Assembly (NCBI GenBank): GCA_018673955.1
Contig: JABHBJ010000002.1
Coordinates: 1 to 61,634, forward strand
Length of the DNA: 61,634 bases
Reading direction: 5' to 3'
Source of the DNA: Chloroflexota bacterium
Lineage (GTDB): Bacteria > Chloroflexota > Dehalococcoidia > Lucifugimonadales > Lucifugimonadaceae
Positions 1 to 61,634 of the stretch are shown one piece after another. The stretch's first letter is position 1. Each line of letters opens with the position of its first letter. The notes below the pieces were generated by a model. That model did no database searches. It was not told the DNA's origin and saw only the letters and a list, made by a program, of their open reading frames with translations. Position numbers and translations under genes: made by a program.

Positions 1-315
1 GAAATCAGACATGCCGTCAAGCGACGACGTTTATCTGTGGCAAGAATTTATATCTGAATCTGACATGTCAGTCAACATACGGAAACAATATTTTCATGCT
101 TAATCGGCAGTTCTTTTATCTATCGGCGAATAACCAACCATTTGAAACTCAGAAACGCAATTGATGGTGAATGTTCGAAAAATAAGAAAACGAAGATAGC
201 CATGAACGTAAACACTTGTTATCGTTGGACGCTACGAATTCCGATATTTAGGTAATCACTAAATTGCGTGAGATTCATCTACTACTTTAGATACTACTGA
301 ATCGAGTTTGAGCCC
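1..315. other. Intergenic region upstream of the first ABC operon
   Basis: No gene can be supported here. A short open frame runs in from the window edge on the plus strand and stops at 101-103 (about 33 residues). It could be the tail of an upstream gene, but I do not recognise it. The rest is AT-rich and presumably carries the promoter of the ABC operon that starts at 316. The binding protein expected for that operon is absent, so it may lie just outside the window. Confidence 0.4.
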
Positions 316-1395
316 GTGACAGAACAAACACAGGCCGTAGATAATTCTTCCCTGTCGACTGGTACGTCGATCATCCGAATTATTTCGGGTGTTCTCGGCC
401 ATTTCGTGGTGAAGCGTTTCCTGTTCTTCCTATTTGTAGTCTGGTTGGCGAGTACGGTGATTTTCATCATCCCTCGTCTTTCAGGCCAGGATCCCGTTAA
501 AGAAAAGTTATTGCTTGAAGCCCAACGTGGTGGAGCGATGCAAACGGGTCTCGATGCGATGGCGAAGAGCTATCAAAAACGGTTTGGTCTCGACCAACCG
601 CTATGGACTCAGTACATCAACTTCCTTAAGGACCTTGCGAAGCTCGATCTCGGAGTCTCGATCGCCTTCTTCCCACGAACCGTCAACGATATCGTATTTG
701 AGTCCCTGATGTGGACCTTGGGGCTAATGGGAACGGTAACGGTTTTGGCCTTCGTGTTAGGGACGCTCGCGGGAGCGGTGCTCGGCTGGCCTAGAAAACC
801 GGGTTGGTTGCAGTACGTATTTATGCCGCTGCTAACCCTTTCAGCCATTCCTCAGTATCTTCTTGCAATGATTCTGATTTTCGTGATCGCGTTCCAATTA
901 GGCTGGTTACCTTTGTTTGGTGGTTATTCACCGGCGACGGTACCGACCCTAACTTTCGAGTTCGTCATCGACGTACTCAGGCACGCAATCTTGCCTGCGT
1001 TCGCCATCATCTTCTCAGCGATTGGCTTTTGGGCCATCGGCATGCGAGGCATGATGATCAACACTCAGGGAGAGGACTACATGATTCAGGCCGATGCCAA
1101 AGGATTGAAAGGTTCGCGAATCTTCATGCGATACGCAGTGCGAAATGCGCTGCTGCCACAGGTAACAGGTCTGGCACTTGTGCTTGGAACCATCGTTACA
1201 GGCCAAGTGTTGGTGGAACGAGTTTTCTCGTACCCAGGTATTGGCGACATTTTGTTCCAGGCGATTCGATTGTCTGACTTCTTCGTTATTCGCGGAATCG
1301 TCATCATAATTATTCTTGGTATCGCAGGGGCCACATTCCTGCTCGATGTTTTTTACCCGTTACTTGATCCTCGGATCAAGGTGAGGAAGTCTTAA
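316..1395 (+). CDS. Peptide/nickel-type ABC transporter permease (DppB/OppB family)
   Basis: Integral membrane subunit of an importer for oligopeptides or similar solutes. The 359-residue protein has an N-terminal membrane anchor (about residues 35-55), a long periplasmic loop typical of DppB, and then a BPD_transp_1 core with about five more helices. The cytoplasmic EAA-type coupling loop is visible around residues 255-285 (DAKGLKG followed by RNALLP). The start is GTG. The stop overlaps the next gene by one base (TAATG), so the two permeases are translationally coupled. The first position of a four-gene operon and the pairing with a DppC-like protein support the assignment. The substrate cannot be read from sequence. 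Confidence 0.9.
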   Translation: MTEQTQAVDNSSLSTGTSIIRIISGVLGHFVVKRFLFFLFVVWLASTVIFIIPRLSGQDPVKEKLLLEAQRGGAMQTGLDAMAKSYQKRFGLDQPLWTQYINFLKDLAKLDLGVSIAFFPRTVNDIVFESLMWTLGLMGTVTVLAFVLGTLAGAVLGWPRKPGWLQYVFMPLLTLSAIPQYLLAMILIFVIAFQLGWLPLFGGYSPATVPTLTFEFVIDVLRHAILPAFAIIFSAIGFWAIGMRGMMINTQGEDYMIQADAKGLKGSRIFMRYAVRNALLPQVTGLALVLGTIVTGQVLVERVFSYPGIGDILFQAIRLSDFFVIRGIVIIIILGIAGATFLLDVFYPLLDPRIKVRKS

Positions 1396-2351
1396 TGACT
1401 GAATCAGTTACAACACCGGATGAACTAGTTCGGGATGAAAGCGGTGGGTGGAGTCAGTTCAACGACGAACGACTTACGCCTATCAAGAAGTACGCCCTGC
1501 GTAACCCTTCACTCATTGTTGGTCTTAGCATGCTCTTCGGCATGCTTTTCTTGGTCGGTGTTGGTCATCTTGTTTGGGACACCGAACAATTCCGACCGCT
1601 TTCTGCGCCTACTCGACTAGCACCGACGGCCTCTCACGAACTCCGTGATGGCACAACTGCGGCCTTCCCGTTCGGTACAGATACTCAGGGACGTGATTTA
1701 TTGGCAGTTGCCATTCTTGGTACGCCTCTCACGCTCCGCGTCGGGCTAATTGCTGGTGCTGTGGCTATCGGATTAGGCTCGGTTGCCGCGTTCTTAGCTG
1801 CTTACTACCGAGGATTTGTCGACGCTACGATTCGTTCTGTAGTTGACGTGGGTCTAGCGATGCCAGCTCTGCTCATTTTGATCCTAGTAAGGATCAACAT
1901 CGGAAGGGAGCTCTCTATCGATGAGATCGGCATTGCCATTGGCCTTACGAGTTGGGTATTCCCTGCTCGTACGATCAGAGCGCAAGTGTTGGTCATGCGT
2001 GAGCAAACTTACGTAGAGTTGTCTCGCCTTTCTGGCACGAGCGGTATGGGCATTATTTTCAAAGAGATGATGCCAAACCTGATCCCGTATATCACTGCGA
2101 GTTTGGTTGGTTCTGTTGCTGGAGCGATTCTTGCTTCGATCGGCTTAGAGGCCATCGGACTAGGGAACTTCAGTGAGCCAACTCTTGGTATGACGATTTA
2201 CTGGAACATTCAGTTCTCATCAATCACACTCGGTATGTGGTGGTGGTGGCTTCCGCCGCTGGCTGCAATCGTGATCGTATTCGTGAGCCTGTTCTTGATT
2301 TCATCAGGATTGGATGAATGGTCCAACCCACGATTGAGGAAACGCGTTTGA
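1395..2351 (+). CDS. Peptide/nickel-type ABC transporter permease (DppC/OppC family)
   Basis: Second membrane subunit of the importer. The 318 residues begin with a cytoplasmic tail and one anchor helix (about residues 39-60). A DppC-type segment with the GTDTQGRD motif follows, which is characteristic of this family. The remaining helices include an EAA-like loop near residues 205-235 (ELSRLSGTSGMG, then PNLIPYI). It starts in the TAATG overlap with the upstream permease. Its 3' end overlaps the next ATPase gene. A glycine- and tryptophan-rich stretch near residue 280 lies in the last membrane region. Family assignment is secure; the solute is unknown. Confidence 0.9.
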   Translation: MTESVTTPDELVRDESGGWSQFNDERLTPIKKYALRNPSLIVGLSMLFGMLFLVGVGHLVWDTEQFRPLSAPTRLAPTASHELRDGTTAAFPFGTDTQGRDLLAVAILGTPLTLRVGLIAGAVAIGLGSVAAFLAAYYRGFVDATIRSVVDVGLAMPALLILILVRINIGRELSIDEIGIAIGLTSWVFPARTIRAQVLVMREQTYVELSRLSGTSGMGIIFKEMMPNLIPYITASLVGSVAGAILASIGLEAIGLGNFSEPTLGMTIYWNIQFSSITLGMWWWWLPPLAAIVIVFVSLFLISSGLDEWSNPRLRKRV

Positions 2352-3382
2352 GCACCGAACAAGCAATACAGACGTACAGGACTGGCGCTCGGATTTCCGA
2401 CGTCGATGCCCTTGTAGTCGATGGATTCTCAGTATATTACGAGACAGATTCCGGAACTGTGAAAGCGTGTGACGATGTCACATTCACGTTGAAGCAGGGT
2501 GAAAGGTTCGCACTGGTTGGCGAATCAGGTTCAGGCAAGACAACTCTTGCTATGGGCCTGATGCGACTGACTCGACCGCCAGGTCATATTGCCAAAGGCA
2601 GTGCGACTCTGAACGGGCGTGACCTGACGACGCTATCTGATGAGGAAATGCGTAAGACGCGACTGTCGGAGCTTGCCCTAGTTCCGCAGGGTGCTATGAA
2701 CTCGCTTAACCCTGTGATGCGGATCGAACGGCAGATTATTGATGGAATTCTCGATCACCTTGGAGATGACGATGAATCGCCAACGAAAGACGAGCTCGAC
2801 GAAACGGTTCGAGATCTTCTAACAAGAGTCGGACTTCGCCCTGGCGTTGCCCGTTTATTCCCCCACGAACTATCTGGGGGAATGAAGCAGCGTGTGGCGA
2901 TGGCAATAGGTATTTCGTTGCGCCCTAGGCTGATTGTTGCCGACGAGCCAACTTCTGCCCTCGACGTTGTTGTACAGCGCCAGATCATGCAGACGCTTGG
3001 TCGGCTGCAAGAAGGCTTGGATGCATCGATCATGCTAGTGGGTCACGATATGGGTCTCGTTGCCCAGTTCGCCGACACTATCGGTGTTATGTACGCAGGC
3101 AAGCTTGTTGAGGTTGGCCCAGTTGAAGAAGTGTTTAGTGACCCCAAACACCCTTACACCAAGCTACTAATTCGTAGTCTGCCGTCTTTGCAAGAGAAGA
3201 GAGAATTCTTAGGGATTCCCGGACTTCCACCGCAGTTGATCGACTTGCCCGTTGGCTGTGCTTTCGCAGATCGCTGTCCTTCACGTTTCGAGAAGTGCAA
3301 CGAAGTAACTCCTCAGACGCAAGATCTTGGTGGCAGAAGAGAAACGGCTTGCCACCTATACGGAGATGAGGCGAAATCATGA
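2348..3382 (+). CDS. Peptide-type ABC transporter ATP-binding protein (DppD/OppD family)
   Basis: First of two ATPase subunits that power the importer. It shows Walker A (GESGSGKTT), the ABC signature LSGGMKQRV, Walker B with D-loop (LIVADEPTSALD) and the switch histidine (VGHDM). The C-terminal oligopeptide-transporter extension carries a cysteine cluster (CAFADRCPSRFEKC) that in this subfamily can bind an Fe-S cluster. I chose the TTG at 2348 because GAGGA lies seven bases upstream and TTGA overlaps the upstream stop. The in-frame ATG at 2318 would add ten residues inside the permease gene and has no clear ribosome-binding site. The product is about 344 residues. Confidence 0.9.
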   Translation: MSTEQAIQTYRTGARISDVDALVVDGFSVYYETDSGTVKACDDVTFTLKQGERFALVGESGSGKTTLAMGLMRLTRPPGHIAKGSATLNGRDLTTLSDEEMRKTRLSELALVPQGAMNSLNPVMRIERQIIDGILDHLGDDDESPTKDELDETVRDLLTRVGLRPGVARLFPHELSGGMKQRVAMAIGISLRPRLIVADEPTSALDVVVQRQIMQTLGRLQEGLDASIMLVGHDMGLVAQFADTIGVMYAGKLVEVGPVEEVFSDPKHPYTKLLIRSLPSLQEKREFLGIPGLPPQLIDLPVGCAFADRCPSRFEKCNEVTPQTQDLGGRRETACHLYGDEAKS

Positions 3383-4440
3383 GCACATTCCTCGAACTCG
3401 ACCACGTAACGAAAACCTTCGGAAACGACGGCATGTTTGGAAAGGGTCAAATAACTGTGGCTGTTGATGATGTGTCGCTTTCCATCGATGAAGATGAAGC
3501 GTCTATCACAACTGTTGCCGGTGAAAGTGGTAGTGGAAAAACCACGCTTTCTCGATTGTTACTTGGAAGTCACGTGCCAACCGACGGACGGATGCTTTAT
3601 CGTGGCAAAGACTTCACGAAACTAACGAACCGTGAACGACGAAACTTCCGTCGCGAGATTCAACCAATCTTTCAAGATCCGTTCGAGTCTTACAACCCGT
3701 TCTACAAAGTCGACCATGTTCTCGACGCACCGATCAAAAACTTCAAGCTTGCCTCTTCTGACAGAGAGAAGAAGCGAATGATCGAAGACGCGCTCGAGAT
3801 GGTAGGTCTTCTCCCCGGAGAGACCCTCGGACGTTTCCCTCACCAATTAAGTGGTGGGCAGCGTCAGCGAATCATGGTCGCTCGTGCACTTCTGCTGAAG
3901 CCACGTGTAATCCTTGCAGACGAGCCTGTTTCGATGGTCGACGCATCGCTTCGAGCAACAATTCTCGACTCGATTCGACGACTTAATCGCGATCTAGGTA
4001 TTTCGGTTGTTTACGTCACACACGACTTAACGACCGCTTACCAGATCAGTGACAACCTGATGATTATGTACAGAGGTGCAGTTGTTGAAGCAGGAACTGT
4101 AGACGAGGTAATACCGAACCCGCAGCACCCTTACACACAGCTGTTGATCGAATCGATTCCTCAGCCAGACCCGAAGAACCGATGGGGTTCAGAGCCACCT
4201 CAGCAAAACTGGGACACCTCTGACACCGAGATTGCTGGTTGCCGATTTGCGGATCGCTGCTCTGCTGTAATGGATAACTGCCGAACTACGGTTCCTGAGC
4301 AGTACCTCATCAACGAACATCAGATGACACGATGCTTCTTGCACGAGGAAAAGGGTGTAATGGAGAACCCGGACATCACGAGCACGTTCCAGACTGAGTC
4401 TGAGACGATCAAGGCTGTTCCTGCAGATATGTCGATCTAA
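3379..4440 (+). CDS. Peptide-type ABC transporter ATP-binding protein (DppF/OppF family)
   Basis: Second ATPase subunit, 353 residues, starting in an ATGA overlap with the preceding gene. Walker A (GESGSGKTT), Q-loop (QPIFQDPFESYNP), signature LSGGQRQRI, Walker B (ILADEPVSMVDAS) and the switch histidine (THDLT) are all present. The D-loop reads SMVDAS where most families have SALD. The C-terminal extension again has a cysteine-rich motif (CRFADRCSAVMDNC), followed by a tail of about 40 residues of low homology. It closes the operon and is followed by a hairpin terminator. Confidence 0.9.
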   Translation: MSTFLELDHVTKTFGNDGMFGKGQITVAVDDVSLSIDEDEASITTVAGESGSGKTTLSRLLLGSHVPTDGRMLYRGKDFTKLTNRERRNFRREIQPIFQDPFESYNPFYKVDHVLDAPIKNFKLASSDREKKRMIEDALEMVGLLPGETLGRFPHQLSGGQRQRIMVARALLLKPRVILADEPVSMVDASLRATILDSIRRLNRDLGISVVYVTHDLTTAYQISDNLMIMYRGAVVEAGTVDEVIPNPQHPYTQLLIESIPQPDPKNRWGSEPPQQNWDTSDTEIAGCRFADRCSAVMDNCRTTVPEQYLINEHQMTRCFLHEEKGVMENPDITSTFQTESETIKAVPADMSI

Positions 4441-4457
4441 CTTGCATGTAGCAAGTT
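4439..4457 (+). terminator. Hairpin terminator after the first ABC operon
   Basis: A perfect 7-bp stem (AACTTGC / GCAAGTT) with loop ATGTA starts inside the operon stop codon. It is followed by a pyrimidine-rich TTCTTTCT tract. It lies between convergent genes. The U-tract is interrupted, so efficiency is uncertain. Confidence 0.5.
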
Positions 4458-4461
4458 CTTT

Positions 4462-5709
4462 CTAAGGACCGAACTCATTGACCCCGAAGGTCACGGTGTA
4501 AAAAGCCAGACCTTCGGAGTTTGTTTTTAACTTGAGTTCGTGTTTACCGAATTCTGGTAATTCAATGATCTGGTAAAGCCGGGCATCACTCACTAACACG
4601 ACACTGTTCCCGTTCGAATCCCAGCTTATATCGGGCCCGGCTTCATTGATTGACACAGGAGCGCGGTCTATCTCGACAATAACTTGCTGTGACTCGCCGG
4701 GCGCTCCCAGCACTGCATTCACAGAAGTTGCAAAGAAATCGAAGGCAACATGAGATGGCGAATCAATTGATGTCGGCCCCGCTACGAGTGATGACTCTCG
4801 ATTCGTCCAGCTGCCGTTGAGGAAGAACTGCCCATGACGGCGAGTACCGTCATCAGCGTAGTCGACCACAGTATCAGGAACAGCGTAATAGGCGTCCTGA
4901 CCAACATAGAGACCATCCGGCAGGTAGTTGTTTGAATACCCACCATAGAGCTCTCTGGTGACAGTGTGAGCAGAATTTGATCGATCGGGGGAAGCCACTT
5001 CGACTCTCGCTATGGCTGTCACTTCGTTTCCAGCCTGTTCGAGAGCTGATCGTATGGCCAAATCAAATTCGTCGTACCCACCTTCACCAAAGTGCCTGAG
5101 TACTACTTCACCCGTGTTTGAGATCAAGTATTTTGACGGCCAAAAGTGGTTCCCATACTTATCCCACGTCTCTTTGTCGCTGTCGAGTGCAATTGGATAC
5201 TCAATGCCATATCGGTCGGCGGCAACTTGAACATTTGCCAGTGATTTCTCGAACTCAAACTCTGGCGAGTGAATACCAATTATTACGAGCCCATTATCCG
5301 CATAAGCCTCGTGCCAGGCGTTGAGATACGGGAACGTTCGCACACAGTTCACGCACGTATACGTCCAAAAATCCAGTAGTACGACCTTGTTCTCGTCAGC
5401 CAGTTGATCTAGATCAAGAGGTCCAGAATTAACCCAGTCTCCGATACCTACTAGAGATCGATCTTCCAATAGGAATCGCTCGGGTTGCCCCACAATGGCG
5501 AATTCGTTACTTGGCGGCGTCGCAGTCGCCGTGGGAGGTAACACCTCGGCACTCGACTGACCCGCTGATTGGAGTTCGTCTTCAATGCCAGTAAGATCAT
5601 CGTCCAAGTCCGAATCACTCGCCCCACCACACGCCGAAACCAGTCCGATCGAAATGAGCGCCGTCACCAGCACGATTCCGAACAGTTTTAGAGCGAACAG
5701 CAGGTTCAA
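4462..5709 (-). CDS. Thioredoxin-like lipoprotein, DipZ C-terminal type
   Basis: Predicted membrane-anchored extracytoplasmic thiol-redox protein of 415 residues. The N-terminus is a lipoprotein signal with a lipobox ending VSAC at about residue 27, followed by an acidic linker. A redoxin domain (about residues 75-225) contains the WTYTCVNC active site, the conserved IHSPEFEFE segment and a cis-proline region (HFWPSKYLI). The remaining about 170 residues match the beta-sandwich that follows the redoxin domain in DipZ. The DipZ N-terminal CcdA-like membrane domain is missing, so electrons must come from another membrane protein. It converges with the ABC operon and has no operon partner. Confidence 0.8.
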   Translation of the reverse strand: MNLLFALKLFGIVLVTALISIGLVSACGGASDSDLDDDLTGIEDELQSAGQSSAEVLPPTATATPPSNEFAIVGQPERFLLEDRSLVGIGDWVNSGPLDLDQLADENKVVLLDFWTYTCVNCVRTFPYLNAWHEAYADNGLVIIGIHSPEFEFEKSLANVQVAADRYGIEYPIALDSDKETWDKYGNHFWPSKYLISNTGEVVLRHFGEGGYDEFDLAIRSALEQAGNEVTAIARVEVASPDRSNSAHTVTRELYGGYSNNYLPDGLYVGQDAYYAVPDTVVDYADDGTRRHGQFFLNGSWTNRESSLVAGPTSIDSPSHVAFDFFATSVNAVLGAPGESQQVIVEIDRAPVSINEAGPDISWDSNGNSVVLVSDARLYQIIELPEFGKHELKLKTNSEGLAFYTVTFGVNEFGP

Positions 5710-5885
5710 TCCGAGCCGTTACCAATCTTGGAGATAAATCCTGAGTCGACGTAGCCAGTCGTCAATTACTTCGACAAACCCAGCAACTAAACCGAACAAA
5801 ATCGAGCCCAGCAAGGCAGCATTGCTACTAATACGTCATAAACCTGTCGTTCGACTCGCCTGTGTCGCCCCAAGCATCGAGAAAA

Positions 5886-6785
5886 TTAACTCGGTACTGA
5901 GTAGTCGGTAATAAACTCAGGCTTACCTTGAATATCTAGCTTCACCCGATACAAATCACCACCGCGATAAGTCGACATGTCGAATCCGGCCGGTTCCCAA
6001 CCAGTCGGTGTAGGATCGCCCGTCCCGAACGCAGCGGTTGTCACATAAAGCTCGTTCAGATCTTTGCCACCGAACATTGCCGAGGAAGTCTGGGCAGCGG
6101 GCAGTTCGACTCGCCGTTCCTCTTTGCCGTCGGGATCGAACCGAACGACCATTCCACCGTACCAAATCGCGGACCACACGAATCCTTCAGCATCGACTGT
6201 CATGCCGTCGGGAATACCCCAGTCGCTTGGGGTAGTGGTGAATACATGTTTGTTGGTGATCGATCCTGTGGTTGGGTTGTGATCCCACTTGTAGATCTCG
6301 TGTTTCGGCGAATCGGTCGAATAGAACGTCTTGAGATCAGGAGAAAAACCCATGCCATTACAAAGATCGAGACCGTCATCGATGATCTCCGCCGAGCCAT
6401 CTGTATTGAACCGGAACAGCGTGCACGAGTCGAGGTGACCGCTGCCTCCGTACATGCTTCCATCGGGTCCTACAGTGACATCGTTCAGCTTAATCGGTCG
6501 ACCTTCGACATCGCCCTTAAAAAGCCATGTGTAGTCATCGTCAGAATTCCAAAGCTGAACACCTTCCCAAGTGCCCACTGCGAGCCCACCTTGCTTATTA
6601 CGGGTGGCGCCAGCAACGTTATAACCGGTGTGGAGTAGCTTGTTTTCACCATTCGCTGGATCGTAGTTCCAGATCTTTCCGCCCTGGATATCTATCCAGT
6701 AAAGAGTCTGAGATTGAGCGTCCCAGACGGGGCCCTCACCTACCACTGCGTTCTCAGTTGCGAGCTTCTCAACCTCGTATTCCAT
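5886..6785 (-). CDS. SMP-30/gluconolactonase family protein
   Basis: Likely a cytoplasmic, metal-dependent sugar lactonase with a six-bladed beta-propeller, 299 residues. The metal-binding glutamate is in the N-terminal GEGPVWD motif. The asparagine is in KLNDVTVGPDG. The aspartate pair is seen in GIPDGMTVDAEG. AGGAGA lies nine bases before the ATG. It sits beside DUF362, cupin and UxuA-like genes, so a role in hydrolysing an aldonolactone fits: sugar dehydrogenases make the lactone, this enzyme opens it, and a dehydratase follows. The exact lactone cannot be told from sequence. Confidence 0.85.
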   Translation of the reverse strand: MEYEVEKLATENAVVGEGPVWDAQSQTLYWIDIQGGKIWNYDPANGENKLLHTGYNVAGATRNKQGGLAVGTWEGVQLWNSDDDYTWLFKGDVEGRPIKLNDVTVGPDGSMYGGSGHLDSCTLFRFNTDGSAEIIDDGLDLCNGMGFSPDLKTFYSTDSPKHEIYKWDHNPTTGSITNKHVFTTTPSDWGIPDGMTVDAEGFVWSAIWYGGMVVRFDPDGKEERRVELPAAQTSSAMFGGKDLNELYVTTAAFGTGDPTPTGWEPAGFDMSTYRGGDLYRVKLDIQGKPEFITDYSVPS

Positions 6786-6989
6786 GTGTTTCTCCTGAAT
6801 TGACAGCGCAGTAATTGCGAATGACTAAGTACGACTCCAGATGACTCGCCAGTGTAACGCACAACTGTAAGTTCGAAAGGTTTAGATAGTTCGTAACCAA
6901 ATAGCGCGCAAACGACGTTTTATGCGCTATATTTCCGCCGCATGAGGTCTTTTACTAATCAAGACTTACCCCGTGTGCAGGAGTCAGCT

Positions 6990-8477
6990 ATGTCATCCGA
7001 TGTTTACTTCATGGACGCCCGAAGCGATTCAGCAGATACAAGTTTGATCGCAAAAACGACGACAGTATTCGACGCTGCGGGTCTCGACAAGCTCGTTTCC
7101 TCCGGAGACGTAGTTGCGATCAAGCTTCACTGCGGCGAGTGGAACTCGAGCGCTTATTTGCGTCCGGTGTACGCCAGAGCAATCGCAGATCGCGTGAAAG
7201 AGCTCGGAGGGCGCCCGTTCGTTTGCGACACAACGACGCTCACTTACAGCCCGTTCTCGACACGGGCAACCGAGCTTGATCTTCTTCAGACCGCTGAACG
7301 AAACGGCTACTCTTCGGCAGTACTAGGATGTCCATTCATCGTCGCCGACGGCTTTGTCGGCACAAGCGACTACCGAGTGGATATTCCAGAGGGTTACTTG
7401 CTCAAAGAGGCATACGTAGCTCAGGCGATCGCTGCAGCCGATGTATTGATCACCCTGACCCATTTCAAGGGTCACGGAATGGGTGTAATTGGCGGCGCCT
7501 TGAAAAACCTAGGCATCGGCGCTCAGTCGAAGCGAGGTAAGTTCAACGTACATATGGGTGGTCACCCAAAATACGGCGTTGGAGCCGCTGTGAAGTTCGA
7601 CGAAAGCTTCGTGGTCGACAAAGAAAAAGATGTCGAGTGGGAGCTTATCGAAGACGCTTGCCCAATCGGTCTTTTCAAGATTCGTGAAGACAACACGATT
7701 GCTTGGGATCGAGACAAGTGCATGACATGTCTCGGCTGTTTGGGCGTAATGAACCCCCGTGGTATTTTCGAGCCGAACCAAATGCTGTTCGACGCCACCG
7801 ATATCGCAATAGCAGACGCAGCTTTGGGCGTTGTCAAGACCGTACCGAAAGTGGGATTCGTAACTCTGGCGATCGACGTTTCGCCGAAATGCGACTGTGC
7901 CGGATTCTCAGATATGCCGATCGTTCCAAACCTCGGCGTATTCGCCAGCACCGATCCTGTCGCAATCGATCAAGCATGTGTCGATGCTGTAACTGAATCT
8001 CCTGGTATCCCCGGGTCACTAAGCGAAGAAATGGGCGTCGAAGCAGCCGGTGAACGTAAGTTTGATCTGGCAGGAGCAGCGATTGAAGGACTCTCAGAGC
8101 AGACGACGATCAATACGGCGGTCGTAAACGGATTAGGTACTCGTGACTACGAACTGCATCATGTCGAACCTGTTGGCAGAGAGAAGTTCCGCTTCCCATT
8201 TGACGAACGTCCTACGCGAAAACGTTTCGCCAGAATGTTCGAAAAGTTCCAGCCGTTCCCATTCGATCGACACGATGGTCAGGGCTACGACAGATTGCCT
8301 GAAGTCGATATCGAAGCAGTGAAGCCGCACGACGGACCAACAGTGGGAACACACTCCCACGCGGCATATCACGGTGATGGCACAAGCCACGGGCCAAACG
8401 GTCACGGCGCTCCGGAGAATCAGTGGCACCCAGGCGAAGAAGGGACCCGCTCGCACTCGACGACCCACGATCACTAA
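6990..8477 (+). CDS. DUF362 domain protein with histidine-rich C-terminal tail
   Basis: About 495 residues, starting at the ATG at 6990, which has CAGGAG six bases upstream. An ATG at 6942 would add 16 residues but lacks a ribosome-binding site. The body matches the DUF362 family: an early GDVVAIKLHCGEWN segment, THFKGHGMGVIGG, then a short cysteine cluster (CMTCLGCLG) and CDCAGFSDMP near residue 295. DUF362 proteins are often iron-sulfur associated, but the function of most is unknown. The last about 50 residues contain about ten histidines (for example THSHAAYHGDGTSHG and HSTTHDH), a likely metal-binding tail. It is followed by a small unknown gene and an SDR, probably in one operon. Confidence 0.8.
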   Translation: MSSDVYFMDARSDSADTSLIAKTTTVFDAAGLDKLVSSGDVVAIKLHCGEWNSSAYLRPVYARAIADRVKELGGRPFVCDTTTLTYSPFSTRATELDLLQTAERNGYSSAVLGCPFIVADGFVGTSDYRVDIPEGYLLKEAYVAQAIAAADVLITLTHFKGHGMGVIGGALKNLGIGAQSKRGKFNVHMGGHPKYGVGAAVKFDESFVVDKEKDVEWELIEDACPIGLFKIREDNTIAWDRDKCMTCLGCLGVMNPRGIFEPNQMLFDATDIAIADAALGVVKTVPKVGFVTLAIDVSPKCDCAGFSDMPIVPNLGVFASTDPVAIDQACVDAVTESPGIPGSLSEEMGVEAAGERKFDLAGAAIEGLSEQTTINTAVVNGLGTRDYELHHVEPVGREKFRFPFDERPTRKRFARMFEKFQPFPFDRHDGQGYDRLPEVDIEAVKPHDGPTVGTHSHAAYHGDGTSHGPNGHGAPENQWHPGEEGTRSHSTTHDH

Positions 8478-8523
8478 AAAACCAATTCAACTCTAATTAG
8501 TAACGAAAGAGAAACTACAAAAT

Positions 8524-8784
8524 ATGGCAAGAGCACAGGACATGCTCGACGAGGCTATCGCCCTTCTTACGGGTGCTGGCCAGAACGAATTGGCAGATAG
8601 ACTTTCGGCTCAACGAGAAAAATTCTTCTTTACGTCGCTCGCCGGTGTACCACTGGCGAACAAGGTAAAGAAAGCCGGAATCGCGCTGAGCACTGACGGA
8701 TCGGAAGCAAACGTAGCAGCCGTCTCTTCGTTAGTAGATCAGATCGAAGATAAAGCTGATGCACCGGGGACTGTGCTCACATAA
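8524..8784 (+). CDS. Small conserved-context hypothetical protein
   Basis: An 86-residue soluble protein that I do not recognise. It begins with an amphipathic helix (MARAQDMLDEAIALL), is rich in alanine, leucine and charged residues, and has no signal or membrane segment. The predicted fold is mainly helical. It starts 46 bases after the DUF362 gene and its stop overlaps the SDR start by one base (TAATG). That tight coupling argues that it is a real gene and that it works with one of these neighbours, perhaps as a small subunit or chaperone. Confidence 0.65.
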   Translation: MARAQDMLDEAIALLTGAGQNELADRLSAQREKFFFTSLAGVPLANKVKKAGIALSTDGSEANVAAVSSLVDQIEDKADAPGTVLT

Positions 8785-9650
8785 TGCCGACCGTACTAGT
8801 AACGGGCGGAGCCGGTAGTATGGGCCGGCAGGTTTGCGCTCGACTCGCCTTAGATGGTCACGCCGTAAAGGCGTTCGATCTGGCGACTGCGAATTTTGCT
8901 GACTTACCGCAAGGCGTGGTTGCATTTCCGGGCGATCTCACTTCTGTCGAAGACGTTCAGGCAGCGGTTGAAGGTGTTGATGCCGTTGTCCACCTCGCTG
9001 CAATTCTCCCCCCTGTCGCCAATGAGTTGATCGAATTGACTCAGCGAGTTAACGTCGGCGGAACGCAGATTATCGTCGATGCTATCAAGAGTAACGCGCC
9101 AAAAGCACGACTCGTTTTCAGTTCTTCAGTAAGCGTCTACGGAACGCAGATGAGTGATGCCGAAATCACGACATCACAGACTTACGCGCCAGATGACAAT
9201 TACGCAAAAACAAAGGCAGAATCGGAGCAAATCGTAATCGATTCAGACTTGGATTCGTGTGTACTACGAATATCGGGGGTGTCGATTCCGATATTCCAAG
9301 AACCGCCAGCCGCTTGGCCATTTTTGCCCGACCAGAAGATCGAATTTGTTCACAGAGACGACGCCGTAAACGCTATCGTTGCGGGTGTAACTGCCGAATT
9401 GGACGACTCAAGCCGAATCGTGAACGTCAGTGGTGGCGCAAGTTGGCGAACGACTGGTGCCAAATACGTCGCCGACTACTTCATGATGATCGAGGTCGAT
9501 CCCACCGATGCGATATTTCAGTCTGAGACGGGTCACTTCGCTTGGTACTCAGAACAAGGTGGGAATGCTGCGCTCAACTACCAACAGACCTCGTATCAGC
9601 AGTATTTAGAGCAACTTCAGGCCGACATCGACCGACTGATGGAAAAGTAA
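8784..9650 (+). CDS. NAD(P)-dependent epimerase/dehydratase (extended SDR family)
   Basis: Cytoplasmic oxidoreductase or epimerase acting on a sugar or sugar acid, 288 residues. The N-terminal Rossmann motif is GGAGSMG, followed by an acidic residue in FDLAT that favours NAD. The SDR catalytic features are the serine stretch FSSSVSVYG and the YAKTK motif (Tyr and Lys four apart). The NVGGT segment is typical of extended SDRs. Translation is probably coupled to the upstream small gene. By context it may oxidise or epimerise a sugar derivative in the same pathway as the lactonase; this is inferred. Confidence 0.85.
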   Translation: MPTVLVTGGAGSMGRQVCARLALDGHAVKAFDLATANFADLPQGVVAFPGDLTSVEDVQAAVEGVDAVVHLAAILPPVANELIELTQRVNVGGTQIIVDAIKSNAPKARLVFSSSVSVYGTQMSDAEITTSQTYAPDDNYAKTKAESEQIVIDSDLDSCVLRISGVSIPIFQEPPAAWPFLPDQKIEFVHRDDAVNAIVAGVTAELDDSSRIVNVSGGASWRTTGAKYVADYFMMIEVDPTDAIFQSETGHFAWYSEQGGNAALNYQQTSYQQYLEQLQADIDRLMEK

Positions 9651-9846
9651 CCGCTACTTTAAATTGAGCGGCCGGCTACCGTTGGATTTTTCGGGCGGCA
9701 TTTTCAGAAACTGATAATTAGTAGCGTTTTCAGTGTCTGTCAGTATTTCGATGAACGTCAAGGGTTCGGGACAGATTCCTCTGACACGTTTTTGCTATTT
9801 GCGCACTGAGTTTACTGACTTCGGACACGCACGGTTGGCTGAGTTA

Positions 9847-10584
9847 TCAGACCACTGGCGCTGCGATAGTTATCCGAATCGATGGATCATTACTGATGGT
9901 CGAAATCGAGTAGTTCTTTCCTTGCTCGACGAACACGACATCGCCTGCTTCAGCTACGACAGAATCTTCGCCGTCAATCGACCATTCAATCTTGCCTTGA
10001 AGCACTACCCACCAGCGATTTTCATCAGTGTGGAACATTGGATCAGACGACGTCGCAGCTAGTTCGTGGGAGTACGTCGCGTAGTTTCGATTGTCGGAAA
10101 CTGCCTCTTCGACCCAGCTGGACGTCGTTCCGTTTCGAGATATGAAATCCTTCAATTTGGTATGAATCAGATTCGGATTCGCCTGTCCCTCTTCGACCGG
10201 AATCAGCCGACACGGAGCAACGCCCTTGATGTCGTGGTTCGAATTCGGGTGAGTGATACCGAGCCGAATCGCCTGAACACCTTCTTTAGGCTGTATATCG
10301 TGGGCGAATCCGGCGGGAGCCATGATGATGTCACCCCACTCCGAAAGCACAGGCTCGTACTGCCCTATTTGCCACTGGGTTCGACCATCCAACGCTACCC
10401 AAAATTCGTTGAAATCGGGATGGATATGTGGATCAGGCGGTGTTCCCGGAGGTCCTGAAATCCAAACGGATCGATTTCGACCGTCTTCGATCAAAATCTC
10501 CGCCCATCGTTCACCTTCGCCGTGTCGCGCCATAACGTCGGCGTGACGCGAGAGTCGAAGATTCATCGGGGCTTCTGAAACCAT
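9847..10584 (-). CDS. Double-cupin domain protein
   Basis: A 245-residue protein with two cupin barrels. The first (about residues 40-110) has the metal-binding pattern HIHPDFNEFW and later AGFAHD, so it probably binds a divalent metal. The second (about residues 165-235) keeps the fold (FHTDENRWWVVLQG and EAGDVVFV), but the last histidine position reads as asparagine, so its metal site looks weakened. AGGAAG precedes the ATG at good spacing. The gene sits eight bases downstream of the UxuA-like gene, on the same strand, and is probably co-transcribed with it. It could be a sugar isomerase or dioxygenase-like protein, or a binding protein; sequence alone cannot decide. Confidence 0.75.
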   Translation of the reverse strand: MVSEAPMNLRLSRHADVMARHGEGERWAEILIEDGRNRSVWISGPPGTPPDPHIHPDFNEFWVALDGRTQWQIGQYEPVLSEWGDIIMAPAGFAHDIQPKEGVQAIRLGITHPNSNHDIKGVAPCRLIPVEEGQANPNLIHTKLKDFISRNGTTSSWVEEAVSDNRNYATYSHELAATSSDPMFHTDENRWWVVLQGKIEWSIDGEDSVVAEAGDVVFVEQGKNYSISTISNDPSIRITIAAPVV

Positions 10585-10594
10585 TTACTGCTTC

Positions 10595-11656
10595 CTATTT
10601 TCCTGATGCTTGAGTAGCCAACGCCGCCTGCATCATCGCTCGGGCGTAGCCGACTGTGTAAGCGAACCCGGTGTATGTAGTAGCTGAAATGCCATTGAAC
10701 GGAAACTCGGTGTCTGAGTCGTTCTCTGGCGGGTGCTCCGGATAAATCAATCGCGGATATTTTTGCCTGACAAGTTCGCTCATCACCGCGAACATATCCA
10801 CTTGCCCTTCATCGATCCACACCTCTGTGTAGTCGAGCTGCGGTGTACGGGTAACAACATTCCGAAAGTGAACATGGTTGATTTGATCGCGCTCACCAAA
10901 GTATCGACAAACATCGACAGGATCATGCCCTAGCTCTCGAGTGACCCCGCAATCGAACGTAATGCCGTTGTAAGGGCTTGGCACAATGTCGGCCAAACGC
11001 TTCCATCCTTCAACCGAGCCCATGATCTGCCCACTTCCGCGACTTATAGGCGCAGGTGGGTCGTTCGGATGCAGTGCTAGTCGTACGTTCGCCTCTTCGG
11101 CCGCCGGTATGACCGCTTTGAGGAAGTAAGTGACGTTATCCCACATTTTGTCGATCGAATGTGCTGTCTGCCCTTGTAGCGGTGGCAGATCCTTTATGCG
11201 GTCGTTATTGAAATCCATCAACCCTGAGCCACCTCGACCCGGCACAACTTTGTAGCCCTCGACGATTCGATGGGCATAGAAGTTGTACTCCATCACCGGT
11301 AGGCCCTGCCTACCAGCGATTTGGATCGCTTTGATGATAGTTTCAATGTCTTCATCGCGACCGGGCTCACCGAACTTCACTCGCTCGGAGGGATCAAACA
11401 TGATGTTACGAAGCTCAAGATCTGCCTCCGCAACTCGATCAATATTTCGCTTAAGATCGGCATCGGTCCAAGTTTCGAGACCACCTATGTCTAAACTGGC
11501 AGTGCTAACACCAACGACTCCCAGCTGTTTCAGACGGCGGAGCGAACGATCTTCAAGATCGTTCAGAAACAGCGTTAAGGTCGGTGTCTCATCAGTTTCT
11601 GCCCAATGTCCTTGACCTTTGATCGAATCACTAATTCCAGCTTTGTCGTAAACCAT
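10595..11656 (-). CDS. UxuA-like (mannonate dehydratase family) TIM-barrel protein
   Basis: A 353-residue TIM-barrel protein of the UxuA/xylose-isomerase-like superfamily. It keeps the family signatures MEYNFYAHR, LALHPNDPP, NGITFDCGV and INHVHFRNV, which supply the metal ligands (His, Cys, His) in mannonate dehydratase. The canonical FCTGSL reads FDCGVTR here, so the cysteine is shifted by one position and the substrate may differ. AGGAA precedes the ATG. It is closely related to the protein at 30118-31137. The cupin gene follows at once, and the sulfatase lies upstream on the same strand. Confidence 0.8.
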   Translation of the reverse strand: MVYDKAGISDSIKGQGHWAETDETPTLTLFLNDLEDRSLRRLKQLGVVGVSTASLDIGGLETWTDADLKRNIDRVAEADLELRNIMFDPSERVKFGEPGRDEDIETIIKAIQIAGRQGLPVMEYNFYAHRIVEGYKVVPGRGGSGLMDFNNDRIKDLPPLQGQTAHSIDKMWDNVTYFLKAVIPAAEEANVRLALHPNDPPAPISRGSGQIMGSVEGWKRLADIVPSPYNGITFDCGVTRELGHDPVDVCRYFGERDQINHVHFRNVVTRTPQLDYTEVWIDEGQVDMFAVMSELVRQKYPRLIYPEHPPENDSDTEFPFNGISATTYTGFAYTVGYARAMMQAALATQASGK

Positions 11657-11721
11657 TTCAAGTTCCTGTGAGTTCTGCTTAGGTAAGTTCGTTCAGAGCG
11701 AATTCGGACTACCGGTACGCT

Positions 11722-13089
11722 CTAAACCATTCCGTGAGCAACATATTCGTGGTCTGAATCCGCATATTGCTCTTCCCAGCGTTTTACGATACCGGCGCGC
11801 CAGTCTTCTGCGAGCTTCTTCAACTCGGCAGCAATCTCCGGCTCTGAATCGACAAGATTCACCGATTCAGATGGATCGGATTCGACATCAGAAAGATGCA
11901 CTTCGACAACTGGATCGCCGGATTCGACGAGTTGACCGTTCAGAACTAATTTCCATTTGCCTTTACGAACCGCTGTCTGAGCGTCCATCTCCCAGAAGAT
12001 AGCTCGTTCTTCAAGATCATCACCGTCAACCACATGAGACAGAAGACTGGTTCCGTCGATTTCATATTGCGAAGCGTCTACACCGATCGCATCAAGCACC
12101 GTAGGAACGATGTCCATCGATGCGCATGATTGGTCGATCACCTGCCCTTCGGGAATTCGGGCCGGCCAGTGCATGATTGCTGGTTCTTTCACACCACCAT
12201 CGAACAAGCTGAACTTGTGACCTTTTAGACCGCCCGAAGTTCCACCGTAGTAAGGGTCTTGAGAACCATCGAGCCAGTTGCGCGATTCACGAGAAGGGCC
12301 GTTGTCAGATGTGAAAACCGACAACGTGTTTTCTGTCAGATTTAGTCGTTCTAGTTCGTCTTTAATCTTGGCAATTGCGTCATCAACGGCACTAATCATG
12401 GCGGCCATCACCTGACGGTCCCACGGCAGATCGGCGAAGCGATCCATGTATTCCTGAGGAGCGTGCATCGGATAGTGAGGAGCATTGAAAGGTACATAGA
12501 GGAAGAATGGTTTATTGGATTTGGCCATCTCTCTGATGTACTCGATTGCCTTCTTTGCGATCAACTCAGTGAAGTACTCGCCATTGCGCCAAATTTCCTC
12601 ATTGTTCTCCCACAGATCGTGCGTTGGGTTCATGCTGGGGCCTGGTCGATTCGCACCCCAATAGAAGATATGTGAATAGAAGTCGATACAGCCAGCCATG
12701 AATCCGAATGTTTTCTCAAATCCATGTACACCCGGTCGTGATTCTTCAGCAAGTCCCAAATGCCACTTGCCAGTGAGGGCGGTTTGGTAGCCCTCCTTCT
12801 TGAGCATCGTCGCCAGTGTTGGCGTGCTTTGTGGTAGGCCGCTGGCGGTTCGGTGACCTCTCAGGATCGATCGCACGCCGGCATTACCGGGGTAACGGCC
12901 TGATAGAAGTGCCGCTCGCGAAGGTGAACAAACTGGGCTATTTGAATACCAGTTGGTGAACCTAACTCCGTCCTTTGCCATTCGGTCGAGCGTCGGGGTC
13001 TTGAAATCAGTCGCACCCATGCACGACAAGTCGCCATAACCCTGATCGTCGGTCAGGTAAACGATCACGTTCGGTCGCGTATCAGGCAT
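11722..13089 (-). CDS. Type I sulfatase (formylglycine-dependent)
   Basis: A 455-residue alkaline-phosphatase-superfamily sulfatase that hydrolyses a sulfate ester. The N-terminal metal motif is LTDDQGYGDLS. The cysteine-type maturation site is CSPSRAALLSGR, in which Cys would be converted to formylglycine. Further active-site residues appear in GKWHLG and FTSDNGPS. There is no signal peptide or lipobox: the protein starts directly with the first strand (MPDTRPNVIVYL). If it is cytoplasmic, it would act on small imported sulfated sugars rather than polymers. A UxuA-like gene follows on the same strand, which fits desulfation before sugar-acid breakdown. No maturase gene is in the window. Confidence 0.88.
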   Translation of the reverse strand: MPDTRPNVIVYLTDDQGYGDLSCMGATDFKTPTLDRMAKDGVRFTNWYSNSPVCSPSRAALLSGRYPGNAGVRSILRGHRTASGLPQSTPTLATMLKKEGYQTALTGKWHLGLAEESRPGVHGFEKTFGFMAGCIDFYSHIFYWGANRPGPSMNPTHDLWENNEEIWRNGEYFTELIAKKAIEYIREMAKSNKPFFLYVPFNAPHYPMHAPQEYMDRFADLPWDRQVMAAMISAVDDAIAKIKDELERLNLTENTLSVFTSDNGPSRESRNWLDGSQDPYYGGTSGGLKGHKFSLFDGGVKEPAIMHWPARIPEGQVIDQSCASMDIVPTVLDAIGVDASQYEIDGTSLLSHVVDGDDLEERAIFWEMDAQTAVRKGKWKLVLNGQLVESGDPVVEVHLSDVESDPSESVNLVDSEPEIAAELKKLAEDWRAGIVKRWEEQYADSDHEYVAHGMV

Positions 13090-13134
13090 TCGATTTCATT
13101 CCTCTTTGAAGTTGCCATTAGGCAAGTGGTCATC

Positions 13135-13521
13135 TCAATGGCGAAAGCCTAACGGATGATTTGAAGAATCGGAATGTGAATCGAACCAATTTTCCAAAAG
13201 ACAAATCGGTGTAAGAGTCATTTTGTGATCAAAGGGTATCGGGATTACCAGTGACGGTGTCCAAGAATATTCGACTTCGGTCGCAGTCGTCTCTACCACA
13301 ACACCGATTTCGGCTTCAGGTAATCGTGGGTTCATGAAATAAGTCGTCCGCACACCGATTCCTTTGACATCGATCTCGCTGCGCTTTTCAAACGAGTGAG
13401 TCGACGATAACTTGTTAACCGTTGATTCCAAAACTTTAATTCGGTTCGGTATACCGTGCGATTCCATGTGGCTTGTCGTGTTTACAGTCTCGCCCCACAC
13501 GTCGTAACAGAACAAGACCAC
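13135..13521 (-). pseudogene. Fragment of an adenylate/guanylate cyclase catalytic domain
   Basis: The first about 60 residues match the C-terminal half of a class III nucleotide cyclase: YDVWGETVNTTSHMESHG, followed by IDVKGIGVRTTYFMN, which corresponds to the usual EVKGKG-MRTYFL end. The N-terminal half, with the metal-binding aspartates and the HAMP or sensor region, is missing. The 65 residues after the match have no resemblance to the family. The reading frame continues a few codons upstream without homology. It looks like a relic of a deleted gene, lying between the sulfatase and the permease fusion. Confidence 0.65.
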
Positions 13522-13637
13522 CTCTAACCTGAAGGTTCGCTTAGTTTTTCGGGTTATTGTTGTTTGTCAGACATTTGATCGCAGCCTGACGATCAGACAC
13601 AATCGATCTACGTGAAATACTGGAGACATGGAAAATA

Positions 13638-13772
13638 ATGCCTGAATGGTGGCTGGAAGCAACATTACCGACTGTGGTTGGAGCTATTTTATTAGCGTTA
13701 TGGGTGTTCATTCCTGCTCCCGAAGGTGAATCCGATTTCGCGTCGCGTTTGCGGGATAGGTTCCGCAAATAA
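13638..13772 (+). CDS. 44-residue single-pass membrane peptide
   Basis: A short open frame starting at ATG 13638. It has one clear transmembrane helix (TLPTVVGAILLALWVFIPAP) followed by an acidic-then-basic tail ending RLRDRFRK. The stop TAA overlaps the ATG of the 1076-residue permease fusion by one base (TAATG), which implies translational coupling. A weak GGAG lies about twelve bases upstream. No homolog comes to mind. Position, composition and coupling suggest a small accessory subunit of the permease. Confidence 0.6.
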   Translation: MPEWWLEATLPTVVGAILLALWVFIPAPEGESDFASRLRDRFRK

Positions 13773-16700
13773 TGTTTGCCAGCGCCGATCGAAAGCGACT
13801 CTTAGTCGGTCTGATCCTCTTAGCGATCATCTTGAGCACGTTCCTTGCGTTCAATCGGCTTCCAAAGATCGGCATTGTTGGTGAAGACCTTGATGCCGTT
13901 CAATCGCCCACCAGCCAGTGTTTTCAGGGTTTCTGCATAGAGCGCGATCCGGGCGTTAGCTTCACTACTCGGTGGATCAAGTTCTCTATCACATACCTTC
14001 GACTCGTAACTGTCGGTATGACATTCGCGTTCCTAACCGCTGGGCTCGCTGAAGCCTTCCTCTTTTCAAAATCTCTCAATAAGGGTCTACCGACTGCCGG
14101 TGTGTTCAGGCGCACAGTGCAAGGAACTATCACAGGCGGAGTGATGAATCTCTGCTCGGCCTGCATCGTCCCAGTGTCGTCGGCATTCCATAAACGAGCG
14201 AGTATCGAAGGTGCCATCGCGATGGTGCAGGGTTCGACCACCCTAAATATTCCTGCGTTGGCGATGGTTTTCTTTGTATTCAGCCCAGTTCTAGGCTTTA
14301 GTCGATTGGTCCTGGCAGTCGTAGGTGCTCTGGTTATCGGGCCGATAGTGGTGTTCAGCATTCGACGTAGCCGAGTAAAGCAGATCGACATTCCCGATAC
14401 GTATGAAGAACCCGTGAAAGTCGCTACCTGGGTTGAAGTTATTGCACCGGCGTTCAGACATTGGGCGAAGGCGAGTATCGGATACGCAATTCGACTTTCG
14501 CCAATCATGATTCTCGCCGGGTTTGCCAGCGGACTAGCTATACAGTGGCTGAGTCCTGAGGTGGTCGCCACCTATTTAGGCAACGACATACGTGGAATTT
14601 TATTAGCTGCCACTTTCGGAGTTCTGATCAACGTTCCTCTCCTATTTGAAATTCCGCTGGTAGCCTTGCTCCTACTGCTCGGAATGGGAACTGCCCCTGC
14701 TGCCACTTTGCTTTTCAGTGCGGCTGCAGCTGGGCCAGTGACCTTCTGGGGTCTCTCGAAATTAATGCCTCGTAAAGCTCTGTTGACCTTCGCTGGTGCG
14801 ACTTGGGCTGTGGGAGCGTTGGGGGGAATTCTGGTGCTCATCGGCGGACACTATTTCTGGGAAAACGCTGGTTTAAGGGATCGGGTTGCGAAAGCGACTG
14901 AGCAAAGAACTGTTGAAGAACTTTTCATCGCTTCTGGCGCTGATCCAGTAAATATCGAAGCGTACCCAGCTGTGTTCGACGGTGTACCGGCAGCCGACGA
15001 GTTCGCCCCGTTCCAGAACATCGCTCCTTTACTCGGTACAGAAGCCTTGATCGAGAATAGATATCCCGGAGTTGCTATTTTCGACTACGACCGCGATGGT
15101 GATCTTGATTTTTATGTGACTTCTGCTGAAACGAATGCTGTGTTCCAAATCACCCGTGGTGGCCCAAATAAGCTGTTCCGAAACGATGGCAATAACGTAT
15201 TCACAGAAGTCGCCAGCGACGCCGGTGTGGCATCATCAACCCACAACTCAACGGCTGTCGCTGCATGTGACTTCGACAACGATGGCTATCAGGACTTGTA
15301 CGTAGGCGCCCATGGAAGAATCGGCGACAATCTCGACTACCGGTCGCTCTCTGGAAATCCATCCCTCGCTGTGGCGGTTCAAGACAATCTATTCCATAAC
15401 AATGGCGACGGTACTTTTACCGACATAACATCGGCCGCTTTCGGCCAAGATGTGAACTCCCGATCAGCGGCAAGCATCGCATGTGGCGACATCGACAACG
15501 ATGGCTGGCTCGACCTGTACATCGGCAATCGCGCCGATCAAGATTTCGTTCGCTTCGACACGTCTCGACATCACGGTCATTTCAATACGTTCTTCCACAA
15601 CAACGGCGATCTCACTTTCTCGGATGAAACAGTCGAATCAGGACTAATATCTCCGCCAATTAGAATGCGCGATATCGCTGGTAATCCGGTCACGTTCCCT
15701 GCCCCTGACAACACTTCGATAGAAGGTTTCGACATCAGCCAAGTCGATGAAAAAAGAAACATCGTTGGCGATCCTGCGGGTCAAACATGGGCCACGTTGA
15801 TGTTCGATCATGACTCTGATGGCGATCTCGATTTGTGGGTTGGTGATGATGGCGATCGGCTTAAGGTTTATCGAAACGATTCAAACCCGGCAGGAATTAC
15901 ATTTACGCCCATCGAAGAGCTTCTTGGCATTGACCAAATGGGGCAATGGATGGGGTTCGCACTAGGCGATTACGATGGCGACAACGATCTCGACATATTT
16001 GTCACCAACATGGGTTACCAACCGCTTGAACGACCTTGGCCCAATATCCCCTCGGCAGACTGCGCCTACTACCATTCGACCGACACAGGTACATGCTTCC
16101 ACGCTCTGATCGAAAACCGGGTCAACGAAGGTACTGATGCCAACCGACCGGGTGCGTTCGTAATCGTGACTGGTGAGACTCCGGTAGCCGCAAGCAAGAT
16201 AGTGCCTCCGAATTCTCTGGATGAAGATTTCACTACCTCACTTGAAACCGAGATCAACGGACTCGAAGCCTATGAATTTGGATTCGGTACCGCGTTTTTC
16301 GATATGGACAACGATGCCGACCAAGATCTGTACTGGTTAGGTTCGCTTGCAGCTCGGGGAGAAGGCCCACAGGGCGATTTCGCACCGGCGTTCGGACGAT
16401 TGCTTCAAAATGATGGCAACGGAGCGTTCACCGACATCACGGCTGAGGCTCGAATAATTGATTCATTGGCGGTCGACTACTCAGTTCTTGATCCTGACGA
16501 AGATGATTTCAACGCATGGAAACAACGACTTGGTACCGAGTTTCATGAGAATGGCAAGGGAGTTGCAATTGGCGATTTGAACGGCGATGGATTTATCGAT
16601 GTGATTGGAACCAACTCGAACGGTGAAACGTTCGATTCTGACGGCGAACGAGCGGTAGCTAGCGGCCCAATATTCGTCTGGATGAACAGTGGTGGCGATA

Positions 16701-17002
16701 ACCACTGGGTGTCGTTCAGTCTTCGAGGGCGAATGGCTATCGACGGCACAGGATCGAACGCCGATTCGATTGGCGCTAAGATCACCGTGAGCTACGCATC
16801 CGACAGCGGAGAGACCGTAACTCAGACTAATGAAGTACTCGGTTCTTCTAGCTTCTTATCAATGAGTTCGCTCGACGTTCATTTTGGTGTTGGGTCAGCT
16901 AATTCTGTGGATGTAACAGTCGAGTGGCCGAGTGGCCGGACTACCACGTTGAATGAAGTTGATGTGAATCAGCTGCAAGAGTTGACCGAACCGGCAAGTT
17001 AG
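13772..17002 (+). CDS. ArsP_1/DUF318-type permease fused to FG-GAP repeats and an ASPIC/UnbV domain
   Basis: An unusual 1076-residue fusion. Residues about 1-365 are a polytopic membrane protein with the predicted-permease features of the ArsP_1/DUF318 family, including the cysteine motif NLCSACIVPVSSAF and the QGSTTLNIPALAMV loop. ArsP members export trivalent organoarsenicals; others have unknown substrates. Residues about 420-975 hold at least seven FG-GAP/VCBS-like calcium-binding repeats, such as DYDRDGDLDFYV, DFDNDGYQDLYVG and DLNGDGFIDVIG. The last about 90 residues match ASPIC/UnbV (LGSSSFLSMSS, then VEWPSGRTTTL). The extracytoplasmic beta-propeller is presumably displayed by the permease. 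Translation is coupled to the small membrane peptide upstream. Confidence 0.75.
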   Translation: MFASADRKRLLVGLILLAIILSTFLAFNRLPKIGIVGEDLDAVQSPTSQCFQGFCIERDPGVSFTTRWIKFSITYLRLVTVGMTFAFLTAGLAEAFLFSKSLNKGLPTAGVFRRTVQGTITGGVMNLCSACIVPVSSAFHKRASIEGAIAMVQGSTTLNIPALAMVFFVFSPVLGFSRLVLAVVGALVIGPIVVFSIRRSRVKQIDIPDTYEEPVKVATWVEVIAPAFRHWAKASIGYAIRLSPIMILAGFASGLAIQWLSPEVVATYLGNDIRGILLAATFGVLINVPLLFEIPLVALLLLLGMGTAPAATLLFSAAAAGPVTFWGLSKLMPRKALLTFAGATWAVGALGGILVLIGGHYFWENAGLRDRVAKATEQRTVEELFIASGADPVNIEAYPAVFDGVPAADEFAPFQNIAPLLGTEALIENRYPGVAIFDYDRDGDLDFYVTSAETNAVFQITRGGPNKLFRNDGNNVFTEVASDAGVASSTHNSTAVAACDFDNDGYQDLYVGAHGRIGDNLDYRSLSGNPSLAVAVQDNLFHNNGDGTFTDITSAAFGQDVNSRSAASIACGDIDNDGWLDLYIGNRADQDFVRFDTSRHHGHFNTFFHNNGDLTFSDETVESGLISPPIRMRDIAGNPVTFPAPDNTSIEGFDISQVDEKRNIVGDPAGQTWATLMFDHDSDGDLDLWVGDDGDRLKVYRNDSNPAGITFTPIEELLGIDQMGQWMGFALGDYDGDNDLDIFVTNMGYQPLERPWPNIPSADCAYYHSTDTGTCFHALIENRVNEGTDANRPGAFVIVTGETPVAASKIVPPNSLDEDFTTSLETEINGLEAYEFGFGTAFFDMDNDADQDLYWLGSLAARGEGPQGDFAPAFGRLLQNDGNGAFTDITAEARIIDSLAVDYSVLDPDEDDFNAWKQRLGTEFHENGKGVAIGDLNGDGFIDVIGTNSNGETFDSDGERAVASGPIFVWMNSGGDNHWVSFSLRGRMAIDGTGSNADSIGAKITVSYASDSGETVTQTNEVLGSSSFLSMSSLDVHFGVGSANSVDVTVEWPSGRTTTLNEVDVNQLQELTEPAS

Positions 17003-17014
17003 CAGCAACAAGGT

Positions 17015-18499
17015 TTACTCGTCGGATTCGACGTTCTTCGTTGGCTTCGTCACGATCGCCAAAGCTAGCCCCATGAGCGAGAAGACTGTTACCAGCATAT
17101 AGGCGTACTTCCAGCCGTCCATGAACGAATCGCTAGCGGCCTTGTTACCGGTGATGTCGCTAAGCGGAATATCGAAGCCGTCAGCGACCATTACGCCCAC
17201 AACGACGGCCGACGCAATCGCCTGACCTGCCACGTTTCCGACGTTCCTGGTCAGGTTCGTTAGTGCCCCGACAACACCGAACGATTCTTTTGAAACGCTA
17301 CCAAGAATCGTGCTGTTGTTCGGCACCCCCCAGAGTCCCATCGCAATTCCGTTCAGCAACAATACGACGCTAACCATCCAGAACGAAGTTTCACTGGTAA
17401 ACACCATGAACGCAACTGCAGTTGCGACGAGCATAGCGAAGCCAACGACAGTAAATGGCCGCTCTCCAATCTTGTCACCCATCCGACCCGACGAACTCGC
17501 CGCTGCCGCCATTCCCAAAGATGTGAGGAACAAGATTCCTCCGGCCGCAGCTTCTTCGATGTTGCGGAGGCTAATTAGGTAAATCGGCATCAAGAATCTG
17601 ACAGTTGTCGTGCCCAAGAACCCCAAAAACCTAGTCGCAATCGCCATAGAGAACATGATGTTCTTGAACATTCTAAGGTCGAGCATCGGAGAGGAGGATT
17701 TAAGCTCCCATCGAATAAAGAACGCTAACAGCAGTACAGCCGAAACTATTCCCCCAAGAATCAGCGGAGACAATATCGCGACATCGAACGGATTATTGAT
17801 GAGGATTACGACGATGATAATCATCACCCCGGAAACGATTGCGCCCAACCAATCATAGTTCGGCTTTGCACCAGATCGCTGCTGACTAACGATCTTTTCA
17901 TCGAGGATAAAGTAGCCGGTGATAAACGCTATCCCAATCGGGATTGTCAGCATCAAGAACAGTGACTCCCATGAGAAAAACTGCAACCATAGACCTGCAA
18001 TAACCGGTCCGATAGCTCCACCGATAGCAACTGAAGTGGTCTGCGCACCGATCGCCTTGCCACGTTCACGCGCAGGAAATACCGACAGTACCATTGCAGT
18101 ACCAACCGACTGGCCCATCGAATTTCCGACGGCGGTCACAATTCGAGCGAGAATCAGCAGCCCGAAGCTCGGAGCCAAAGCTGTAAATACCGATCCACTT
18201 GCGAATAAGATTAATCCAATCAGGTGAATTTTCTTACGGCCAACAATGTCGGCGAAACGCCCCATCGGCAGCATGAACGCACTAATGGTCAAACCTTGAA
18301 CGATTACGATCCAAGATACCGAGCGAAGTGTTACTCCGAAAGTATCAGCGATTTGCGATAGGGCGATAAACACCATGCCCATGCTCGCGACCATCGTGAA
18401 GAACGCTATGCCGATCGCCGTAAAGGCAACCCATTTATTGGCGGCTCGAGCGTTGGTGTGGTCAGCAGATGGAGTGGGAGTATTCGCAGAGGCGCTCAA
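17015..18499 (-). CDS. MFS transporter, DHA2 (EmrB/QacA-like) family
   Basis: A 494-residue proton-driven exporter with about 14 predicted transmembrane helices, as is usual for DHA2. The motif between helices 2 and 3 reads GRFADIVGRKKIH. The motif C-like glycine-rich segment IGGAIGPVIAGLWLQ lies in helix 5. The start is TTG. It converges with the permease-propeller fusion, with only twelve bases between stops. Drugs, organic acids or amino acids are typical DHA2 substrates; the real one cannot be read. No regulator gene is adjacent. Confidence 0.88.
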   Translation of the reverse strand: MSASANTPTPSADHTNARAANKWVAFTAIGIAFFTMVASMGMVFIALSQIADTFGVTLRSVSWIVIVQGLTISAFMLPMGRFADIVGRKKIHLIGLILFASGSVFTALAPSFGLLILARIVTAVGNSMGQSVGTAMVLSVFPARERGKAIGAQTTSVAIGGAIGPVIAGLWLQFFSWESLFLMLTIPIGIAFITGYFILDEKIVSQQRSGAKPNYDWLGAIVSGVMIIIVVILINNPFDVAILSPLILGGIVSAVLLLAFFIRWELKSSSPMLDLRMFKNIMFSMAIATRFLGFLGTTTVRFLMPIYLISLRNIEEAAAGGILFLTSLGMAAAASSSGRMGDKIGERPFTVVGFAMLVATAVAFMVFTSETSFWMVSVVLLLNGIAMGLWGVPNNSTILGSVSKESFGVVGALTNLTRNVGNVAGQAIASAVVVGVMVADGFDIPLSDITGNKAASDSFMDGWKYAYMLVTVFSLMGLALAIVTKPTKNVESDE

Positions 18500-18609
18500 G
18501 TAGCGACGTTCTGGTCAGATATGCACACAAGAATTGACACGAGATTCATGCTACACCTGAGATACCTGTGTAGTGCAATCGAATATTTTTCTGATCGACA
18601 AAACGGGAT

Positions 18610-19788
18610 TTATGTGGCCCGCTGTTCGATCCAATCAAGATCAAATTCGAATCCAAACCCAGGTGCATTAGACGGTGTTAGAAAACCGTCTTTGATCACT
18701 GGGGTTCCGGGCAAAACTACCAACTCCTCCAGCGGTACACCGGGAGGTGCGACTCCTTCAGACCGCTCGGCCCACATGACCGATGACATGGCGTAAGCGA
18801 GGTGCTGTCCATATGGATAATTTGTGCTGGCGTGTGGAATAACCGTCAGGCCGTGAGCCTCGGCCAGATGGCAGATTTTAATTCCAGCTGTCAGTCCACC
18901 AACCCATTGCAAATCCGGCTGAAATATGTCGATCAGCCCATGACTTGCAGCCAGTGCGAATGGGTGGATCGAGTACCAGTGTTCGCCTGTAGCGAGTGTC
19001 TGGAACGGTATTCGTTGGCGAAGATTGAAGTAGCTGTCCAGATCTTCAGGCAGCATGTAATCCTCAAGCCATTTGATACGATAAGGCCTGAGCTGCTCGG
19101 CGAGTCTCACCATGTAGTCGGTATTCATTGACATCCAGCAATCGACTGCGATCTCGACGTCAGGGCCCACTTGTTCACGAGTCTTCGCAACAAGTTCTTC
19201 CGTTCGATTTAGTCCGGCAAGTCCGGCATCGGGTCCTTCACGCAGGAACAACTTCACGGCTTTGAAGCCAAGTTCCAAGAACCAATCAATGGAGTTCTCA
19301 GTACCGTAAGAAAGATCGGTGTTACTGGCGTAGCAGAAGATTTTCTCTTTCTGAGGGCCACCAATGATTTCGTAAACCGGCTTGTTCAGGAGCTTCCCTT
19401 TGAGATCCCAAAGCGCATTGTCGACCGCGCTAATCGCAAAGCTCGAAACTCCGGCCGTTCCGTAAGGGGCAGTCGCCTTCTGCATGAGATCCCATACACG
19501 TTCGGTCGCCATACAGTTCTCGCCCTCGATCACCGGACCAATATGGTCGTTGATCAGCGGCACGGTGACACCGCTGTGAAGCGTGAGACCGAATCCCCAG
19601 GTGCCATCTTCAGCAGTCACAACACACGCTGTGCGTTTCCAACTGTTGTCCCAGTCGCTGCGCTTCAGCTCGGGATACCGCTGCATTGGGCTCACAAACC
19701 CGTTGGTTTCAATTTTCGGGACGCGTGGCCTAGTAGTTGCATGCGGGGTTACATCAACCTCAATGGCTTTGACTGACCTGATCTTCAT
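18610..19788 (-). CDS. Enolase-superfamily dehydratase, L-rhamnonate dehydratase-like
   Basis: A sugar-acid dehydratase of about 392 residues in the mandelate-racemase/enolase superfamily. It resembles L-rhamnonate dehydratase in order and wording: VDNALWDLKGK, then EIAVDCWMSMN (first metal Asp), KWLEDYMLPEDL (Glu), TGEHWY (Glu) and VIPHASTNYPYG (general-base His). I use the ATG at 19788, with AGGAA nine bases upstream; the longer frame to 19866 adds 26 residues without homology. It lies 86 bases downstream of a second family member on the same strand. It would convert an aldonate to a 2-keto-3-deoxy acid. Substrate is inferred, not shown. Confidence 0.85.
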   Translation of the reverse strand: MKIRSVKAIEVDVTPHATTRPRVPKIETNGFVSPMQRYPELKRSDWDNSWKRTACVVTAEDGTWGFGLTLHSGVTVPLINDHIGPVIEGENCMATERVWDLMQKATAPYGTAGVSSFAISAVDNALWDLKGKLLNKPVYEIIGGPQKEKIFCYASNTDLSYGTENSIDWFLELGFKAVKLFLREGPDAGLAGLNRTEELVAKTREQVGPDVEIAVDCWMSMNTDYMVRLAEQLRPYRIKWLEDYMLPEDLDSYFNLRQRIPFQTLATGEHWYSIHPFALAASHGLIDIFQPDLQWVGGLTAGIKICHLAEAHGLTVIPHASTNYPYGQHLAYAMSSVMWAERSEGVAPPGVPLEELVVLPGTPVIKDGFLTPSNAPGFGFEFDLDWIEQRAT

Positions 19789-19874
19789 ACGGAGAAATTC
19801 CTGTCGTGATGACTTGGAGCTGGCAAATCTACACCGGACTTTACATGAAGATCGGGTGATAGCCACAGAAAAAT

Positions 19875-21029
19875 CTACTCGCCACAGAACTGTTCATCCG
19901 AATTGGCTCGCATGAAGTCCATGTTCATCTCGATGCCCAACCCCGGGGCATCCGGTAGGTGCAGTTGACCTTGTCGAACGTCAAGCGGGGTTTGGATGAA
20001 GTTGTCGTATGCGACCAGACGGTGACGAGCAGTTTCGAGTTTGTAGAAGTTCGGCACGGTCATCATCACGTGTGCACCGGCGAGCACATTGATCGGTCCG
20101 CTCGCGTCGTGAGGTGCAATCGGAACGTAGTACGCCTCTGCCATGGTCGATATTTTCTTTAGTTCAGATATTCCCCCTGTCCAAGTAACGTCTGGTTCTA
20201 GGAAGTCGGCAAGGTGCTGTTCAAGAATCGCTGTGAATTCCCAACGAGTGTGAAGACGTTCACCAACCGAAATAGGTAGGTCGATTTGGTCGCGAACGTT
20301 CTTGAGAGCCTGCGTGCTTTCGACAGGAACTGGTTCTTCCCACCAGTGAATGTTTGACGGTGCAACACTGCGAGCAAGTCGCACGGTTGTTGGTACATCG
20401 AATCGACCGTGAGCGTCGATCATAAGTTCCATCTCAGGACCAGCACCTTCACGAATAGCGGCTGTGATTTCGTTCGCCTCAGCCTCACCCTTGTACGTCA
20501 TTCCGCCATTCAGGTAACCATTGTTCTCTTCCTCCATATGCGGGTAAGGATCGAACTTCATTCCCTCATGACCCGAATCGGCGATTTCTTTGGCCTGGCG
20601 CTTTGCCTCGTCGGGACCAATGTTTGGGTCTGGGTGTGTGTAAAGCGCAACCGTTTCTCGAACTGGGCCACCTAGTAGTTCGAATATCGGCTGATTCATC
20701 GCCTTACCGCGAATATCCCAAAGCGCGATATCGATTCCGCTGATCGCGTTTGTCGCTGCGCCACGGGAGCCCATGTAAGTGAAACGCCTAAAGATCTTGT
20801 TCCAGAGCATTTCGATGTGGAACGGGTTTTCACCGACGAGTAATGGATTGACCTGCTGAAGCACTGCGCAAACAGCCCGGTTCGCCACTGGATGAGTCGT
20901 TGTGACTTCACCCCAACCAGTGATTCCTTCGTCGGTCTGCACTTCCACAAAGATGTACTCACCCTGTCGACCGAAGTTGTATGCGGCGGTAGCGAGAAGT
21001 AGCCATGGGGTGACTTTAGTAATTTTCAT
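19875..21029 (-). CDS. Enolase-superfamily (mandelate racemase/DgoD-like) dehydratase
   Basis: A 384-residue member of the same superfamily but of a different subgroup, closer to galactonate- or mannonate-type dehydratases. Ligands and catalytic residues appear in MLIDAHGRFD (Asp), WWEEPVP (Glu), VGERLHTRWEF (Glu) and APHDASGP (His). An N-terminal capping domain (GWGEVTTTHP) and IDIALWDIRGKA are standard. It is the first gene of a two-gene unit with the rhamnonate-dehydratase-like gene. Two non-identical dehydratases side by side suggest one pathway handling two sugar acids or epimers. The start ATG is at 21029. Confidence 0.85.
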   Translation of the reverse strand: MKITKVTPWLLLATAAYNFGRQGEYIFVEVQTDEGITGWGEVTTTHPVANRAVCAVLQQVNPLLVGENPFHIEMLWNKIFRRFTYMGSRGAATNAISGIDIALWDIRGKAMNQPIFELLGGPVRETVALYTHPDPNIGPDEAKRQAKEIADSGHEGMKFDPYPHMEEENNGYLNGGMTYKGEAEANEITAAIREGAGPEMELMIDAHGRFDVPTTVRLARSVAPSNIHWWEEPVPVESTQALKNVRDQIDLPISVGERLHTRWEFTAILEQHLADFLEPDVTWTGGISELKKISTMAEAYYVPIAPHDASGPINVLAGAHVMMTVPNFYKLETARHRLVAYDNFIQTPLDVRQGQLHLPDAPGLGIEMNMDFMRANSDEQFCGE

Positions 21030-21288
21030 GGAAGATTCTTTTCCGATTCACGTTTCTGGTATTGATGGCGGGAACTAACTCACACTAATTTCCCCCAAGT
21101 TTCACAGTGAATCTAATCGTTCACAAGTCATTGCGGGCGACCTCGGTGTCTTATTCACACAAAATTTATGAGATAAGCGCGGCGAAAATCGCCAGTAACG
21201 AATATCCTCGTCTCTTCCGTCATGGGGGACAACATATTTGGGCTTTCTGCGCCAACCCGAGTATCACAAAGTTAAGGATGCACAGTAC

Positions 21289-22542
21289 TTGCCGTCGAAC
21301 TCAACTGAATCGCATAACATCGTGATCATCGGAGCCGGACCTGCCGGGCTATCGACGAGCTACTTCCTCAAGCAGCAAAACATCGATCACATCGTTCTCG
21401 AACGAGGCAACGTCGGCAATACTTGGGATGTCGAGCGGTGGGACGGCTTTTATCTTGTAAACCCAAACTGGGCAGTCCGGCTTCCCGGATTCCACTACGT
21501 TGGTACGGAACCCGAAGGCTATCTTTCGAAGCTCGAAACGATTCAATATCTTCAGGACTACGCCGCCCATTTCGAATCGCCCGTGCGGACCGGAGTCAAA
21601 GTTGAATCATTGGAACAATTTTCTGACGGCTACAAATTGCATTTAGGTAGTGGAGATGTAATCGAAGCTCGATGCGTGGTGGTTGCGACCGGAGCGTTTG
21701 GGATTCCGAAGCTGCCTAACTTCACTGAGCAGATCAGCGATTCGTTCACTCAAATGCATTCAGCCGACTACAAAAATCCAGATTCGCTTAACGATGGCGC
21801 CGTGTTGGTTGTTGGATCGGGTCAGTCTGGCGCTCAGATCGCAGAGGAGCTACACGGCGCGGGGAAGACGGTGTGGTTATCGGTTGGAAACGCTGGTCGC
21901 CGCCCACGTCGATATAGAGGTCGAGACTCGTCGTGGTGGAATTACATAATGGGAGGGTTCGACAAGACAGTCGAGGATGTCGAGTCGGTAGACGATGCAC
22001 GTTACAACTCCTCGTCCCACACTAGTGGCGCTCGAGGTGGACACAATATTTACCTGCGCCAAATGGCAAAAACCGGCGTGACGCTGGTTGGTCCAGTCAC
22101 TGGCGGTAGAGGCGACATTATTTCGCTAAACACCGATCTAGAGAAGATTTTAAAATCTGTTGACGATCATCCGATTAAGTGGAAGCAAAACGTCGACGAT
22201 TACGTTGAGAAGCACGGAATGCAAGTTCCGTTGGACGACATAGCTGATCCTCCAAACATAGCAGGCTGGCCAAAAGGTGATGCTCCGAGCGAGCTAGATC
22301 TTGCTGAGTCAGGAATCACGGTGATCATCTGGTCGACCGGATTTAAATATAACTTCGACTGGATCAAACTGCCGATTACCGGCGAGTACAACTACCCGAT
22401 TCAACAGCGTGGAGTAACCGAGTATCCCGGTTTGTACTTCATGGGTCTACAGTGGATGTACGGATCGAAATCCGCCCAGTTCATTGGGGTAGGAGAAGAC
22501 GCTGAGTATGTCGCCGGCCACGTTATCGATAACTTCGGATAA
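21289..22542 (+). CDS. FAD/NAD(P)-binding monooxygenase-like oxidoreductase
   Basis: A flavoprotein of about 417 residues, related to flavin-containing and Baeyer-Villiger-type monooxygenases. The N-terminal FAD site is VIIGAGPAGLSTS, followed by a flavin-associated WDVERWDGFYLVNPNW segment. The NADP-binding site is VVGSGQSGAQIAEEL, and the TGFKYNFDW motif near the C-terminus is also typical. Start choice is uncertain: TTG 21289 has AAGGA ten bases upstream, while an upstream TTG at 21238 would add 17 residues. It is divergent from the dehydratase pair. A role in oxidising a carbon or sulfur substrate is plausible. Confidence 0.8.
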   Translation: MPSNSTESHNIVIIGAGPAGLSTSYFLKQQNIDHIVLERGNVGNTWDVERWDGFYLVNPNWAVRLPGFHYVGTEPEGYLSKLETIQYLQDYAAHFESPVRTGVKVESLEQFSDGYKLHLGSGDVIEARCVVVATGAFGIPKLPNFTEQISDSFTQMHSADYKNPDSLNDGAVLVVGSGQSGAQIAEELHGAGKTVWLSVGNAGRRPRRYRGRDSSWWNYIMGGFDKTVEDVESVDDARYNSSSHTSGARGGHNIYLRQMAKTGVTLVGPVTGGRGDIISLNTDLEKILKSVDDHPIKWKQNVDDYVEKHGMQVPLDDIADPPNIAGWPKGDAPSELDLAESGITVIIWSTGFKYNFDWIKLPITGEYNYPIQQRGVTEYPGLYFMGLQWMYGSKSAQFIGVGEDAEYVAGHVIDNFG

Positions 22543-22668
22543 CCCTATGCGTAGGTCATATTTATAGTTATGCGGGTAACGTTTCGTCTGATTCAACACA
22601 AACCGCCTGTAGCCAATTAAATGACCGCCAGCGGTTCATATTTTGCTCAGTGAGTGCTCTACTGCATT

Positions 22669-25083
22669 CTAACCAGAACTAGTTTCTGAGGTTGCAGCAG
22701 TGGTCTCATTTGGAGTTCCCTCAATCGATATGTTAGGAAGCCACTCAAGCCAGGCTGGGAAGTACCAAGCCCGTTTACCTAATATTCGCATCACGCTCGG
22801 AACAAGCAATGATCTAACGATAGTCGCATCAAGCAATACTGCGGCTCCCAGACCGAATCCCATGGACTGGAAGAACGCTATATCACCGAGTGCAAATCCA
22901 CCGAATACTGCCACCATTATTAGCGCAGCACCAGTGATAATGCTTGCCGTTCGCCGTAGACCGAATTTAACCGACTCCGCGGCGAGTCCAGTTTCGTCAT
23001 AACGCTCTTTGATTCGGCTAAGCATAAACACGTGATAGTCCATTGAAAGACCGAACAGGATGCTGAACATAAACAACGGCAACCAGAATTCAATCTGATC
23101 GACCTGTTCAAATCCGAACACATCAATTAGGAAACCCTTCTGGAAGACCAGCACAACGAGTCCGTAGGCAGCCGCAACCGACAACAAGTTCATAACGATC
23201 GAAGCAATTGAGATTACTAGCGATCTAAAAGCGAATAAGAGAAGGATGAAACTCAGGCTAAGCACCGAAGCAAACACAATTGGAAGATAGTCATCAGTAA
23301 CCTTGACCGAATCGACTACTTCCGCCGAGCTTCCCCCAACGTATGCCGTATAAGAGCCTTCAGGCACTCCAATAAATGCATCTGGGATTAGATCTGCCCT
23401 TATACGGCGAATCGTGTTCAATGCAGATTGGTTTTGTGGATCACCGGGAATATTAGAGGTGAAACTAGCAAGATTTACGCTTGGCTCAATTCGTACCTGT
23501 GGGGCCTGCAATCCATTGTCGTCGATGATTGATTGTTCGAGTGTTGTAAGGGCCGTAACGAAAGCGTCCGACCCAACATCACCTTCGATTACCACAAGAG
23601 CAGGAGCATCTGATCCGAATCCAAATTTTTCATCGAGTGTTTGGAACCCCTGCTTAGCAGGAATTTCATCAGGCAAAACGGAAATTCCACTAGTGCCCTT
23701 TTCAAGTTCTAAGTAATATGAACCAAGAATCAGCAGAATTATCGATGCAGCGATCAAACTAATCCATGGTCGACGCATTACAGCCACAGTTATCGTGTTC
23801 CAGAAACCAGTTTCTGCATCTGGATCATTACTCTCTTCGCCGCCCAAACCAAGCGACCATTTATTACCGGTGATTTTCCTGACGATCGTTAGTACGACCA
23901 GAATCAGCATCACTCCAACAGAAACCCAGATTATGTCAGGGCTGAATCCGACGGTTACGGTCAAAATCATGGTCCCGATTACAAACAGACCACCGGTCAG
24001 TGGAAGAGGTGCACGGACGCTGTATACCTTGTCCCCAAGAATTCCGATTATTGCTGGAAGAAGCGTGACAGCTACGATTACGGCGACAAACACAACGATG
24101 ATCGCACCTGCTCCAAATGCCTGAAACTCGCGGACTGGAATTATGAGCATTCCGAGCAGAGCTAATACAACCGTAAGCCCACTAAATACCACTGCTCGAC
24201 CGGCAGATCCTCCAGCGACCTCGATAGCCTTCGCCTTTTCAAGACCTCGTTCACGTTCTTCTTTGAATCGAGAGAGGATGAATAGCGCGTAGTCGATACC
24301 GACGGCGAGGCCCATCATCGACAAGATATTCGGTACGAACTCGTTAAGTTCAATGAACTGACCAACGATTGCGACAACTCCCATACCGGTGAAGATCGCA
24401 GCAATAGCAAGAATAATCGGGATAAACGCAGCTACAACGGCTCCGAATACAAGTGCCAGAATGATGATGGCAACGGCAATTCCTATAGTCTCACCGGTCA
24501 CCAAATCGCTCTCAGCTAATTCACCGAACACGTGTTGAATGCTTTCGTCCCCAATGAAGTAAACATGGTATCCATCTACCGAGAATTCCTCAGCAACATG
24601 TAGAAACGTACTAAAATCGGTAGCGGTGCCTTTAATGACATCAACCGAAGTAAGCAATGTCGTGCCATCTTCTGAAATCATGCCTTCGTAATCACTAAAA
24701 CTACCTATCATGATTTCGACTTCGTCTTGAGCTTCTGCGGCTGAGAGGGCTTCACCAAACTCCACAACTTTTTGGTCGAAGTCTGCGTCACCAGGATTGG
24801 CGTCATCAGAGAGAATTAATATGAATTCTGAGGAATTTGGCGGTCCTGTCTCATCGACATCTTGCGAACCACTGCCATCAAGTTCTCCAAAGCGCTCATT
24901 AACCAAATCTTGAGCGATCTGGTACTCAAGAGTCTGTGTCGGACCTTGTCCACCATCGAGGGCGCTTTCAAGCATAGTACTCGCCAATACGCCAGCCGCT
25001 ACCAATACAACGACCCATCCAGCTACGACCCACCAAGGACGCCGTCCGCTAAAACTTGCGATTCCTTCAACAGAAACTCTCAT
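22669..25083 (-). CDS. MMPL/RND-superfamily transporter
   Basis: A large inner-membrane exporter of about 804 residues. It shows the two-fold architecture of MmpL-type proteins: one N-terminal helix, a periplasmic loop, five clustered helices, then a repeat with a second loop and five more helices. Conserved family segments include GLAVGIDYALFILSRFKEE in the first half and FGLSMDYHVFMLSRIKE in the second. The ATG at 25083 has GGGAG five bases upstream; the ATG at 25086 and an upstream start would only add residues. It stands alone between divergent genes. MmpL proteins export lipids or other hydrophobic compounds; the substrate is unknown here. Confidence 0.88.
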   Translation of the reverse strand: MRVSVEGIASFSGRRPWWVVAGWVVVLVAAGVLASTMLESALDGGQGPTQTLEYQIAQDLVNERFGELDGSGSQDVDETGPPNSSEFILILSDDANPGDADFDQKVVEFGEALSAAEAQDEVEIMIGSFSDYEGMISEDGTTLLTSVDVIKGTATDFSTFLHVAEEFSVDGYHVYFIGDESIQHVFGELAESDLVTGETIGIAVAIIILALVFGAVVAAFIPIILAIAAIFTGMGVVAIVGQFIELNEFVPNILSMMGLAVGIDYALFILSRFKEERERGLEKAKAIEVAGGSAGRAVVFSGLTVVLALLGMLIIPVREFQAFGAGAIIVVFVAVIVAVTLLPAIIGILGDKVYSVRAPLPLTGGLFVIGTMILTVTVGFSPDIIWVSVGVMLILVVLTIVRKITGNKWSLGLGGEESNDPDAETGFWNTITVAVMRRPWISLIAASIILLILGSYYLELEKGTSGISVLPDEIPAKQGFQTLDEKFGFGSDAPALVVIEGDVGSDAFVTALTTLEQSIIDDNGLQAPQVRIEPSVNLASFTSNIPGDPQNQSALNTIRRIRADLIPDAFIGVPEGSYTAYVGGSSAEVVDSVKVTDDYLPIVFASVLSLSFILLLFAFRSLVISIASIVMNLLSVAAAYGLVVLVFQKGFLIDVFGFEQVDQIEFWLPLFMFSILFGLSMDYHVFMLSRIKERYDETGLAAESVKFGLRRTASIITGAALIMVAVFGGFALGDIAFFQSMGFGLGAAVLLDATIVRSLLVPSVMRILGKRAWYFPAWLEWLPNISIEGTPNETTAATSETSSG

Positions 25084-25357
25084 CATTGCTCCCAGATGGA
25101 CTTGCAAATACAGTTATATGTGCACACATTTGAATTAACATCAGAGATTAACTTTGAACTGCTAATAGCAAAATGTCGAGAACTATATGGCATGTTAAAT
25201 GTTATCTCGGATATTCAATTGGTTAGCGCCTATTGTGTGTTGGATATACGTTCAACTATCAATGTTAGGATCTACCCTCATCAGAACAAGTAATTGAGTC
25301 TAATTCCGTGTCGATATGTCCCTTTGATTTCAAACGACACCAAGTACACTTTTTGTC

Positions 25358-26668
25358 GTGACTCCAACTACTGACGCTCCTTCTGTTTCATTGCCCCGTG
25401 TAGCTCGAACTCCCTTCTACTACGGTTGGATTGTGCTTGTAATTGCTGCTTTGGGCAGCTTTGCTTCAGGGCCGGGACAAACGTTCACTTTCTCGGTATT
25501 TCAAAATTCGTTTATCGACGATTTATCACTTTCGTCGACCTCCGTATCGACTCTGTATTTGTTTGGCTCGCTCACTGCAGCAGGGATGATAATTTTCATC
25601 GGTCGCAGCCTCGACAAATATGGACCTCGCCGAATGATGGTGTTCGCGGTGGTGTGTCTCGGACTTGGCGCAATGTGGCTGTCGCAGGTAAATTCTGCTT
25701 GGCAACTGTTGGTCGGTTTCGCCATCATGCGAACGATGGGTCAGGGCGCATTGAGCTTGATCCCCGCGACGATGGTCAGCGTATGGTTCGTACGAAAACG
25801 CCCTATGGCCCTGGCACTCATGGCTCTCGGCGGTGCGATCGCCAGCGGTATCTACCCATTCTACGGAGCGACGTTAATAGAAGAATTCGGCTGGCGAACT
25901 GCCTGGGTAGCGATTGCTATAACCGGTTGGGTGTTGTTGATCATGCCGGCTATCGTGTTCATCAGATCAAGTCCGGAATCAATTGGGCTAAAGCCTGATG
26001 GCGACACAGACGAATTTGAAAAAGAATCTGCCAAATCGAAGAAGAAATCCGACGTTGTCGAACACAATTGGACCGTCAAGCAAGCGATACGGTCACGCAT
26101 GATGTGGTTGCTAGTTTTCGCTGGTTCGGCGCAGTCCTTAGTTGGAACAGGCGTGGCATTTCAGCAAGTTTCGATCATGACTTCGAAGGGGCTCAGCATC
26201 GGTGCTGCGGCCGGAGTGTTCGGGATAATGGCACCGTCTGCAATAGCCGGGCAGTTCATCTCCGGTTATTTTGCGAGCCGATTGCCTGTGCGGTATCTAA
26301 TAGCGGCAGGCCAACTTGGGCTGGTTTTAGCGATGATCATGTTGCTGCGTACCGACCAGCTTTGGCAGGCATATGCGTACGGAGTGGTTCTCGGACTTAA
26401 CCAGGGGTTTTTGATGAATCTTAATCAGGTCGTTTGGCCTGCCTATTTTGGTCGCAAACACTTAGGAAGCATCAAAGGAGTAGCCAACTTTGGAATGATG
26501 GCTTCAGCGGCTCTGGGGCCATTACCCCTCGCCTTATCCATCGATCAAACAGGATCGTACACACTAGGGCTATACGCCTATATGCTGCTTCCACCACTGT
26601 GCGGAATCGCAGCCATTTTCGCCGGTAATCCAAGACCCGCACCTAAACAATTATTATCGAAAGCATAA
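25358..26668 (+). CDS. MFS transporter, oxalate/formate antiporter-like
   Basis: A 436-residue protein with twelve predicted helices. The N-terminus is short (TPTTDAPSVSLPR) and helix 1 begins with FYYGWIVLV. Between helices 2 and 3 lies the motif GRSLDKYGPRRMM. A central hydrophilic loop rich in Lys, Glu and Asp lies near residues 215-240. The sequence resembles the OFA/monocarboxylate MFS group. The start is GTG, following a long AT-rich intergenic region shared with the MMPL gene. It lies upstream of the ThDP enzyme gene, about 200 bases away. The substrate is probably an organic acid. Confidence 0.85.
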   Translation: MTPTTDAPSVSLPRVARTPFYYGWIVLVIAALGSFASGPGQTFTFSVFQNSFIDDLSLSSTSVSTLYLFGSLTAAGMIIFIGRSLDKYGPRRMMVFAVVCLGLGAMWLSQVNSAWQLLVGFAIMRTMGQGALSLIPATMVSVWFVRKRPMALALMALGGAIASGIYPFYGATLIEEFGWRTAWVAIAITGWVLLIMPAIVFIRSSPESIGLKPDGDTDEFEKESAKSKKKSDVVEHNWTVKQAIRSRMMWLLVFAGSAQSLVGTGVAFQQVSIMTSKGLSIGAAAGVFGIMAPSAIAGQFISGYFASRLPVRYLIAAGQLGLVLAMIMLLRTDQLWQAYAYGVVLGLNQGFLMNLNQVVWPAYFGRKHLGSIKGVANFGMMASAALGPLPLALSIDQTGSYTLGLYAYMLLPPLCGIAAIFAGNPRPAPKQLLSKA

Positions 26669-26868
26669 TTTCCGAACCGGAGAGACTACTATCCTGCCAT
26701 TACTGACACGTATGCGAACAGAAAATCGTTTCATTGGTCCAGAAGCGCCTATGCACAAATGTTCACGAGTTCGCGTTCATGAGTCCATCTAGTCCTCTGC
26801 TTCTGTAAAATTCGTGGAAGTTTTGAGATTTACTTTCGCAATTAATAAATTGAAAGCTGTTTGACCCA

Positions 26869-28554
26869 ATGACGGAAATGACTGGCGGCGAATTTCTTGC
26901 CGAAACAATGCACGGATACGGTGTAACCCACTTCTTCTTTATGCCTGTGATCGTCGATGATTCGATGGTTCGTATGGAACAGCTTGGGATTACCCGAGTC
27001 ATGGCTCACAGTGAAAAGCCAGCCGCCTACATGGCCGACGGCTACGCCCGAGTAAAGGGTGCAGTCGGATTTTGTGGAGCGCAGTCGGTCGGTGCTACGA
27101 ACCTAGCGGCAGGTCTCCAGGACGCCTACCTCGCAAGTTCTCCTGTCATAGCTCTAACCGGGCGGCTCGTTCAAGAGCAGCAAGATCGCCACGCTTATCA
27201 GGAAGTCGATCACGGTGCCCCATTCTCTGCAAACACCAAGTACAGCGCACGCGTCGACAGAACCAACCAACTTCCGATGTACTTGCGGCAGGCGATACGA
27301 GAAGCAACTACCGGTACTCCTGGTCCGACGCACTTAGATCTTGCCGGTATTGCCGGTGGAGATATCACCAAGAATAGCGCTGATATGGAAGTGATTATCG
27401 AGAGCCAATTCGCGAGCCTTCCTCCGTTCCGGCCTGAGCCAGACTCAGGATCAATCAATGCCGCCCTAAGCGCGCTAGCAAGCGCCAGTAGGCCATTGAT
27501 AATCGCTGGCGGTGGCGTGAAGACTTCAAATGGTGGCAAGCAACTCATCGAACTCGCTGAACGCCTGAACATTCCCGTCGCCACGTCACTCAACGCCAAA
27601 GAAACGTTTCCTGCCGACCACCCGCTCGCTGTCGGCGTGCCTGGATCATATTCACGTGCTTGTGCGAACCAGACGGTCGCAGAAGCCGACCTCGTATTCT
27701 TCATTGGAAGTCACACTGGTGGTCAGATAACCAACGATTGGAAGCTCCCACGGGGTGGTACTCGAATCATCCAGATGGATATCGATGCTTCTGAGCTAGG
27801 TCGCTCTTTCCCCATCGAAGTCGGACTTCAATCCGATATTCAGGCTGGACTACAGAAGATGCTGAACGCCAGCGGAGAAGTCGGAACTGCGAGCGACGAA
27901 AGTGGTCGCACTAAGTGGATCAACCGTGTGCAGCAGTTAGTTTCCGAGTGGAAAACGAGCGTCGATCCTCTTTGGAAGTCCGACGATATACCAATGCGCA
28001 CCGAGCGACTTTCGCAGGAGCTAACTGATCATATGCCGAGCGATGCGATTCTTGTTGCCGACACCGGCCACTCAGGCATCTGGACCGGCACCATGATCGA
28101 TCTAACAAGTCCCGACCAGTCGTTCATTCGTTGCGCTGGCTCGCTCGGCTGGGCGTTCCCTGCCGCAATTGGTGCCAAGGCTGCAGCCCCAGATCGTCCT
28201 GTAATAACGTTCGCTGGTGACGGAGCACTGTGGTACCACTTCATGGAACTAGACACCGCCGTTCGATACGGACTGAACACGATCACAGTCGTAAACAACA
28301 ACCACTCTCTAAACCAAGAGCGCGGCTTGAATGTTCGCAATTACGGTGGTGACCTGCCGGGTGCAAACGAACTGTGGCATCTGACCGACACAGACTTTGC
28401 AGCGATGGCAGAACAGATGGGTGGCTTCGGAATCACGGTTAAGAACCCGGGAGATTTCGAAGGTGCGCTCGATCAAGCTTTAATTTCTGGAAAGCCAGCT
28501 GTTATCGATGTGAAAACAAACATCGAAAGCATCGCTCCTCCAGCCTGGGATTAA
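26869..28554 (+). CDS. Thiamine diphosphate-dependent enzyme (acetolactate synthase-like)
   Basis: A 561-residue three-domain ThDP enzyme, close in layout to the large subunit of acetolactate synthase, benzoylformate decarboxylase and similar proteins. The N-terminal pyrimidine domain contains the catalytic glutamate in AHSEKPAAYMADGYAR. The central domain resembles the DHS-like region (RPLIIAGGGVKTS). The C-terminal pyrophosphate domain has the GDG-to-NN motif (GDGALWYHFMELD, then VVNNN). It lacks a partner regulatory subunit in this window, which argues against a biosynthetic acetolactate synthase. It may act on a 2-keto acid in a catabolic branch. The start ATG lacks a strong ribosome-binding site. 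Confidence 0.8.
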   Translation: MTEMTGGEFLAETMHGYGVTHFFFMPVIVDDSMVRMEQLGITRVMAHSEKPAAYMADGYARVKGAVGFCGAQSVGATNLAAGLQDAYLASSPVIALTGRLVQEQQDRHAYQEVDHGAPFSANTKYSARVDRTNQLPMYLRQAIREATTGTPGPTHLDLAGIAGGDITKNSADMEVIIESQFASLPPFRPEPDSGSINAALSALASASRPLIIAGGGVKTSNGGKQLIELAERLNIPVATSLNAKETFPADHPLAVGVPGSYSRACANQTVAEADLVFFIGSHTGGQITNDWKLPRGGTRIIQMDIDASELGRSFPIEVGLQSDIQAGLQKMLNASGEVGTASDESGRTKWINRVQQLVSEWKTSVDPLWKSDDIPMRTERLSQELTDHMPSDAILVADTGHSGIWTGTMIDLTSPDQSFIRCAGSLGWAFPAAIGAKAAAPDRPVITFAGDGALWYHFMELDTAVRYGLNTITVVNNNHSLNQERGLNVRNYGGDLPGANELWHLTDTDFAAMAEQMGGFGITVKNPGDFEGALDQALISGKPAVIDVKTNIESIAPPAWD

Positions 28555-28677
28555 CAAATCGCCTTTGGCATTAGCTTGACCAAAATATCGATCTAAACAG
28601 CGTGTTGTATTTGTCTTATTTACAGCCCACACGTCTGGATCATTTTTACAATTACCAAACGAGTCACGGAGAAAACA

Positions 28678-30081
28678 ATGCTCGCAGCCGGTACCGCCAG
28701 AGTCGACATCACGCCGCCGATAGGAATAGCCCACGCCGGCTGGGGAGCGCAATCACATGAGGGAGCCGAAGGGGTCGATATGCCGCTCTCGATCACCGCT
28801 TTGGTGATCGAGCCGGACGGCAACACAAACCCTAGTGAACGCATCGCTATTCTAGACATCGACACTTGTATACTCGTCGGTGAGTACGATATCCGCATCC
28901 GTAAAGCTGTCACTGAAGCCAGCGGAATCCCAGCCGTAAGCCAGAGGGTGTCGTACACCCATACTCACTCTGGTCCTATCGAAGGTCTTTCATGGATCGT
29001 CGAGGGTGCCGAAATGGTCGAGCCGTGGCTCCATTCGTTGGCTCCAGCGTCTGCCAAGGCAGTAGAAGAGGCGATATCGAAAATAGTTCCTGTACGGTCA
29101 GATTCCGGAAAAGGACACTGCGAAATCAATATCAACCGTCGCCCTGTCAGCCAGGAAGGCAAAGTGTTCACAGGTCGTAACCCTGACGGATTCGTCGACC
29201 ATGAAGTTTTGGTTACAGCCCTCGACGATCTTGATGGCAACCCGGTTGCAACGCTTGTGAACTACGCCTGTCATCCAACGATTATGGGACCTGATAACAA
29301 GCTAATTACCCCCGACTACCCCGGACCGGTTCGCGAAACGGTCGAGAGTATCGTTGGCGGCACATGTCTTTTTCTTCAGGGAGCAGCTGGGAATCAAGGA
29401 CCTATCGACGGATTCACCGGCGATATATCTGTGTATCGCAAACTCGGTAAGCAACTAGGCATCGAGGCAGCACGTGTGCGGTTGACCATAGACCCAGTTC
29501 CACGCGAAGAAAAATTAGAAGAAATTTTGCAGTCTGGGGCTGATCTTGGAATGTATTCATTCAATCAGGCAGGGGAGTCGGATGACACGCTTGGTTTGAT
29601 CGAATCCTCTGCATTACTGCCGATCAAAGAGATGCCAGCCGAATCCGAGGTACAGGCTAACTTCGATGCGATCCAAGCCAATCTGGAAAGCGTGAGGAAA
29701 AATGGCGGAACGGTCGACGAAATCAAACAGGCAGCGTTCCCGGCTAAGCGAGAAACATTGCTACTTCGCCACACGCAAACTTTCGGTCAGGGCGGCGAAA
29801 AGCGAGATATTCCGATTCAGGTAATCCGAATCGGCAACACTGCTCTAGTCGCAATTCCGGTTGAGCCATTCGCCGAAATCGGAACTGCTGTAAAAGAACG
29901 ATCACCAGCCGATTGGACCCTGTTCTCTGGCTATGCAAACGGCTACTACGGCTACCTTCCGATGGAGTATGCGTACCCAGAAGGTGGCTATGAAGTCGGA
30001 CCAACGGCTCCTTTCGAAGCGGGTGCCGCTGAGCAGATGATCGAAGATTGCTTAGAAGCGATTAAAAAGCTCTGGAGCTAA
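28678..30081 (+). CDS. Neutral/alkaline ceramidase N-terminal-like protein
   Basis: A 467-residue protein matching the N-terminal domain of neutral/alkaline non-lysosomal ceramidases. The hallmarks are AGTARVDITPPIG at the start, RVSYTHTHSGP, NYACHPTIMGPDN and FLQGAAGNQGP, in which His and Asp residues form the zinc and catalytic site. Full-length ceramidases are longer and secreted. This one has no signal peptide, so cytoplasmic amidase activity on a smaller N-acyl compound is more likely than sphingolipid hydrolysis. It follows the ThDP gene and precedes the UxuA-like gene by 36 bases, so co-transcription with the latter is likely. Confidence 0.75.
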   Translation: MLAAGTARVDITPPIGIAHAGWGAQSHEGAEGVDMPLSITALVIEPDGNTNPSERIAILDIDTCILVGEYDIRIRKAVTEASGIPAVSQRVSYTHTHSGPIEGLSWIVEGAEMVEPWLHSLAPASAKAVEEAISKIVPVRSDSGKGHCEININRRPVSQEGKVFTGRNPDGFVDHEVLVTALDDLDGNPVATLVNYACHPTIMGPDNKLITPDYPGPVRETVESIVGGTCLFLQGAAGNQGPIDGFTGDISVYRKLGKQLGIEAARVRLTIDPVPREEKLEEILQSGADLGMYSFNQAGESDDTLGLIESSALLPIKEMPAESEVQANFDAIQANLESVRKNGGTVDEIKQAAFPAKRETLLLRHTQTFGQGGEKRDIPIQVIRIGNTALVAIPVEPFAEIGTAVKERSPADWTLFSGYANGYYGYLPMEYAYPEGGYEVGPTAPFEAGAAEQMIEDCLEAIKKLWS

Positions 30082-30117
30082 TCGCTTACCAATAATTCAG
30101 CCCGACGGAGACGTTCG

Positions 30118-31137
30118 ATGACCGACACACCAAATGGTCCCAAAATAGGAATTTCAGTCAGCAATTTCGATGATTCGACATTACGGCGGGTTCGCCAGCT
30201 TGGCGTCACCAACGTCCACTCCAGCGGTGGTGCCGGAAGTTCCAACTCGAACTTCGGTCGAGAAAATCAGCTGCCGTGGACCGATGAAACGCTCGGAGCC
30301 GAGGTAAAAGCAGTTGCTGCTCACGGAATAAAACTGGGCATCAAGATGATCACTGGCTTTCCGAACGCCATCTACGGTCGGTCAGGTCGTGACGAAGATA
30401 TCGAGAAAGTAATCGAGTCGGTTAAATGCGCCGGTCGATTGGGCATTCCAGTGGTTGAATACAACTGGTACGCCCACCGAATAATCGAAGGCTACTCGTA
30501 TGTGGAAGGTCGAGGCGGGGCCGAGTACCACGCCTTCGACTACCAGTCGATCAAGGACCTACCGCCGTTGCCTGAAGAGGGCGCTCACACCGCCGATGCG
30601 ATGTGGGAAAACATCACATACTTCCTCAAGGCGGTAATTCCTTCAGCCGAAGAGGCGGGCGTTCGAATGGCACTGCACCCAAACGATCCGCCAGCACCGA
30701 TTAGTCGAGGCTCCGAGCAGATCATGGGCAGCATCGATGGTTGGAAGAAGTTGGCAAGCATTGTTGACAGTCCAGCAAACGGCATTACTTTCGATTGCGG
30801 CGTGACTCGCGAAATGGGCGGCGATCCGGTAGAAGTGGCTCGCTACTTTGGCGATCTCGACCGTATAAACCACGTTCACTGGCGCAACGTAATAACAGAC
30901 ATACCGAGCGAGAAATACACCGAGGTATTCTTGGACGAGGGTGAAGTCGATATGCTCGCCGTGATGAAAGAACTTGTACGCCAGAACTACCCACGAATTG
31001 TCTATCCAGAACACCCGCCTGTGATGGACCACGACAAAGAGTTCACACACGATGGGTTTGGGGCTGGCTACACCGGCTTCGCCTACACGGTTGGCTACGC
31101 CCGGGCGACATTGCAGGCAGCTTTGGCTGGAGCGTAG
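30118..31137 (+). CDS. UxuA-like (mannonate dehydratase family) TIM-barrel protein, second copy
   Basis: A 339-residue protein closely related to the one at 10595-11656. Motifs are nearly identical: VEYNWYAHRIIEGYS, MALHPNDPPAPISRGSEQ, NGITFDCGV and INHVHWRNV. The family residues that coordinate metal in mannonate dehydratase (His, Cys, His) are kept, with the same DCG arrangement. GGAG lies six bases before the ATG. The N-terminus is shorter than in the first copy. Two paralogs with separate neighbours (sulfatase and cupin versus ceramidase-like and VOC) suggest specialisation on different substrates. It is probably an aldonate or related acid dehydratase or isomerase. Confidence 0.8.
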   Translation: MTDTPNGPKIGISVSNFDDSTLRRVRQLGVTNVHSSGGAGSSNSNFGRENQLPWTDETLGAEVKAVAAHGIKLGIKMITGFPNAIYGRSGRDEDIEKVIESVKCAGRLGIPVVEYNWYAHRIIEGYSYVEGRGGAEYHAFDYQSIKDLPPLPEEGAHTADAMWENITYFLKAVIPSAEEAGVRMALHPNDPPAPISRGSEQIMGSIDGWKKLASIVDSPANGITFDCGVTREMGGDPVEVARYFGDLDRINHVHWRNVITDIPSEKYTEVFLDEGEVDMLAVMKELVRQNYPRIVYPEHPPVMDHDKEFTHDGFGAGYTGFAYTVGYARATLQAALAGA

Positions 31138-31155
31138 CCGCGTTTGTCGAGCTGC

Positions 31156-31183
31156 GGAATGGGCGTTAGTATCTGCTCATTCC
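31156..31183 (+). terminator. Hairpin after the second UxuA-like gene
   Basis: A 9-bp stem, GGAATGGGC paired with GCTCATTCC (one G-U pair), with a ten-base loop. It starts 18 bases after the UxuA-like stop and lies before the VOC gene. No U-tract follows, so it may be a weak terminator or a processing hairpin. Confidence 0.3.
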
Positions 31184-31225
31184 TTAACCGCTAAGAATAT
31201 TCAATCGATCTTCTAGAGATAAAAA

Positions 31226-31615
31226 ATGTACAACCTGAACCATATTCACATGAAGTCGAACGATCCCGAAAAATCTGCCAACTGGTGGGTCGCCAACTTC
31301 GGATTCACGATCGTGGACGATTCGACTCGAGAAACTGGTGATCGCTTTATCAAGTGTCGATCAGCCAACGACGTGCCCGTCAACATCTCGGGACCGCTCG
31401 ACGGCCAAACACTTGTTGAGAGCGATTCAGGTCCGAACCTTGGACTAGAACATTTCGGGTTCGATGTCGACGATATAGATGCCGAGATAAAACGACTCGC
31501 TGCCGTTGGTGCTCCTCTAGTTGATGGACCAAACGAACTTCCCGACGGCACACGCTTCTGTTGGGTAGCAGCTCCCGACAACGTACGAGTAGAACTGATC
31601 GAGTGGCCTAGCTAG
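31226..31615 (+). CDS. VOC (glyoxalase/extradiol dioxygenase fold) family protein
   Basis: A 129-residue single-domain protein of the vicinal oxygen chelate superfamily. It starts with the typical NLNHIHMKSNDPEKSANWW and contains a LEHFGFDVDDI segment near residue 75 and VRVELIEWP at the end. The two His residues and the late Glu are positioned as metal ligands. Such proteins act as glyoxalases, isomerases or dioxygenases; this one may act on a keto acid intermediate. It stands alone between the UxuA-like gene and a noncoding gap that holds a tRNA-like remnant. Confidence 0.8.
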   Translation: MYNLNHIHMKSNDPEKSANWWVANFGFTIVDDSTRETGDRFIKCRSANDVPVNISGPLDGQTLVESDSGPNLGLEHFGFDVDDIDAEIKRLAAVGAPLVDGPNELPDGTRFCWVAAPDNVRVELIEWPS

Positions 31616-31680
31616 TAGTGAGATTACCCTTCTCATTGGGGAGACCGCAGTCTTTTGGGTTCAAATCTCGGCAACCGCCA
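31616..31680 (+). pseudogene. Degenerate tRNA-Glu-like remnant in an otherwise empty gap
   Basis: The sequence from about 31616 resembles a tRNA from the D-arm to the 3' end. There is an anticodon-like loop with CTC, GGAGACCGCAG after it, a T-arm GGGTTCAAATCTC, and CAACCGCCA at the end. The 5' acceptor strand is absent and overlaps the VOC stop. Several stem pairs are broken, so it is not a working gene. It may be a decayed integration site. The rest of the gap up to 31926 shows no gene. Confidence 0.3.
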
Positions 31681-31926
31681 AAATCCGTTTTCCCGAGCGA
31701 AATCATCGGAGTCGAGGGACCTGGGGCGTCATCACGTAAAACGCCAGCGACGACATCGTTCTTTCGATATCAGTACCTTACGCACCCCATCACCGGATCC
31801 CTCAGCGGTGGTCGGTAATCGATTCCTATGGTAGCCGTGAGTAGTAGTTATCTGTAGTTGCTGGTTGTCAGCAATTAATAAGCAGTCACTGAGCAGAATT
31901 CTGCGGCCACTCACAGAAGAACCCAT

Positions 31927-33057
31927 CTAGCTGTTGTCAGAGTCGGCGGCTAGATTCTCTCCACGGAGTCGGCTTGCTCGAATGTCGTGCCGACCCGGAT
32001 AGCGAACTGGCAAATGGCCGTCTTCGATCATCAGGTCAAGCGGATTCGCCATAGTCTTCATCGGCATCTGCACCTGCGTGTGCAGCCGTGCCGACTCGTA
32101 CACAGCGTGAACCATCTCCAGTGCCTTGTAACCGTTCTCGCCGTTGCCCCGGTGGTAATCGGATCGACCCGAAGCCCAGTCGGCAAGCTCACGTGCCTGC
32201 CCCGCCCCGCCCTCGACCCACTCGAATCGGTCTGCGCCGTACTTGAAGAACTCGCCATCGGGCTTATGATGTGCCCAGCCGCCCGAATTACCGTTCATCA
32301 GATGCAGATCGTCAGTGGACATCTCGATCATTCCTTCAGACCCGTAGATACGAGCGCCCTGCCAACGAACCGGCGTCAGGTCGGAAACGATCATCGCCTG
32401 AGCATCGTTCTCAAATCCGAAAACAGCAAGAGCCTTATCCTCTATCTGTGTTGAACGCTCCCAGTGATCGGTCTCTCGCTCAACGTTGCCCATCACCCAC
32501 GTGCACTCAACGTCGCCAAGGAGATACCGGAACATATCGGTCTGATGAGAGGCATAGTTAGGAAGCCCGTCACCGGCAACACTGGTAATGAGTCGCACAT
32601 CGCCTATTTCACCATCTTCGATCAACTGTTTTGCCAAGGTATAGGCAGGTAGGAATCGACGCTGGTGGCCTATGACGAGCTTCACGTTGTTACGTGCACA
32701 AACCATCAGCATGTCAGCTGCGGCGCCCAGACTATCGGCCATAGGCTTCTCACAAAGAATAGCCTTTACACCGCCGGCTGCGGCGGCGGCGACCGTCATG
32801 GGAGCGTGGCCGCTGTGCCACACGCCAATCGAAACTACGTCGGGCTTGGCAACCTTAAGCATCTCTCGGAAGTCAATGAAGTGCTCTGCCTTGTAATCGT
32901 CATTATCAGCAAATACTTCGTCGTACTCGTTCATAACTTCCGGGCTCAGGTCAGCCAGTGCCACAATTTTGTACTGGCCGCTGTTTAGATAACCCCAAGA
33001 ATGGTTTTGTGTCATCCCACCACTGCCAATAACACCAACGCGAAGTTTGTCTGCCAA
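31927..33057 (-). CDS. Gfo/Idh/MocA family oxidoreductase
   Basis: A 376-residue NAD(P)-dependent oxidoreductase of the glucose-fructose oxidoreductase/inositol dehydrogenase type. The N-terminal Rossmann motif is VIGSGGM. The family lysine lies in ILCEKPMAD. The C-terminal alpha/beta domain carries the usual substrate-binding region, with GHQRRFLPAY and an Asp/His-rich part (YASHQTDMFRYL). The start is TTG. It is isolated between the VOC gene and the flavin oxidoreductase gene. Substrates of the family are sugars, sugar acids or inositols, consistent with the other dehydratases and lactonase here. Confidence 0.85.
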   Translation of the reverse strand: MADKLRVGVIGSGGMTQNHSWGYLNSGQYKIVALADLSPEVMNEYDEVFADNDDYKAEHFIDFREMLKVAKPDVVSIGVWHSGHAPMTVAAAAAGGVKAILCEKPMADSLGAAADMLMVCARNNVKLVIGHQRRFLPAYTLAKQLIEDGEIGDVRLITSVAGDGLPNYASHQTDMFRYLLGDVECTWVMGNVERETDHWERSTQIEDKALAVFGFENDAQAMIVSDLTPVRWQGARIYGSEGMIEMSTDDLHLMNGNSGGWAHHKPDGEFFKYGADRFEWVEGGAGQARELADWASGRSDYHRGNGENGYKALEMVHAVYESARLHTQVQMPMKTMANPLDLMIEDGHLPVRYPGRHDIRASRLRGENLAADSDNS

Positions 33058-33231
33058 TTCTCTAACTCCAACTGATATCGATTGCGAAAGACCGGCAGAG
33101 TCTACAGGGAGTGTTGAATTTATGTGCAGTTGATCTGGCAGGGCGTCTTTTATTACGAATTCAATTCAGAGCGACGTTATGTGAGCACTTGGAAAAATTC
33201 TACCTGCACCCGAAAATACGACGCTAGTTTA

Positions 33232-33348
33232 GGTCTGCTGGAGTTGGTTGATCCGTGCGCCATCATTCCGGTCGGCTACCCCATAGGCAAGTTCGGGCGA
33301 GTTAGTCGTCGAACCTTGAAATATGTGGTCCATTTAGACTACTGTTAG
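33232..33348 (+). pseudogene. C-terminal remnant of a nitroreductase family gene
   Basis: The reading frame 33124-33348 ends with about 38 residues that match the C-terminus of nitroreductases: DPCAIIPVGYPIGKFGRV, then RTLKYVVHLD. In the intact family this pattern (IP-GYP-GKFG-RR followed by VVH-D) follows the flavin domain. The residues before position 33232 do not match and no FMN-binding part is present. The region 33058-33231 holds no other gene. It looks like a relic left after deletion of the 5' part. Confidence 0.6.
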
Positions 33349-33403
33349 CAGCTAGTCATTTGTCAGTTCGATTAGCCCATAAACAACGGAGCCAAATCGG
33401 CTT

Positions 33404-34420
33404 CTAGATCTTCTGCACCCGAGAAATTAAATTTTTTAGTTTGTCGTCTTTCGCTGGATCGATCGATGCATCGATCGATACCCGATCAGCAAAAGCTTGG
33501 CGACGTTCAATCTCGTCCGGCATTGTTTCGTAAGTACCCGTCATTGCGAAATCCCGAACCACGGCTAGCGACACAGCATCTGCCATTTCGCTCCATCGAT
33601 TTGTAACCGACATCTCGTGTAGTTTTCGACCAAGCTCTTCCTCCCCATGAACCTCAAATACTCGTTGGTACGTTCGCGTCGATCCATAAAAAGCAACGCG
33701 CTCACGGAGCTTCAGTAGCTCCTGTTCAAGCTCGCTCTCTGTCTCTGCCAGAGCCATCATCCCTCCAGCCGCGATTTCGATTTCACTAACATCCCTATCG
33801 GCTGTTTCCGCCCCTAAAGTCAAGTTCGGCAAAGTCACATCACGAACGTACTTTTCGGTGGTGAATGAATGTGGCAACAGACCATCAGCGACACGACCAG
33901 CGACTCGGGTCATTGCAGGGTTTACAGCCGCCAGAAATATTTTCGGGAACGGTGCATCGATAGGCCCCGGGTTGAAAGCGGGTGGGCATAAAGTGAACTG
34001 ATAGTGCTCGCCGACAAACGGAGACAGACTTCCCGTTTGAAACGTTTTCCAGACCGCCCGCATCATCAGGACGTAGTCTTCCATTCGAGCAGCTGGCGCA
34101 ACCCATTCTCCGGTGCTAAATCTGCGTTCGTTGTGACCTTTGACTTGGGACCCTAAGCCAATCGAAATACGACCACCAGTCATTCGCTGCAATTCCCAAG
34201 CCATCTGTGCGGTGACGAACGGACTCCGCGGGAACGCAATCATTACCGACATACCAATTTCGGCTCGTGTGCTGGCGTGGGCAGCCAAAGTCCAGCGGGT
34301 AGTCGCCTCATATTTCAGCTCACCAGTGGTCAGTACGTCGTAGCCGAGGCTCTCAAGTCGATTAACCTCCACAGGCACCGCTTCGAGAAGACCATCACCG
34401 TACCGTCCGACGACTTTCAT
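33404..34420 (-). CDS. LLM-class flavin-dependent oxidoreductase
   Basis: A 338-residue TIM-barrel protein of the luciferase-like monooxygenase/F420-dependent group. Family hallmarks include TGELKYEATTRWTLAAHAST, IGMSVMIAFPRSP, GRISIGLGSQVKGHNERRF and FLAAVNPAMTRVAGRVADG. The sequence best resembles the subset annotated as F420-dependent or FMN-dependent oxidoreductases of unknown substrate. Members of this superfamily are abundant in marine Chloroflexota. It is a single gene; the neighbouring cytidylyltransferase on the same strand is unrelated in function. Confidence 0.85.
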   Translation of the reverse strand: MKVVGRYGDGLLEAVPVEVNRLESLGYDVLTTGELKYEATTRWTLAAHASTRAEIGMSVMIAFPRSPFVTAQMAWELQRMTGGRISIGLGSQVKGHNERRFSTGEWVAPAARMEDYVLMMRAVWKTFQTGSLSPFVGEHYQFTLCPPAFNPGPIDAPFPKIFLAAVNPAMTRVAGRVADGLLPHSFTTEKYVRDVTLPNLTLGAETADRDVSEIEIAAGGMMALAETESELEQELLKLRERVAFYGSTRTYQRVFEVHGEEELGRKLHEMSVTNRWSEMADAVSLAVVRDFAMTGTYETMPDEIERRQAFADRVSIDASIDPAKDDKLKNLISRVQKI

Positions 34421-34480
34421 TTGAGGTTTAATTCTTTCTTCGAGTCACGAACGTTAACGAATCAATTTTTCCGTTGATTC

Positions 34481-34894
34481 CTATCCGATTTCAGTTGACT
34501 TAATTCTCGAGATAAGCTCAGTAGTCGAAATGCCTTCAGTGTAGCCAACTGATTGATAAATGCCCATCTCGATCGGCACGGAGTACCACGTATTACGAGT
34601 TTCGGAGGAGACATCGTCACCGTGCATAATCAAGTCGATATTGTGCTTTTCGATCCACTCACGAGTAATCTCGAGCGGTGCATTCGGCACTACTTCATCG
34701 ACGTATCTGCAACCTTCAACTGAGGCAATCCGTTCTTTCATCGTGAGAATCGGTGTGCGTTTGTAGCTTTCAACCGTTTCATCGGCGTGGATACCAACCA
34801 ATAGGAAATCGCCATGCGAGCTTGCTTGACGTAAAAAATTCATATGACCGTAGTGGAATAGATCAGCCACCATATCAACGTAGACGCGGGTAAT
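34481..34894 (-). CDS. Ethanolamine-phosphate cytidylyltransferase-like nucleotidyltransferase
   Basis: A small cytidylyltransferase that would activate phosphoethanolamine or a relative with CTP. It matches ethanolamine-phosphate cytidylyltransferases: DLFHYGHMNFLRQA (nucleotide-binding HxGH), LLVGIHADETVESYK, VDEVVPNAPLEIT, LIMHGDDV and GISTTELISRI. The ATG at 34873 would cut off the first beta-strand. The frame extends upstream through TRVYVD, so I choose ATT at 34894, which has AAGGAG eight bases before it. A rare ATT start is therefore implied, unless a sequencing error hides a normal start. It lies downstream of licD-like on the same strand. Confidence 0.8.
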   Translation of the reverse strand: MTRVYVDMVADLFHYGHMNFLRQASSHGDFLLVGIHADETVESYKRTPILTMKERIASVEGCRYVDEVVPNAPLEITREWIEKHNIDLIMHGDDVSSETRNTWYSVPIEMGIYQSVGYTEGISTTELISRIKSTEIG

Positions 34895-34938
34895 TTCAAT
34901 TACTCCTTGATAATAAGATTTAGCGCCGAAAAGAATCG

Positions 34939-35829
34939 CTATTGAGCGATCAAAGCGTTTGCTCTGCCCGACAGATTGTTCCGGTCGGGCTTGTACAGAT
35001 ACTCAACATCAGGACTTAGTTCTTCGAGATAGAGAATCTCTTTGATTTCACCTAGTTGTACTGCCACAACGTAACATGCCTCTTCAGGAAGACGGAAGAA
35101 CACACAGCCATCTTTATTCGTTGTGGACTTATGTAAACCTGTCAGCACCGAAGTTGCTGCAATAGTTACCTCGGAATCGACAGCAGGTTCTCCATCGAAA
35201 CCAACAACTTTCAAGCTACCAGTATGGATTTTTGGATCTCGTTCGTTAGCAAGATTCAAAACGTTCTCTGATTTATCCGATTCACTGTCGTTCGTCATCA
35301 GATCCAGTACTCCCTGTTCGAATTCGCCAGCTTCCTTCGGGGTCATCCAGTCTGGTCCATACTTCAGACGAAAGTACTCTTCGGGCGGATTTGGCACCAT
35401 AAAATTTGTTCCAAGAAAATCGATCTCTTTTAGATTTTCGTGGAGGCTCACAGGAATTTTGACTACCGGCCACTGATAAATACTGTCGTCAATTATGTGA
35501 TAGCAGGTCCAGTCCATTTGAACGCCCGATTTTTTCAGGTCGACGCTCATGTGTAATTCACTATCGATAACTTCTGCCGAGTAGCCATGCTTGCGGAATT
35601 CGACAGCCGCCTGTTCAACAATTTCTTTGGTCAAACCATGTAAGCCGATTACCGACCCTATGTCGAGGTCGTCATCCCAAGCGATGAAAGCTTGATCTCG
35701 TACTGCGCCCAAACATGTACCATGTCTCAAGAAGAACGTCAGTCCGAGTTGATCGAGGATCTGCTTGGCTTCTTTTAGGAGCGTTTCAGCAGTCTCCATA
35801 TTCATCGGTTCGAATACTGTTGAATTCAT
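34939..35829 (-). CDS. LicD family phosphotransferase with C-terminal carboxypeptidase-regulatory-like domain
   Basis: A 296-residue protein. Residues about 10-190 match LicD/FKTN-type transferases that attach phosphocholine or phosphoethanolamine to glycans: LRHGTCLGAVRDQAFIAWDD followed by DLDIG, with catalytic Asp residues, then QMDWTCYHI. Residues about 205-290 resemble a small beta-sandwich (Ig-like/carboxypeptidase regulatory type: GSLKVVGFDGEPAVDSEVTI, then NKDGCVFFRLP). It is upstream of and on the same strand as the cytidylyltransferase, and divergent from the PLP enzyme. The set fits synthesis and transfer of a phosphoethanolamine-like group. No signal peptide is seen. Confidence 0.78.
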   Translation of the reverse strand: MNSTVFEPMNMETAETLLKEAKQILDQLGLTFFLRHGTCLGAVRDQAFIAWDDDLDIGSVIGLHGLTKEIVEQAAVEFRKHGYSAEVIDSELHMSVDLKKSGVQMDWTCYHIIDDSIYQWPVVKIPVSLHENLKEIDFLGTNFMVPNPPEEYFRLKYGPDWMTPKEAGEFEQGVLDLMTNDSESDKSENVLNLANERDPKIHTGSLKVVGFDGEPAVDSEVTIAATSVLTGLHKSTTNKDGCVFFRLPEEACYVVAVQLGEIKEILYLEELSPDVEYLYKPDRNNLSGRANALIAQ

Positions 35830-36113
35830 GACTGAGGTCAGCTCCTAGTAGGTGGATCAAAAGCGCCTGTAGTTTGGGTCAACTGTTGAAGACGGGTTGC
35901 CCAATCATACAGAGATCGAGATGCGAGTCGCAGTGTGGAGCGACTACTTAGGCAACATCTGTCTCATTTCGATCAGTGGCAATAACGATATGCCTTCTGA
36001 AAGAACGTCTTTTGGGTGCTGCGTACAGAAAGCTACCCCAGCTGTAAGTTTTTATGTAATCCGAGCGAATTTACTGTTGGTATTCGCACTTGAAACTTGA
36101 GAAAAGGAACTTG

Positions 36114-37301
36114 ATGTTAGTAGACCTTAGCCCTATTCCGATATCACCGAACGAACGCAAAATACTAAGCAAGATCGAGCAAGTCAGCGCCGAATCAGGC
36201 TCTCACTCACCCAGTATTGCCACCATTCAACTAACGATTCCAGAGATCGAAGTTGATATCGACGCCTGTTACCTGTCGAATCCGCTTGCAACCGACCTTT
36301 TCTGGTCTCATTTCAATGCCGATCTGCTCGCAGACCCCGACCACTTCAAAAGTATGCTTGAGGCATACCCTTCTCAAAACAGAGCTATTGCAGAACGTCT
36401 TTCTGGTTCGCTTGGAATCGACTCGAACCGCTTGTTCATCACCAACGGTGCAACCGAAGCGATTCAAGCTGTGCTCCACAACTACACATCACACATCCAC
36501 ATATCGATTCCAACATTCTCGCCTTATTACGAGTTTGCAGTCGATGGCACACAGGTAACTAAGTACGAGCTTGATCCCGCCAATAACTTTGCTGTAGATC
36601 CTAACGATTACGTACGATCTGTTCTTCAAAGCAATGCCGATACAGCGGTATTGATTTCACCAAACAACCCTGATGGTTATGTGATCCCAGATAGCGATTT
36701 AGATTTCATCCTTTCGAAGCTCAAGGGACTCAAAACCATCATCGTTGATGAGAGTTTTATTCACTTCTCTGATCGACCAACACCTAATGATCAATTGCCT
36801 AGTTTGGCCGGAATCACAGAGAAGTACGACAACATCACGATCGTAAAAAGCATGTCGAAGGATTTTGGTATAGCGGGTATTCGTGCCGGTTACGCAATCA
36901 TGAATCCTGAACGGGTGACACAGCTTTTGAATCACGGGTATCTGTGGAACACCAGCGGGATCGCTGAATACTTCTTTGGTCTGTTCGATCGTCCAGAGTT
37001 CTTAATTGAATATCGACAAAAATTGGCAACCTACAAGACTTACATCGATAAGTTCACCCAAACGACGTCTGCATTCGATTTCGTGCAACCTTTCCAAACC
37101 AGCGCCAATTTCCAACTAATGCAAATGCCGACTGGCATTTCGGCCGAAGTTGTAGCAGGCCTGTTGCTTGTACGACACGGTATTTACGCTCGAAGCTGTG
37201 GAGATAAAATCGGTCTCAACGGACAGTTCTTACGTGTCGCCATTCGAACAGAATCTGAGAATACGAAAATACTTAGTGCGCTCAAAGAAGTTTTGAGCTA
37301 G
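36114..37301 (+). CDS. PLP-dependent aminotransferase class I/II (HisC/CobD-like)
   Basis: A fold-type I PLP enzyme of about 395 residues, closest to histidinol-phosphate aminotransferase or threonine-phosphate decarboxylase. Visible motifs are FITNGATEAIQAVL (phosphate-binding region), LISPNNPDGYVIP, IVDESFIHFSD (the PLP-binding Asp) and KSMSKDFGIAGIRAGY (the PLP lysine). ATG 36114 has AAAGGA upstream and is preferred to TTG 36090. It is divergent from licD-like and the cytidylyltransferase gene. In Campylobacter capsule clusters, related enzymes decarboxylate phosphoserine to phosphoethanolamine, so that role is plausible here. HisC activity cannot be excluded. Confidence 0.78.
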   Translation: MLVDLSPIPISPNERKILSKIEQVSAESGSHSPSIATIQLTIPEIEVDIDACYLSNPLATDLFWSHFNADLLADPDHFKSMLEAYPSQNRAIAERLSGSLGIDSNRLFITNGATEAIQAVLHNYTSHIHISIPTFSPYYEFAVDGTQVTKYELDPANNFAVDPNDYVRSVLQSNADTAVLISPNNPDGYVIPDSDLDFILSKLKGLKTIIVDESFIHFSDRPTPNDQLPSLAGITEKYDNITIVKSMSKDFGIAGIRAGYAIMNPERVTQLLNHGYLWNTSGIAEYFFGLFDRPEFLIEYRQKLATYKTYIDKFTQTTSAFDFVQPFQTSANFQLMQMPTGISAEVVAGLLLVRHGIYARSCGDKIGLNGQFLRVAIRTESENTKILSALKEVLS

Positions 37302-37321
37302 TACGAACATCACAATCAAAA

Positions 37322-37356
37322 AAAACGCGCCAACTCATTTCGAGCCGGCGCGTTTT
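37322..37356. terminator. Bidirectional terminator
   Basis: A 10-bp perfect stem, AAAACGCGCC paired with GGCGCGTTTT, separated by a 15-base loop. It gives A-rich and T-rich flanks on each side, so it can stop transcription of both the aminotransferase gene and the convergent dehydrogenase gene. Confidence 0.8.
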
Positions 37357-37380
37357 GTATCCAAAGATTAGTCGAGAGAC

Positions 37381-38466
37381 CTAAGGCATGGATATTCCGA
37401 GGTCGAGTTCTGAACTCATCGAGTTGAACCACTCCACGACCTCTTTGTGATACGGAATACCCTTTTCCTTGCGCACTGCTGCTTCTTCGTGCTCTGGCAG
37501 CCCAGCGTAGTAGACACGATCATGACCCGGTGCAGGCTTGGTGTTCGCCAACTTGGTCAATAATCGATCCATATCGGCTTTGAACTCATCAACGTCAGTG
37601 AACGCATCGATATTGAACGCCATGACGAAAAATGAGTAGTTACGATCGGCGATAAAACCAGGGCCATTTCCAGAGAGAATTCCCGACATAATGTCGGCGA
37701 TAGCGGCAAAGCCGTAACCCTTGTGCCCCCCGTTCTCTCGAGTACCACCGAACGGCAGCATATTGAATGATCCAAAATCTGGCACATCAACCGCTTCCAT
37801 TATCGGTGAACCATCAATGTCAGCGATCCAGCCGGGTTCGAGCTTCGACCCAATCCGCCTAGTCAATGTCAGCTTGTTTGCGGCAACCTGCGTAGTAGCA
37901 ACATCGAATACAAACGGAGGCATTCTGTCGGCAGGTGCGCCCCAAGCAATAGGCTGAGTACCAAATGCCGGTTCCGCTCCGTTTGTGGGCACTTGGGCGC
38001 CTCCACCTGCCGATACCATAGCCATTCCGACCATGTCCTCTTCGATTGCCTGCATCACGTAGTAGGCAAGCATTCCGAAGTGCCGGGTATTTTTGACGGC
38101 AACTGCGCCCATACCATGCTCCCGAGCCTTCTCAATCGCAAGATTCATAGCGCGAGGCCCGAGGTGTATTCCAAGACCTTCATCGCCGTCCCACGTTGCA
38201 GTTACCGAAGACTCTCTGACAGTTTTGACTTCGGGTCGAGGGTTATATGTGCCTTCGCCGTAACTGGCGATGTAGGCTCTTAGCATGTTCGAAATCCCGT
38301 GACTTTCGCAACCACGTAGATCACTAGTCATTAACACATCAGCACAGGATTCAGCCTCATCGGCAGGGAGTCCCATCTTTTCGAACACAGCCTGCGTTCC
38401 AGCTCGAGCTTTCTCTTGTGAAACCAGTACCTGATCTTTTTCCGGAACAAGAAAATGCTTGAGCAT
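37381..38466 (-). CDS. Malate/L-lactate dehydrogenase family oxidoreductase (Ldh2 type)
   Basis: A 361-residue NAD(P)-dependent 2-hydroxyacid dehydrogenase of the malate/L-lactate dehydrogenase (PF02615-like) family, unrelated to classical LDH. Family signatures are SDLRGCESHGISN, ARAMNLAIEKAREHG-type helix, VKNTRHFGMLAYYV, VSAGGGAQVPTNGAEPAFGT, and NGGHKGYGFAAIADIMSG. It converges with the PLP enzyme across a terminator. Likely substrates are ureidoglycolate-, sulfolactate- or sugar-derived hydroxyacids. The exact one is unknown. The start ATG is at 38466. Confidence 0.85.
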   Translation of the reverse strand: MLKHFLVPEKDQVLVSQEKARAGTQAVFEKMGLPADEAESCADVLMTSDLRGCESHGISNMLRAYIASYGEGTYNPRPEVKTVRESSVTATWDGDEGLGIHLGPRAMNLAIEKAREHGMGAVAVKNTRHFGMLAYYVMQAIEEDMVGMAMVSAGGGAQVPTNGAEPAFGTQPIAWGAPADRMPPFVFDVATTQVAANKLTLTRRIGSKLEPGWIADIDGSPIMEAVDVPDFGSFNMLPFGGTRENGGHKGYGFAAIADIMSGILSGNGPGFIADRNYSFFVMAFNIDAFTDVDEFKADMDRLLTKLANTKPAPGHDRVYYAGLPEHEEAAVRKEKGIPYHKEVVEWFNSMSSELDLGISMP

Positions 38467-38588
38467 TTGTTGAACTAACCTCTCAGTTTCAGACTTTTTG
38501 GGGCGGCTTTTGCACCGTAATGCCGGCGGGATTTTACGCCTGAAAATAGAGATATGGCACCTATATTTAGGTACGTTCAGTAACTAGT

Positions 38589-38884
38589 TATGATCTGTCA
38601 GAACTCAGAGTCGGGGCAGAATCTCATCATTACTCATTTGCTGAGGAGGTATGTTAATGTCTTCCCCACACTGCTTGTCGACGTCCGTGTCCAAGAGGAG
38701 ATACCGAACTTAGCATCGATATACGATTTCTTATTGCCGAGATTGTGGAGGGCATTTCAATGAACGCACTAGTACACCGTTAAATGATCGCCAGTTACCG
38801 ACTGACATTGTTTTGATCGCTGTGCTCTGGCGGTTGAGATTCAAGTTCGGGTTTCGTGATGCCGATGAACTAACGTTGCAGTAA
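38589..38884 (+). mobile_element. Relic of the 5' part of an IS6-like insertion sequence
   Basis: An inverted-repeat-like end (GATCTGTCAGAACTCAG, 38592-38608) lies about 190 bases before a frame at 38795-38884. That frame encodes LPTDIVLIAVLWRLRFKFG and then FRDADEL. This matches the N-terminus of IS6-family transposases (the EIILLAVRWYLRF-LSYRDVEEL region). The frame stops at 38882 and the rest of the transposase is absent. The remainder of the gap 38467-38922 shows no gene. The end sequence resembles the ends found at 57380-57402 and 61213-61236. Confidence 0.5.
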
Positions 38885-38922
38885 GAATTCTCAGTCAGTC
38901 AGGTCTCACTTGCAATCCAACA

Positions 38923-39876
38923 TTAAGTTCTCACACCGAATTTAGAATTAAATTCCGCCCAATCACTATCGGAAACATTGTTGGTTGCACTCGAGAAGGC
39001 CTCTTCAAATTCTTGTGGATTGGATGGACCGGTGAGGACGATTCCATTTCCTCTAACTGGAGCACATAATGCAAACTCCATCGCAAAATCGCGAATATTG
39101 AGATCGCGTTCTCGGCACCACTCCCACATCTCGATAGCGCGTTCTACTGCGACAGGATCCAAGTGGCTTCCAACGGCAGCCGGAGGAAGGGGGGCTCCTT
39201 TCTCGACAAACGACTCGTCTGCTATTTGAAGTTTCGGTTGGGGGCCGGCGAGCATTGAGCCACCTAACGGACTTCCTATGAGAATTCCTACATCGTTCTT
39301 CAACGCGAGCGGAATAGTGGCTGACGCGAGTGATTGATCAAGCAAGGTGTAGTCCAAATATGACAATACAATGTCTATCTCACCCGTTTCTATCGCTCGT
39401 CGATGATATTCAGGCTGCCTCACTCCGATCCCAATGTGACCGATACGTCCTTTTGACTTCCAGTCGACTAACACCTCAAGGCAGGTGTCTAGTGGTGCTT
39501 CGATGTCGTATCTTGGACCATGAATTAGCACCGAATCCACATAATCTGTCTGGAGCTTTTTAAAGCTATTTTCAAGACTCCATGTGGTTGCCTTTTTAGA
39601 AAAATCACGGAGATAACGCGGATGGGAACCTACTTTCGTTTGTAGGTAGACCTGATCTCGCCATCCTCCTACCAATGCGAGGCCAAAACGTCGCTCACTG
39701 ACTCCGTAAAACGGAGATGTGTCAACGAAATTAATACCGGATTCAATCGCCCCACGTATTGTGTTAACCGCGTTTTCGTCAGATTGGCCGGGATAACCCA
39801 GATGCCCGCCACCTAAACCGAGAGCTGTCGGTTTCATCTCGGTTCGACCTAATCTTCGGGTCTCAAGAGATGCCAT
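38923..39876 (-). CDS. Aldo/keto reductase
   Basis: A 317-residue NADPH-type oxidoreductase with the TIM-barrel fold. The catalytic tetrad is visible as Asp and Tyr in NFVDTSPFYG, Lys in LQTKVGS and His in LIHGP. The N-terminus LGRTEMKPTALGLGG is typical. The sequence resembles L-galactose or D-threo-aldose dehydrogenase-like members, which act on aldoses. AAGGAAG precedes the ATG at nine bases. It is followed by a small NIPSNAP-like gene lying upstream on the same strand. A role in sugar oxidation or reduction fits the rest of the region. Confidence 0.85.
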   Translation of the reverse strand: MASLETRRLGRTEMKPTALGLGGGHLGYPGQSDENAVNTIRGAIESGINFVDTSPFYGVSERRFGLALVGGWRDQVYLQTKVGSHPRYLRDFSKKATTWSLENSFKKLQTDYVDSVLIHGPRYDIEAPLDTCLEVLVDWKSKGRIGHIGIGVRQPEYHRRAIETGEIDIVLSYLDYTLLDQSLASATIPLALKNDVGILIGSPLGGSMLAGPQPKLQIADESFVEKGAPLPPAAVGSHLDPVAVERAIEMWEWCRERDLNIRDFAMEFALCAPVRGNGIVLTGPSNPQEFEEAFSSATNNVSDSDWAEFNSKFGVRT

Positions 39877-39956
39877 TTATCGACTTCCTTAATTCGTCAG
39901 GTCAGAGCTGAGAAATCTCTGAATCGGGACAACAGCCAGCCCAACATTAAGATTGG

Positions 39957-40277
39957 CTATTCTTCAAACTTTTCAGGTGTAAATAGTTCAAGAAATTCAA
40001 TTCGCTGGCTCTCGATCAAATTTCGCACTTCACCACCAAGTTCGAGAGCCTCGACTGGTAACGTATGCCCGTCGCGAGTGGGGCTTTCAAGCGATTTGTC
40101 CGTCCATTCCAGACAAACAACGTTCTGTTCACCAGGCAGAGTGTAGCCATTGTACGAAATCCTAAATTCGCTCCGCTGCCCAGCAGCGCGGTAAGCCTCA
40201 GCCTGCTTCTGAACTAGTGTGGCTACCCTACGCGCCTCTCCGGGTTTCGTTGTGTACCAACGTCTTACGACATACAT
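39957..40277 (-). CDS. Small dimeric alpha/beta-barrel-like protein (NIPSNAP/ABM-like)
   Basis: A 106-residue soluble protein. It begins MYVVRRWYTTKPG and has a helix (EARRVATLVQKQAEAYRAAG), then two strands (EFRISYNGYTLPG and NVVCLEWTD), then a second helix at the end. This alternation fits a ferredoxin-like dimeric alpha/beta barrel such as NIPSNAP or antibiotic-biosynthesis monooxygenase proteins. No catalytic motif is certain. It is followed by the aldo/keto reductase on the same strand, about 80 bases away. AGGAT lies eight bases before the ATG. Confidence 0.6.
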   Translation of the reverse strand: MYVVRRWYTTKPGEARRVATLVQKQAEAYRAAGQRSEFRISYNGYTLPGEQNVVCLEWTDKSLESPTRDGHTLPVEALELGGEVRNLIESQRIEFLELFTPEKFEE

Positions 40278-40403
40278 TATGGCATCCTGACTATTCGACT
40301 ACTAAATATTTTAAGACGGACTATAAGTACCCGTAATTGTGGCACGAACGTCGACATTTTGGGCTGTATCACCTTGGCAAGGGTCTGTAAGGGCCCATGA
40401 GTA

Positions 40404-40883
40404 TCAAGCGATCTGGTCGACACCACTCAGTTTTTGCAATACAAGAAGTACATCATCAACGTGTCTCGTCACATTGATTTCGTCAGTGAAAGCTCCCTGG
40501 CAAATTCCGACTTTATCAACGACGAACGTTGCCCTCCGAACCGGTACTAACCCTAAAGTCCAGCTGCGCTTTACACCGAACAATTTGCTCAAATCGCCAT
40601 CTGAATCCGAAACAAGGTTAAACGGAAGATCATTCTGCTCACGAAACTGTCTATGGCTTTCAGCGTCATTGGGGCTAATACCGATTAACACAGCGTCATG
40701 ACTCAATATCTCCTCGTAGCTGTCACGGTACGAGCGGGCTTCAAGTGTTCAGCCACGGGTAAAGTCCTTCGGGTAGAAGTAAACAACGATATTCTTCTTG
40801 CCTTTGAATTCCGACGTTCGAAACGGCTCACCATTGTCTAGTTCCGTCTCGAATTCAGGGATATTCTGACCGATTTCCAGCAT
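40404..40883 (-). CDS. Probable selenocysteine peroxiredoxin (Bcp/AhpC-TSA family)
   Basis: A 159-residue peroxiredoxin that reads through one in-frame TGA at 40749-40751. The frame starts at ATG 40883. Residues 36-44 read FYPKDFTRG. The TGA is codon 45 and is followed by TLEARSYRDSYEE. In this family the same place reads PKDFTPGCT, where Cys is the peroxidatic residue, so the TGA stands precisely for the catalytic Cys. Homology continues after it without frameshift: LIGISPNDAESHRQF, FNLVSDSDGDL and ATFVVDKVGI. The usual second Cys four residues later is Arg. The product would reduce peroxides using cellular thiols. No selenocysteine machinery gene is in the window. Confidence 0.85.
40713..40734 (-). 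promoter_or_regulatory. SECIS-like hairpin downstream of the peroxiredoxin TGA
   Basis: On the minus strand, 14 bases after the TGA, a perfect 6-bp stem (CTCGTA paired with TACGAG) encloses the loop CCGTGACAGC. An extra C-G pair leaves GTGACA as the apical loop, with GU first. A short stem about 15-40 bases downstream of the UGA with a G near the start of its loop is the bacterial SECIS pattern. Its binding by SelB is inferred. Confidence 0.6.
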
Positions 40884-41205
40884 GACTTTTTTAGTGCTCT
40901 AATTCTAGTTTTGTGAGAACTCAGCTTGGCCAACTCCGGCCAGATTCTCTAGGCAATGGTTGGCTCGGCTTGAAGCTTTGCGACATCGTTCCAGCCTCAA
41001 TTCACCCGAGCAGACCGAGGTATCTTCACAACATGATGGGGTTATTCTAATTATCTGCTCTGATGGACTGGTTATCTAGGGATCTGTCAGGGAGAAGAAA
41101 ACACCTCAATCGATACGGGTGACAACGAAAGAGTCGTTAGAATCATTGTCGGATTGAGGGATTTGATTCCGTTTGGAATCTCCGGAGCAATTCATTAAAA
41201 AATAG
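40884..41205. other. Intergenic gap without a recognisable gene
   Basis: About 320 bases between the divergent peroxiredoxin and membrane-protein genes. It presumably holds both promoters. One weak hairpin (GGCCAACTCCGGCC, near 40930) and a TCTGTCAG word at about 41083 resembling the IS ends were noticed. No gene or RNA can be supported. Confidence 0.4.
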
Positions 41206-41877
41206 ATGCAGCATCAATCACACGAAAAATTAAAGCTCTCCAAATCCTATGACGTTCACAGTCGCCACGATGACGACCTAACGGCGCAGTTCGAGCAGAT
41301 TTCTGAATTTGAATTGGCAGCAGAACAGGGTGATTGGAAGAAATTCAAGAACATAGTCAATCGTGACGGTTCGGTTTTTCTAAAGCTGATGAGAAGAGAT
41401 GATGGAGATCCAAGGCTCCGATTGCCTCTTATTCAAAGCGGAGAGCTAGAAGATAGATTTACAGAGTCGCTCAAGAAGTTTGGAAAATCATGGTCACACT
41501 TGATGCCATGGTGGGCGAGGTTGGGTTACAAATACGAGGCGATGCTTACGTGGGTAAGCATGGCGCTTGTACTAGGCGCCGTTGCTGGGGCGGCGACAGG
41601 GAATTCGGGATTCGGCGGAGCATCCGGGGCTGGTGCGATATTGATCCTAATGGTTGTCGACAACTCTGAGCCGAGATTCCAAGGGAGCCCCAGATGGTGG
41701 GTGCGACTGACCTACCGTAAACCTAAATTAATGCTAAATCGATGGCGTATGGTGGTCTATCTGATTGCGGCTTTGATGATCAGTTGGGCGGCATTGGCCG
41801 ATACATTCAGGACACCTACGCAGAACTGTGAAGGGTTGAGTCCGGCAGATCTTGTTGCTCTAAACGGCTGCAATTAA
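41206..41877 (+). CDS. Hypothetical membrane protein
   Basis: A 223-residue protein that I do not recognise. The N-terminal about 110 residues are soluble and charged (for example HSRHDDDLTAQFEQISEFEL). Three hydrophobic segments follow: WVSMALVLGAVAGAATG, a glycine-rich GFGGASGAGAILILMVV, and MVVYLIAALMISWAAL. The loop between the second and third is basic and aromatic. The C-terminus has two cysteines (NCEGLSPADLVALNGC) that could form a disulfide outside. It is a single gene with no clear partner. Confidence 0.6.
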   Translation: MQHQSHEKLKLSKSYDVHSRHDDDLTAQFEQISEFELAAEQGDWKKFKNIVNRDGSVFLKLMRRDDGDPRLRLPLIQSGELEDRFTESLKKFGKSWSHLMPWWARLGYKYEAMLTWVSMALVLGAVAGAATGNSGFGGASGAGAILILMVVDNSEPRFQGSPRWWVRLTYRKPKLMLNRWRMVVYLIAALMISWAALADTFRTPTQNCEGLSPADLVALNGCN

Positions 41878-42085
41878 TCTTCCCCTATCCGCGTACCCAT
41901 ACGGTTGCCATGTAGTAATTCGAAACTTTAAAGCTGTTACATTTCATTTGAGTGAATCCAGAACAACACTTTGCGATCAGTGACCGGAGTCAAATTACTG
42001 GTCAGCAGTAGGGGTACACCACTAATTACACCTGAAATATCGCATTCTTGATGATCGGCGAGATCGAGGAATGGAGCTGGATAGG

Positions 42086-42940
42086 ATGACCGACACTTCT
42101 AATTCCCGCACCGTGGTCGTAGATGCCGCTGCGCACGCTTGGGTAGTGGGTGATCCGCTATACCCACTGGATCCCGCAATCGCTACTTGCCCGGACAACA
42201 TGCCGGTGATCGACGAGTCTGCTGAGCACTTGATCGCCCGTATGAACACGCTTGGAATCGATGAAACCGTAATCAGCCATGTTTGCTATTACGGTCGAGA
42301 CAACAGTTATACGGCACATTGCGTGAACTCTTACCCGGAGAGATTCACCGGGGTGGGTTTGCTGGTAGGTTATCGACTACATTCTCCTGACGATTATGAA
42401 AATCCGGCAAGGCTCGAACGTCTCATGCGCGAGGATGGACTCTCTGGGTTACGACTCAGTCCGATTTACGATCCAAACGCCGTGTGGTTGAACGATCCAG
42501 TGTCCTACCCGCTGTGGAACAAGGCTCAAGAGCTAGGTGCCGTGTTCAACATATTCGCCGCACCACACCAAATTGCCCAGATAGGCGACATGGCGGCTCG
42601 TTTCCCTGGGGTCAATATCGTGGTCGACCACTTCGCCATGATCGACATCACTGCCTCTGATGTAGAGGGCTTCAACCCCCTACTCGATCTTCGAAAGTTT
42701 CCGAACGTTTATATTCGAACGTCATTGCACAACCCGTCTCGTCAGGAACTTCCGTATACAGACATGTGGCCTTACCTCGAACGGGCATATGACTCGTTCG
42801 GACCGCAAAAGCTGATCTACGCCTCCGATTACGAGCTGCTTATCATGAAGGATTTGATCCCGTTCTTTACATCAGAGGATAAAAAATGGATTCTCGGGCG
42901 AAACGCGTTGTCCATATATCGGGACAATATACGCACCTAA
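42086..42940 (+). CDS. Amidohydrolase family protein (amidohydrolase_2 type)
   Basis: A metal-dependent hydrolase or decarboxylase with a TIM barrel, about 284 residues. It starts VVVDAAAHAWVVG, where the usual DxHxH metal motif is reduced to a single His. Other family landmarks are the segment VVDHFAMIDI (His) and LIYASDYELL (the catalytic Asp). ATG 42086 has GGAG nine bases upstream; an ATG at 42071 adds five residues. Members act on lactones, amides or aromatic acids. It precedes the unclassified barrel protein and the second ABC system, so it may process a solute taken up by that transporter. Confidence 0.8.
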   Translation: MTDTSNSRTVVVDAAAHAWVVGDPLYPLDPAIATCPDNMPVIDESAEHLIARMNTLGIDETVISHVCYYGRDNSYTAHCVNSYPERFTGVGLLVGYRLHSPDDYENPARLERLMREDGLSGLRLSPIYDPNAVWLNDPVSYPLWNKAQELGAVFNIFAAPHQIAQIGDMAARFPGVNIVVDHFAMIDITASDVEGFNPLLDLRKFPNVYIRTSLHNPSRQELPYTDMWPYLERAYDSFGPQKLIYASDYELLIMKDLIPFFTSEDKKWILGRNALSIYRDNIRT

Positions 42941-43104
42941 CCTGATTCGTTACGCCGATGTGCAAAGCCTTCTTCATAGAGATCTTTTCGACAGATCAGT
43001 TGAGAGAATTACAACGAAGGACCGGTCGATGGCTGCTAGAATCTCGCCATTCACGACCGTAGAAAGTACTTCGAAACTCACTTTGCCTCAGAAAAGAGCT
43101 GATT

Positions 43105-44841
43105 TTGACAATCGTACTGAACACTCCCTTTTCACCTCCTCAATGGGCATTACTTGAACGGGAATTATTGAACGCGCAAACGCTGGCATGCGAGCGAATA
43201 TTCGACAAATATTTTGACGAACGCGGGTACCTACTTTGTATCCCGCGATGGGGTGGGAACGACGGGTCGGATGACGCCATCGAAAACCTTGCAGGTTGGC
43301 CTGTACTCCACGCGCTCGGCGCACCTGATTCCATTCTTAAAATGTACAAACTGGGATGGGAAGGCCATCTTCTCCAGTACACAGAAGCCAAAACTGTCGA
43401 CGTGGAGCTGGCTCGCGACGGGATGCTCTACAAGGAGTTCCCGGTTAGTCTCGACTGGTTTCACCACGGCGAGAGCATGAGCGTTTTCAATCTTCAGGGG
43501 TTGTCCGATCCTGAAGATTCATCGTTCTTGACTAGGGTTCGACGTTATGCCGGCCTTTACATGGATGAAGACCAGCAGGCTAAAAACTATGATCCCGAAC
43601 ATAAGATCATCCGCAGCCTGTTCAACGGCAGCCGTGGCCCCCTCTTACGAAAGGCGACCGCCCTTGATTGGGCTGGTGATCCGTTTGAGGCTGAAGGAAG
43701 ATTCGACGCGGCACATGGTGAACGAAATTTCGACGAGATGCTCGCACACTTCGAAGAGTACACCGACATCGTCGGCGACCACCCCATCAATCTGGCAGCA
43801 ACCACCATGGCGGTGAACGCCTACATGGCGACAGGTGATCAGAAATATAAGAAATGGCTGCTGGAATATGTGGATGCATGGGCTCAGCGCGCCAAGGACA
43901 ACAATGACATTCTCCCAAGCAATATCGGGTTGGACGGAACAATAGGTGGCGAGTGCGATGGTAAATGGTACGGAGGTTGCTACGGCTGGGGATTCACGGT
44001 GGTAGTGCCACAGACCGGCGAGTTGTCGAACCGCAATGCACTGTACCGGGGAGTTGCCGGATTCGGTAATGCCCTACTGATCACGGGAGATCGGTCTTAC
44101 ATCGATGTGTGGAGGAAGATGCTCGAGTCCGTTAACGGAAATTCAAAAAACGAGAACGGGAAAACGCTCTATCCGCACATGTTTGGGGATGATGGCTGGT
44201 ACGGATTCGACGAACTGCCGTACAGCTGGGGTGCTCTCGACATCTTCTACTGGTCGATGGATGCCGCCGATCGTAAATATGTACCAAGTTCTGAGTGGTT
44301 GAAGTTTCTCGACGGTAACTCGGCAGAATTTCCTGTGTCAGCAATGGAAGATGAGTTCAGTTCGATCCGTCAGAAGATGAAAGGTGTTGAAGAAGACACG
44401 AGTTCGCCGGACACGCGACTGTCAGACAACACTCTCCAATTCAATACTGCAAACCAAACCTGCTTAACTCAACTGATGATGGGCGGTCTTACACCACGGT
44501 TCGGTGAGCCGCTCCATGCGAGGGTGCGCTATTTTGATCCGACCAAGCGACGTGCAGGTATCCCTGAAGACGTAGCTGCATTGGTAGTAGGCATGTCGGA
44601 CACTACGACAACGCTATCGCTCGCAAACATTAGCCCGGTGAAATCCAGAAAAATGATTATTCAAGCCGGGGCTTACGCTGAACATCAAATCATTTCGGTC
44701 GAAGTAGATGGTGAAATTATCGCAATTAACGGAACTTTTCTCACTCTTGAGCTTCGTCCGAGCACAGTTTCGACAATTGTTATGCGGTTAGAGAGATACA
44801 TCAATCAGCCGACGTTTTCGCACCCTTGGGATAGGTCATGA
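43105..44841 (+). CDS. Uncharacterised protein, possible alpha/alpha-barrel hydrolase
   Basis: A 578-residue soluble protein with no family I can name with confidence. It has repeated helix-turn-helix segments rich in Trp, Tyr and Gly (for example LAGWPVLHALGAP, NLAATTMAVNAYMATGDQKY and YRGVAGFGNALLITGDRSYID). This pattern resembles six-hairpin glycosidases. The C-terminal about 120 residues look like a beta-sandwich. No signal peptide is present. The start is TTG with AAAGAG upstream. It lies between an amidohydrolase and a peptide-type ABC system, so it may hydrolyse a transported oligosaccharide. Confidence in the gene is high; its function is unproven. Confidence 0.7.
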   Translation: MTIVLNTPFSPPQWALLERELLNAQTLACERIFDKYFDERGYLLCIPRWGGNDGSDDAIENLAGWPVLHALGAPDSILKMYKLGWEGHLLQYTEAKTVDVELARDGMLYKEFPVSLDWFHHGESMSVFNLQGLSDPEDSSFLTRVRRYAGLYMDEDQQAKNYDPEHKIIRSLFNGSRGPLLRKATALDWAGDPFEAEGRFDAAHGERNFDEMLAHFEEYTDIVGDHPINLAATTMAVNAYMATGDQKYKKWLLEYVDAWAQRAKDNNDILPSNIGLDGTIGGECDGKWYGGCYGWGFTVVVPQTGELSNRNALYRGVAGFGNALLITGDRSYIDVWRKMLESVNGNSKNENGKTLYPHMFGDDGWYGFDELPYSWGALDIFYWSMDAADRKYVPSSEWLKFLDGNSAEFPVSAMEDEFSSIRQKMKGVEEDTSSPDTRLSDNTLQFNTANQTCLTQLMMGGLTPRFGEPLHARVRYFDPTKRRAGIPEDVAALVVGMSDTTTTLSLANISPVKSRKMIIQAGAYAEHQIISVEVDGEIIAINGTFLTLELRPSTVSTIVMRLERYINQPTFSHPWDRS

Positions 44842-45065
44842 TACCGGCCAAATACCACTTCTATTATTCAACCTACAGGCTACAGGGTTGTCAGCTCAGT
44901 GATAAAAGATGCCCAGAGTCGATTTAAATAGTTAAACACGTTTGATATCAACAAATGCATAGTGTACGGTCACTGCAACGTGACTAGTTCACTAAAACCA
45001 TAGTAACTCCCAGTACCTAAATTAGTGGGAATCAGTTGATGTCATCCGAACAGAAGAGACTTATC

Positions 45066-46784
45066 ATGAATAGAGTTCGATATCGAGGCCTCATCTTGCT
45101 GCTGATCGCATCAGTCGCAATGATTGTTACGGCCTGTAGTAGTGATCCGGTTGTTGAAACCGTAATCCAAACAGTTATTGTCGCTGAAAAGGGAGACACG
45201 ATTACCGTCGTAGCCACTCCGACCGCAACGCTAGAAGAGCGGACACTGGCAACTGCGGACGCTAAAAAGGGTGGACACCTTAGGGTTGCGTCTGTCGGGA
45301 GTGTCCAGTCGTTCGATCCGTTGTGGACCACAGCGTCCTCGACAGGAAATGTTTCAAGCATGATTCTCGAAGGGTTGTTTGCCTATAAGGAAGACAACAC
45401 AATTGGGAAGATGCTCATAGATGATTGGAAAGTCAGCTCTGACGGACTTAAGTGGACATTCAAAATTCGTGAAGGTGTTGAATTCCACAACGGTATTTCA
45501 CTCACCACAGACCAAGTTATTGGTACGCTCAGGCGCCAGAGTGAACGCGCCCCAGTGTTTAAATTGGTTTGGGAACAGTTTGGACCGACCTCATTCGATG
45601 AGTTCATTACCAAAGACAGTGATCTAGAGTTCAGCATGAACTTGACAGGGTCGACCGGGCTTGTACTGGACGCATTGGGTCCACAAAACTTCGCACCTCA
45701 AATGGTGCTTTCTGCCTGGTACAGCCTTCCCGCGACGGAATCGGCTGAGGGAACTCCAATTGGAACCGGCCCGTATCGTTTTGAATCCTGGACTCCAGGC
45801 GACCGGTGGTCTGCGATTCCTTTCGCAAACTACAGTCCGAGTACTGAAGCATCTGATGGTGAGTCGGGAGCACACACAGCGTTCTTTGACCGAGTTTCAT
45901 ACATCGAAATTCCAGATCAGGCGACGCGTATTGCAGCTCTCCAAACTGATGCAGTTGATCTCGTCCAGGAATTCTCCCAGGACCTTATCGACCGTGTGAA
46001 GGCAGACTCTAACCTTCAGTTAATTGCCAACCCGCCACTCCGGTTACTTGGTCACTTCAACTACCAAATACCGCCGTTCAACGATCCAGAACATGGTCGA
46101 GACCTCCGACGTGCGGTTGTTATGGCTTACGACAATGAAAAGGCCCTGCTGGCAGCAGCAGGAACTCCTGACCGAATCAACCTCTGTGCTTCATTGATGG
46201 AGTGTGGTTCGGCATGGGAAAACAATGCTGGCAGCGAGAACATGTACAACGCTAAACGCATTGAAGATGCCAAGAAAATTGTGAAAGATGCCGGATACGA
46301 GGGCTACACGATTCGCCTGATGGATCCGGCTGACCGCCAGCCTGCACACGGTGCAGCGCAGGTGACTCGTGAGGTACTCGAAGACATTGGCTTCAACGTA
46401 GATCTACGAGTGATGGACTGGGCCACCATGGTTCAGGACAGAGCAACGGTAGACCGTTGGGAGTTCTTCCACACATGGAGCGGACGCAGTGTACGGATTG
46501 GACCGATTGGTCACCTTAGGTTCGGTGAACTGCAATACGAAGCGTGGTTCAACCAATACTCCGACACAGACGGAATCCAGCGTAAGTCATTCGAGACATT
46601 CGCTTCAGAAACCGACCCTGCGAAGATAAATGCTGCGATGGATGAGTTCCAACAATACTTCTACGACGATGCGATCTTCCTCCAAGTTGGTGAGTTCTTC
46701 AGCAACTGGGCAGCCAGCAATCAGATCGAAGGATTGCACGGCAACCCGGGTGGACAGAAGCCATACGACAAGTGGTTCAAGTAG
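45066..46784 (+). CDS. ABC transporter substrate-binding lipoprotein (SBP_bac_5, DppA/OppA-like)
   Basis: Solute-binding lipoprotein of the second importer, about 572 residues. The signal peptide has a basic start (MNRVRYRG), a hydrophobic core and a lipobox VTAC near residue 24. A Thr/Ser-rich linker follows (VIQTVIVAEKGDTITVV). The SBP_bac_5 core includes HLRVASVGSVQSFDPLW, WTFKIREGVEFHNG, GTGPYRFESW and DLRRAVVMAYDNEKAL. ATG 45066 is preferred; ATG 45036 adds ten residues before the signal. It is the first gene of a five-gene importer. Peptides, glycosides or nickel-like solutes are possible cargo. Confidence 0.9.
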   Translation: MNRVRYRGLILLLIASVAMIVTACSSDPVVETVIQTVIVAEKGDTITVVATPTATLEERTLATADAKKGGHLRVASVGSVQSFDPLWTTASSTGNVSSMILEGLFAYKEDNTIGKMLIDDWKVSSDGLKWTFKIREGVEFHNGISLTTDQVIGTLRRQSERAPVFKLVWEQFGPTSFDEFITKDSDLEFSMNLTGSTGLVLDALGPQNFAPQMVLSAWYSLPATESAEGTPIGTGPYRFESWTPGDRWSAIPFANYSPSTEASDGESGAHTAFFDRVSYIEIPDQATRIAALQTDAVDLVQEFSQDLIDRVKADSNLQLIANPPLRLLGHFNYQIPPFNDPEHGRDLRRAVVMAYDNEKALLAAAGTPDRINLCASLMECGSAWENNAGSENMYNAKRIEDAKKIVKDAGYEGYTIRLMDPADRQPAHGAAQVTREVLEDIGFNVDLRVMDWATMVQDRATVDRWEFFHTWSGRSVRIGPIGHLRFGELQYEAWFNQYSDTDGIQRKSFETFASETDPAKINAAMDEFQQYFYDDAIFLQVGEFFSNWAASNQIEGLHGNPGGQKPYDKWFK

Positions 46785-46914
46785 AGAACATTCGGATCGA
46801 CCGAAAATAAGATCCTCCAAACGCTAGGGAGCAATGCAAACGTTGCACGCTCCCTAGCTATGGGAGGAAACCTATTGATCGGCTTTCCAGAACGTAAATT
46901 ACTTCAAGCTATTA

Positions 46915-47895
46915 TTGCGGCGAATGCCGCTATCACGAACGGAACAGTTTGATTTGTGGCGTTATATCGCTCAACGTTTTTTAGTGTCGATTCCAGTAGT
47001 GATTATGGTTGGAATAATTACATTCACTCTGGTTTATGTCGGACCAGGCGACCCCGCGGCGATCATCGCCGGTGACGAGGCCACCCCAGAGATTCTTGAA
47101 GCAATCCGTGAGGATCTAGGCTTCAACCGTTCATTCCCTGTTCAGATGGGCGATTGGTTTTGGAAGCTTGCCCATGGCGACCTTGGGACATCATATTTCT
47201 CCAAACGAGAGATAACAGAGCTGATTACACCCCGTCTTCAACCGACACTTTCCCTAGGATTCCAAGTCGTTGTAATTTCTACGATTATAGGTATAACCAC
47301 CGGGATGCTTGCGGCCTGGAAAGCTGGAACACGGTTGGATAGAAACCTGATGGTTTTGGCAGTTCTTGGATTTGCCACCCCGGGATTTTGGCTGGCGTTT
47401 TTAACTATTTGGGTTTTCGCTGTTAACCTCGGATGGTTCCCGGTGATTGGATATAGTCCAATTCAAGATGGGCTATTTAAGCATCTACACAGTCTTTTCT
47501 TACCAGTGATGGTTAACAGCATTCTCGCGTCAGCGTTCATTTCAAGAATTACAAGATCGGCCATGCTTGAAGTGCTGCGAGAAGATTACATTAGGACCGC
47601 TAGAGCAAAGGGAGCATCGGAATTCTCCGTGTTCTTACGCCACGCATTTCGACCGTCGGCGATTCCGGTTGCGACCGTAATCGGCGCTTCGATCGCGGGC
47701 CTTGCAACAGGGTTCGTGCTCACCGAGACGATATTTGCTATTCCAGGTCTCGGACGAATGTTAGTAGACGCAATCGTCAGGCGAGACTACCCGATCATTC
47801 AGGCGCTCCTAATGGTGGTGGCAATCGTCCTTATCGGGGTGAACCTAATAATCGACATCCTCTACGCGTACATCGACCCACGGATACGGTACTAA
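46915..47895 (+). CDS. Peptide/nickel-type ABC transporter permease (DppB family)
   Basis: A 326-residue inner-membrane subunit. The N-terminus (RYIAQRFLVSIPVVIMVGII) is the first helix. The DppB-specific PGDPAAIIAGDEATPE segment follows. The remaining five helices and the EAA loop (YIRTARAKGASEFSVFLRHA) are clear. The start is a TTG with an ATG at 46924 three codons later; neither has a strong ribosome-binding site. It is followed after three bases by the second permease gene. Pairing with DppC, DppD, DppF and the binding protein makes this a complete importer. Confidence 0.9.
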   Translation: MRRMPLSRTEQFDLWRYIAQRFLVSIPVVIMVGIITFTLVYVGPGDPAAIIAGDEATPEILEAIREDLGFNRSFPVQMGDWFWKLAHGDLGTSYFSKREITELITPRLQPTLSLGFQVVVISTIIGITTGMLAAWKAGTRLDRNLMVLAVLGFATPGFWLAFLTIWVFAVNLGWFPVIGYSPIQDGLFKHLHSLFLPVMVNSILASAFISRITRSAMLEVLREDYIRTARAKGASEFSVFLRHAFRPSAIPVATVIGASIAGLATGFVLTETIFAIPGLGRMLVDAIVRRDYPIIQALLMVVAIVLIGVNLIIDILYAYIDPRIRY

Positions 47896-47897
47896 CA

Positions 47898-48821
47898 ATG
47901 TCACTAGCAGCTGAACAGAGATCAGAGTGGGAGCTCGCGCCACCGCTATCGACCCGCCTGAGGGGGATGTTCGGATCAACATACAAAGCAGCTAAACGGG
48001 ATAGTGTCCTCGCAGCCTCAATTATTGTTCTATTGGTGGGGTTGTTTCTCGCGATATTCGGCCCGACCCTAGCACGGACCGACTATGAACGCACTGACCC
48101 GATAAACCGGATGCAAGCGCCCAGTTCTGACCATTGGTTTGGTACCGATAACTGGGGACGTGATGTCTTCGACCGCACGATAGTGGGCACTCGACTTTCA
48201 TTTCTCGTCGGATTTTCAGTGACTATTATTTCGACTGTTATTGGCGTGGGTGTGGCTCTTGTGATCAGTTATTTCAAATTACTCGACTCGATAATGATGC
48301 GATTTGTCGATGGATTACTCGCGTTTCCCACTATCCTTCTCGCGCTCGCTTTAATCTCATTAATTGGTCCAAGCGTTGGCAATGTAATCATTGCTCTCTC
48401 GGTAACTGCAACAGCGAGCAAAATCCGGCTCGTTCGCGGTGCCGTATTGAGCTTGAGAGATTCAACATATGTTGATGCTGCCAGAGCCGTTGGGGTGCCG
48501 GTACCTCGCATACTACTTCGCCACGTGCTCCCCAATATCGTCAGCATAATAATCGTGCAGGCGACGTTTACTCTTGCCTCCGCAATTCTCGCTGAAGCAA
48601 GCTTAAGTTTCCTCGGTGCAGGTGTTCCGGAATACGTGCCCAGCTGGGGCAACATCATTGCAACCGGTCAGGGCTACATTCAGGTCGGTTTTCATATTTC
48701 GTTCTTCCCAGGACTATTCTTGATGATTACGGTACTGGCTGTCGTCTTGATCGGGGATTCTGTCCGAGACCATCTTGACCCGAAATTAAGGGGGCGACTA
48801 AAGACGACGGCTCAGCAATAA
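47898..48821 (+). CDS. Peptide/nickel-type ABC transporter permease (DppC family)
   Basis: A 307-residue permease with one N-terminal anchor (ASIIVLLVGLFLAIFGP) and then DHWFGTDNWGRDVFDRTI, the DppC hallmark. Five further helices follow, and the EAA-type coupling loop appears as YVDAARAVGVPVPRILLRHV. It overlaps none of its neighbours but follows DppB at three bases and precedes DppD at 27 bases, so it belongs to the same operon. Homology to the DppC-like gene at 1395-2351 is at family level only; the two systems are not recent duplicates. Confidence 0.9.
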   Translation: MSLAAEQRSEWELAPPLSTRLRGMFGSTYKAAKRDSVLAASIIVLLVGLFLAIFGPTLARTDYERTDPINRMQAPSSDHWFGTDNWGRDVFDRTIVGTRLSFLVGFSVTIISTVIGVGVALVISYFKLLDSIMMRFVDGLLAFPTILLALALISLIGPSVGNVIIALSVTATASKIRLVRGAVLSLRDSTYVDAARAVGVPVPRILLRHVLPNIVSIIIVQATFTLASAILAEASLSFLGAGVPEYVPSWGNIIATGQGYIQVGFHISFFPGLFLMITVLAVVLIGDSVRDHLDPKLRGRLKTTAQQ

Positions 48822-48848
48822 ACAAGCCAGTTCGTCTAGTAGTATCCG

Positions 48849-49838
48849 ATGACAGAAGCTCTATTAAAAGTAAAAAACTTGCGAACCGAATTTCGTACAG
48901 AAGGAGGCGTCGTAAAAGCAGTAGACGATGTTTCATTCGAAGTTAAAGATGGCGAAATATTCGCGCTCGTGGGTGAAAGCGGTTGTGGCAAAAGCGTCAC
49001 AGCGCTTTCAATTATGGGATTAATCCCGAACCCGCCCGGAGAAATTGTTTCTGGATCAATTGAGTTTGACGGTGTTGACCTACTAGGGTTGTCATCGAGG
49101 GAGATGCGCGCGATAAGGGGTTCTCGAATCGGGATGATTTTCCAGGAGCCGATGAGTTCTCTTAATCCGGTTCTGACTATCGAGTCTCAGCTCGCCGAAC
49201 CGCTGAAAATTCATCAGAATATGTCCATGAATGCCGCCCGAGATCGGGCACAGGAACTGATTGATATTGTTGGCATTCCTGATTCTAAAACCCGCTTGAA
49301 GCAGTTCCCACACGAGCTCAGTGGAGGCCAGCGACAGAGAATCATGATCGCGATGGCGATGGCATGTAATCCACGACTCTTGATCGCTGATGAGGCGACC
49401 ACTGCGCTCGATGTAACAATTCAGGCGCAGATACTTGACCTGATGCAAGATGTAACTGAGCAATCAGGAGCATCTTTGCTCATCATCACGCACAACCTTG
49501 GAATCGTCGCCAGATACGCAGATCGTGTAGCGGTGATGTACGCCGGAAAACTTCGAGAAGTGAGCGAAGCCACCGAGCTGTACACCGAACCTCATCACCC
49601 ATACACGATCGGGCTGCTTCAGTCGGTTCCGCGACTCGACTCCGACAAAGGAGCACCACTGTCTCCTATCGCAGGTGAAATCCCAGATCTCACGGATTTA
49701 CCAGATGGTTGTGCATTCAACCCAAGGTGCCAATGGGCCGTAGATAAGTGCCGCATTGAACAGCCTACTCTTGAAGAAACTGAACCAAACAGACAAGTAG
49801 CATGCTTCGAGCATCAAACGGTTGCGCTCGGTGTCTAA
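48849..49838 (+). CDS. Peptide-type ABC transporter ATP-binding protein (DppD family)
   Basis: A 329-residue ATPase. Walker A reads GESGCGKSV, the signature is LSGGQRQRI, Walker B plus D-loop is LIADEATTALD, and the switch His is in ITHNLG. Walker B has Ala where most family members have Pro (ADEATTALD against ADEPTSALD), a conservative change that should still allow ATP hydrolysis. The C-terminal cysteine motif is CAFNPRCQWAVDKC. It forms a heterodimer with the next gene product. It starts with ATG and has no strong ribosome-binding site. Confidence 0.9.
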   Translation: MTEALLKVKNLRTEFRTEGGVVKAVDDVSFEVKDGEIFALVGESGCGKSVTALSIMGLIPNPPGEIVSGSIEFDGVDLLGLSSREMRAIRGSRIGMIFQEPMSSLNPVLTIESQLAEPLKIHQNMSMNAARDRAQELIDIVGIPDSKTRLKQFPHELSGGQRQRIMIAMAMACNPRLLIADEATTALDVTIQAQILDLMQDVTEQSGASLLIITHNLGIVARYADRVAVMYAGKLREVSEATELYTEPHHPYTIGLLQSVPRLDSDKGAPLSPIAGEIPDLTDLPDGCAFNPRCQWAVDKCRIEQPTLEETEPNRQVACFEHQTVALGV

Positions 49839-49859
49839 TAATTTGAGGAACATTCCTAC

Positions 49860-50888
49860 TTGAGCACGACAGTAGTATCGTCCAAGCAACAAACGACCAA
49901 TTCGGAGTCGACTCCGATCCTTGAAACGCGTCAACTTAAAGTTCACTTCCCGGTCAAGCGTGGCCTGATTATCCAGCGAACGATTGGAGTGGTGAAAGCA
50001 GTCGACGGCGTAGATATCGAGATTAAACGAGGTGAAACTCTTGGCCTTGTCGGCGAATCTGGATCGGGTAAAACGACTCTCGGAAGAGCCATTCTGAGAC
50101 TCAATGAAGCCGCCGCGGGCAACGTTCGATTCGAAGGTCAGCAGATACTGGATTTGAAAGGGCGCGAGATGCGTCAGCTGCGCCAAAAGATCGGCATGGT
50201 GTTCCAGGACCCATACGGGTCTCTGAACCCGAGGATGACTGTTGGCAACATCGTCGCCGAACCAATGTTGGTCCACAATCTCTTCGATGATCGATCGAAA
50301 ATCAGGGATCGGGTGATGGAACTGTTCGACACTGTCGGTCTGAGCCGGTCAATGGCGACTCGGTACCCTCATGAATTCTCCGGAGGGCAACGTCAAAGGA
50401 TTGGAATAGCCCGTTCTCTCGCATCGGGGCCGAGCCTGTTGATTTGTGACGAACCGGTATCGGCATTAGACGTTTCAATTCAGGCACAGATCATCAGTCT
50501 GTTTGATCGACTCAAAGAGGAACAGAACCTCACATATCTGTTTATTGCTCACGACCTCGCGGTCGTCAGGCACGTAAGTGACAGCGTTGCAGTTATGTAT
50601 CTTGGCAAAGTTATGGAGCAAGGAAATGCTGACGACGTTTACCGTAACCCTCAACATCCGTATACGCAGGCCTTGCTTTCAGCGGTTCCTATCCCTGACC
50701 CAATCGTCGAAAGGAAACGAAATAGAGTTGTTCTCCAAGGCGATATACCAAGTCCCCTGAACCCGCCAAAAGGCTGCGTGTTCAACACGAGGTGCCCAGT
50801 TGCTGAGGATCGGTGTTTTATCGAAGTCCCCTTGCCTCAAACGTTTTCTGACGGCCGACGAATTGCCTGTCACAAAGTCAACCCTTAA
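49860..50888 (+). CDS. Peptide-type ABC transporter ATP-binding protein (DppF family)
   Basis: A 342-residue ATPase that closes the operon. Walker A is GESGSGKTT, the Q-loop region is [15 protein letters not shown], the signature is FSGGQRQRI, Walker B and D-loop are [12 protein letters not shown], and the switch His is in AHDLA. The C-terminal extension contains [14 protein letters not shown]. The start TTG at 49860 has TGAGGAA about ten bases upstream. It lies 21 bases after DppD. Everything agrees with a DppF/OppF partner. Confidence 0.9.
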
Positions 50889-50969
50889 TCGACGTTTGGC
50901 CCCGGACTCCATCAAAACTAAGCACGCATCCCGGAAATATGACGGCAAAATTAGGATTTATCACTTCAG

Positions 50970-51022
50970 TTAAGCAGGTAGCCTGTTCCAAACTTGGCGA
51001 AGCTGCGCATCGGGTAATTACG
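50970..51022 (-). mobile_element. Small IS6-like transposase relic
   Basis: On the minus strand this stretch reads like RNYPMRSFAKFGT, aligning to the RYYPMLGFAKFES segment of the transposase at the window end. The similarity extends on the plus strand through TTCCAAACTTGG. Only about 50 bases remain. It lies about 160 bases from the tRNA-Lys fragment at 51180-51224. No other gene is seen in 50889-51397. Confidence 0.5.
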
Positions 51023-51179
51023 TGCCTGCCAAGTTGAACATTTCGAATCCGGTGTTCATGTACCTGCCCGGTTCTCCCTCGTCTCCACCAATAACACCGA
51101 AAATATCCTGATGACACAGTTTAAGTTTAACTGGCATCAGATGAAATCGAGACGAGACGCTCAAGATGAAATTCGAGTT

Positions 51180-51224
51180 TGGTGGGCCATGTGGGGATCG
51201 AACCCACGACCTACGGATTAAAAG
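51180..51224 (-). repeat. tRNA-Lys(UUU) 3' half, copy A
   Basis: On the minus strand this 45-bp element runs from the anticodon loop (CTTTTAA, anticodon TTT) through the T-arm (GTGGGTTCGATCCCCAC) to a CCA end. The 5' half (acceptor, D-arm and 5' anticodon stem) is missing, so no functional tRNA is possible. Copies at 55385-55429 and 57148-57192 share it except for three bases in the acceptor stem (TGG here). It lies downstream of the broken alcohol dehydrogenase. Confidence 0.8.
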
Positions 51225-51397
51225 GCAGTGCCTCCCTGTGATTTGGGATACCGTTTTCTAGTTCAAAACTTCAAGTAAAACTCAGGCTTATACGCCTTCA
51301 GTCAAACCAACTACTAAGGTCCTAACCCAGAGAAATAACAGGATCATTCGAATGATGGAACATGTTCTGAAATCTGACGAATCCCATCCTTTCGGTT

Positions 51398-52414
51398 TTA
51401 CATTTTGATGATTGTTTGCAGCTGAGTAGTTGGACTCATCAGCGCTTCGAAATGTTCCTGTATTTCGTCGAGGGTGATGAAGCTTGTATCCGGCATCAGC
51501 GATGATGCAGAGATTTTTCCGCTCGCGAGTAAATCTAAGGAAATTTACCAGTCTGCAGGCAACCCTCCCCAACTTGACCTGAAGTCAATTTCTCTTGCCA
51601 TCCACTCCGCCGGTAGAAGCGGTAGTGGCTCCCAAGGCACAGCGACCAGTACGACCTGACCCGCCCTACGAACTGCTTCAAACGCTTGTTGTAACGTGTT
51701 CTTCAATCCTGCGCAGTCAAACACCACGTCGGGACCGCGACCGTCTGTGAGTTCGACCATCCGCTCGACGGGGTCTTGCTCAAACGGGTCAATCACTGTT
51801 TCTGCACCAACTGCCATTGCCGCATCAGAGCGCCCAGGTGCAGGTTCAGAAACGATTACCTGTGCCCCAGCAGCGCGTGCCGCCTGTGTGACCAGGAGCC
51901 CTATTGGACCAGCCCCGAACACACCTACCGTATCCCCTAGCTTTAGTGAAGATCTACGTACAGCATGGACGGCCACTGAACACGGTTCAGTCAAAGCGGC
52001 TGCTTCGTCAGGTACACCGTCGGGTATAGCCAGAGGTTGCCAGTCATCCAGCACTGTGTACTCAGCGTACCCTCTGGTTCGGGTATTGGCAGAGAACCCC
52101 ATCGTACGGTAGTTGTACCTTGGATGACCGTATGCTGGAGGCTGCTCGCCTGCCGGCCATTCGCCTCCGCCACCGATCACACGATCGCCCTCTTTCCAGC
52201 GAGTGACACCGGCTCCTGCAGCTGAGATGACACCTGCGAATTCGTGCCCTAATACAGAACCAGGTGGTGCGAGGTCGTACATGAATGCGTGCACGTCAGT
52301 CCCACAGACAGCTGATCGATTGACCTTTATCAAAACCTGCCCAGCAGCTGGTTCTGGTTTTGGGAGGTCGGTCACCTCAAACAATTGTTTGCTGCGATAA
52401 ACGGCGGCTTTCAT
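51398..52414 (-). pseudogene. Zinc-type alcohol dehydrogenase with an in-frame TAA
   Basis: A medium-chain dehydrogenase/reductase beginning at ATG 52414. Zinc and cofactor motifs are present: AVCGTDVHAF, GHEFAGVI, GAGPIGLLVTQAARAAG. The frame reads to WGGLPADW, then a TAA at 51545-51547. The same frame continues with clear family homology (ISLDLLASGKIS, then FITLDEIQEHFEALMSP) to a stop at 51398. One nonsense change therefore truncates the last about 50 residues. TAA is not used for selenocysteine or pyrrolysine. It may be a true pseudogene, or a sequencing error. Confidence 0.75.
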
Positions 52415-52581
52415 AGTGATAATTCCAGACTGATGATTTATATGGATCATGGCCAAATCTTACCGAATAAAACCGATTTGAAAACAGCTCACTGAATCTT
52501 TGGCCTGAAACATCAGTAGCACAGGTCTACTTCAGGTCTTTCCTTAAATCGGATCGCTGAAGTTACGAATAGCTTTAAGTG

Positions 52582-53928
52582 CTAAGAGAGATCGTCGTCG
52601 GTAGCCATAAACGATTCTTCAATGTCGGATTGCCCTCTCTCTACTCGAACCGAAAGAACGAGTACACCACCGGCCGCGAATATCCCGGAAACGATCCAGA
52701 ACGAAGTCTCATAACTTCCGGTCAAGTCAAAAAGACTGCCTGCCAGTACCGGTCCAATCAGAACAGGAACTGTCGCCAGCACCATCGCTACCATTCCCTG
52801 TATTGAGCCGAAATTACGCAGTCCGAATGTTTCCATAACCACGAGCGACATCAACGGTCCGATTCCACCGAAACCCGCACCGAAATACACGATCGTCGGC
52901 CACACGAGTACCGATGATCCAGCGAGAGTTACCAGAATCACCCCTGATGACATGATGGAAATTGCGATCACGAAAGAGATTCGTGCAGTCAGCCGTTCAC
53001 TAAGCAACCCCCAGGTGATCTTGCTGGCAAGAGCTGTTCCGGCCAGTACTGTCAGTACAAGCGTTGCTTTTGACGATCCCCATCCCACCGATTGCATATG
53101 CGGGATTAGTTGCGTCATGAACGATGGGTAGCTAAATCCAGCGCAGGTAACTCCCGCCAACAAAAGCCAGAATTTTCGTGTGATCATCGCTTCACGCAAT
53201 GAGTAATCACCTGATCTTTCGGCATTTGTATTAGCCAACGTGGAACCGGATGACGGCAATTCGACGGTTTGAGGCATGCTGCGTACGATGAACCATACTG
53301 CGAAGGCAACGGTCATCACACCGGCACCGATGATCGCATACGCCAGTCGCCATCCCTCGGTCTGTATCACCAGACTCATCAGGGGTACCCCAATTAGACC
53401 AAATACATTGTTGCCGGTTATCGCCGTACCCATCATGCGGCCGCGAGTGGCGGGAAACCATGTGCCTACCAGCTTCCCTATAGGCAAGAACGTTCCAGGG
53501 AATCCGATCGCCAGTAGCGCGCTGAGCGCGTACCACTGCCACAGTTCAGTCATACCAGATCGTAGAAAAAACGAGGCAGCGACGACTATAAGCGACACCG
53601 TCATAATTACTCGCGAGCCGTATTTATCAACCCCCCAACCAACCAACGGGGACAGAAGTCCTGAGATAAGACCAATCGATAGTGAGAGGTTTATCTGAGT
53701 CCGAGTCCAGCCAAACTCTTGTTCCAGTGGTTCGACAAACATACCGAAGCCGTACTGGGATCCGCCTGATGCGAACGCGGTCGTGAAAAACGACGCCCAG
53801 ACGATTGCCCAGCCTCGCGACATAGGCCATGTTCTTCTATTTTTGGTCGGGGTTAGATCCACGGGCGTTTCATTTTTAGGAAGGCGTTCTAGCTTGGACC
53901 GAATTTTTGACTTCTCGATCAAGAACAC
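52582..53928 (-). CDS. MFS transporter, OFA/monocarboxylate-like
   Basis: A 448-residue permease with about twelve helices. The start is GTG at 53928, after which a charged N-terminus of about 35 residues precedes helix 1 (GWAIVWASFFTTAFASGG). The motif between helices 2 and 3 is GWGVDKYGSRVIM. The C-terminus is acidic. It resembles the transporter at 25358-26668 and belongs to the same broad group, which moves monocarboxylates or other organic acids. It lies between the broken dehydrogenase gene and the divergent YeiH gene. Confidence 0.85.
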   Translation of the reverse strand: MFLIEKSKIRSKLERLPKNETPVDLTPTKNRRTWPMSRGWAIVWASFFTTAFASGGSQYGFGMFVEPLEQEFGWTRTQINLSLSIGLISGLLSPLVGWGVDKYGSRVIMTVSLIVVAASFFLRSGMTELWQWYALSALLAIGFPGTFLPIGKLVGTWFPATRGRMMGTAITGNNVFGLIGVPLMSLVIQTEGWRLAYAIIGAGVMTVAFAVWFIVRSMPQTVELPSSGSTLANTNAERSGDYSLREAMITRKFWLLLAGVTCAGFSYPSFMTQLIPHMQSVGWGSSKATLVLTVLAGTALASKITWGLLSERLTARISFVIAISIMSSGVILVTLAGSSVLVWPTIVYFGAGFGGIGPLMSLVVMETFGLRNFGSIQGMVAMVLATVPVLIGPVLAGSLFDLTGSYETSFWIVSGIFAAGGVLVLSVRVERGQSDIEESFMATDDDLS

Positions 53929-54153
53929 TGTTGAGATGGGCGATTATGGCAACTATGTGGCGATGTGGATAGAGGAATTTAATTCGGCATTGATATCGCC
54001 TCTAAAATTTCCAATCGAATATTGTCTTCCCCGGCAAACATATTCGATTTGCTAGCATACTCGCCGACTAAAAGTTGGTCTTGAAGGTCACTCGTATCTA
54101 AACCCCGAGCGTTGTTAGTGAGTTCTACCGATTTTGGGCTGTTATAACTACTG

Positions 54154-55245
54154 TTGTCGATACTATCGATGTCGATGTTAACTTTCGGCAAAAATGCGCC
54201 AATATTTACTTTGCTGCGCCCCGCACTTCCCGGCCTAGCATTCTGCGCTTTGGTCGGTATTTTAATTAATCAGCTAGATAGAACGGTTAATTCCCCGTAT
54301 TTAGACGGATTGTTGATCGCTTTGGTCATCGGAATAGCCGTAAAGAACCTGTTTCCATCAGCTGTTTGGCATCAAACAGGATCCAAACTCACCGGCAAAA
54401 CTGTCCTTGAATTCGCGGTGATGATCCTTGGGGCAAGCGTATTCGCACCCGACATCATCCAATCTGGATTTGGCCTTTTCTCGTTAGTAATAACTGGCGT
54501 TGTCGGCAGTATGGCATTGGCGTATCTCGTCGGGCACAAGGTTTTAGGCCTTAACCGCAAGCTCGCTGTTCTAGTGGGAGTTGGAAACTCAGTTTGCGGC
54601 AACTCTGCCGTCGCAGTCATGGCTCCTGTGATTGGTGCCCGCCCGTCCGATGTAGGTGCCGCTATTGGAATCAGCGCAATTCTCGGCGCTATGCAGATTT
54701 TGTTACTGCAACTATTAGTACCGATATTCGGATTGAGCGATTATCACTATGGAATTCTGGCCGGGATGGCCGTATACGCAGTGGCGCAGGTATACGCAGC
54801 GTCAGCAGTAGTAAGCGAAACTTCTGCATCGGTCGCAGTGATCGTAAAACTAGGCAGAGTTCTGTTGTTGTCACCGGTTGTCATTACGACCGCTCTACTC
54901 CAGAGTCGGTTTGCCCGAAGCAGGGCGATCGATGAAACCCATGAAATCGGTAGTTCGACCAACCGACATTGGAGCATGGCCTATCTTTATGTGCCCTGGT
55001 TCATGATCGGTTTCATTATCTTCTCTGGTCTTCGATCAGTCGGCGTCATCGATGAAGTGATGGGCGTCCAGATCCGTGATATGTCAAAATTACTCTTCAC
55101 GATGGCGATGGTGGGTATTGGTCTCAGCGTAGACCTTAGGACGGTCGTGAGCGTTGGGGCGCGAGTGGCATTGACCATCGTGGTAATTCTGACGTTCATG
55201 ATCACTCTCAGTATTGTTGGCGGATCGTTTCTGAACGCTATTTAG
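54154..55245 (+). CDS. YeiH/UPF0324 family putative sulfate exporter
   Basis: A 363-residue protein with about ten helices, matching the YeiH (PF03601-like) family. Signatures are VGNSVCGNSAVAVMAPVIGA, AIGISAILGAMQILLLQ and GMAVYAVAQVYAASAVVSE. The family has been linked to sulfate or sulfite and to sulfonate-related export, but the substrate is not firmly established. The start is uncertain (TTG 54154, ATG 54169 or ATG 54175). Given the sulfatase in this window, removal of excess sulfate is a reasonable but unproven job. It lies between tRNA-Lys copies A and B. Confidence 0.85.
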   Translation: MSILSMSMLTFGKNAPIFTLLRPALPGLAFCALVGILINQLDRTVNSPYLDGLLIALVIGIAVKNLFPSAVWHQTGSKLTGKTVLEFAVMILGASVFAPDIIQSGFGLFSLVITGVVGSMALAYLVGHKVLGLNRKLAVLVGVGNSVCGNSAVAVMAPVIGARPSDVGAAIGISAILGAMQILLLQLLVPIFGLSDYHYGILAGMAVYAVAQVYAASAVVSETSASVAVIVKLGRVLLLSPVVITTALLQSRFARSRAIDETHEIGSSTNRHWSMAYLYVPWFMIGFIIFSGLRSVGVIDEVMGVQIRDMSKLLFTMAMVGIGLSVDLRTVVSVGARVALTIVVILTFMITLSIVGGSFLNAI

Positions 55246-55384
55246 CTTAATTCTGGACAGAACCCGAACCAATAGATTACAGATCCAAATGAGATAAGTT
55301 CCAAGTCGATTGCCGTCAACATTGGCGTCAAACCAACGGAATCAAGCCCTCTCAACCTAATTAGCACTGAGAGTGAGTCAAGTT

Positions 55385-55429
55385 TGGTGGGACTTGTGGG
55401 GATCGAACCCACGACCTGCGGATTAAAAG
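55385..55429 (-). repeat. tRNA-Lys(UUU) 3' half, copy B
   Basis: Same 45-bp element as copy A, from CTTTTAATCCG in the anticodon loop to the CCA end. The acceptor stem differs in three bases (AGT). The sequence just upstream of the break (ACTGC on the minus strand) is shared with copy A but not copy C. It lies 35 bases from the MlrC stop. No gene is seen between 55246 and 55463. Confidence 0.8.
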
Positions 55430-55463
55430 GCAGTTAGCTGGTAACCGGCAGATTGATTCGGGC

Positions 55464-56963
55464 TCAATCAAAAGTCGTATCCAGCTCGAAAGGATAGAGC
55501 GGCGTACGACGATTTTCGTATGAGAAGCTTGACATGTTGGCACTTGTCACACCGGGTGAATTAGCCATGATGATCTCACGAGAGATCGGTTCGTAGGCGG
55601 CGCGAGGGGACACCGTGCCTTTGCAGATAATGACTCTGTATTCTTCCGGTCGAATACCTATGGAGTAGTACTGTTCACGGCTCATATTGCCTATGCCTCT
55701 GACTGTATGCAGGACAATCGTATGACCAGCCTCAGTGTCCAGAGCTACCGAGGGTCCATAGTCGAAGAAACGGAGTCCACCGTGAGTGGGTTTAGGCTCC
55801 TCGAATTTTCCATCTGTGATGGCTCGAATATTAGCGGTGACCTCTATTGGCTCACCGTGCAGTCGATCGGTTCCAGCCCCCACCTTGAGAGTAATCGTGG
55901 AGCCGACCCCCGCGCTGATACAAACTTGAACATTTGTGGGATCAAACAGGGTTAGAAGCAGACTCTTGTCGCCGCTCAGTCCTTGAGATGTTGCTTCAGC
56001 AAGAAGGTGAGTAGAATCGGCCGTTCCACCACCGCCAACGTTGTCGCCAACATCCATTATTGCGGTCGGTTTGCCATCCGAAGAGGCGTTCATCGCTCTG
56101 CTGATGGACTCCTCAATCGAAGGCGAGTCGTTCTGTAATTCTGCCCTTAGATCCCAAGCCTTACGAGCCAGTAATTTTGCTTGCTTTTCGGCTTTCACGG
56201 CGTCACCGTCGGTCACGACTAAGAATGAAACTCCCATCTGATCTACGTCGGCATACGGAAATCCCTGACCGCAACTGGCAGAAAGAACGCCCGGTTTTTC
56301 CAGCACCTGATGCACTTCGTCCATTATTTCCTTCATGGGTCCGAAGCCGGTCGGTTGCTTGACGATATTGATCATCATGGGCACCTGCACGAGGTGCTGA
56401 ACAGGTCGGACTTCGCCCCTGATCGTTTTTACCAAGATTTCGGATGCTTCGACCGCCCGTTCTACCGCATCAAGGTGCGGATTCGTTCGAAACACGACTA
56501 TTGCATCGGTATTTGCGACCTGATCTTGCGTGATATTGCAATGCAGATCCAGCGTCATCACTACCGGAGTATCAGGACCGACGACTTCTCTGACCCTGCG
56601 AGAAATCTCCCCGTCCATATCCGGGTATTCCTCGGTCACTGCAGCCCCATGTTGGGCGAGCAACACTCCGTCCCAAGGACCGTTTTGCTTCAACTTGTCG
56701 ATCATTTCTTCCGAGATTCGATCGAATGTATCTTTAGTAATCGTGCCGGTGGGTCCGGTGAATGCGAATAAAAGTGGCACGAGGTCGAATTCGAACATCT
56801 GGGCGCTCTGAAAGTACCCTGCAAGTGTGAATTTCGAGGTGGCGTGTCGGTCGGCGATCTCGCTACCACGCAAGAACTCAAAATTGGCGAATGAATCGTA
56901 ATCTGTCTTTACAGACTGGAACGTATTCGTCTCGTGGTGAAAACCCAAGGTTGCGATTCGCAT
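55464..56963 (-). CDS. M81 family metallopeptidase (MlrC-like)
   Basis: A 499-residue zinc-dependent hydrolase related to MlrC, which cuts linearised microcystin. Most homologs lie in catabolic clusters and have unknown substrates. The N-terminal zinc motifs are GFHHETNTF and LLAQHGAA; the third is MTLDLHCNIT. The C-terminal half contains MDVGDNVGGGGTADST. AGGAA precedes the ATG by seven bases. It is a lone gene framed by tRNA-Lys copies B and C and likely cleaves a small peptide or amide. It is cytoplasmic; no signal peptide is visible. Confidence 0.85.
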   Translation of the reverse strand: MRIATLGFHHETNTFQSVKTDYDSFANFEFLRGSEIADRHATSKFTLAGYFQSAQMFEFDLVPLLFAFTGPTGTITKDTFDRISEEMIDKLKQNGPWDGVLLAQHGAAVTEEYPDMDGEISRRVREVVGPDTPVVMTLDLHCNITQDQVANTDAIVVFRTNPHLDAVERAVEASEILVKTIRGEVRPVQHLVQVPMMINIVKQPTGFGPMKEIMDEVHQVLEKPGVLSASCGQGFPYADVDQMGVSFLVVTDGDAVKAEKQAKLLARKAWDLRAELQNDSPSIEESISRAMNASSDGKPTAIMDVGDNVGGGGTADSTHLLAEATSQGLSGDKSLLLTLFDPTNVQVCISAGVGSTITLKVGAGTDRLHGEPIEVTANIRAITDGKFEEPKPTHGGLRFFDYGPSVALDTEAGHTIVLHTVRGIGNMSREQYYSIGIRPEEYRVIICKGTVSPRAAYEPISREIIMANSPGVTSANMSSFSYENRRTPLYPFELDTTFD

Positions 56964-57092
56964 AAAATTTCCTGATGAACTGAATTGAACAAGATTTTCA
57001 GGATCTGCACACTATCAGATCTGCGGAATCAGTTTGCGGGGTAGGTCGCTAAGTGTCTACGCCAACTACGATCGTCATCCGATCACATTGCC

Positions 57093-57132
57093 AATATGAA
57101 AAGCCACCGGCGTACCGGTGGCTTTTCATATT
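57093..57132. terminator. Strong bidirectional terminator
   Basis: An 18-bp perfect stem (AATATGAAAAGCCACCGG and its complement) with a CGTA loop. It sits 15 bases past the CCA end of tRNA-Lys copy C. It looks like the original terminator of that tRNA transcript, and could also stop transcription from the other side. Confidence 0.85.
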
Positions 57133-57147
57133 CGACTGATACGAGTT

Positions 57148-57192
57148 TGGTGGGTCCTGTGGGGATCGAACCCACGACCTGCGGATTAAAAG
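57148..57192 (-). repeat. tRNA-Lys(UUU) 3' half, copy C
   Basis: Third 45-bp copy, with GGA in the variable acceptor block. Its 3' end keeps a strong terminator, so it may be the native 3' part of the chromosomal gene. Its 5' part has been replaced by an IS6-like relic whose sequence starts at the very next base, inside the anticodon loop. Confidence 0.8.
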
Positions 57193-57402
57193 TTCGAATC
57201 AGCGAACCGATTCTGTAGTGCCTTCGACGAGTTACGAAACTATCTAAGAGTTCCGTCCGTGGATGGTGACCATGTGGTCGGAGAGGTGTATTCACCGAAA
57301 GATGCTCAACTCTAATGACCGAGCTATCAGATTAAATATTGAGGGAGAAGTTGTATTTAGGTCGGGTGAAATTTGCAGTGAGCACTGAGTTCTGACAGAA
57401 CC
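57193..57402 (+). mobile_element. Relic of the 3' end of an IS6-like element
   Basis: Runs in plus orientation and aligns base by base with the reverse complement of the transposase end at 61213-61440. Shared stretches include CTTTCGACGAGTTACGAAAC-type sequence, TATCTAAGAGT, and TCTAATGACCGAGCT. It ends with GAGCACTGAGTTCTGACAGAACC, the inverted repeat. The 5' part of the element is gone. It ends 15 bases before the M19 dipeptidase stop. Confidence 0.75.
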
Positions 57403-57417
57403 AACTACATTGGCTAT

Positions 57418-58500
57418 CTAAAGCGTCTGTCGGAGCAGGCGTATGTCGTTTGCTCCCAATATGCCCTCGACCACTTCAGCTGTGTGTCCTCGATCTAGTA
57501 GCCCCTGAGTGACCAGAGGCATGAACGATATGTCGTCGAGTCCGGTCGGGAATTTCGAGGCACCGTCGTAGTCGGTACCGATGCCTACTTGAGAGGCACC
57601 TGCGAGCTTCACGGCAAGATCGAAGTGATCCATCAACCGACTCATTGGAGGGCCGTTACCATCACCGGTCTTAACAAGGAAATCGAACGGATCCATGATC
57701 TCTTCGGGTGGAGCTTTGGTCGCTTCGATGTATCCGGGAGTATCTCCGGGACCAATGAATCCAGCGACGAAATTCACGTTGATCACACCATCGGCCTGCC
57801 CGAGCGCAGTGATCATATCGTCAGTCATATTACGATTGTGCTCATGCAATGTTCGACAGCACGAATGCGAGGCGAATACAGGTCGTTCTGCAACTTCTAG
57901 AACATCCCAAAATGCTTTATCGGAAACGTGTGAAATATCCACGACCATTCCCAACTGCTGCATTTCTCTGACTACGTCGCGCCCGAAATCGGCCAGACCA
58001 CCGTGACGCTCCTCGTTGTGACTATCTATCCATCCGGTTGCTGCACCCCAGGCCAGCGTTATCGAACGCACTCCGACTTTATAGAACGTCCGTAAAATGC
58101 CAAGATCCTCGTCGATACATCGGCCGCCTTCGATCGAAATCAGAACTGCAATCTTGCCTTCTGCTTTCGCCTGAACGACATCATCGGCGGTTAGTGCCAG
58201 TACGAGATCGGCTGAATTGGCATCGATGGTGCGGTGGATAGAATCGATCTCTCGCAGTGCAAGTCGCATCGCTTCGAGATCGCTGTTCGTGTCCACTTCA
58301 TTGATCCACACGGCGAAGAAGGCGGCATTCACTCCGCCTTCTCGCATCCTTGGAATATCGACGTGCCCTACATCGAGCCTTGTCGCGAAATCAGGATTTC
58401 GCCACAGCAGGTGCGTAGCGGTATCGATGTGGGTATCGAACAACAACGAGTTTGCGTGAAGACGTTGTGCTTCATCTGAAATCTGCAAGTTCTGTTCCAA
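57418..58500 (-). CDS. Membrane dipeptidase-type M19 peptidase
   Basis: A 360-residue zinc dipeptidase of the renal-dipeptidase family. Metal and catalytic motifs are visible: LLFDTHIDTATH (His-x-Asp), ISIEGGRCI (Glu), DISHVSDKAFWD (His) and FASHSCCRTLHEHNRNM. It would cleave dipeptides or beta-lactam-like amides. The start is TTG at 58500 and there is no signal peptide. It is followed by the IS6-like relic and tRNA-Lys copy C. The position after MlrC suggests small-peptide catabolism. Confidence 0.85.
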   Translation of the reverse strand: MEQNLQISDEAQRLHANSLLFDTHIDTATHLLWRNPDFATRLDVGHVDIPRMREGGVNAAFFAVWINEVDTNSDLEAMRLALREIDSIHRTIDANSADLVLALTADDVVQAKAEGKIAVLISIEGGRCIDEDLGILRTFYKVGVRSITLAWGAATGWIDSHNEERHGGLADFGRDVVREMQQLGMVVDISHVSDKAFWDVLEVAERPVFASHSCCRTLHEHNRNMTDDMITALGQADGVINVNFVAGFIGPGDTPGYIEATKAPPEEIMDPFDFLVKTGDGNGPPMSRLMDHFDLAVKLAGASQVGIGTDYDGASKFPTGLDDISFMPLVTQGLLDRGHTAEVVEGILGANDIRLLRQTL

Positions 58501-59104
58501 ACGCTAATAGTTATTCTGCTTCTAGGATTTGTCAGATATCAGGGCGTACCTAGGAGACAAGGGATCTTAAAATACAAGATTTGTCATTTTATTTGCAATG
58601 CTTGTTCGGTCATTCGAATCGACCACTTGTCGGAAAATGTATTCTTTCGAATGTCCTGAGGAGGGGCCACTTCGGAACCAACTAGCGCCGTATCACTTTG
58701 AGACGCATCTAAATTCCCAATGAATCGTTAGGAACAACCAGTGATGCTTAGAACCTGCAAATGCGAGGGTTGAGTGATCGGTGGGTCCAGCGGTTATTGA
58801 TCACGCTTTTCGACTCGATCATGGCAATTGCGATTGCTTGCGTTGGTGGCGATACGGTCGAGATACTCACATCGCCGTTACTGTCCGAGATTACGCCTAC
58901 TACTACACGCACTCTGATTCCAACCTCGTCATGGTTCTGTTAGAACTCAACGTCGAAATCTAATACCCGAATCCACGGCGTCTCACAACAGAATTCAGGC
59001 GTTAGACTGTGGAGCGATTCAAAGTCACAGCACCCAACCACACAAAACCTTCCCTAAACTACAACATCCATTTTGCCAGTATTTGGCGCTCCAGGAGAAA
59101 CCCA
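58501..59104. other. Long intergenic region with possible gene relics
   Basis: About 600 bases between divergent M19 and alpha/beta hydrolase genes. A word resembling the IS end (TTGTCAGATATCAGG, near 58529) and another (GGTTCTGTTAGAACTC, near 58932) frame a plus-strand reading frame at 58781-58963. It encodes 60 residues ending YTHSDSNLVMVLLELNVEI and starts at a GTG. I do not recognise it and cannot call it a gene. The upstream part shows nothing else. Confidence 0.35.
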
Positions 59105-61075
59105 ATGGCCGTCGTCGAATTCAAACTGAACCGTCGCTTTCCATACGCCGGAGGCCATGAATTTGGCGACACGGGAGCGTATGAACAGATCGACTCTTTG
59201 CTGACCTTTGCGGTCGATCCCTCAGCCGAGGTAAATCGAGACATCGTTGATCTCGAATATGCCCCTAGGGACGAAGAAGGTCGAGTACGGTTCTCAGCCG
59301 ATTTCTCACTGCTAACGCCAGCCGATCCAAGCAGAGGATCTCACGGACTGCTGATCGAACTCCCAAATCGAGGTCGACGAACAGTTATCGGCACGTACAA
59401 CCGCACTAGCGAGACCCCCTCAGCCAGCCCCTCTCCCGGTGACGGCTTCCTCTTCGAGCGTGGACTCTCAGTCGCTTCAATCGGATGGCAATGGGACGTC
59501 TATACCGACGACATCTTGATGGGGCTCACTCCCCCGCTGGCAGACCTCTCCAACGAATCGAACCCCGGGCAAAACGTGGTCGAAATCAGGCCAAATCAAC
59601 AATTGACCACATGGCTACTCGCCGATCGAGTACACCGTCCCCTGAGAGCGACCAACGATAACGACCCGGCAGATGTCCTGTACGTCAAGGATTCCGAAGA
59701 TGGCGAAGACGTAGCACTACCTCATTCCGCTTGGAAGTTCGCGAAAGAAACACCCGATGGTGTAGTGCCAAGCGACGAACACATCTATCTCGAAGGCGGA
59801 TTCACACCCGGCAAGTTCTACCAAATCGTCTATAGCTCCAAGGACACACCAGTCTCCGGAGCCGGACTCCTCGCACTCCGAGATGCCACATCGTTCCTCA
59901 AATACGACTCAGCTGATCTTCTGCCCGGCATCACCAACCTCGACCGCGCTATAGGCTACGGCACTTCGCAAACCGGCAGAATGCTTCGAGAATTCCTGCA
60001 CCTTGCCCTGAATATCGACGAGGAAGGAAGGAAAGTTTTCGACGGACTTCTGCCCCACGTCGCCGGAGCACGCATGGGCTCTTTCAACCATCGCTATGCC
60101 CAACCGTCCAACCAGTCCTACCCGAGTTTCGGACACCTGTATCCGTTTGCCGATCAGGAGATGGTCGACCCGCTTACACAACAGTCCGACGGGATACTCA
60201 AGCGGCTAAATGATCTTAACGCGGTCCCCAAAACCATCTACACCAACAGTTCTGCGGAATACTGGCGTGGTGACTGCTCGCTTATGACTACCGACCCGGC
60301 TGGCAAGCAAGACGTTCCCCTCGACCCGAACACTCGCATGTATCACTTCACCGGCACACAGCACGGAGCGGGCTCGATCCCACAGGCACGATCGATGTCT
60401 ACTGAAGGTGGACAGGGGATGTACAGCTACAACGTGGTCGACTACTCGCCGCTCCAGCGTGCAGCACTGGTAAACCTCGATAGCTGGATCACCGATGGCA
60501 CTAAGCCACCGCCAAGCACGCACGCACGAATCGACGAAGAAACTGCCGTCCCGAGAGAAACAGTGCTCGACAGCTTCGACCGGCTACCAGACCAACTCAC
60601 CCCTGACAGGTCGACGCTCTGGGTAATCCGGACTATCGACCTCGGTCCCCGCGGCTCCGAAGGTGTCGGCATATACCCGCCGGTGGAGGGTGAAACCTAT
60701 CCATGCTTCGTATCGGCAGTCGACTCAGATGGAAACGAACTCGCAGGCGTTCGGCTCCCCGACATCACCCAACCAGTCGCTACTAACGCTGGATGGAATC
60801 TTCGAGATCCTGAAACTGGCTCGCCCGACCAACAGGCATTGATGCTCGGTTTCAGTCGCTGGTTCCCCGCTACACGAGAAGAACGGGAAGCCAACAACGA
60901 CATACGCCCATCAATTGAAGAACGATATGAAAACCGTGATAGCTACGTCAAACTAGTGAAACGCGACACCGAAAAACTCAAGCAAAACGGGTTCGTTCTC
61001 GAACAGGATGTTGATCTGGTTGTTCAAAACGCAACCGACCGCTACGACACCGCGGTCGCCAGAACTTCCAACTGA
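59105..61075 (+). CDS. Large alpha/beta hydrolase domain protein
   Basis: About 656 residues, matching the family annotated as alpha/beta hydrolase domain-containing protein (Abhydrolase_10-like). The nucleophile elbow is GYGTSQTGRMLREF, where Ser is in a G-T-S-Q-T-G context. The N-terminal domain begins VVEFKLNRRFPYAGGHEFG, and the C-terminal half carries the FTGTQHGAGSIPQ segment with a His. No signal peptide is seen. I start at ATG 59105, which has AGGAGA seven bases upstream; the GTG at 59009 would add 32 residues. Function is unknown; esterase or amidase activity is likely. Confidence 0.85.
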   Translation: MAVVEFKLNRRFPYAGGHEFGDTGAYEQIDSLLTFAVDPSAEVNRDIVDLEYAPRDEEGRVRFSADFSLLTPADPSRGSHGLLIELPNRGRRTVIGTYNRTSETPSASPSPGDGFLFERGLSVASIGWQWDVYTDDILMGLTPPLADLSNESNPGQNVVEIRPNQQLTTWLLADRVHRPLRATNDNDPADVLYVKDSEDGEDVALPHSAWKFAKETPDGVVPSDEHIYLEGGFTPGKFYQIVYSSKDTPVSGAGLLALRDATSFLKYDSADLLPGITNLDRAIGYGTSQTGRMLREFLHLALNIDEEGRKVFDGLLPHVAGARMGSFNHRYAQPSNQSYPSFGHLYPFADQEMVDPLTQQSDGILKRLNDLNAVPKTIYTNSSAEYWRGDCSLMTTDPAGKQDVPLDPNTRMYHFTGTQHGAGSIPQARSMSTEGGQGMYSYNVVDYSPLQRAALVNLDSWITDGTKPPPSTHARIDEETAVPRETVLDSFDRLPDQLTPDRSTLWVIRTIDLGPRGSEGVGIYPPVEGETYPCFVSAVDSDGNELAGVRLPDITQPVATNAGWNLRDPETGSPDQQALMLGFSRWFPATREEREANNDIRPSIEERYENRDSYVKLVKRDTEKLKQNGFVLEQDVDLVVQNATDRYDTAVARTSN

Positions 61076-61212
61076 CAGGATCGACGAACTCGGCGCTGTT
61101 CTGTCAGAACCCTTTCCACTTATTCTAGGCGGGGTAACCAGTCTGTCCAGTAATTCCTCCCATTGACGAGTACTTCACTGGACGTCGGAACGCCAAACGG
61201 GTAGTAATCACG

Positions 61213-61634
61213 GGTTCTGTCAGATCTCAGTGCTCCAGTCGAAACTAGGTCGACCTAAATACATCTTCGATCCCTGTATTTAAGCTGACAGCTCGGTCAT
61301 TAGACTCGACCATCTTTCTGTGAATATCTTCCTTCGACTGGATGCTGAAACGTGCTCACCGGCTGTGGCACGGACTCTTAGATAGTTTCGTAACTCGTCG
61401 AAAGCGTTACAGAAACGGCTGGCTGATTCAAACTTGGCGAAGCCGAGCATCGGGTAATAACGTTGCTTGATAAGTCGATGATTCTGCTCGATACGATTGT
61501 TCAAATACTGATTGTGGCGATGCAGAACTTTACGTCCGGCGATCCATCGAATTGCCTTCGTGTAAGCAGGATGTTTGTCTGTCGTCATCCGTAACGGCTT
61601 CTGTCCTGCACTATCGATTAGGCGTCGAAGGAAA
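61213..61634 (-). mobile_element. IS6-like insertion sequence, 3' part, truncated by window end
   Basis: Contains the transposase C-terminal part and the outer end GGTTCTGTCAGATCTCAGTGC (61213-61233). The same end, with one change, is found at 57380-57402, and a looser copy near 38592. The remaining part of the element lies beyond the window. Confidence 0.75.
61280..61634 (-). CDS. IS6-family transposase, C-terminal part (runs off window)
   Basis: The frame is open to the window edge: 118 residues are visible, beginning FRRLIDSAGQKPLRMTTDKH. The DDE-type core is evident: TTDKHPAYTKAI carries the second Asp, and YLNNRIEQNHRLIKQR carries the catalytic Glu. The RYYPMLGFAKFESASRFCNA segment is typical of IS6-type transposases. 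The ATG at 61588 is internal; the true start lies outside. The three relics in this window align to this copy, so it or a close relative is their likely source. Confidence 0.85.
   Translation of the reverse strand, partial: FLRRLIDSAGQKPLRMTTDKHPAYTKAIRWIAGRKVLHRHNQYLNNRIEQNHRLIKQRYYPMLGFAKFESASRFCNAFDELRNYLRVRATAGEHVSASSRRKIFTERWSSLMTELSA

Follow-up and report, generated by a model that had tools for sequence, protein, structure and literature searches.

The window, a stretch of 61,634 bp that forms contig C48 of a Dehalococcoidia draft genome (2.21 Mb in 103 contigs, 87.1% complete and 1.85% contaminated), carries on its reverse strand a gene for a probable selenocysteine (Sec)-containing peroxiredoxin of 159 residues. 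The read-through translation from 40404 to 40883 gave YFYPKDFTRG, the internal TGA and then TLEARSYRDSYEE, with the TGA at codon 45 as the only one inside the frame that opens at ATG 40883, and this bore out the frame described in the first-pass annotation. The terminal stop of the gene is likewise a TGA. Calling of ORFs with table 11 started at the TTG codon at 40706, and the first 59 of the 159 residues were therefore lost together with the active site, leaving an ORF of 100 aa; a loss of the N-terminal part and the active site in conventional annotation had been predicted for this gene. The coordinates of the features discussed here are as in Table 1.

Table 1. Features of the peroxiredoxin gene, the window and the genome discussed in the text; positions without a contig name are those of the window, and an empty cell means that no entry is available.
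Feature	Position	Strand	Basis or remark
Sec-containing PrxQ/Bcp-like peroxiredoxin (very probable), 159 residues	40404..40883	-	ATG 40883 to stop TGA 40406-40404
In-frame TGA, codon 45, very probably read as Sec; peroxidatic position (PxxxTxxU)	40749..40751	-	class alignment column
Codon 50, CGC (Arg); column where most of the PrxQ rows compared have the resolving Cys	40734..40736	-	alignment
Codon 128, TGC; sole Cys left in the protein	40500..40502	-	kept in 4/4 genus members with the Sec gene
Truncated ORF of 100 aa, TTG start 40706, as reported by a conventional caller	40404..40706	-	table 11 ORF calling
Candidate bSECIS hairpin, +18 to +39 (U of UGA = +1)	40713..40734	-	home-made hairpin search
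AhpC-TSA/Redoxin protein with C-terminal Thioredoxin_10, 415 aa	4462..5709	-	no in-frame TGA
tRNA-Sec	C11:8564-8657	-	ARAGORN tRNA-SeC, anticodon TCA (UCA)
Thioredoxin gene	C11:8784-9077	-	128.1 bits, above cut-off
SelB	C46:21196-22302		above curated cut-off
SelA	C53:31141-32478		above curated cut-off
SelD, further TGA candidate selenoprotein gene	C96:55507-56436	+	CAG-U-AGK; above curated cut-off
Further TGA candidate selenoprotein gene	C29:5836-6234	-	redox motif
Further TGA candidate selenoprotein gene	C3:12467-12814	+	redox motif
Further TGA candidate selenoprotein gene	C71:11801-12178	+	redox motif
Further TGA candidate selenoprotein gene	C53:4862-5170	+	redox motif
Further TGA candidate selenoprotein gene	C20:8161-8418	-	redox motif

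A tblastn search (E 1e-6) with eight neighbour genes from window positions 36000-46800 gave no match beside the gene in three congeners, for which stretches of about 11 kb were compared in two genomes; in the third the contig ends 169 bases from the gene, and the stretch compared was 9.1 kb. The neighbours were thus unmatched although the peroxiredoxin itself is up to 92% identical in these congeners, and no function could be read from the context. A scan of the window for further TGA-interrupted frames produced four candidates, which were judged by eye and found unconvincing; two of them merely lengthened apparent ABC-transporter ORFs upstream. The sensitivity of the scan was low: the peroxiredoxin gene overlaps a 120-aa ORF of the opposite strand and was missed for that reason. 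A separate protein of 415 aa in the window combines an AhpC-TSA/Redoxin domain with a C-terminal Thioredoxin_10 domain and has no in-frame TGA.

The read-through product, with U entered as C in the profile search, matched PF00578 (AhpC-TSA) with 107.9 bits (E 4.2e-31, cut-off 26) over residues 4-127, and the homology therefore runs on both sides of the TGA without a break, as had been proposed. The PxxxTxxC/U motif is present as P38, T42 and U45, while the active-site arginine (R117) and the glycine directly preceding the peroxidatic residue (G44) were invariant in both alignments, A1 and A2. A Gly immediately before the peroxidatic residue is given as a trait of the PrxQ/Bcp subfamily in the excerpt cited (PMC5302317). 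The nearest NCBIfam equivalogs were also those of PrxQ/Bcp, at 88.7 of the 140 bits required for NF006960 and 88.9 of 260 for NF053650; since both cut-offs were missed, the protein is labelled PrxQ/Bcp-like. The AlphaFold2 model, computed with Cys substituted for Sec, had a mean pLDDT of 93.2, and the closest solved fold to this predicted model was 3drn, the Bcp1 of Sulfolobus solfataricus (TM 0.90 by query length, 40% identity), which was the best solved relative by sequence as well (E 1.8e-34). The protein is accordingly predicted by the model to have the Prx fold. Bcp1 shares the Gly before the peroxidatic residue, but the window protein differs from PrxQ/Bcp proteins such as Bcp1 in that its peroxidatic residue is probably Sec and not Cys, and in having no Cys at column 50. 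The PrxU of Eubacterium acidaminophilum, isolated as a selenocysteine peroxiredoxin (Sohling 2001, as cited in an excerpt of PMC13188914), is similar in being a Sec peroxiredoxin from a bacterium; however, the PrxU profile NF040737 (peroxi_PrxU, 233 positions) gave 49 of the 270 bits required, which places PrxU in another, longer subfamily.

Of 393 genomes of the class that were surveyed, 266 had homologs with E values of 1e-8 or below. Among the matches listed, 14 rows contained one TGA and six contained one TAG or TAA. Alignment of 44 class rows, composed of 30 loci as returned and 14 fetched for their stops, showed U in the peroxidatic column of 14 rows and Cys in 30. The TGA fell in this column in 14/14 TGA rows among the matches listed; the six TAG or TAA rows among those matches had Cys there and their stops lay near the C-terminal end, with the exception of the truncated row L070, in which the stop is at the end of the match. 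For the best 80 GTDB loci among the matches listed, which were chosen by a motif ending before the active-site residue, Cys was present in 79 and U in one (the row of congener G362). Column 45 of the read-through product aligned to peroxiredoxins thus contained Cys or U in all of these rows, in agreement with the placement of the TGA at the position of the peroxidatic Cys in the first-pass annotation.

Six genomes of the genus were sampled, including that of the window, and the TGA gene was found in four. The congeneric proteins showed 92% (G362), 91% (G374) and about 61-62% (G190) identity to the window protein, and the G190 copy carries its TGA in a single-contig genome of 3.1 Mb. The copy with 92% identity, that of G362, corresponds to the TGA-bearing gene on CAJXEJ010000058.1 (isolate ERR598946_bin.133, an uncultured Dehalococcoidia bacterium). 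At position 42, the Thr of TxxU, G374 (row L036) has Ala and G190 has Ser. Compared with G190, changes at third codon positions exceeded those at second positions both before the TGA (18 vs 5) and after it (57 vs 19), so that both flanks look constrained as protein. The other two congeners, G248 and G366, showed weak matches only; a tRNA-Sec of at least 66 bits was found in G366 and none in G248 (96% complete), in which the Sec trait may have been lost.

Searches of the genome for tRNA-Sec, SelA, SelB and SelD, the machinery on which the first-pass annotation had made its reading depend, found all four above curated cut-offs. The tRNA-Sec scored 66.4 bits (cut-off 47) and was called tRNA-SeC by ARAGORN; SelA scored 515.9 bits, SelB 326.9 bits (345.8 bits with its neighbour in frame) and SelD, which has an in-frame TGA of its own, 363.2 bits. 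A second tRNA-Sec match above the cut-off, with 53.7 bits, was identified by ARAGORN as tRNA-Ser(GCT), and only matches of at least 66 bits were therefore counted in other genomes; in the search of 43 genomes the next match below that group had 54.1 bits. A tRNA-Sec of at least 66 bits was present in 25/43 genomes, namely in 11/13 with a Sec row and in 14/30 others, the latter being a non-random set picked for close genes or stops. The Sec-row genomes without one, under the stricter filters used, were G005 (80% complete) and G324 (75%).

The genome contains 12 places with PF00578 similarity, of which five have one TGA, including the window gene, and seven have none; one of the thioredoxin-like places also has a TGA. 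Overall, searches of single families yielded six additional candidate selenoprotein genes, comprising a second peroxiredoxin, thioredoxin-fold and Prx-like proteins and SelD, which mark the genome as rich in such candidates. The read-through motifs of the five candidates other than SelD were FTGG-U, WASW-U-MC, GGW-U-PYC, YC-U-INC and NT-U-TAC, the FTGG-U protein being the second TxxU peroxiredoxin of the genome. Together with the window gene these make seven, and in each of them the hairpin energy, taken as a raw value, was at or below -6.1 kcal/mol; the hairpin of the window gene was the weakest of the seven. The thioredoxin gene on contig C11 has the same orientation as the tRNA-Sec, and about 130 bases separate the two. 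The best match to thioredoxin reductase reached 273.4 bits, under the cut-off of 343.45.

A candidate bSECIS hairpin follows the TGA of the window gene. It consists of a 6-bp stem, CUCGUA/UACGAG, and one C-G pair with an apical loop of GUGACA, and the identical stem is present in all four genus members with the Sec gene. The search rules required at least four pairs with one 1x1 mismatch allowed, a loop of 3-14 nt whose first base falls between +17 and +38, and a G in the first two loop positions, following the known rules for the loop G and loop position of bSECIS elements. Under these rules a hairpin of -5.3 kcal/mol or lower was found in 14/14 Sec rows, 1/30 class Cys rows and 11/79 GTDB Cys rows, at a threshold set post hoc by the weakest Sec row. 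Rank tests, which were not post hoc, separated the Sec rows from the class Cys rows with p 9e-8, and with p 8e-5 when six clade representatives were used. The hairpin stretches had a G+C of 0.58 for the Sec rows; among the Cys rows it was 0.61 in the class set and 0.50 in the GTDB set. On resampling of synonymous codons, the window hairpin was matched in 5.95% of 2000 and 6.8% of 500 sequences, and the fractions for the Sec rows taken singly ranged from 4.0 to 35.6%, none being under 4.0% (n=14). Minimum free energy folding of four stretches around the TGA was no better than that of dinucleotide shuffles (z -0.75 to +0.84). Synonymous changes over the hairpin affected 3/10 codons against 40/82 elsewhere in the comparison with G190, which is no significant deficit (p 0.22), and the deficits against G362 and G374 were also non-significant (p 0.73 and 0.67). 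The hairpin of the window is thus weak or marginal by itself, but the contrast between Sec and Cys rows is clear.

An interrupted gene of this kind could also be a Cys-type PrxQ in decay after a nonsense mutation to TGA. Only one base change separates a Cys codon from TGA, some of the seven PF00578 places without TGA could cover the peroxiredoxin function, and Ala for Thr42 in G374 would fit decay as well. Such a history is nevertheless contradicted by the conservation of the TGA across the genus, where it stands at the same codon in four genomes down to 62% protein identity. The protein-like constraint on both sides of the TGA in the comparison with G190, the presence of Sec machinery in the genome and the position of 14/14 TGAs at one column among the matches listed argue against it too, and we regard a pseudogene as very improbable. 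For an error of sequencing, assembly or binning, the fragmented state of the draft with its incompleteness and contamination given above would be a ground, and the occurrence of the TGA in three more genomes, including the single contig of G190, contradicts it to the point that this explanation is practically negligible.

Another way to save the frame is that UGA is read as some residue other than Sec, through a general change of the code or near-cognate read-through, and no direct chemical evidence opposes this. A general change sits poorly with the TGA that serves as the normal stop of the peroxiredoxin gene and with the long table-11 ORFs that fill the window. The tRNA with a UCA anticodon is itself the tRNA-Sec of 66.4 bits, and SelA, SelB and SelD accompany it, which leaves the insertion of another residue extremely unlikely. 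The selenocysteine reading of codon 45 made in the first-pass annotation is therefore supported: on the frame, the homology, the conserved TGA, the Sec machinery and the hairpin, the gene very probably encodes a Sec-containing PrxQ/Bcp-like peroxiredoxin.

From these sequence data we infer the insertion of Sec, the peroxidase activity and the reductant as follows. The hairpin, which starts 14 nt past the UGA of codon 45, would recruit SelB with Sec-tRNA(UCA), which would insert Sec as the peroxidatic residue of the Prx fold. Sec45 would lie early in the predicted helix 43-54, and its selenolate, aided by Thr42 and Arg117, would attack H2O2 or an organic peroxide and be converted to a selenenic acid. 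Because Arg50 replaces the local resolving Cys, the selenenic acid would most likely be reduced by an outside thiol, either thioredoxin or a small thiol, in a 1-Sec cycle; Cys128 would be a less likely internal partner. The Ala in place of Thr42 in G374 is a counterpoint, being odd for an active peroxiredoxin.

The first-pass annotation had correctly given Arg for the resolving Cys but had placed it four residues after the peroxidatic position; the usual PrxQ spacing is five, which corresponds to column 50, and many but not all PrxQ/Bcp proteins have this Cys. Its description of a one-Sec enzyme with no nearby resolving Cys agreed with Arg50, but the protein is not free of Cys, as Cys128 is present. 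The window protein and its counterparts in the three congeners all have Arg at column 50. With the truncated row L070 and row L082, a copy of L035, left out of the counts and the tree, column 50 of the 14 Sec rows held R in seven, A in four and C in three, and Cys occupied it in 26/29 class Cys rows and 53/79 GTDB Cys rows. The resolving Cys was thus missing from 11/14 Sec rows compared with 3/29 class and 26/79 GTDB Cys rows. In a tree of 122 rows, Sec required six changes, at least four of them on well supported branches; with only four independent supported pairs a sign test cannot reach 0.05, and the link between Sec and the loss of Cys50 is a hint only. It may tentatively be suggested that Sec gain in PrxQ accompanies repeated loss of the local resolving Cys, with selenium making the internal thiol dispensable and Cys128 or an outside partner substituting for it in the genus of the window, although we consider this generalization rather doubtful.

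A refinement of the Sec reading, and not a rival to it, is that Cys128 resolves Sec45 within the chain or across a dimer. Cys128 is present in 4/4 genus members with the Sec gene, all of which lack Cys50, and almost every other class row extending to column 128 has Ile or Val there. On the other hand, Cys128 lies at the start of strand 127-132 of the predicted model, in a hydrophobic column, and it is absent from the seven other Sec rows without Cys50; a resolving role for it is unlikely. 

The lineage of the window is one that we take to be SAR202. ERR598946 is presumably a Tara Oceans sample, and on that basis the organism would be marine. Among the titles listed in a search of the PMC literature, none dealt with Sec-peroxiredoxins of SAR202 or Dehalococcoidia, which is not a claim of absence from print. 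Sec-peroxiredoxins as a kind are not new and, according to the excerpts of two reports, have long been known and are abundant in marine samples: in the Sargasso Sea set of 2005, TxxU Sec-Prx ranked second in abundance among known selenoprotein families, with 43 genes (COG1225; PMC1088965), and 253 Sec-Prx members (pfam00578) were found in the Global Ocean Sampling (PMC2398784). As far as those excerpts go, the marine proteins resemble the window protein in domain family, in Sec at the TxxU position and in having widespread Cys homologs. They differ in being metagenomic sequences, whereas here one genome joins the gene to the Sec machinery. A bacterial survey of 2006 counted 12 Prx selenoproteins, with apparently five Cys-to-Sec events, and three selenoproteins in Chloroflexi that are not named in the part of its text available (PMC1794560). 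The motif PxxxTxxU for peroxiredoxins is given in an excerpt of a review of 2026 (PMC13188914).

The present gene adds to this a Dehalococcoidia genome to which the family can be linked, and a protein with Arg50 at the site of the nearby resolving Cys. A real annotation error is corrected, in that 59 N-terminal residues of the 159 are recovered along with the active site, and a selenoprotein family of ocean metagenomes is tied to a genus of Dehalococcoidia that has the full Sec machinery. Finally, the occurrence of Arg or Ala at the column of the resolving Cys in Sec rows raises the testable question of how a peroxiredoxin benefits from selenium.
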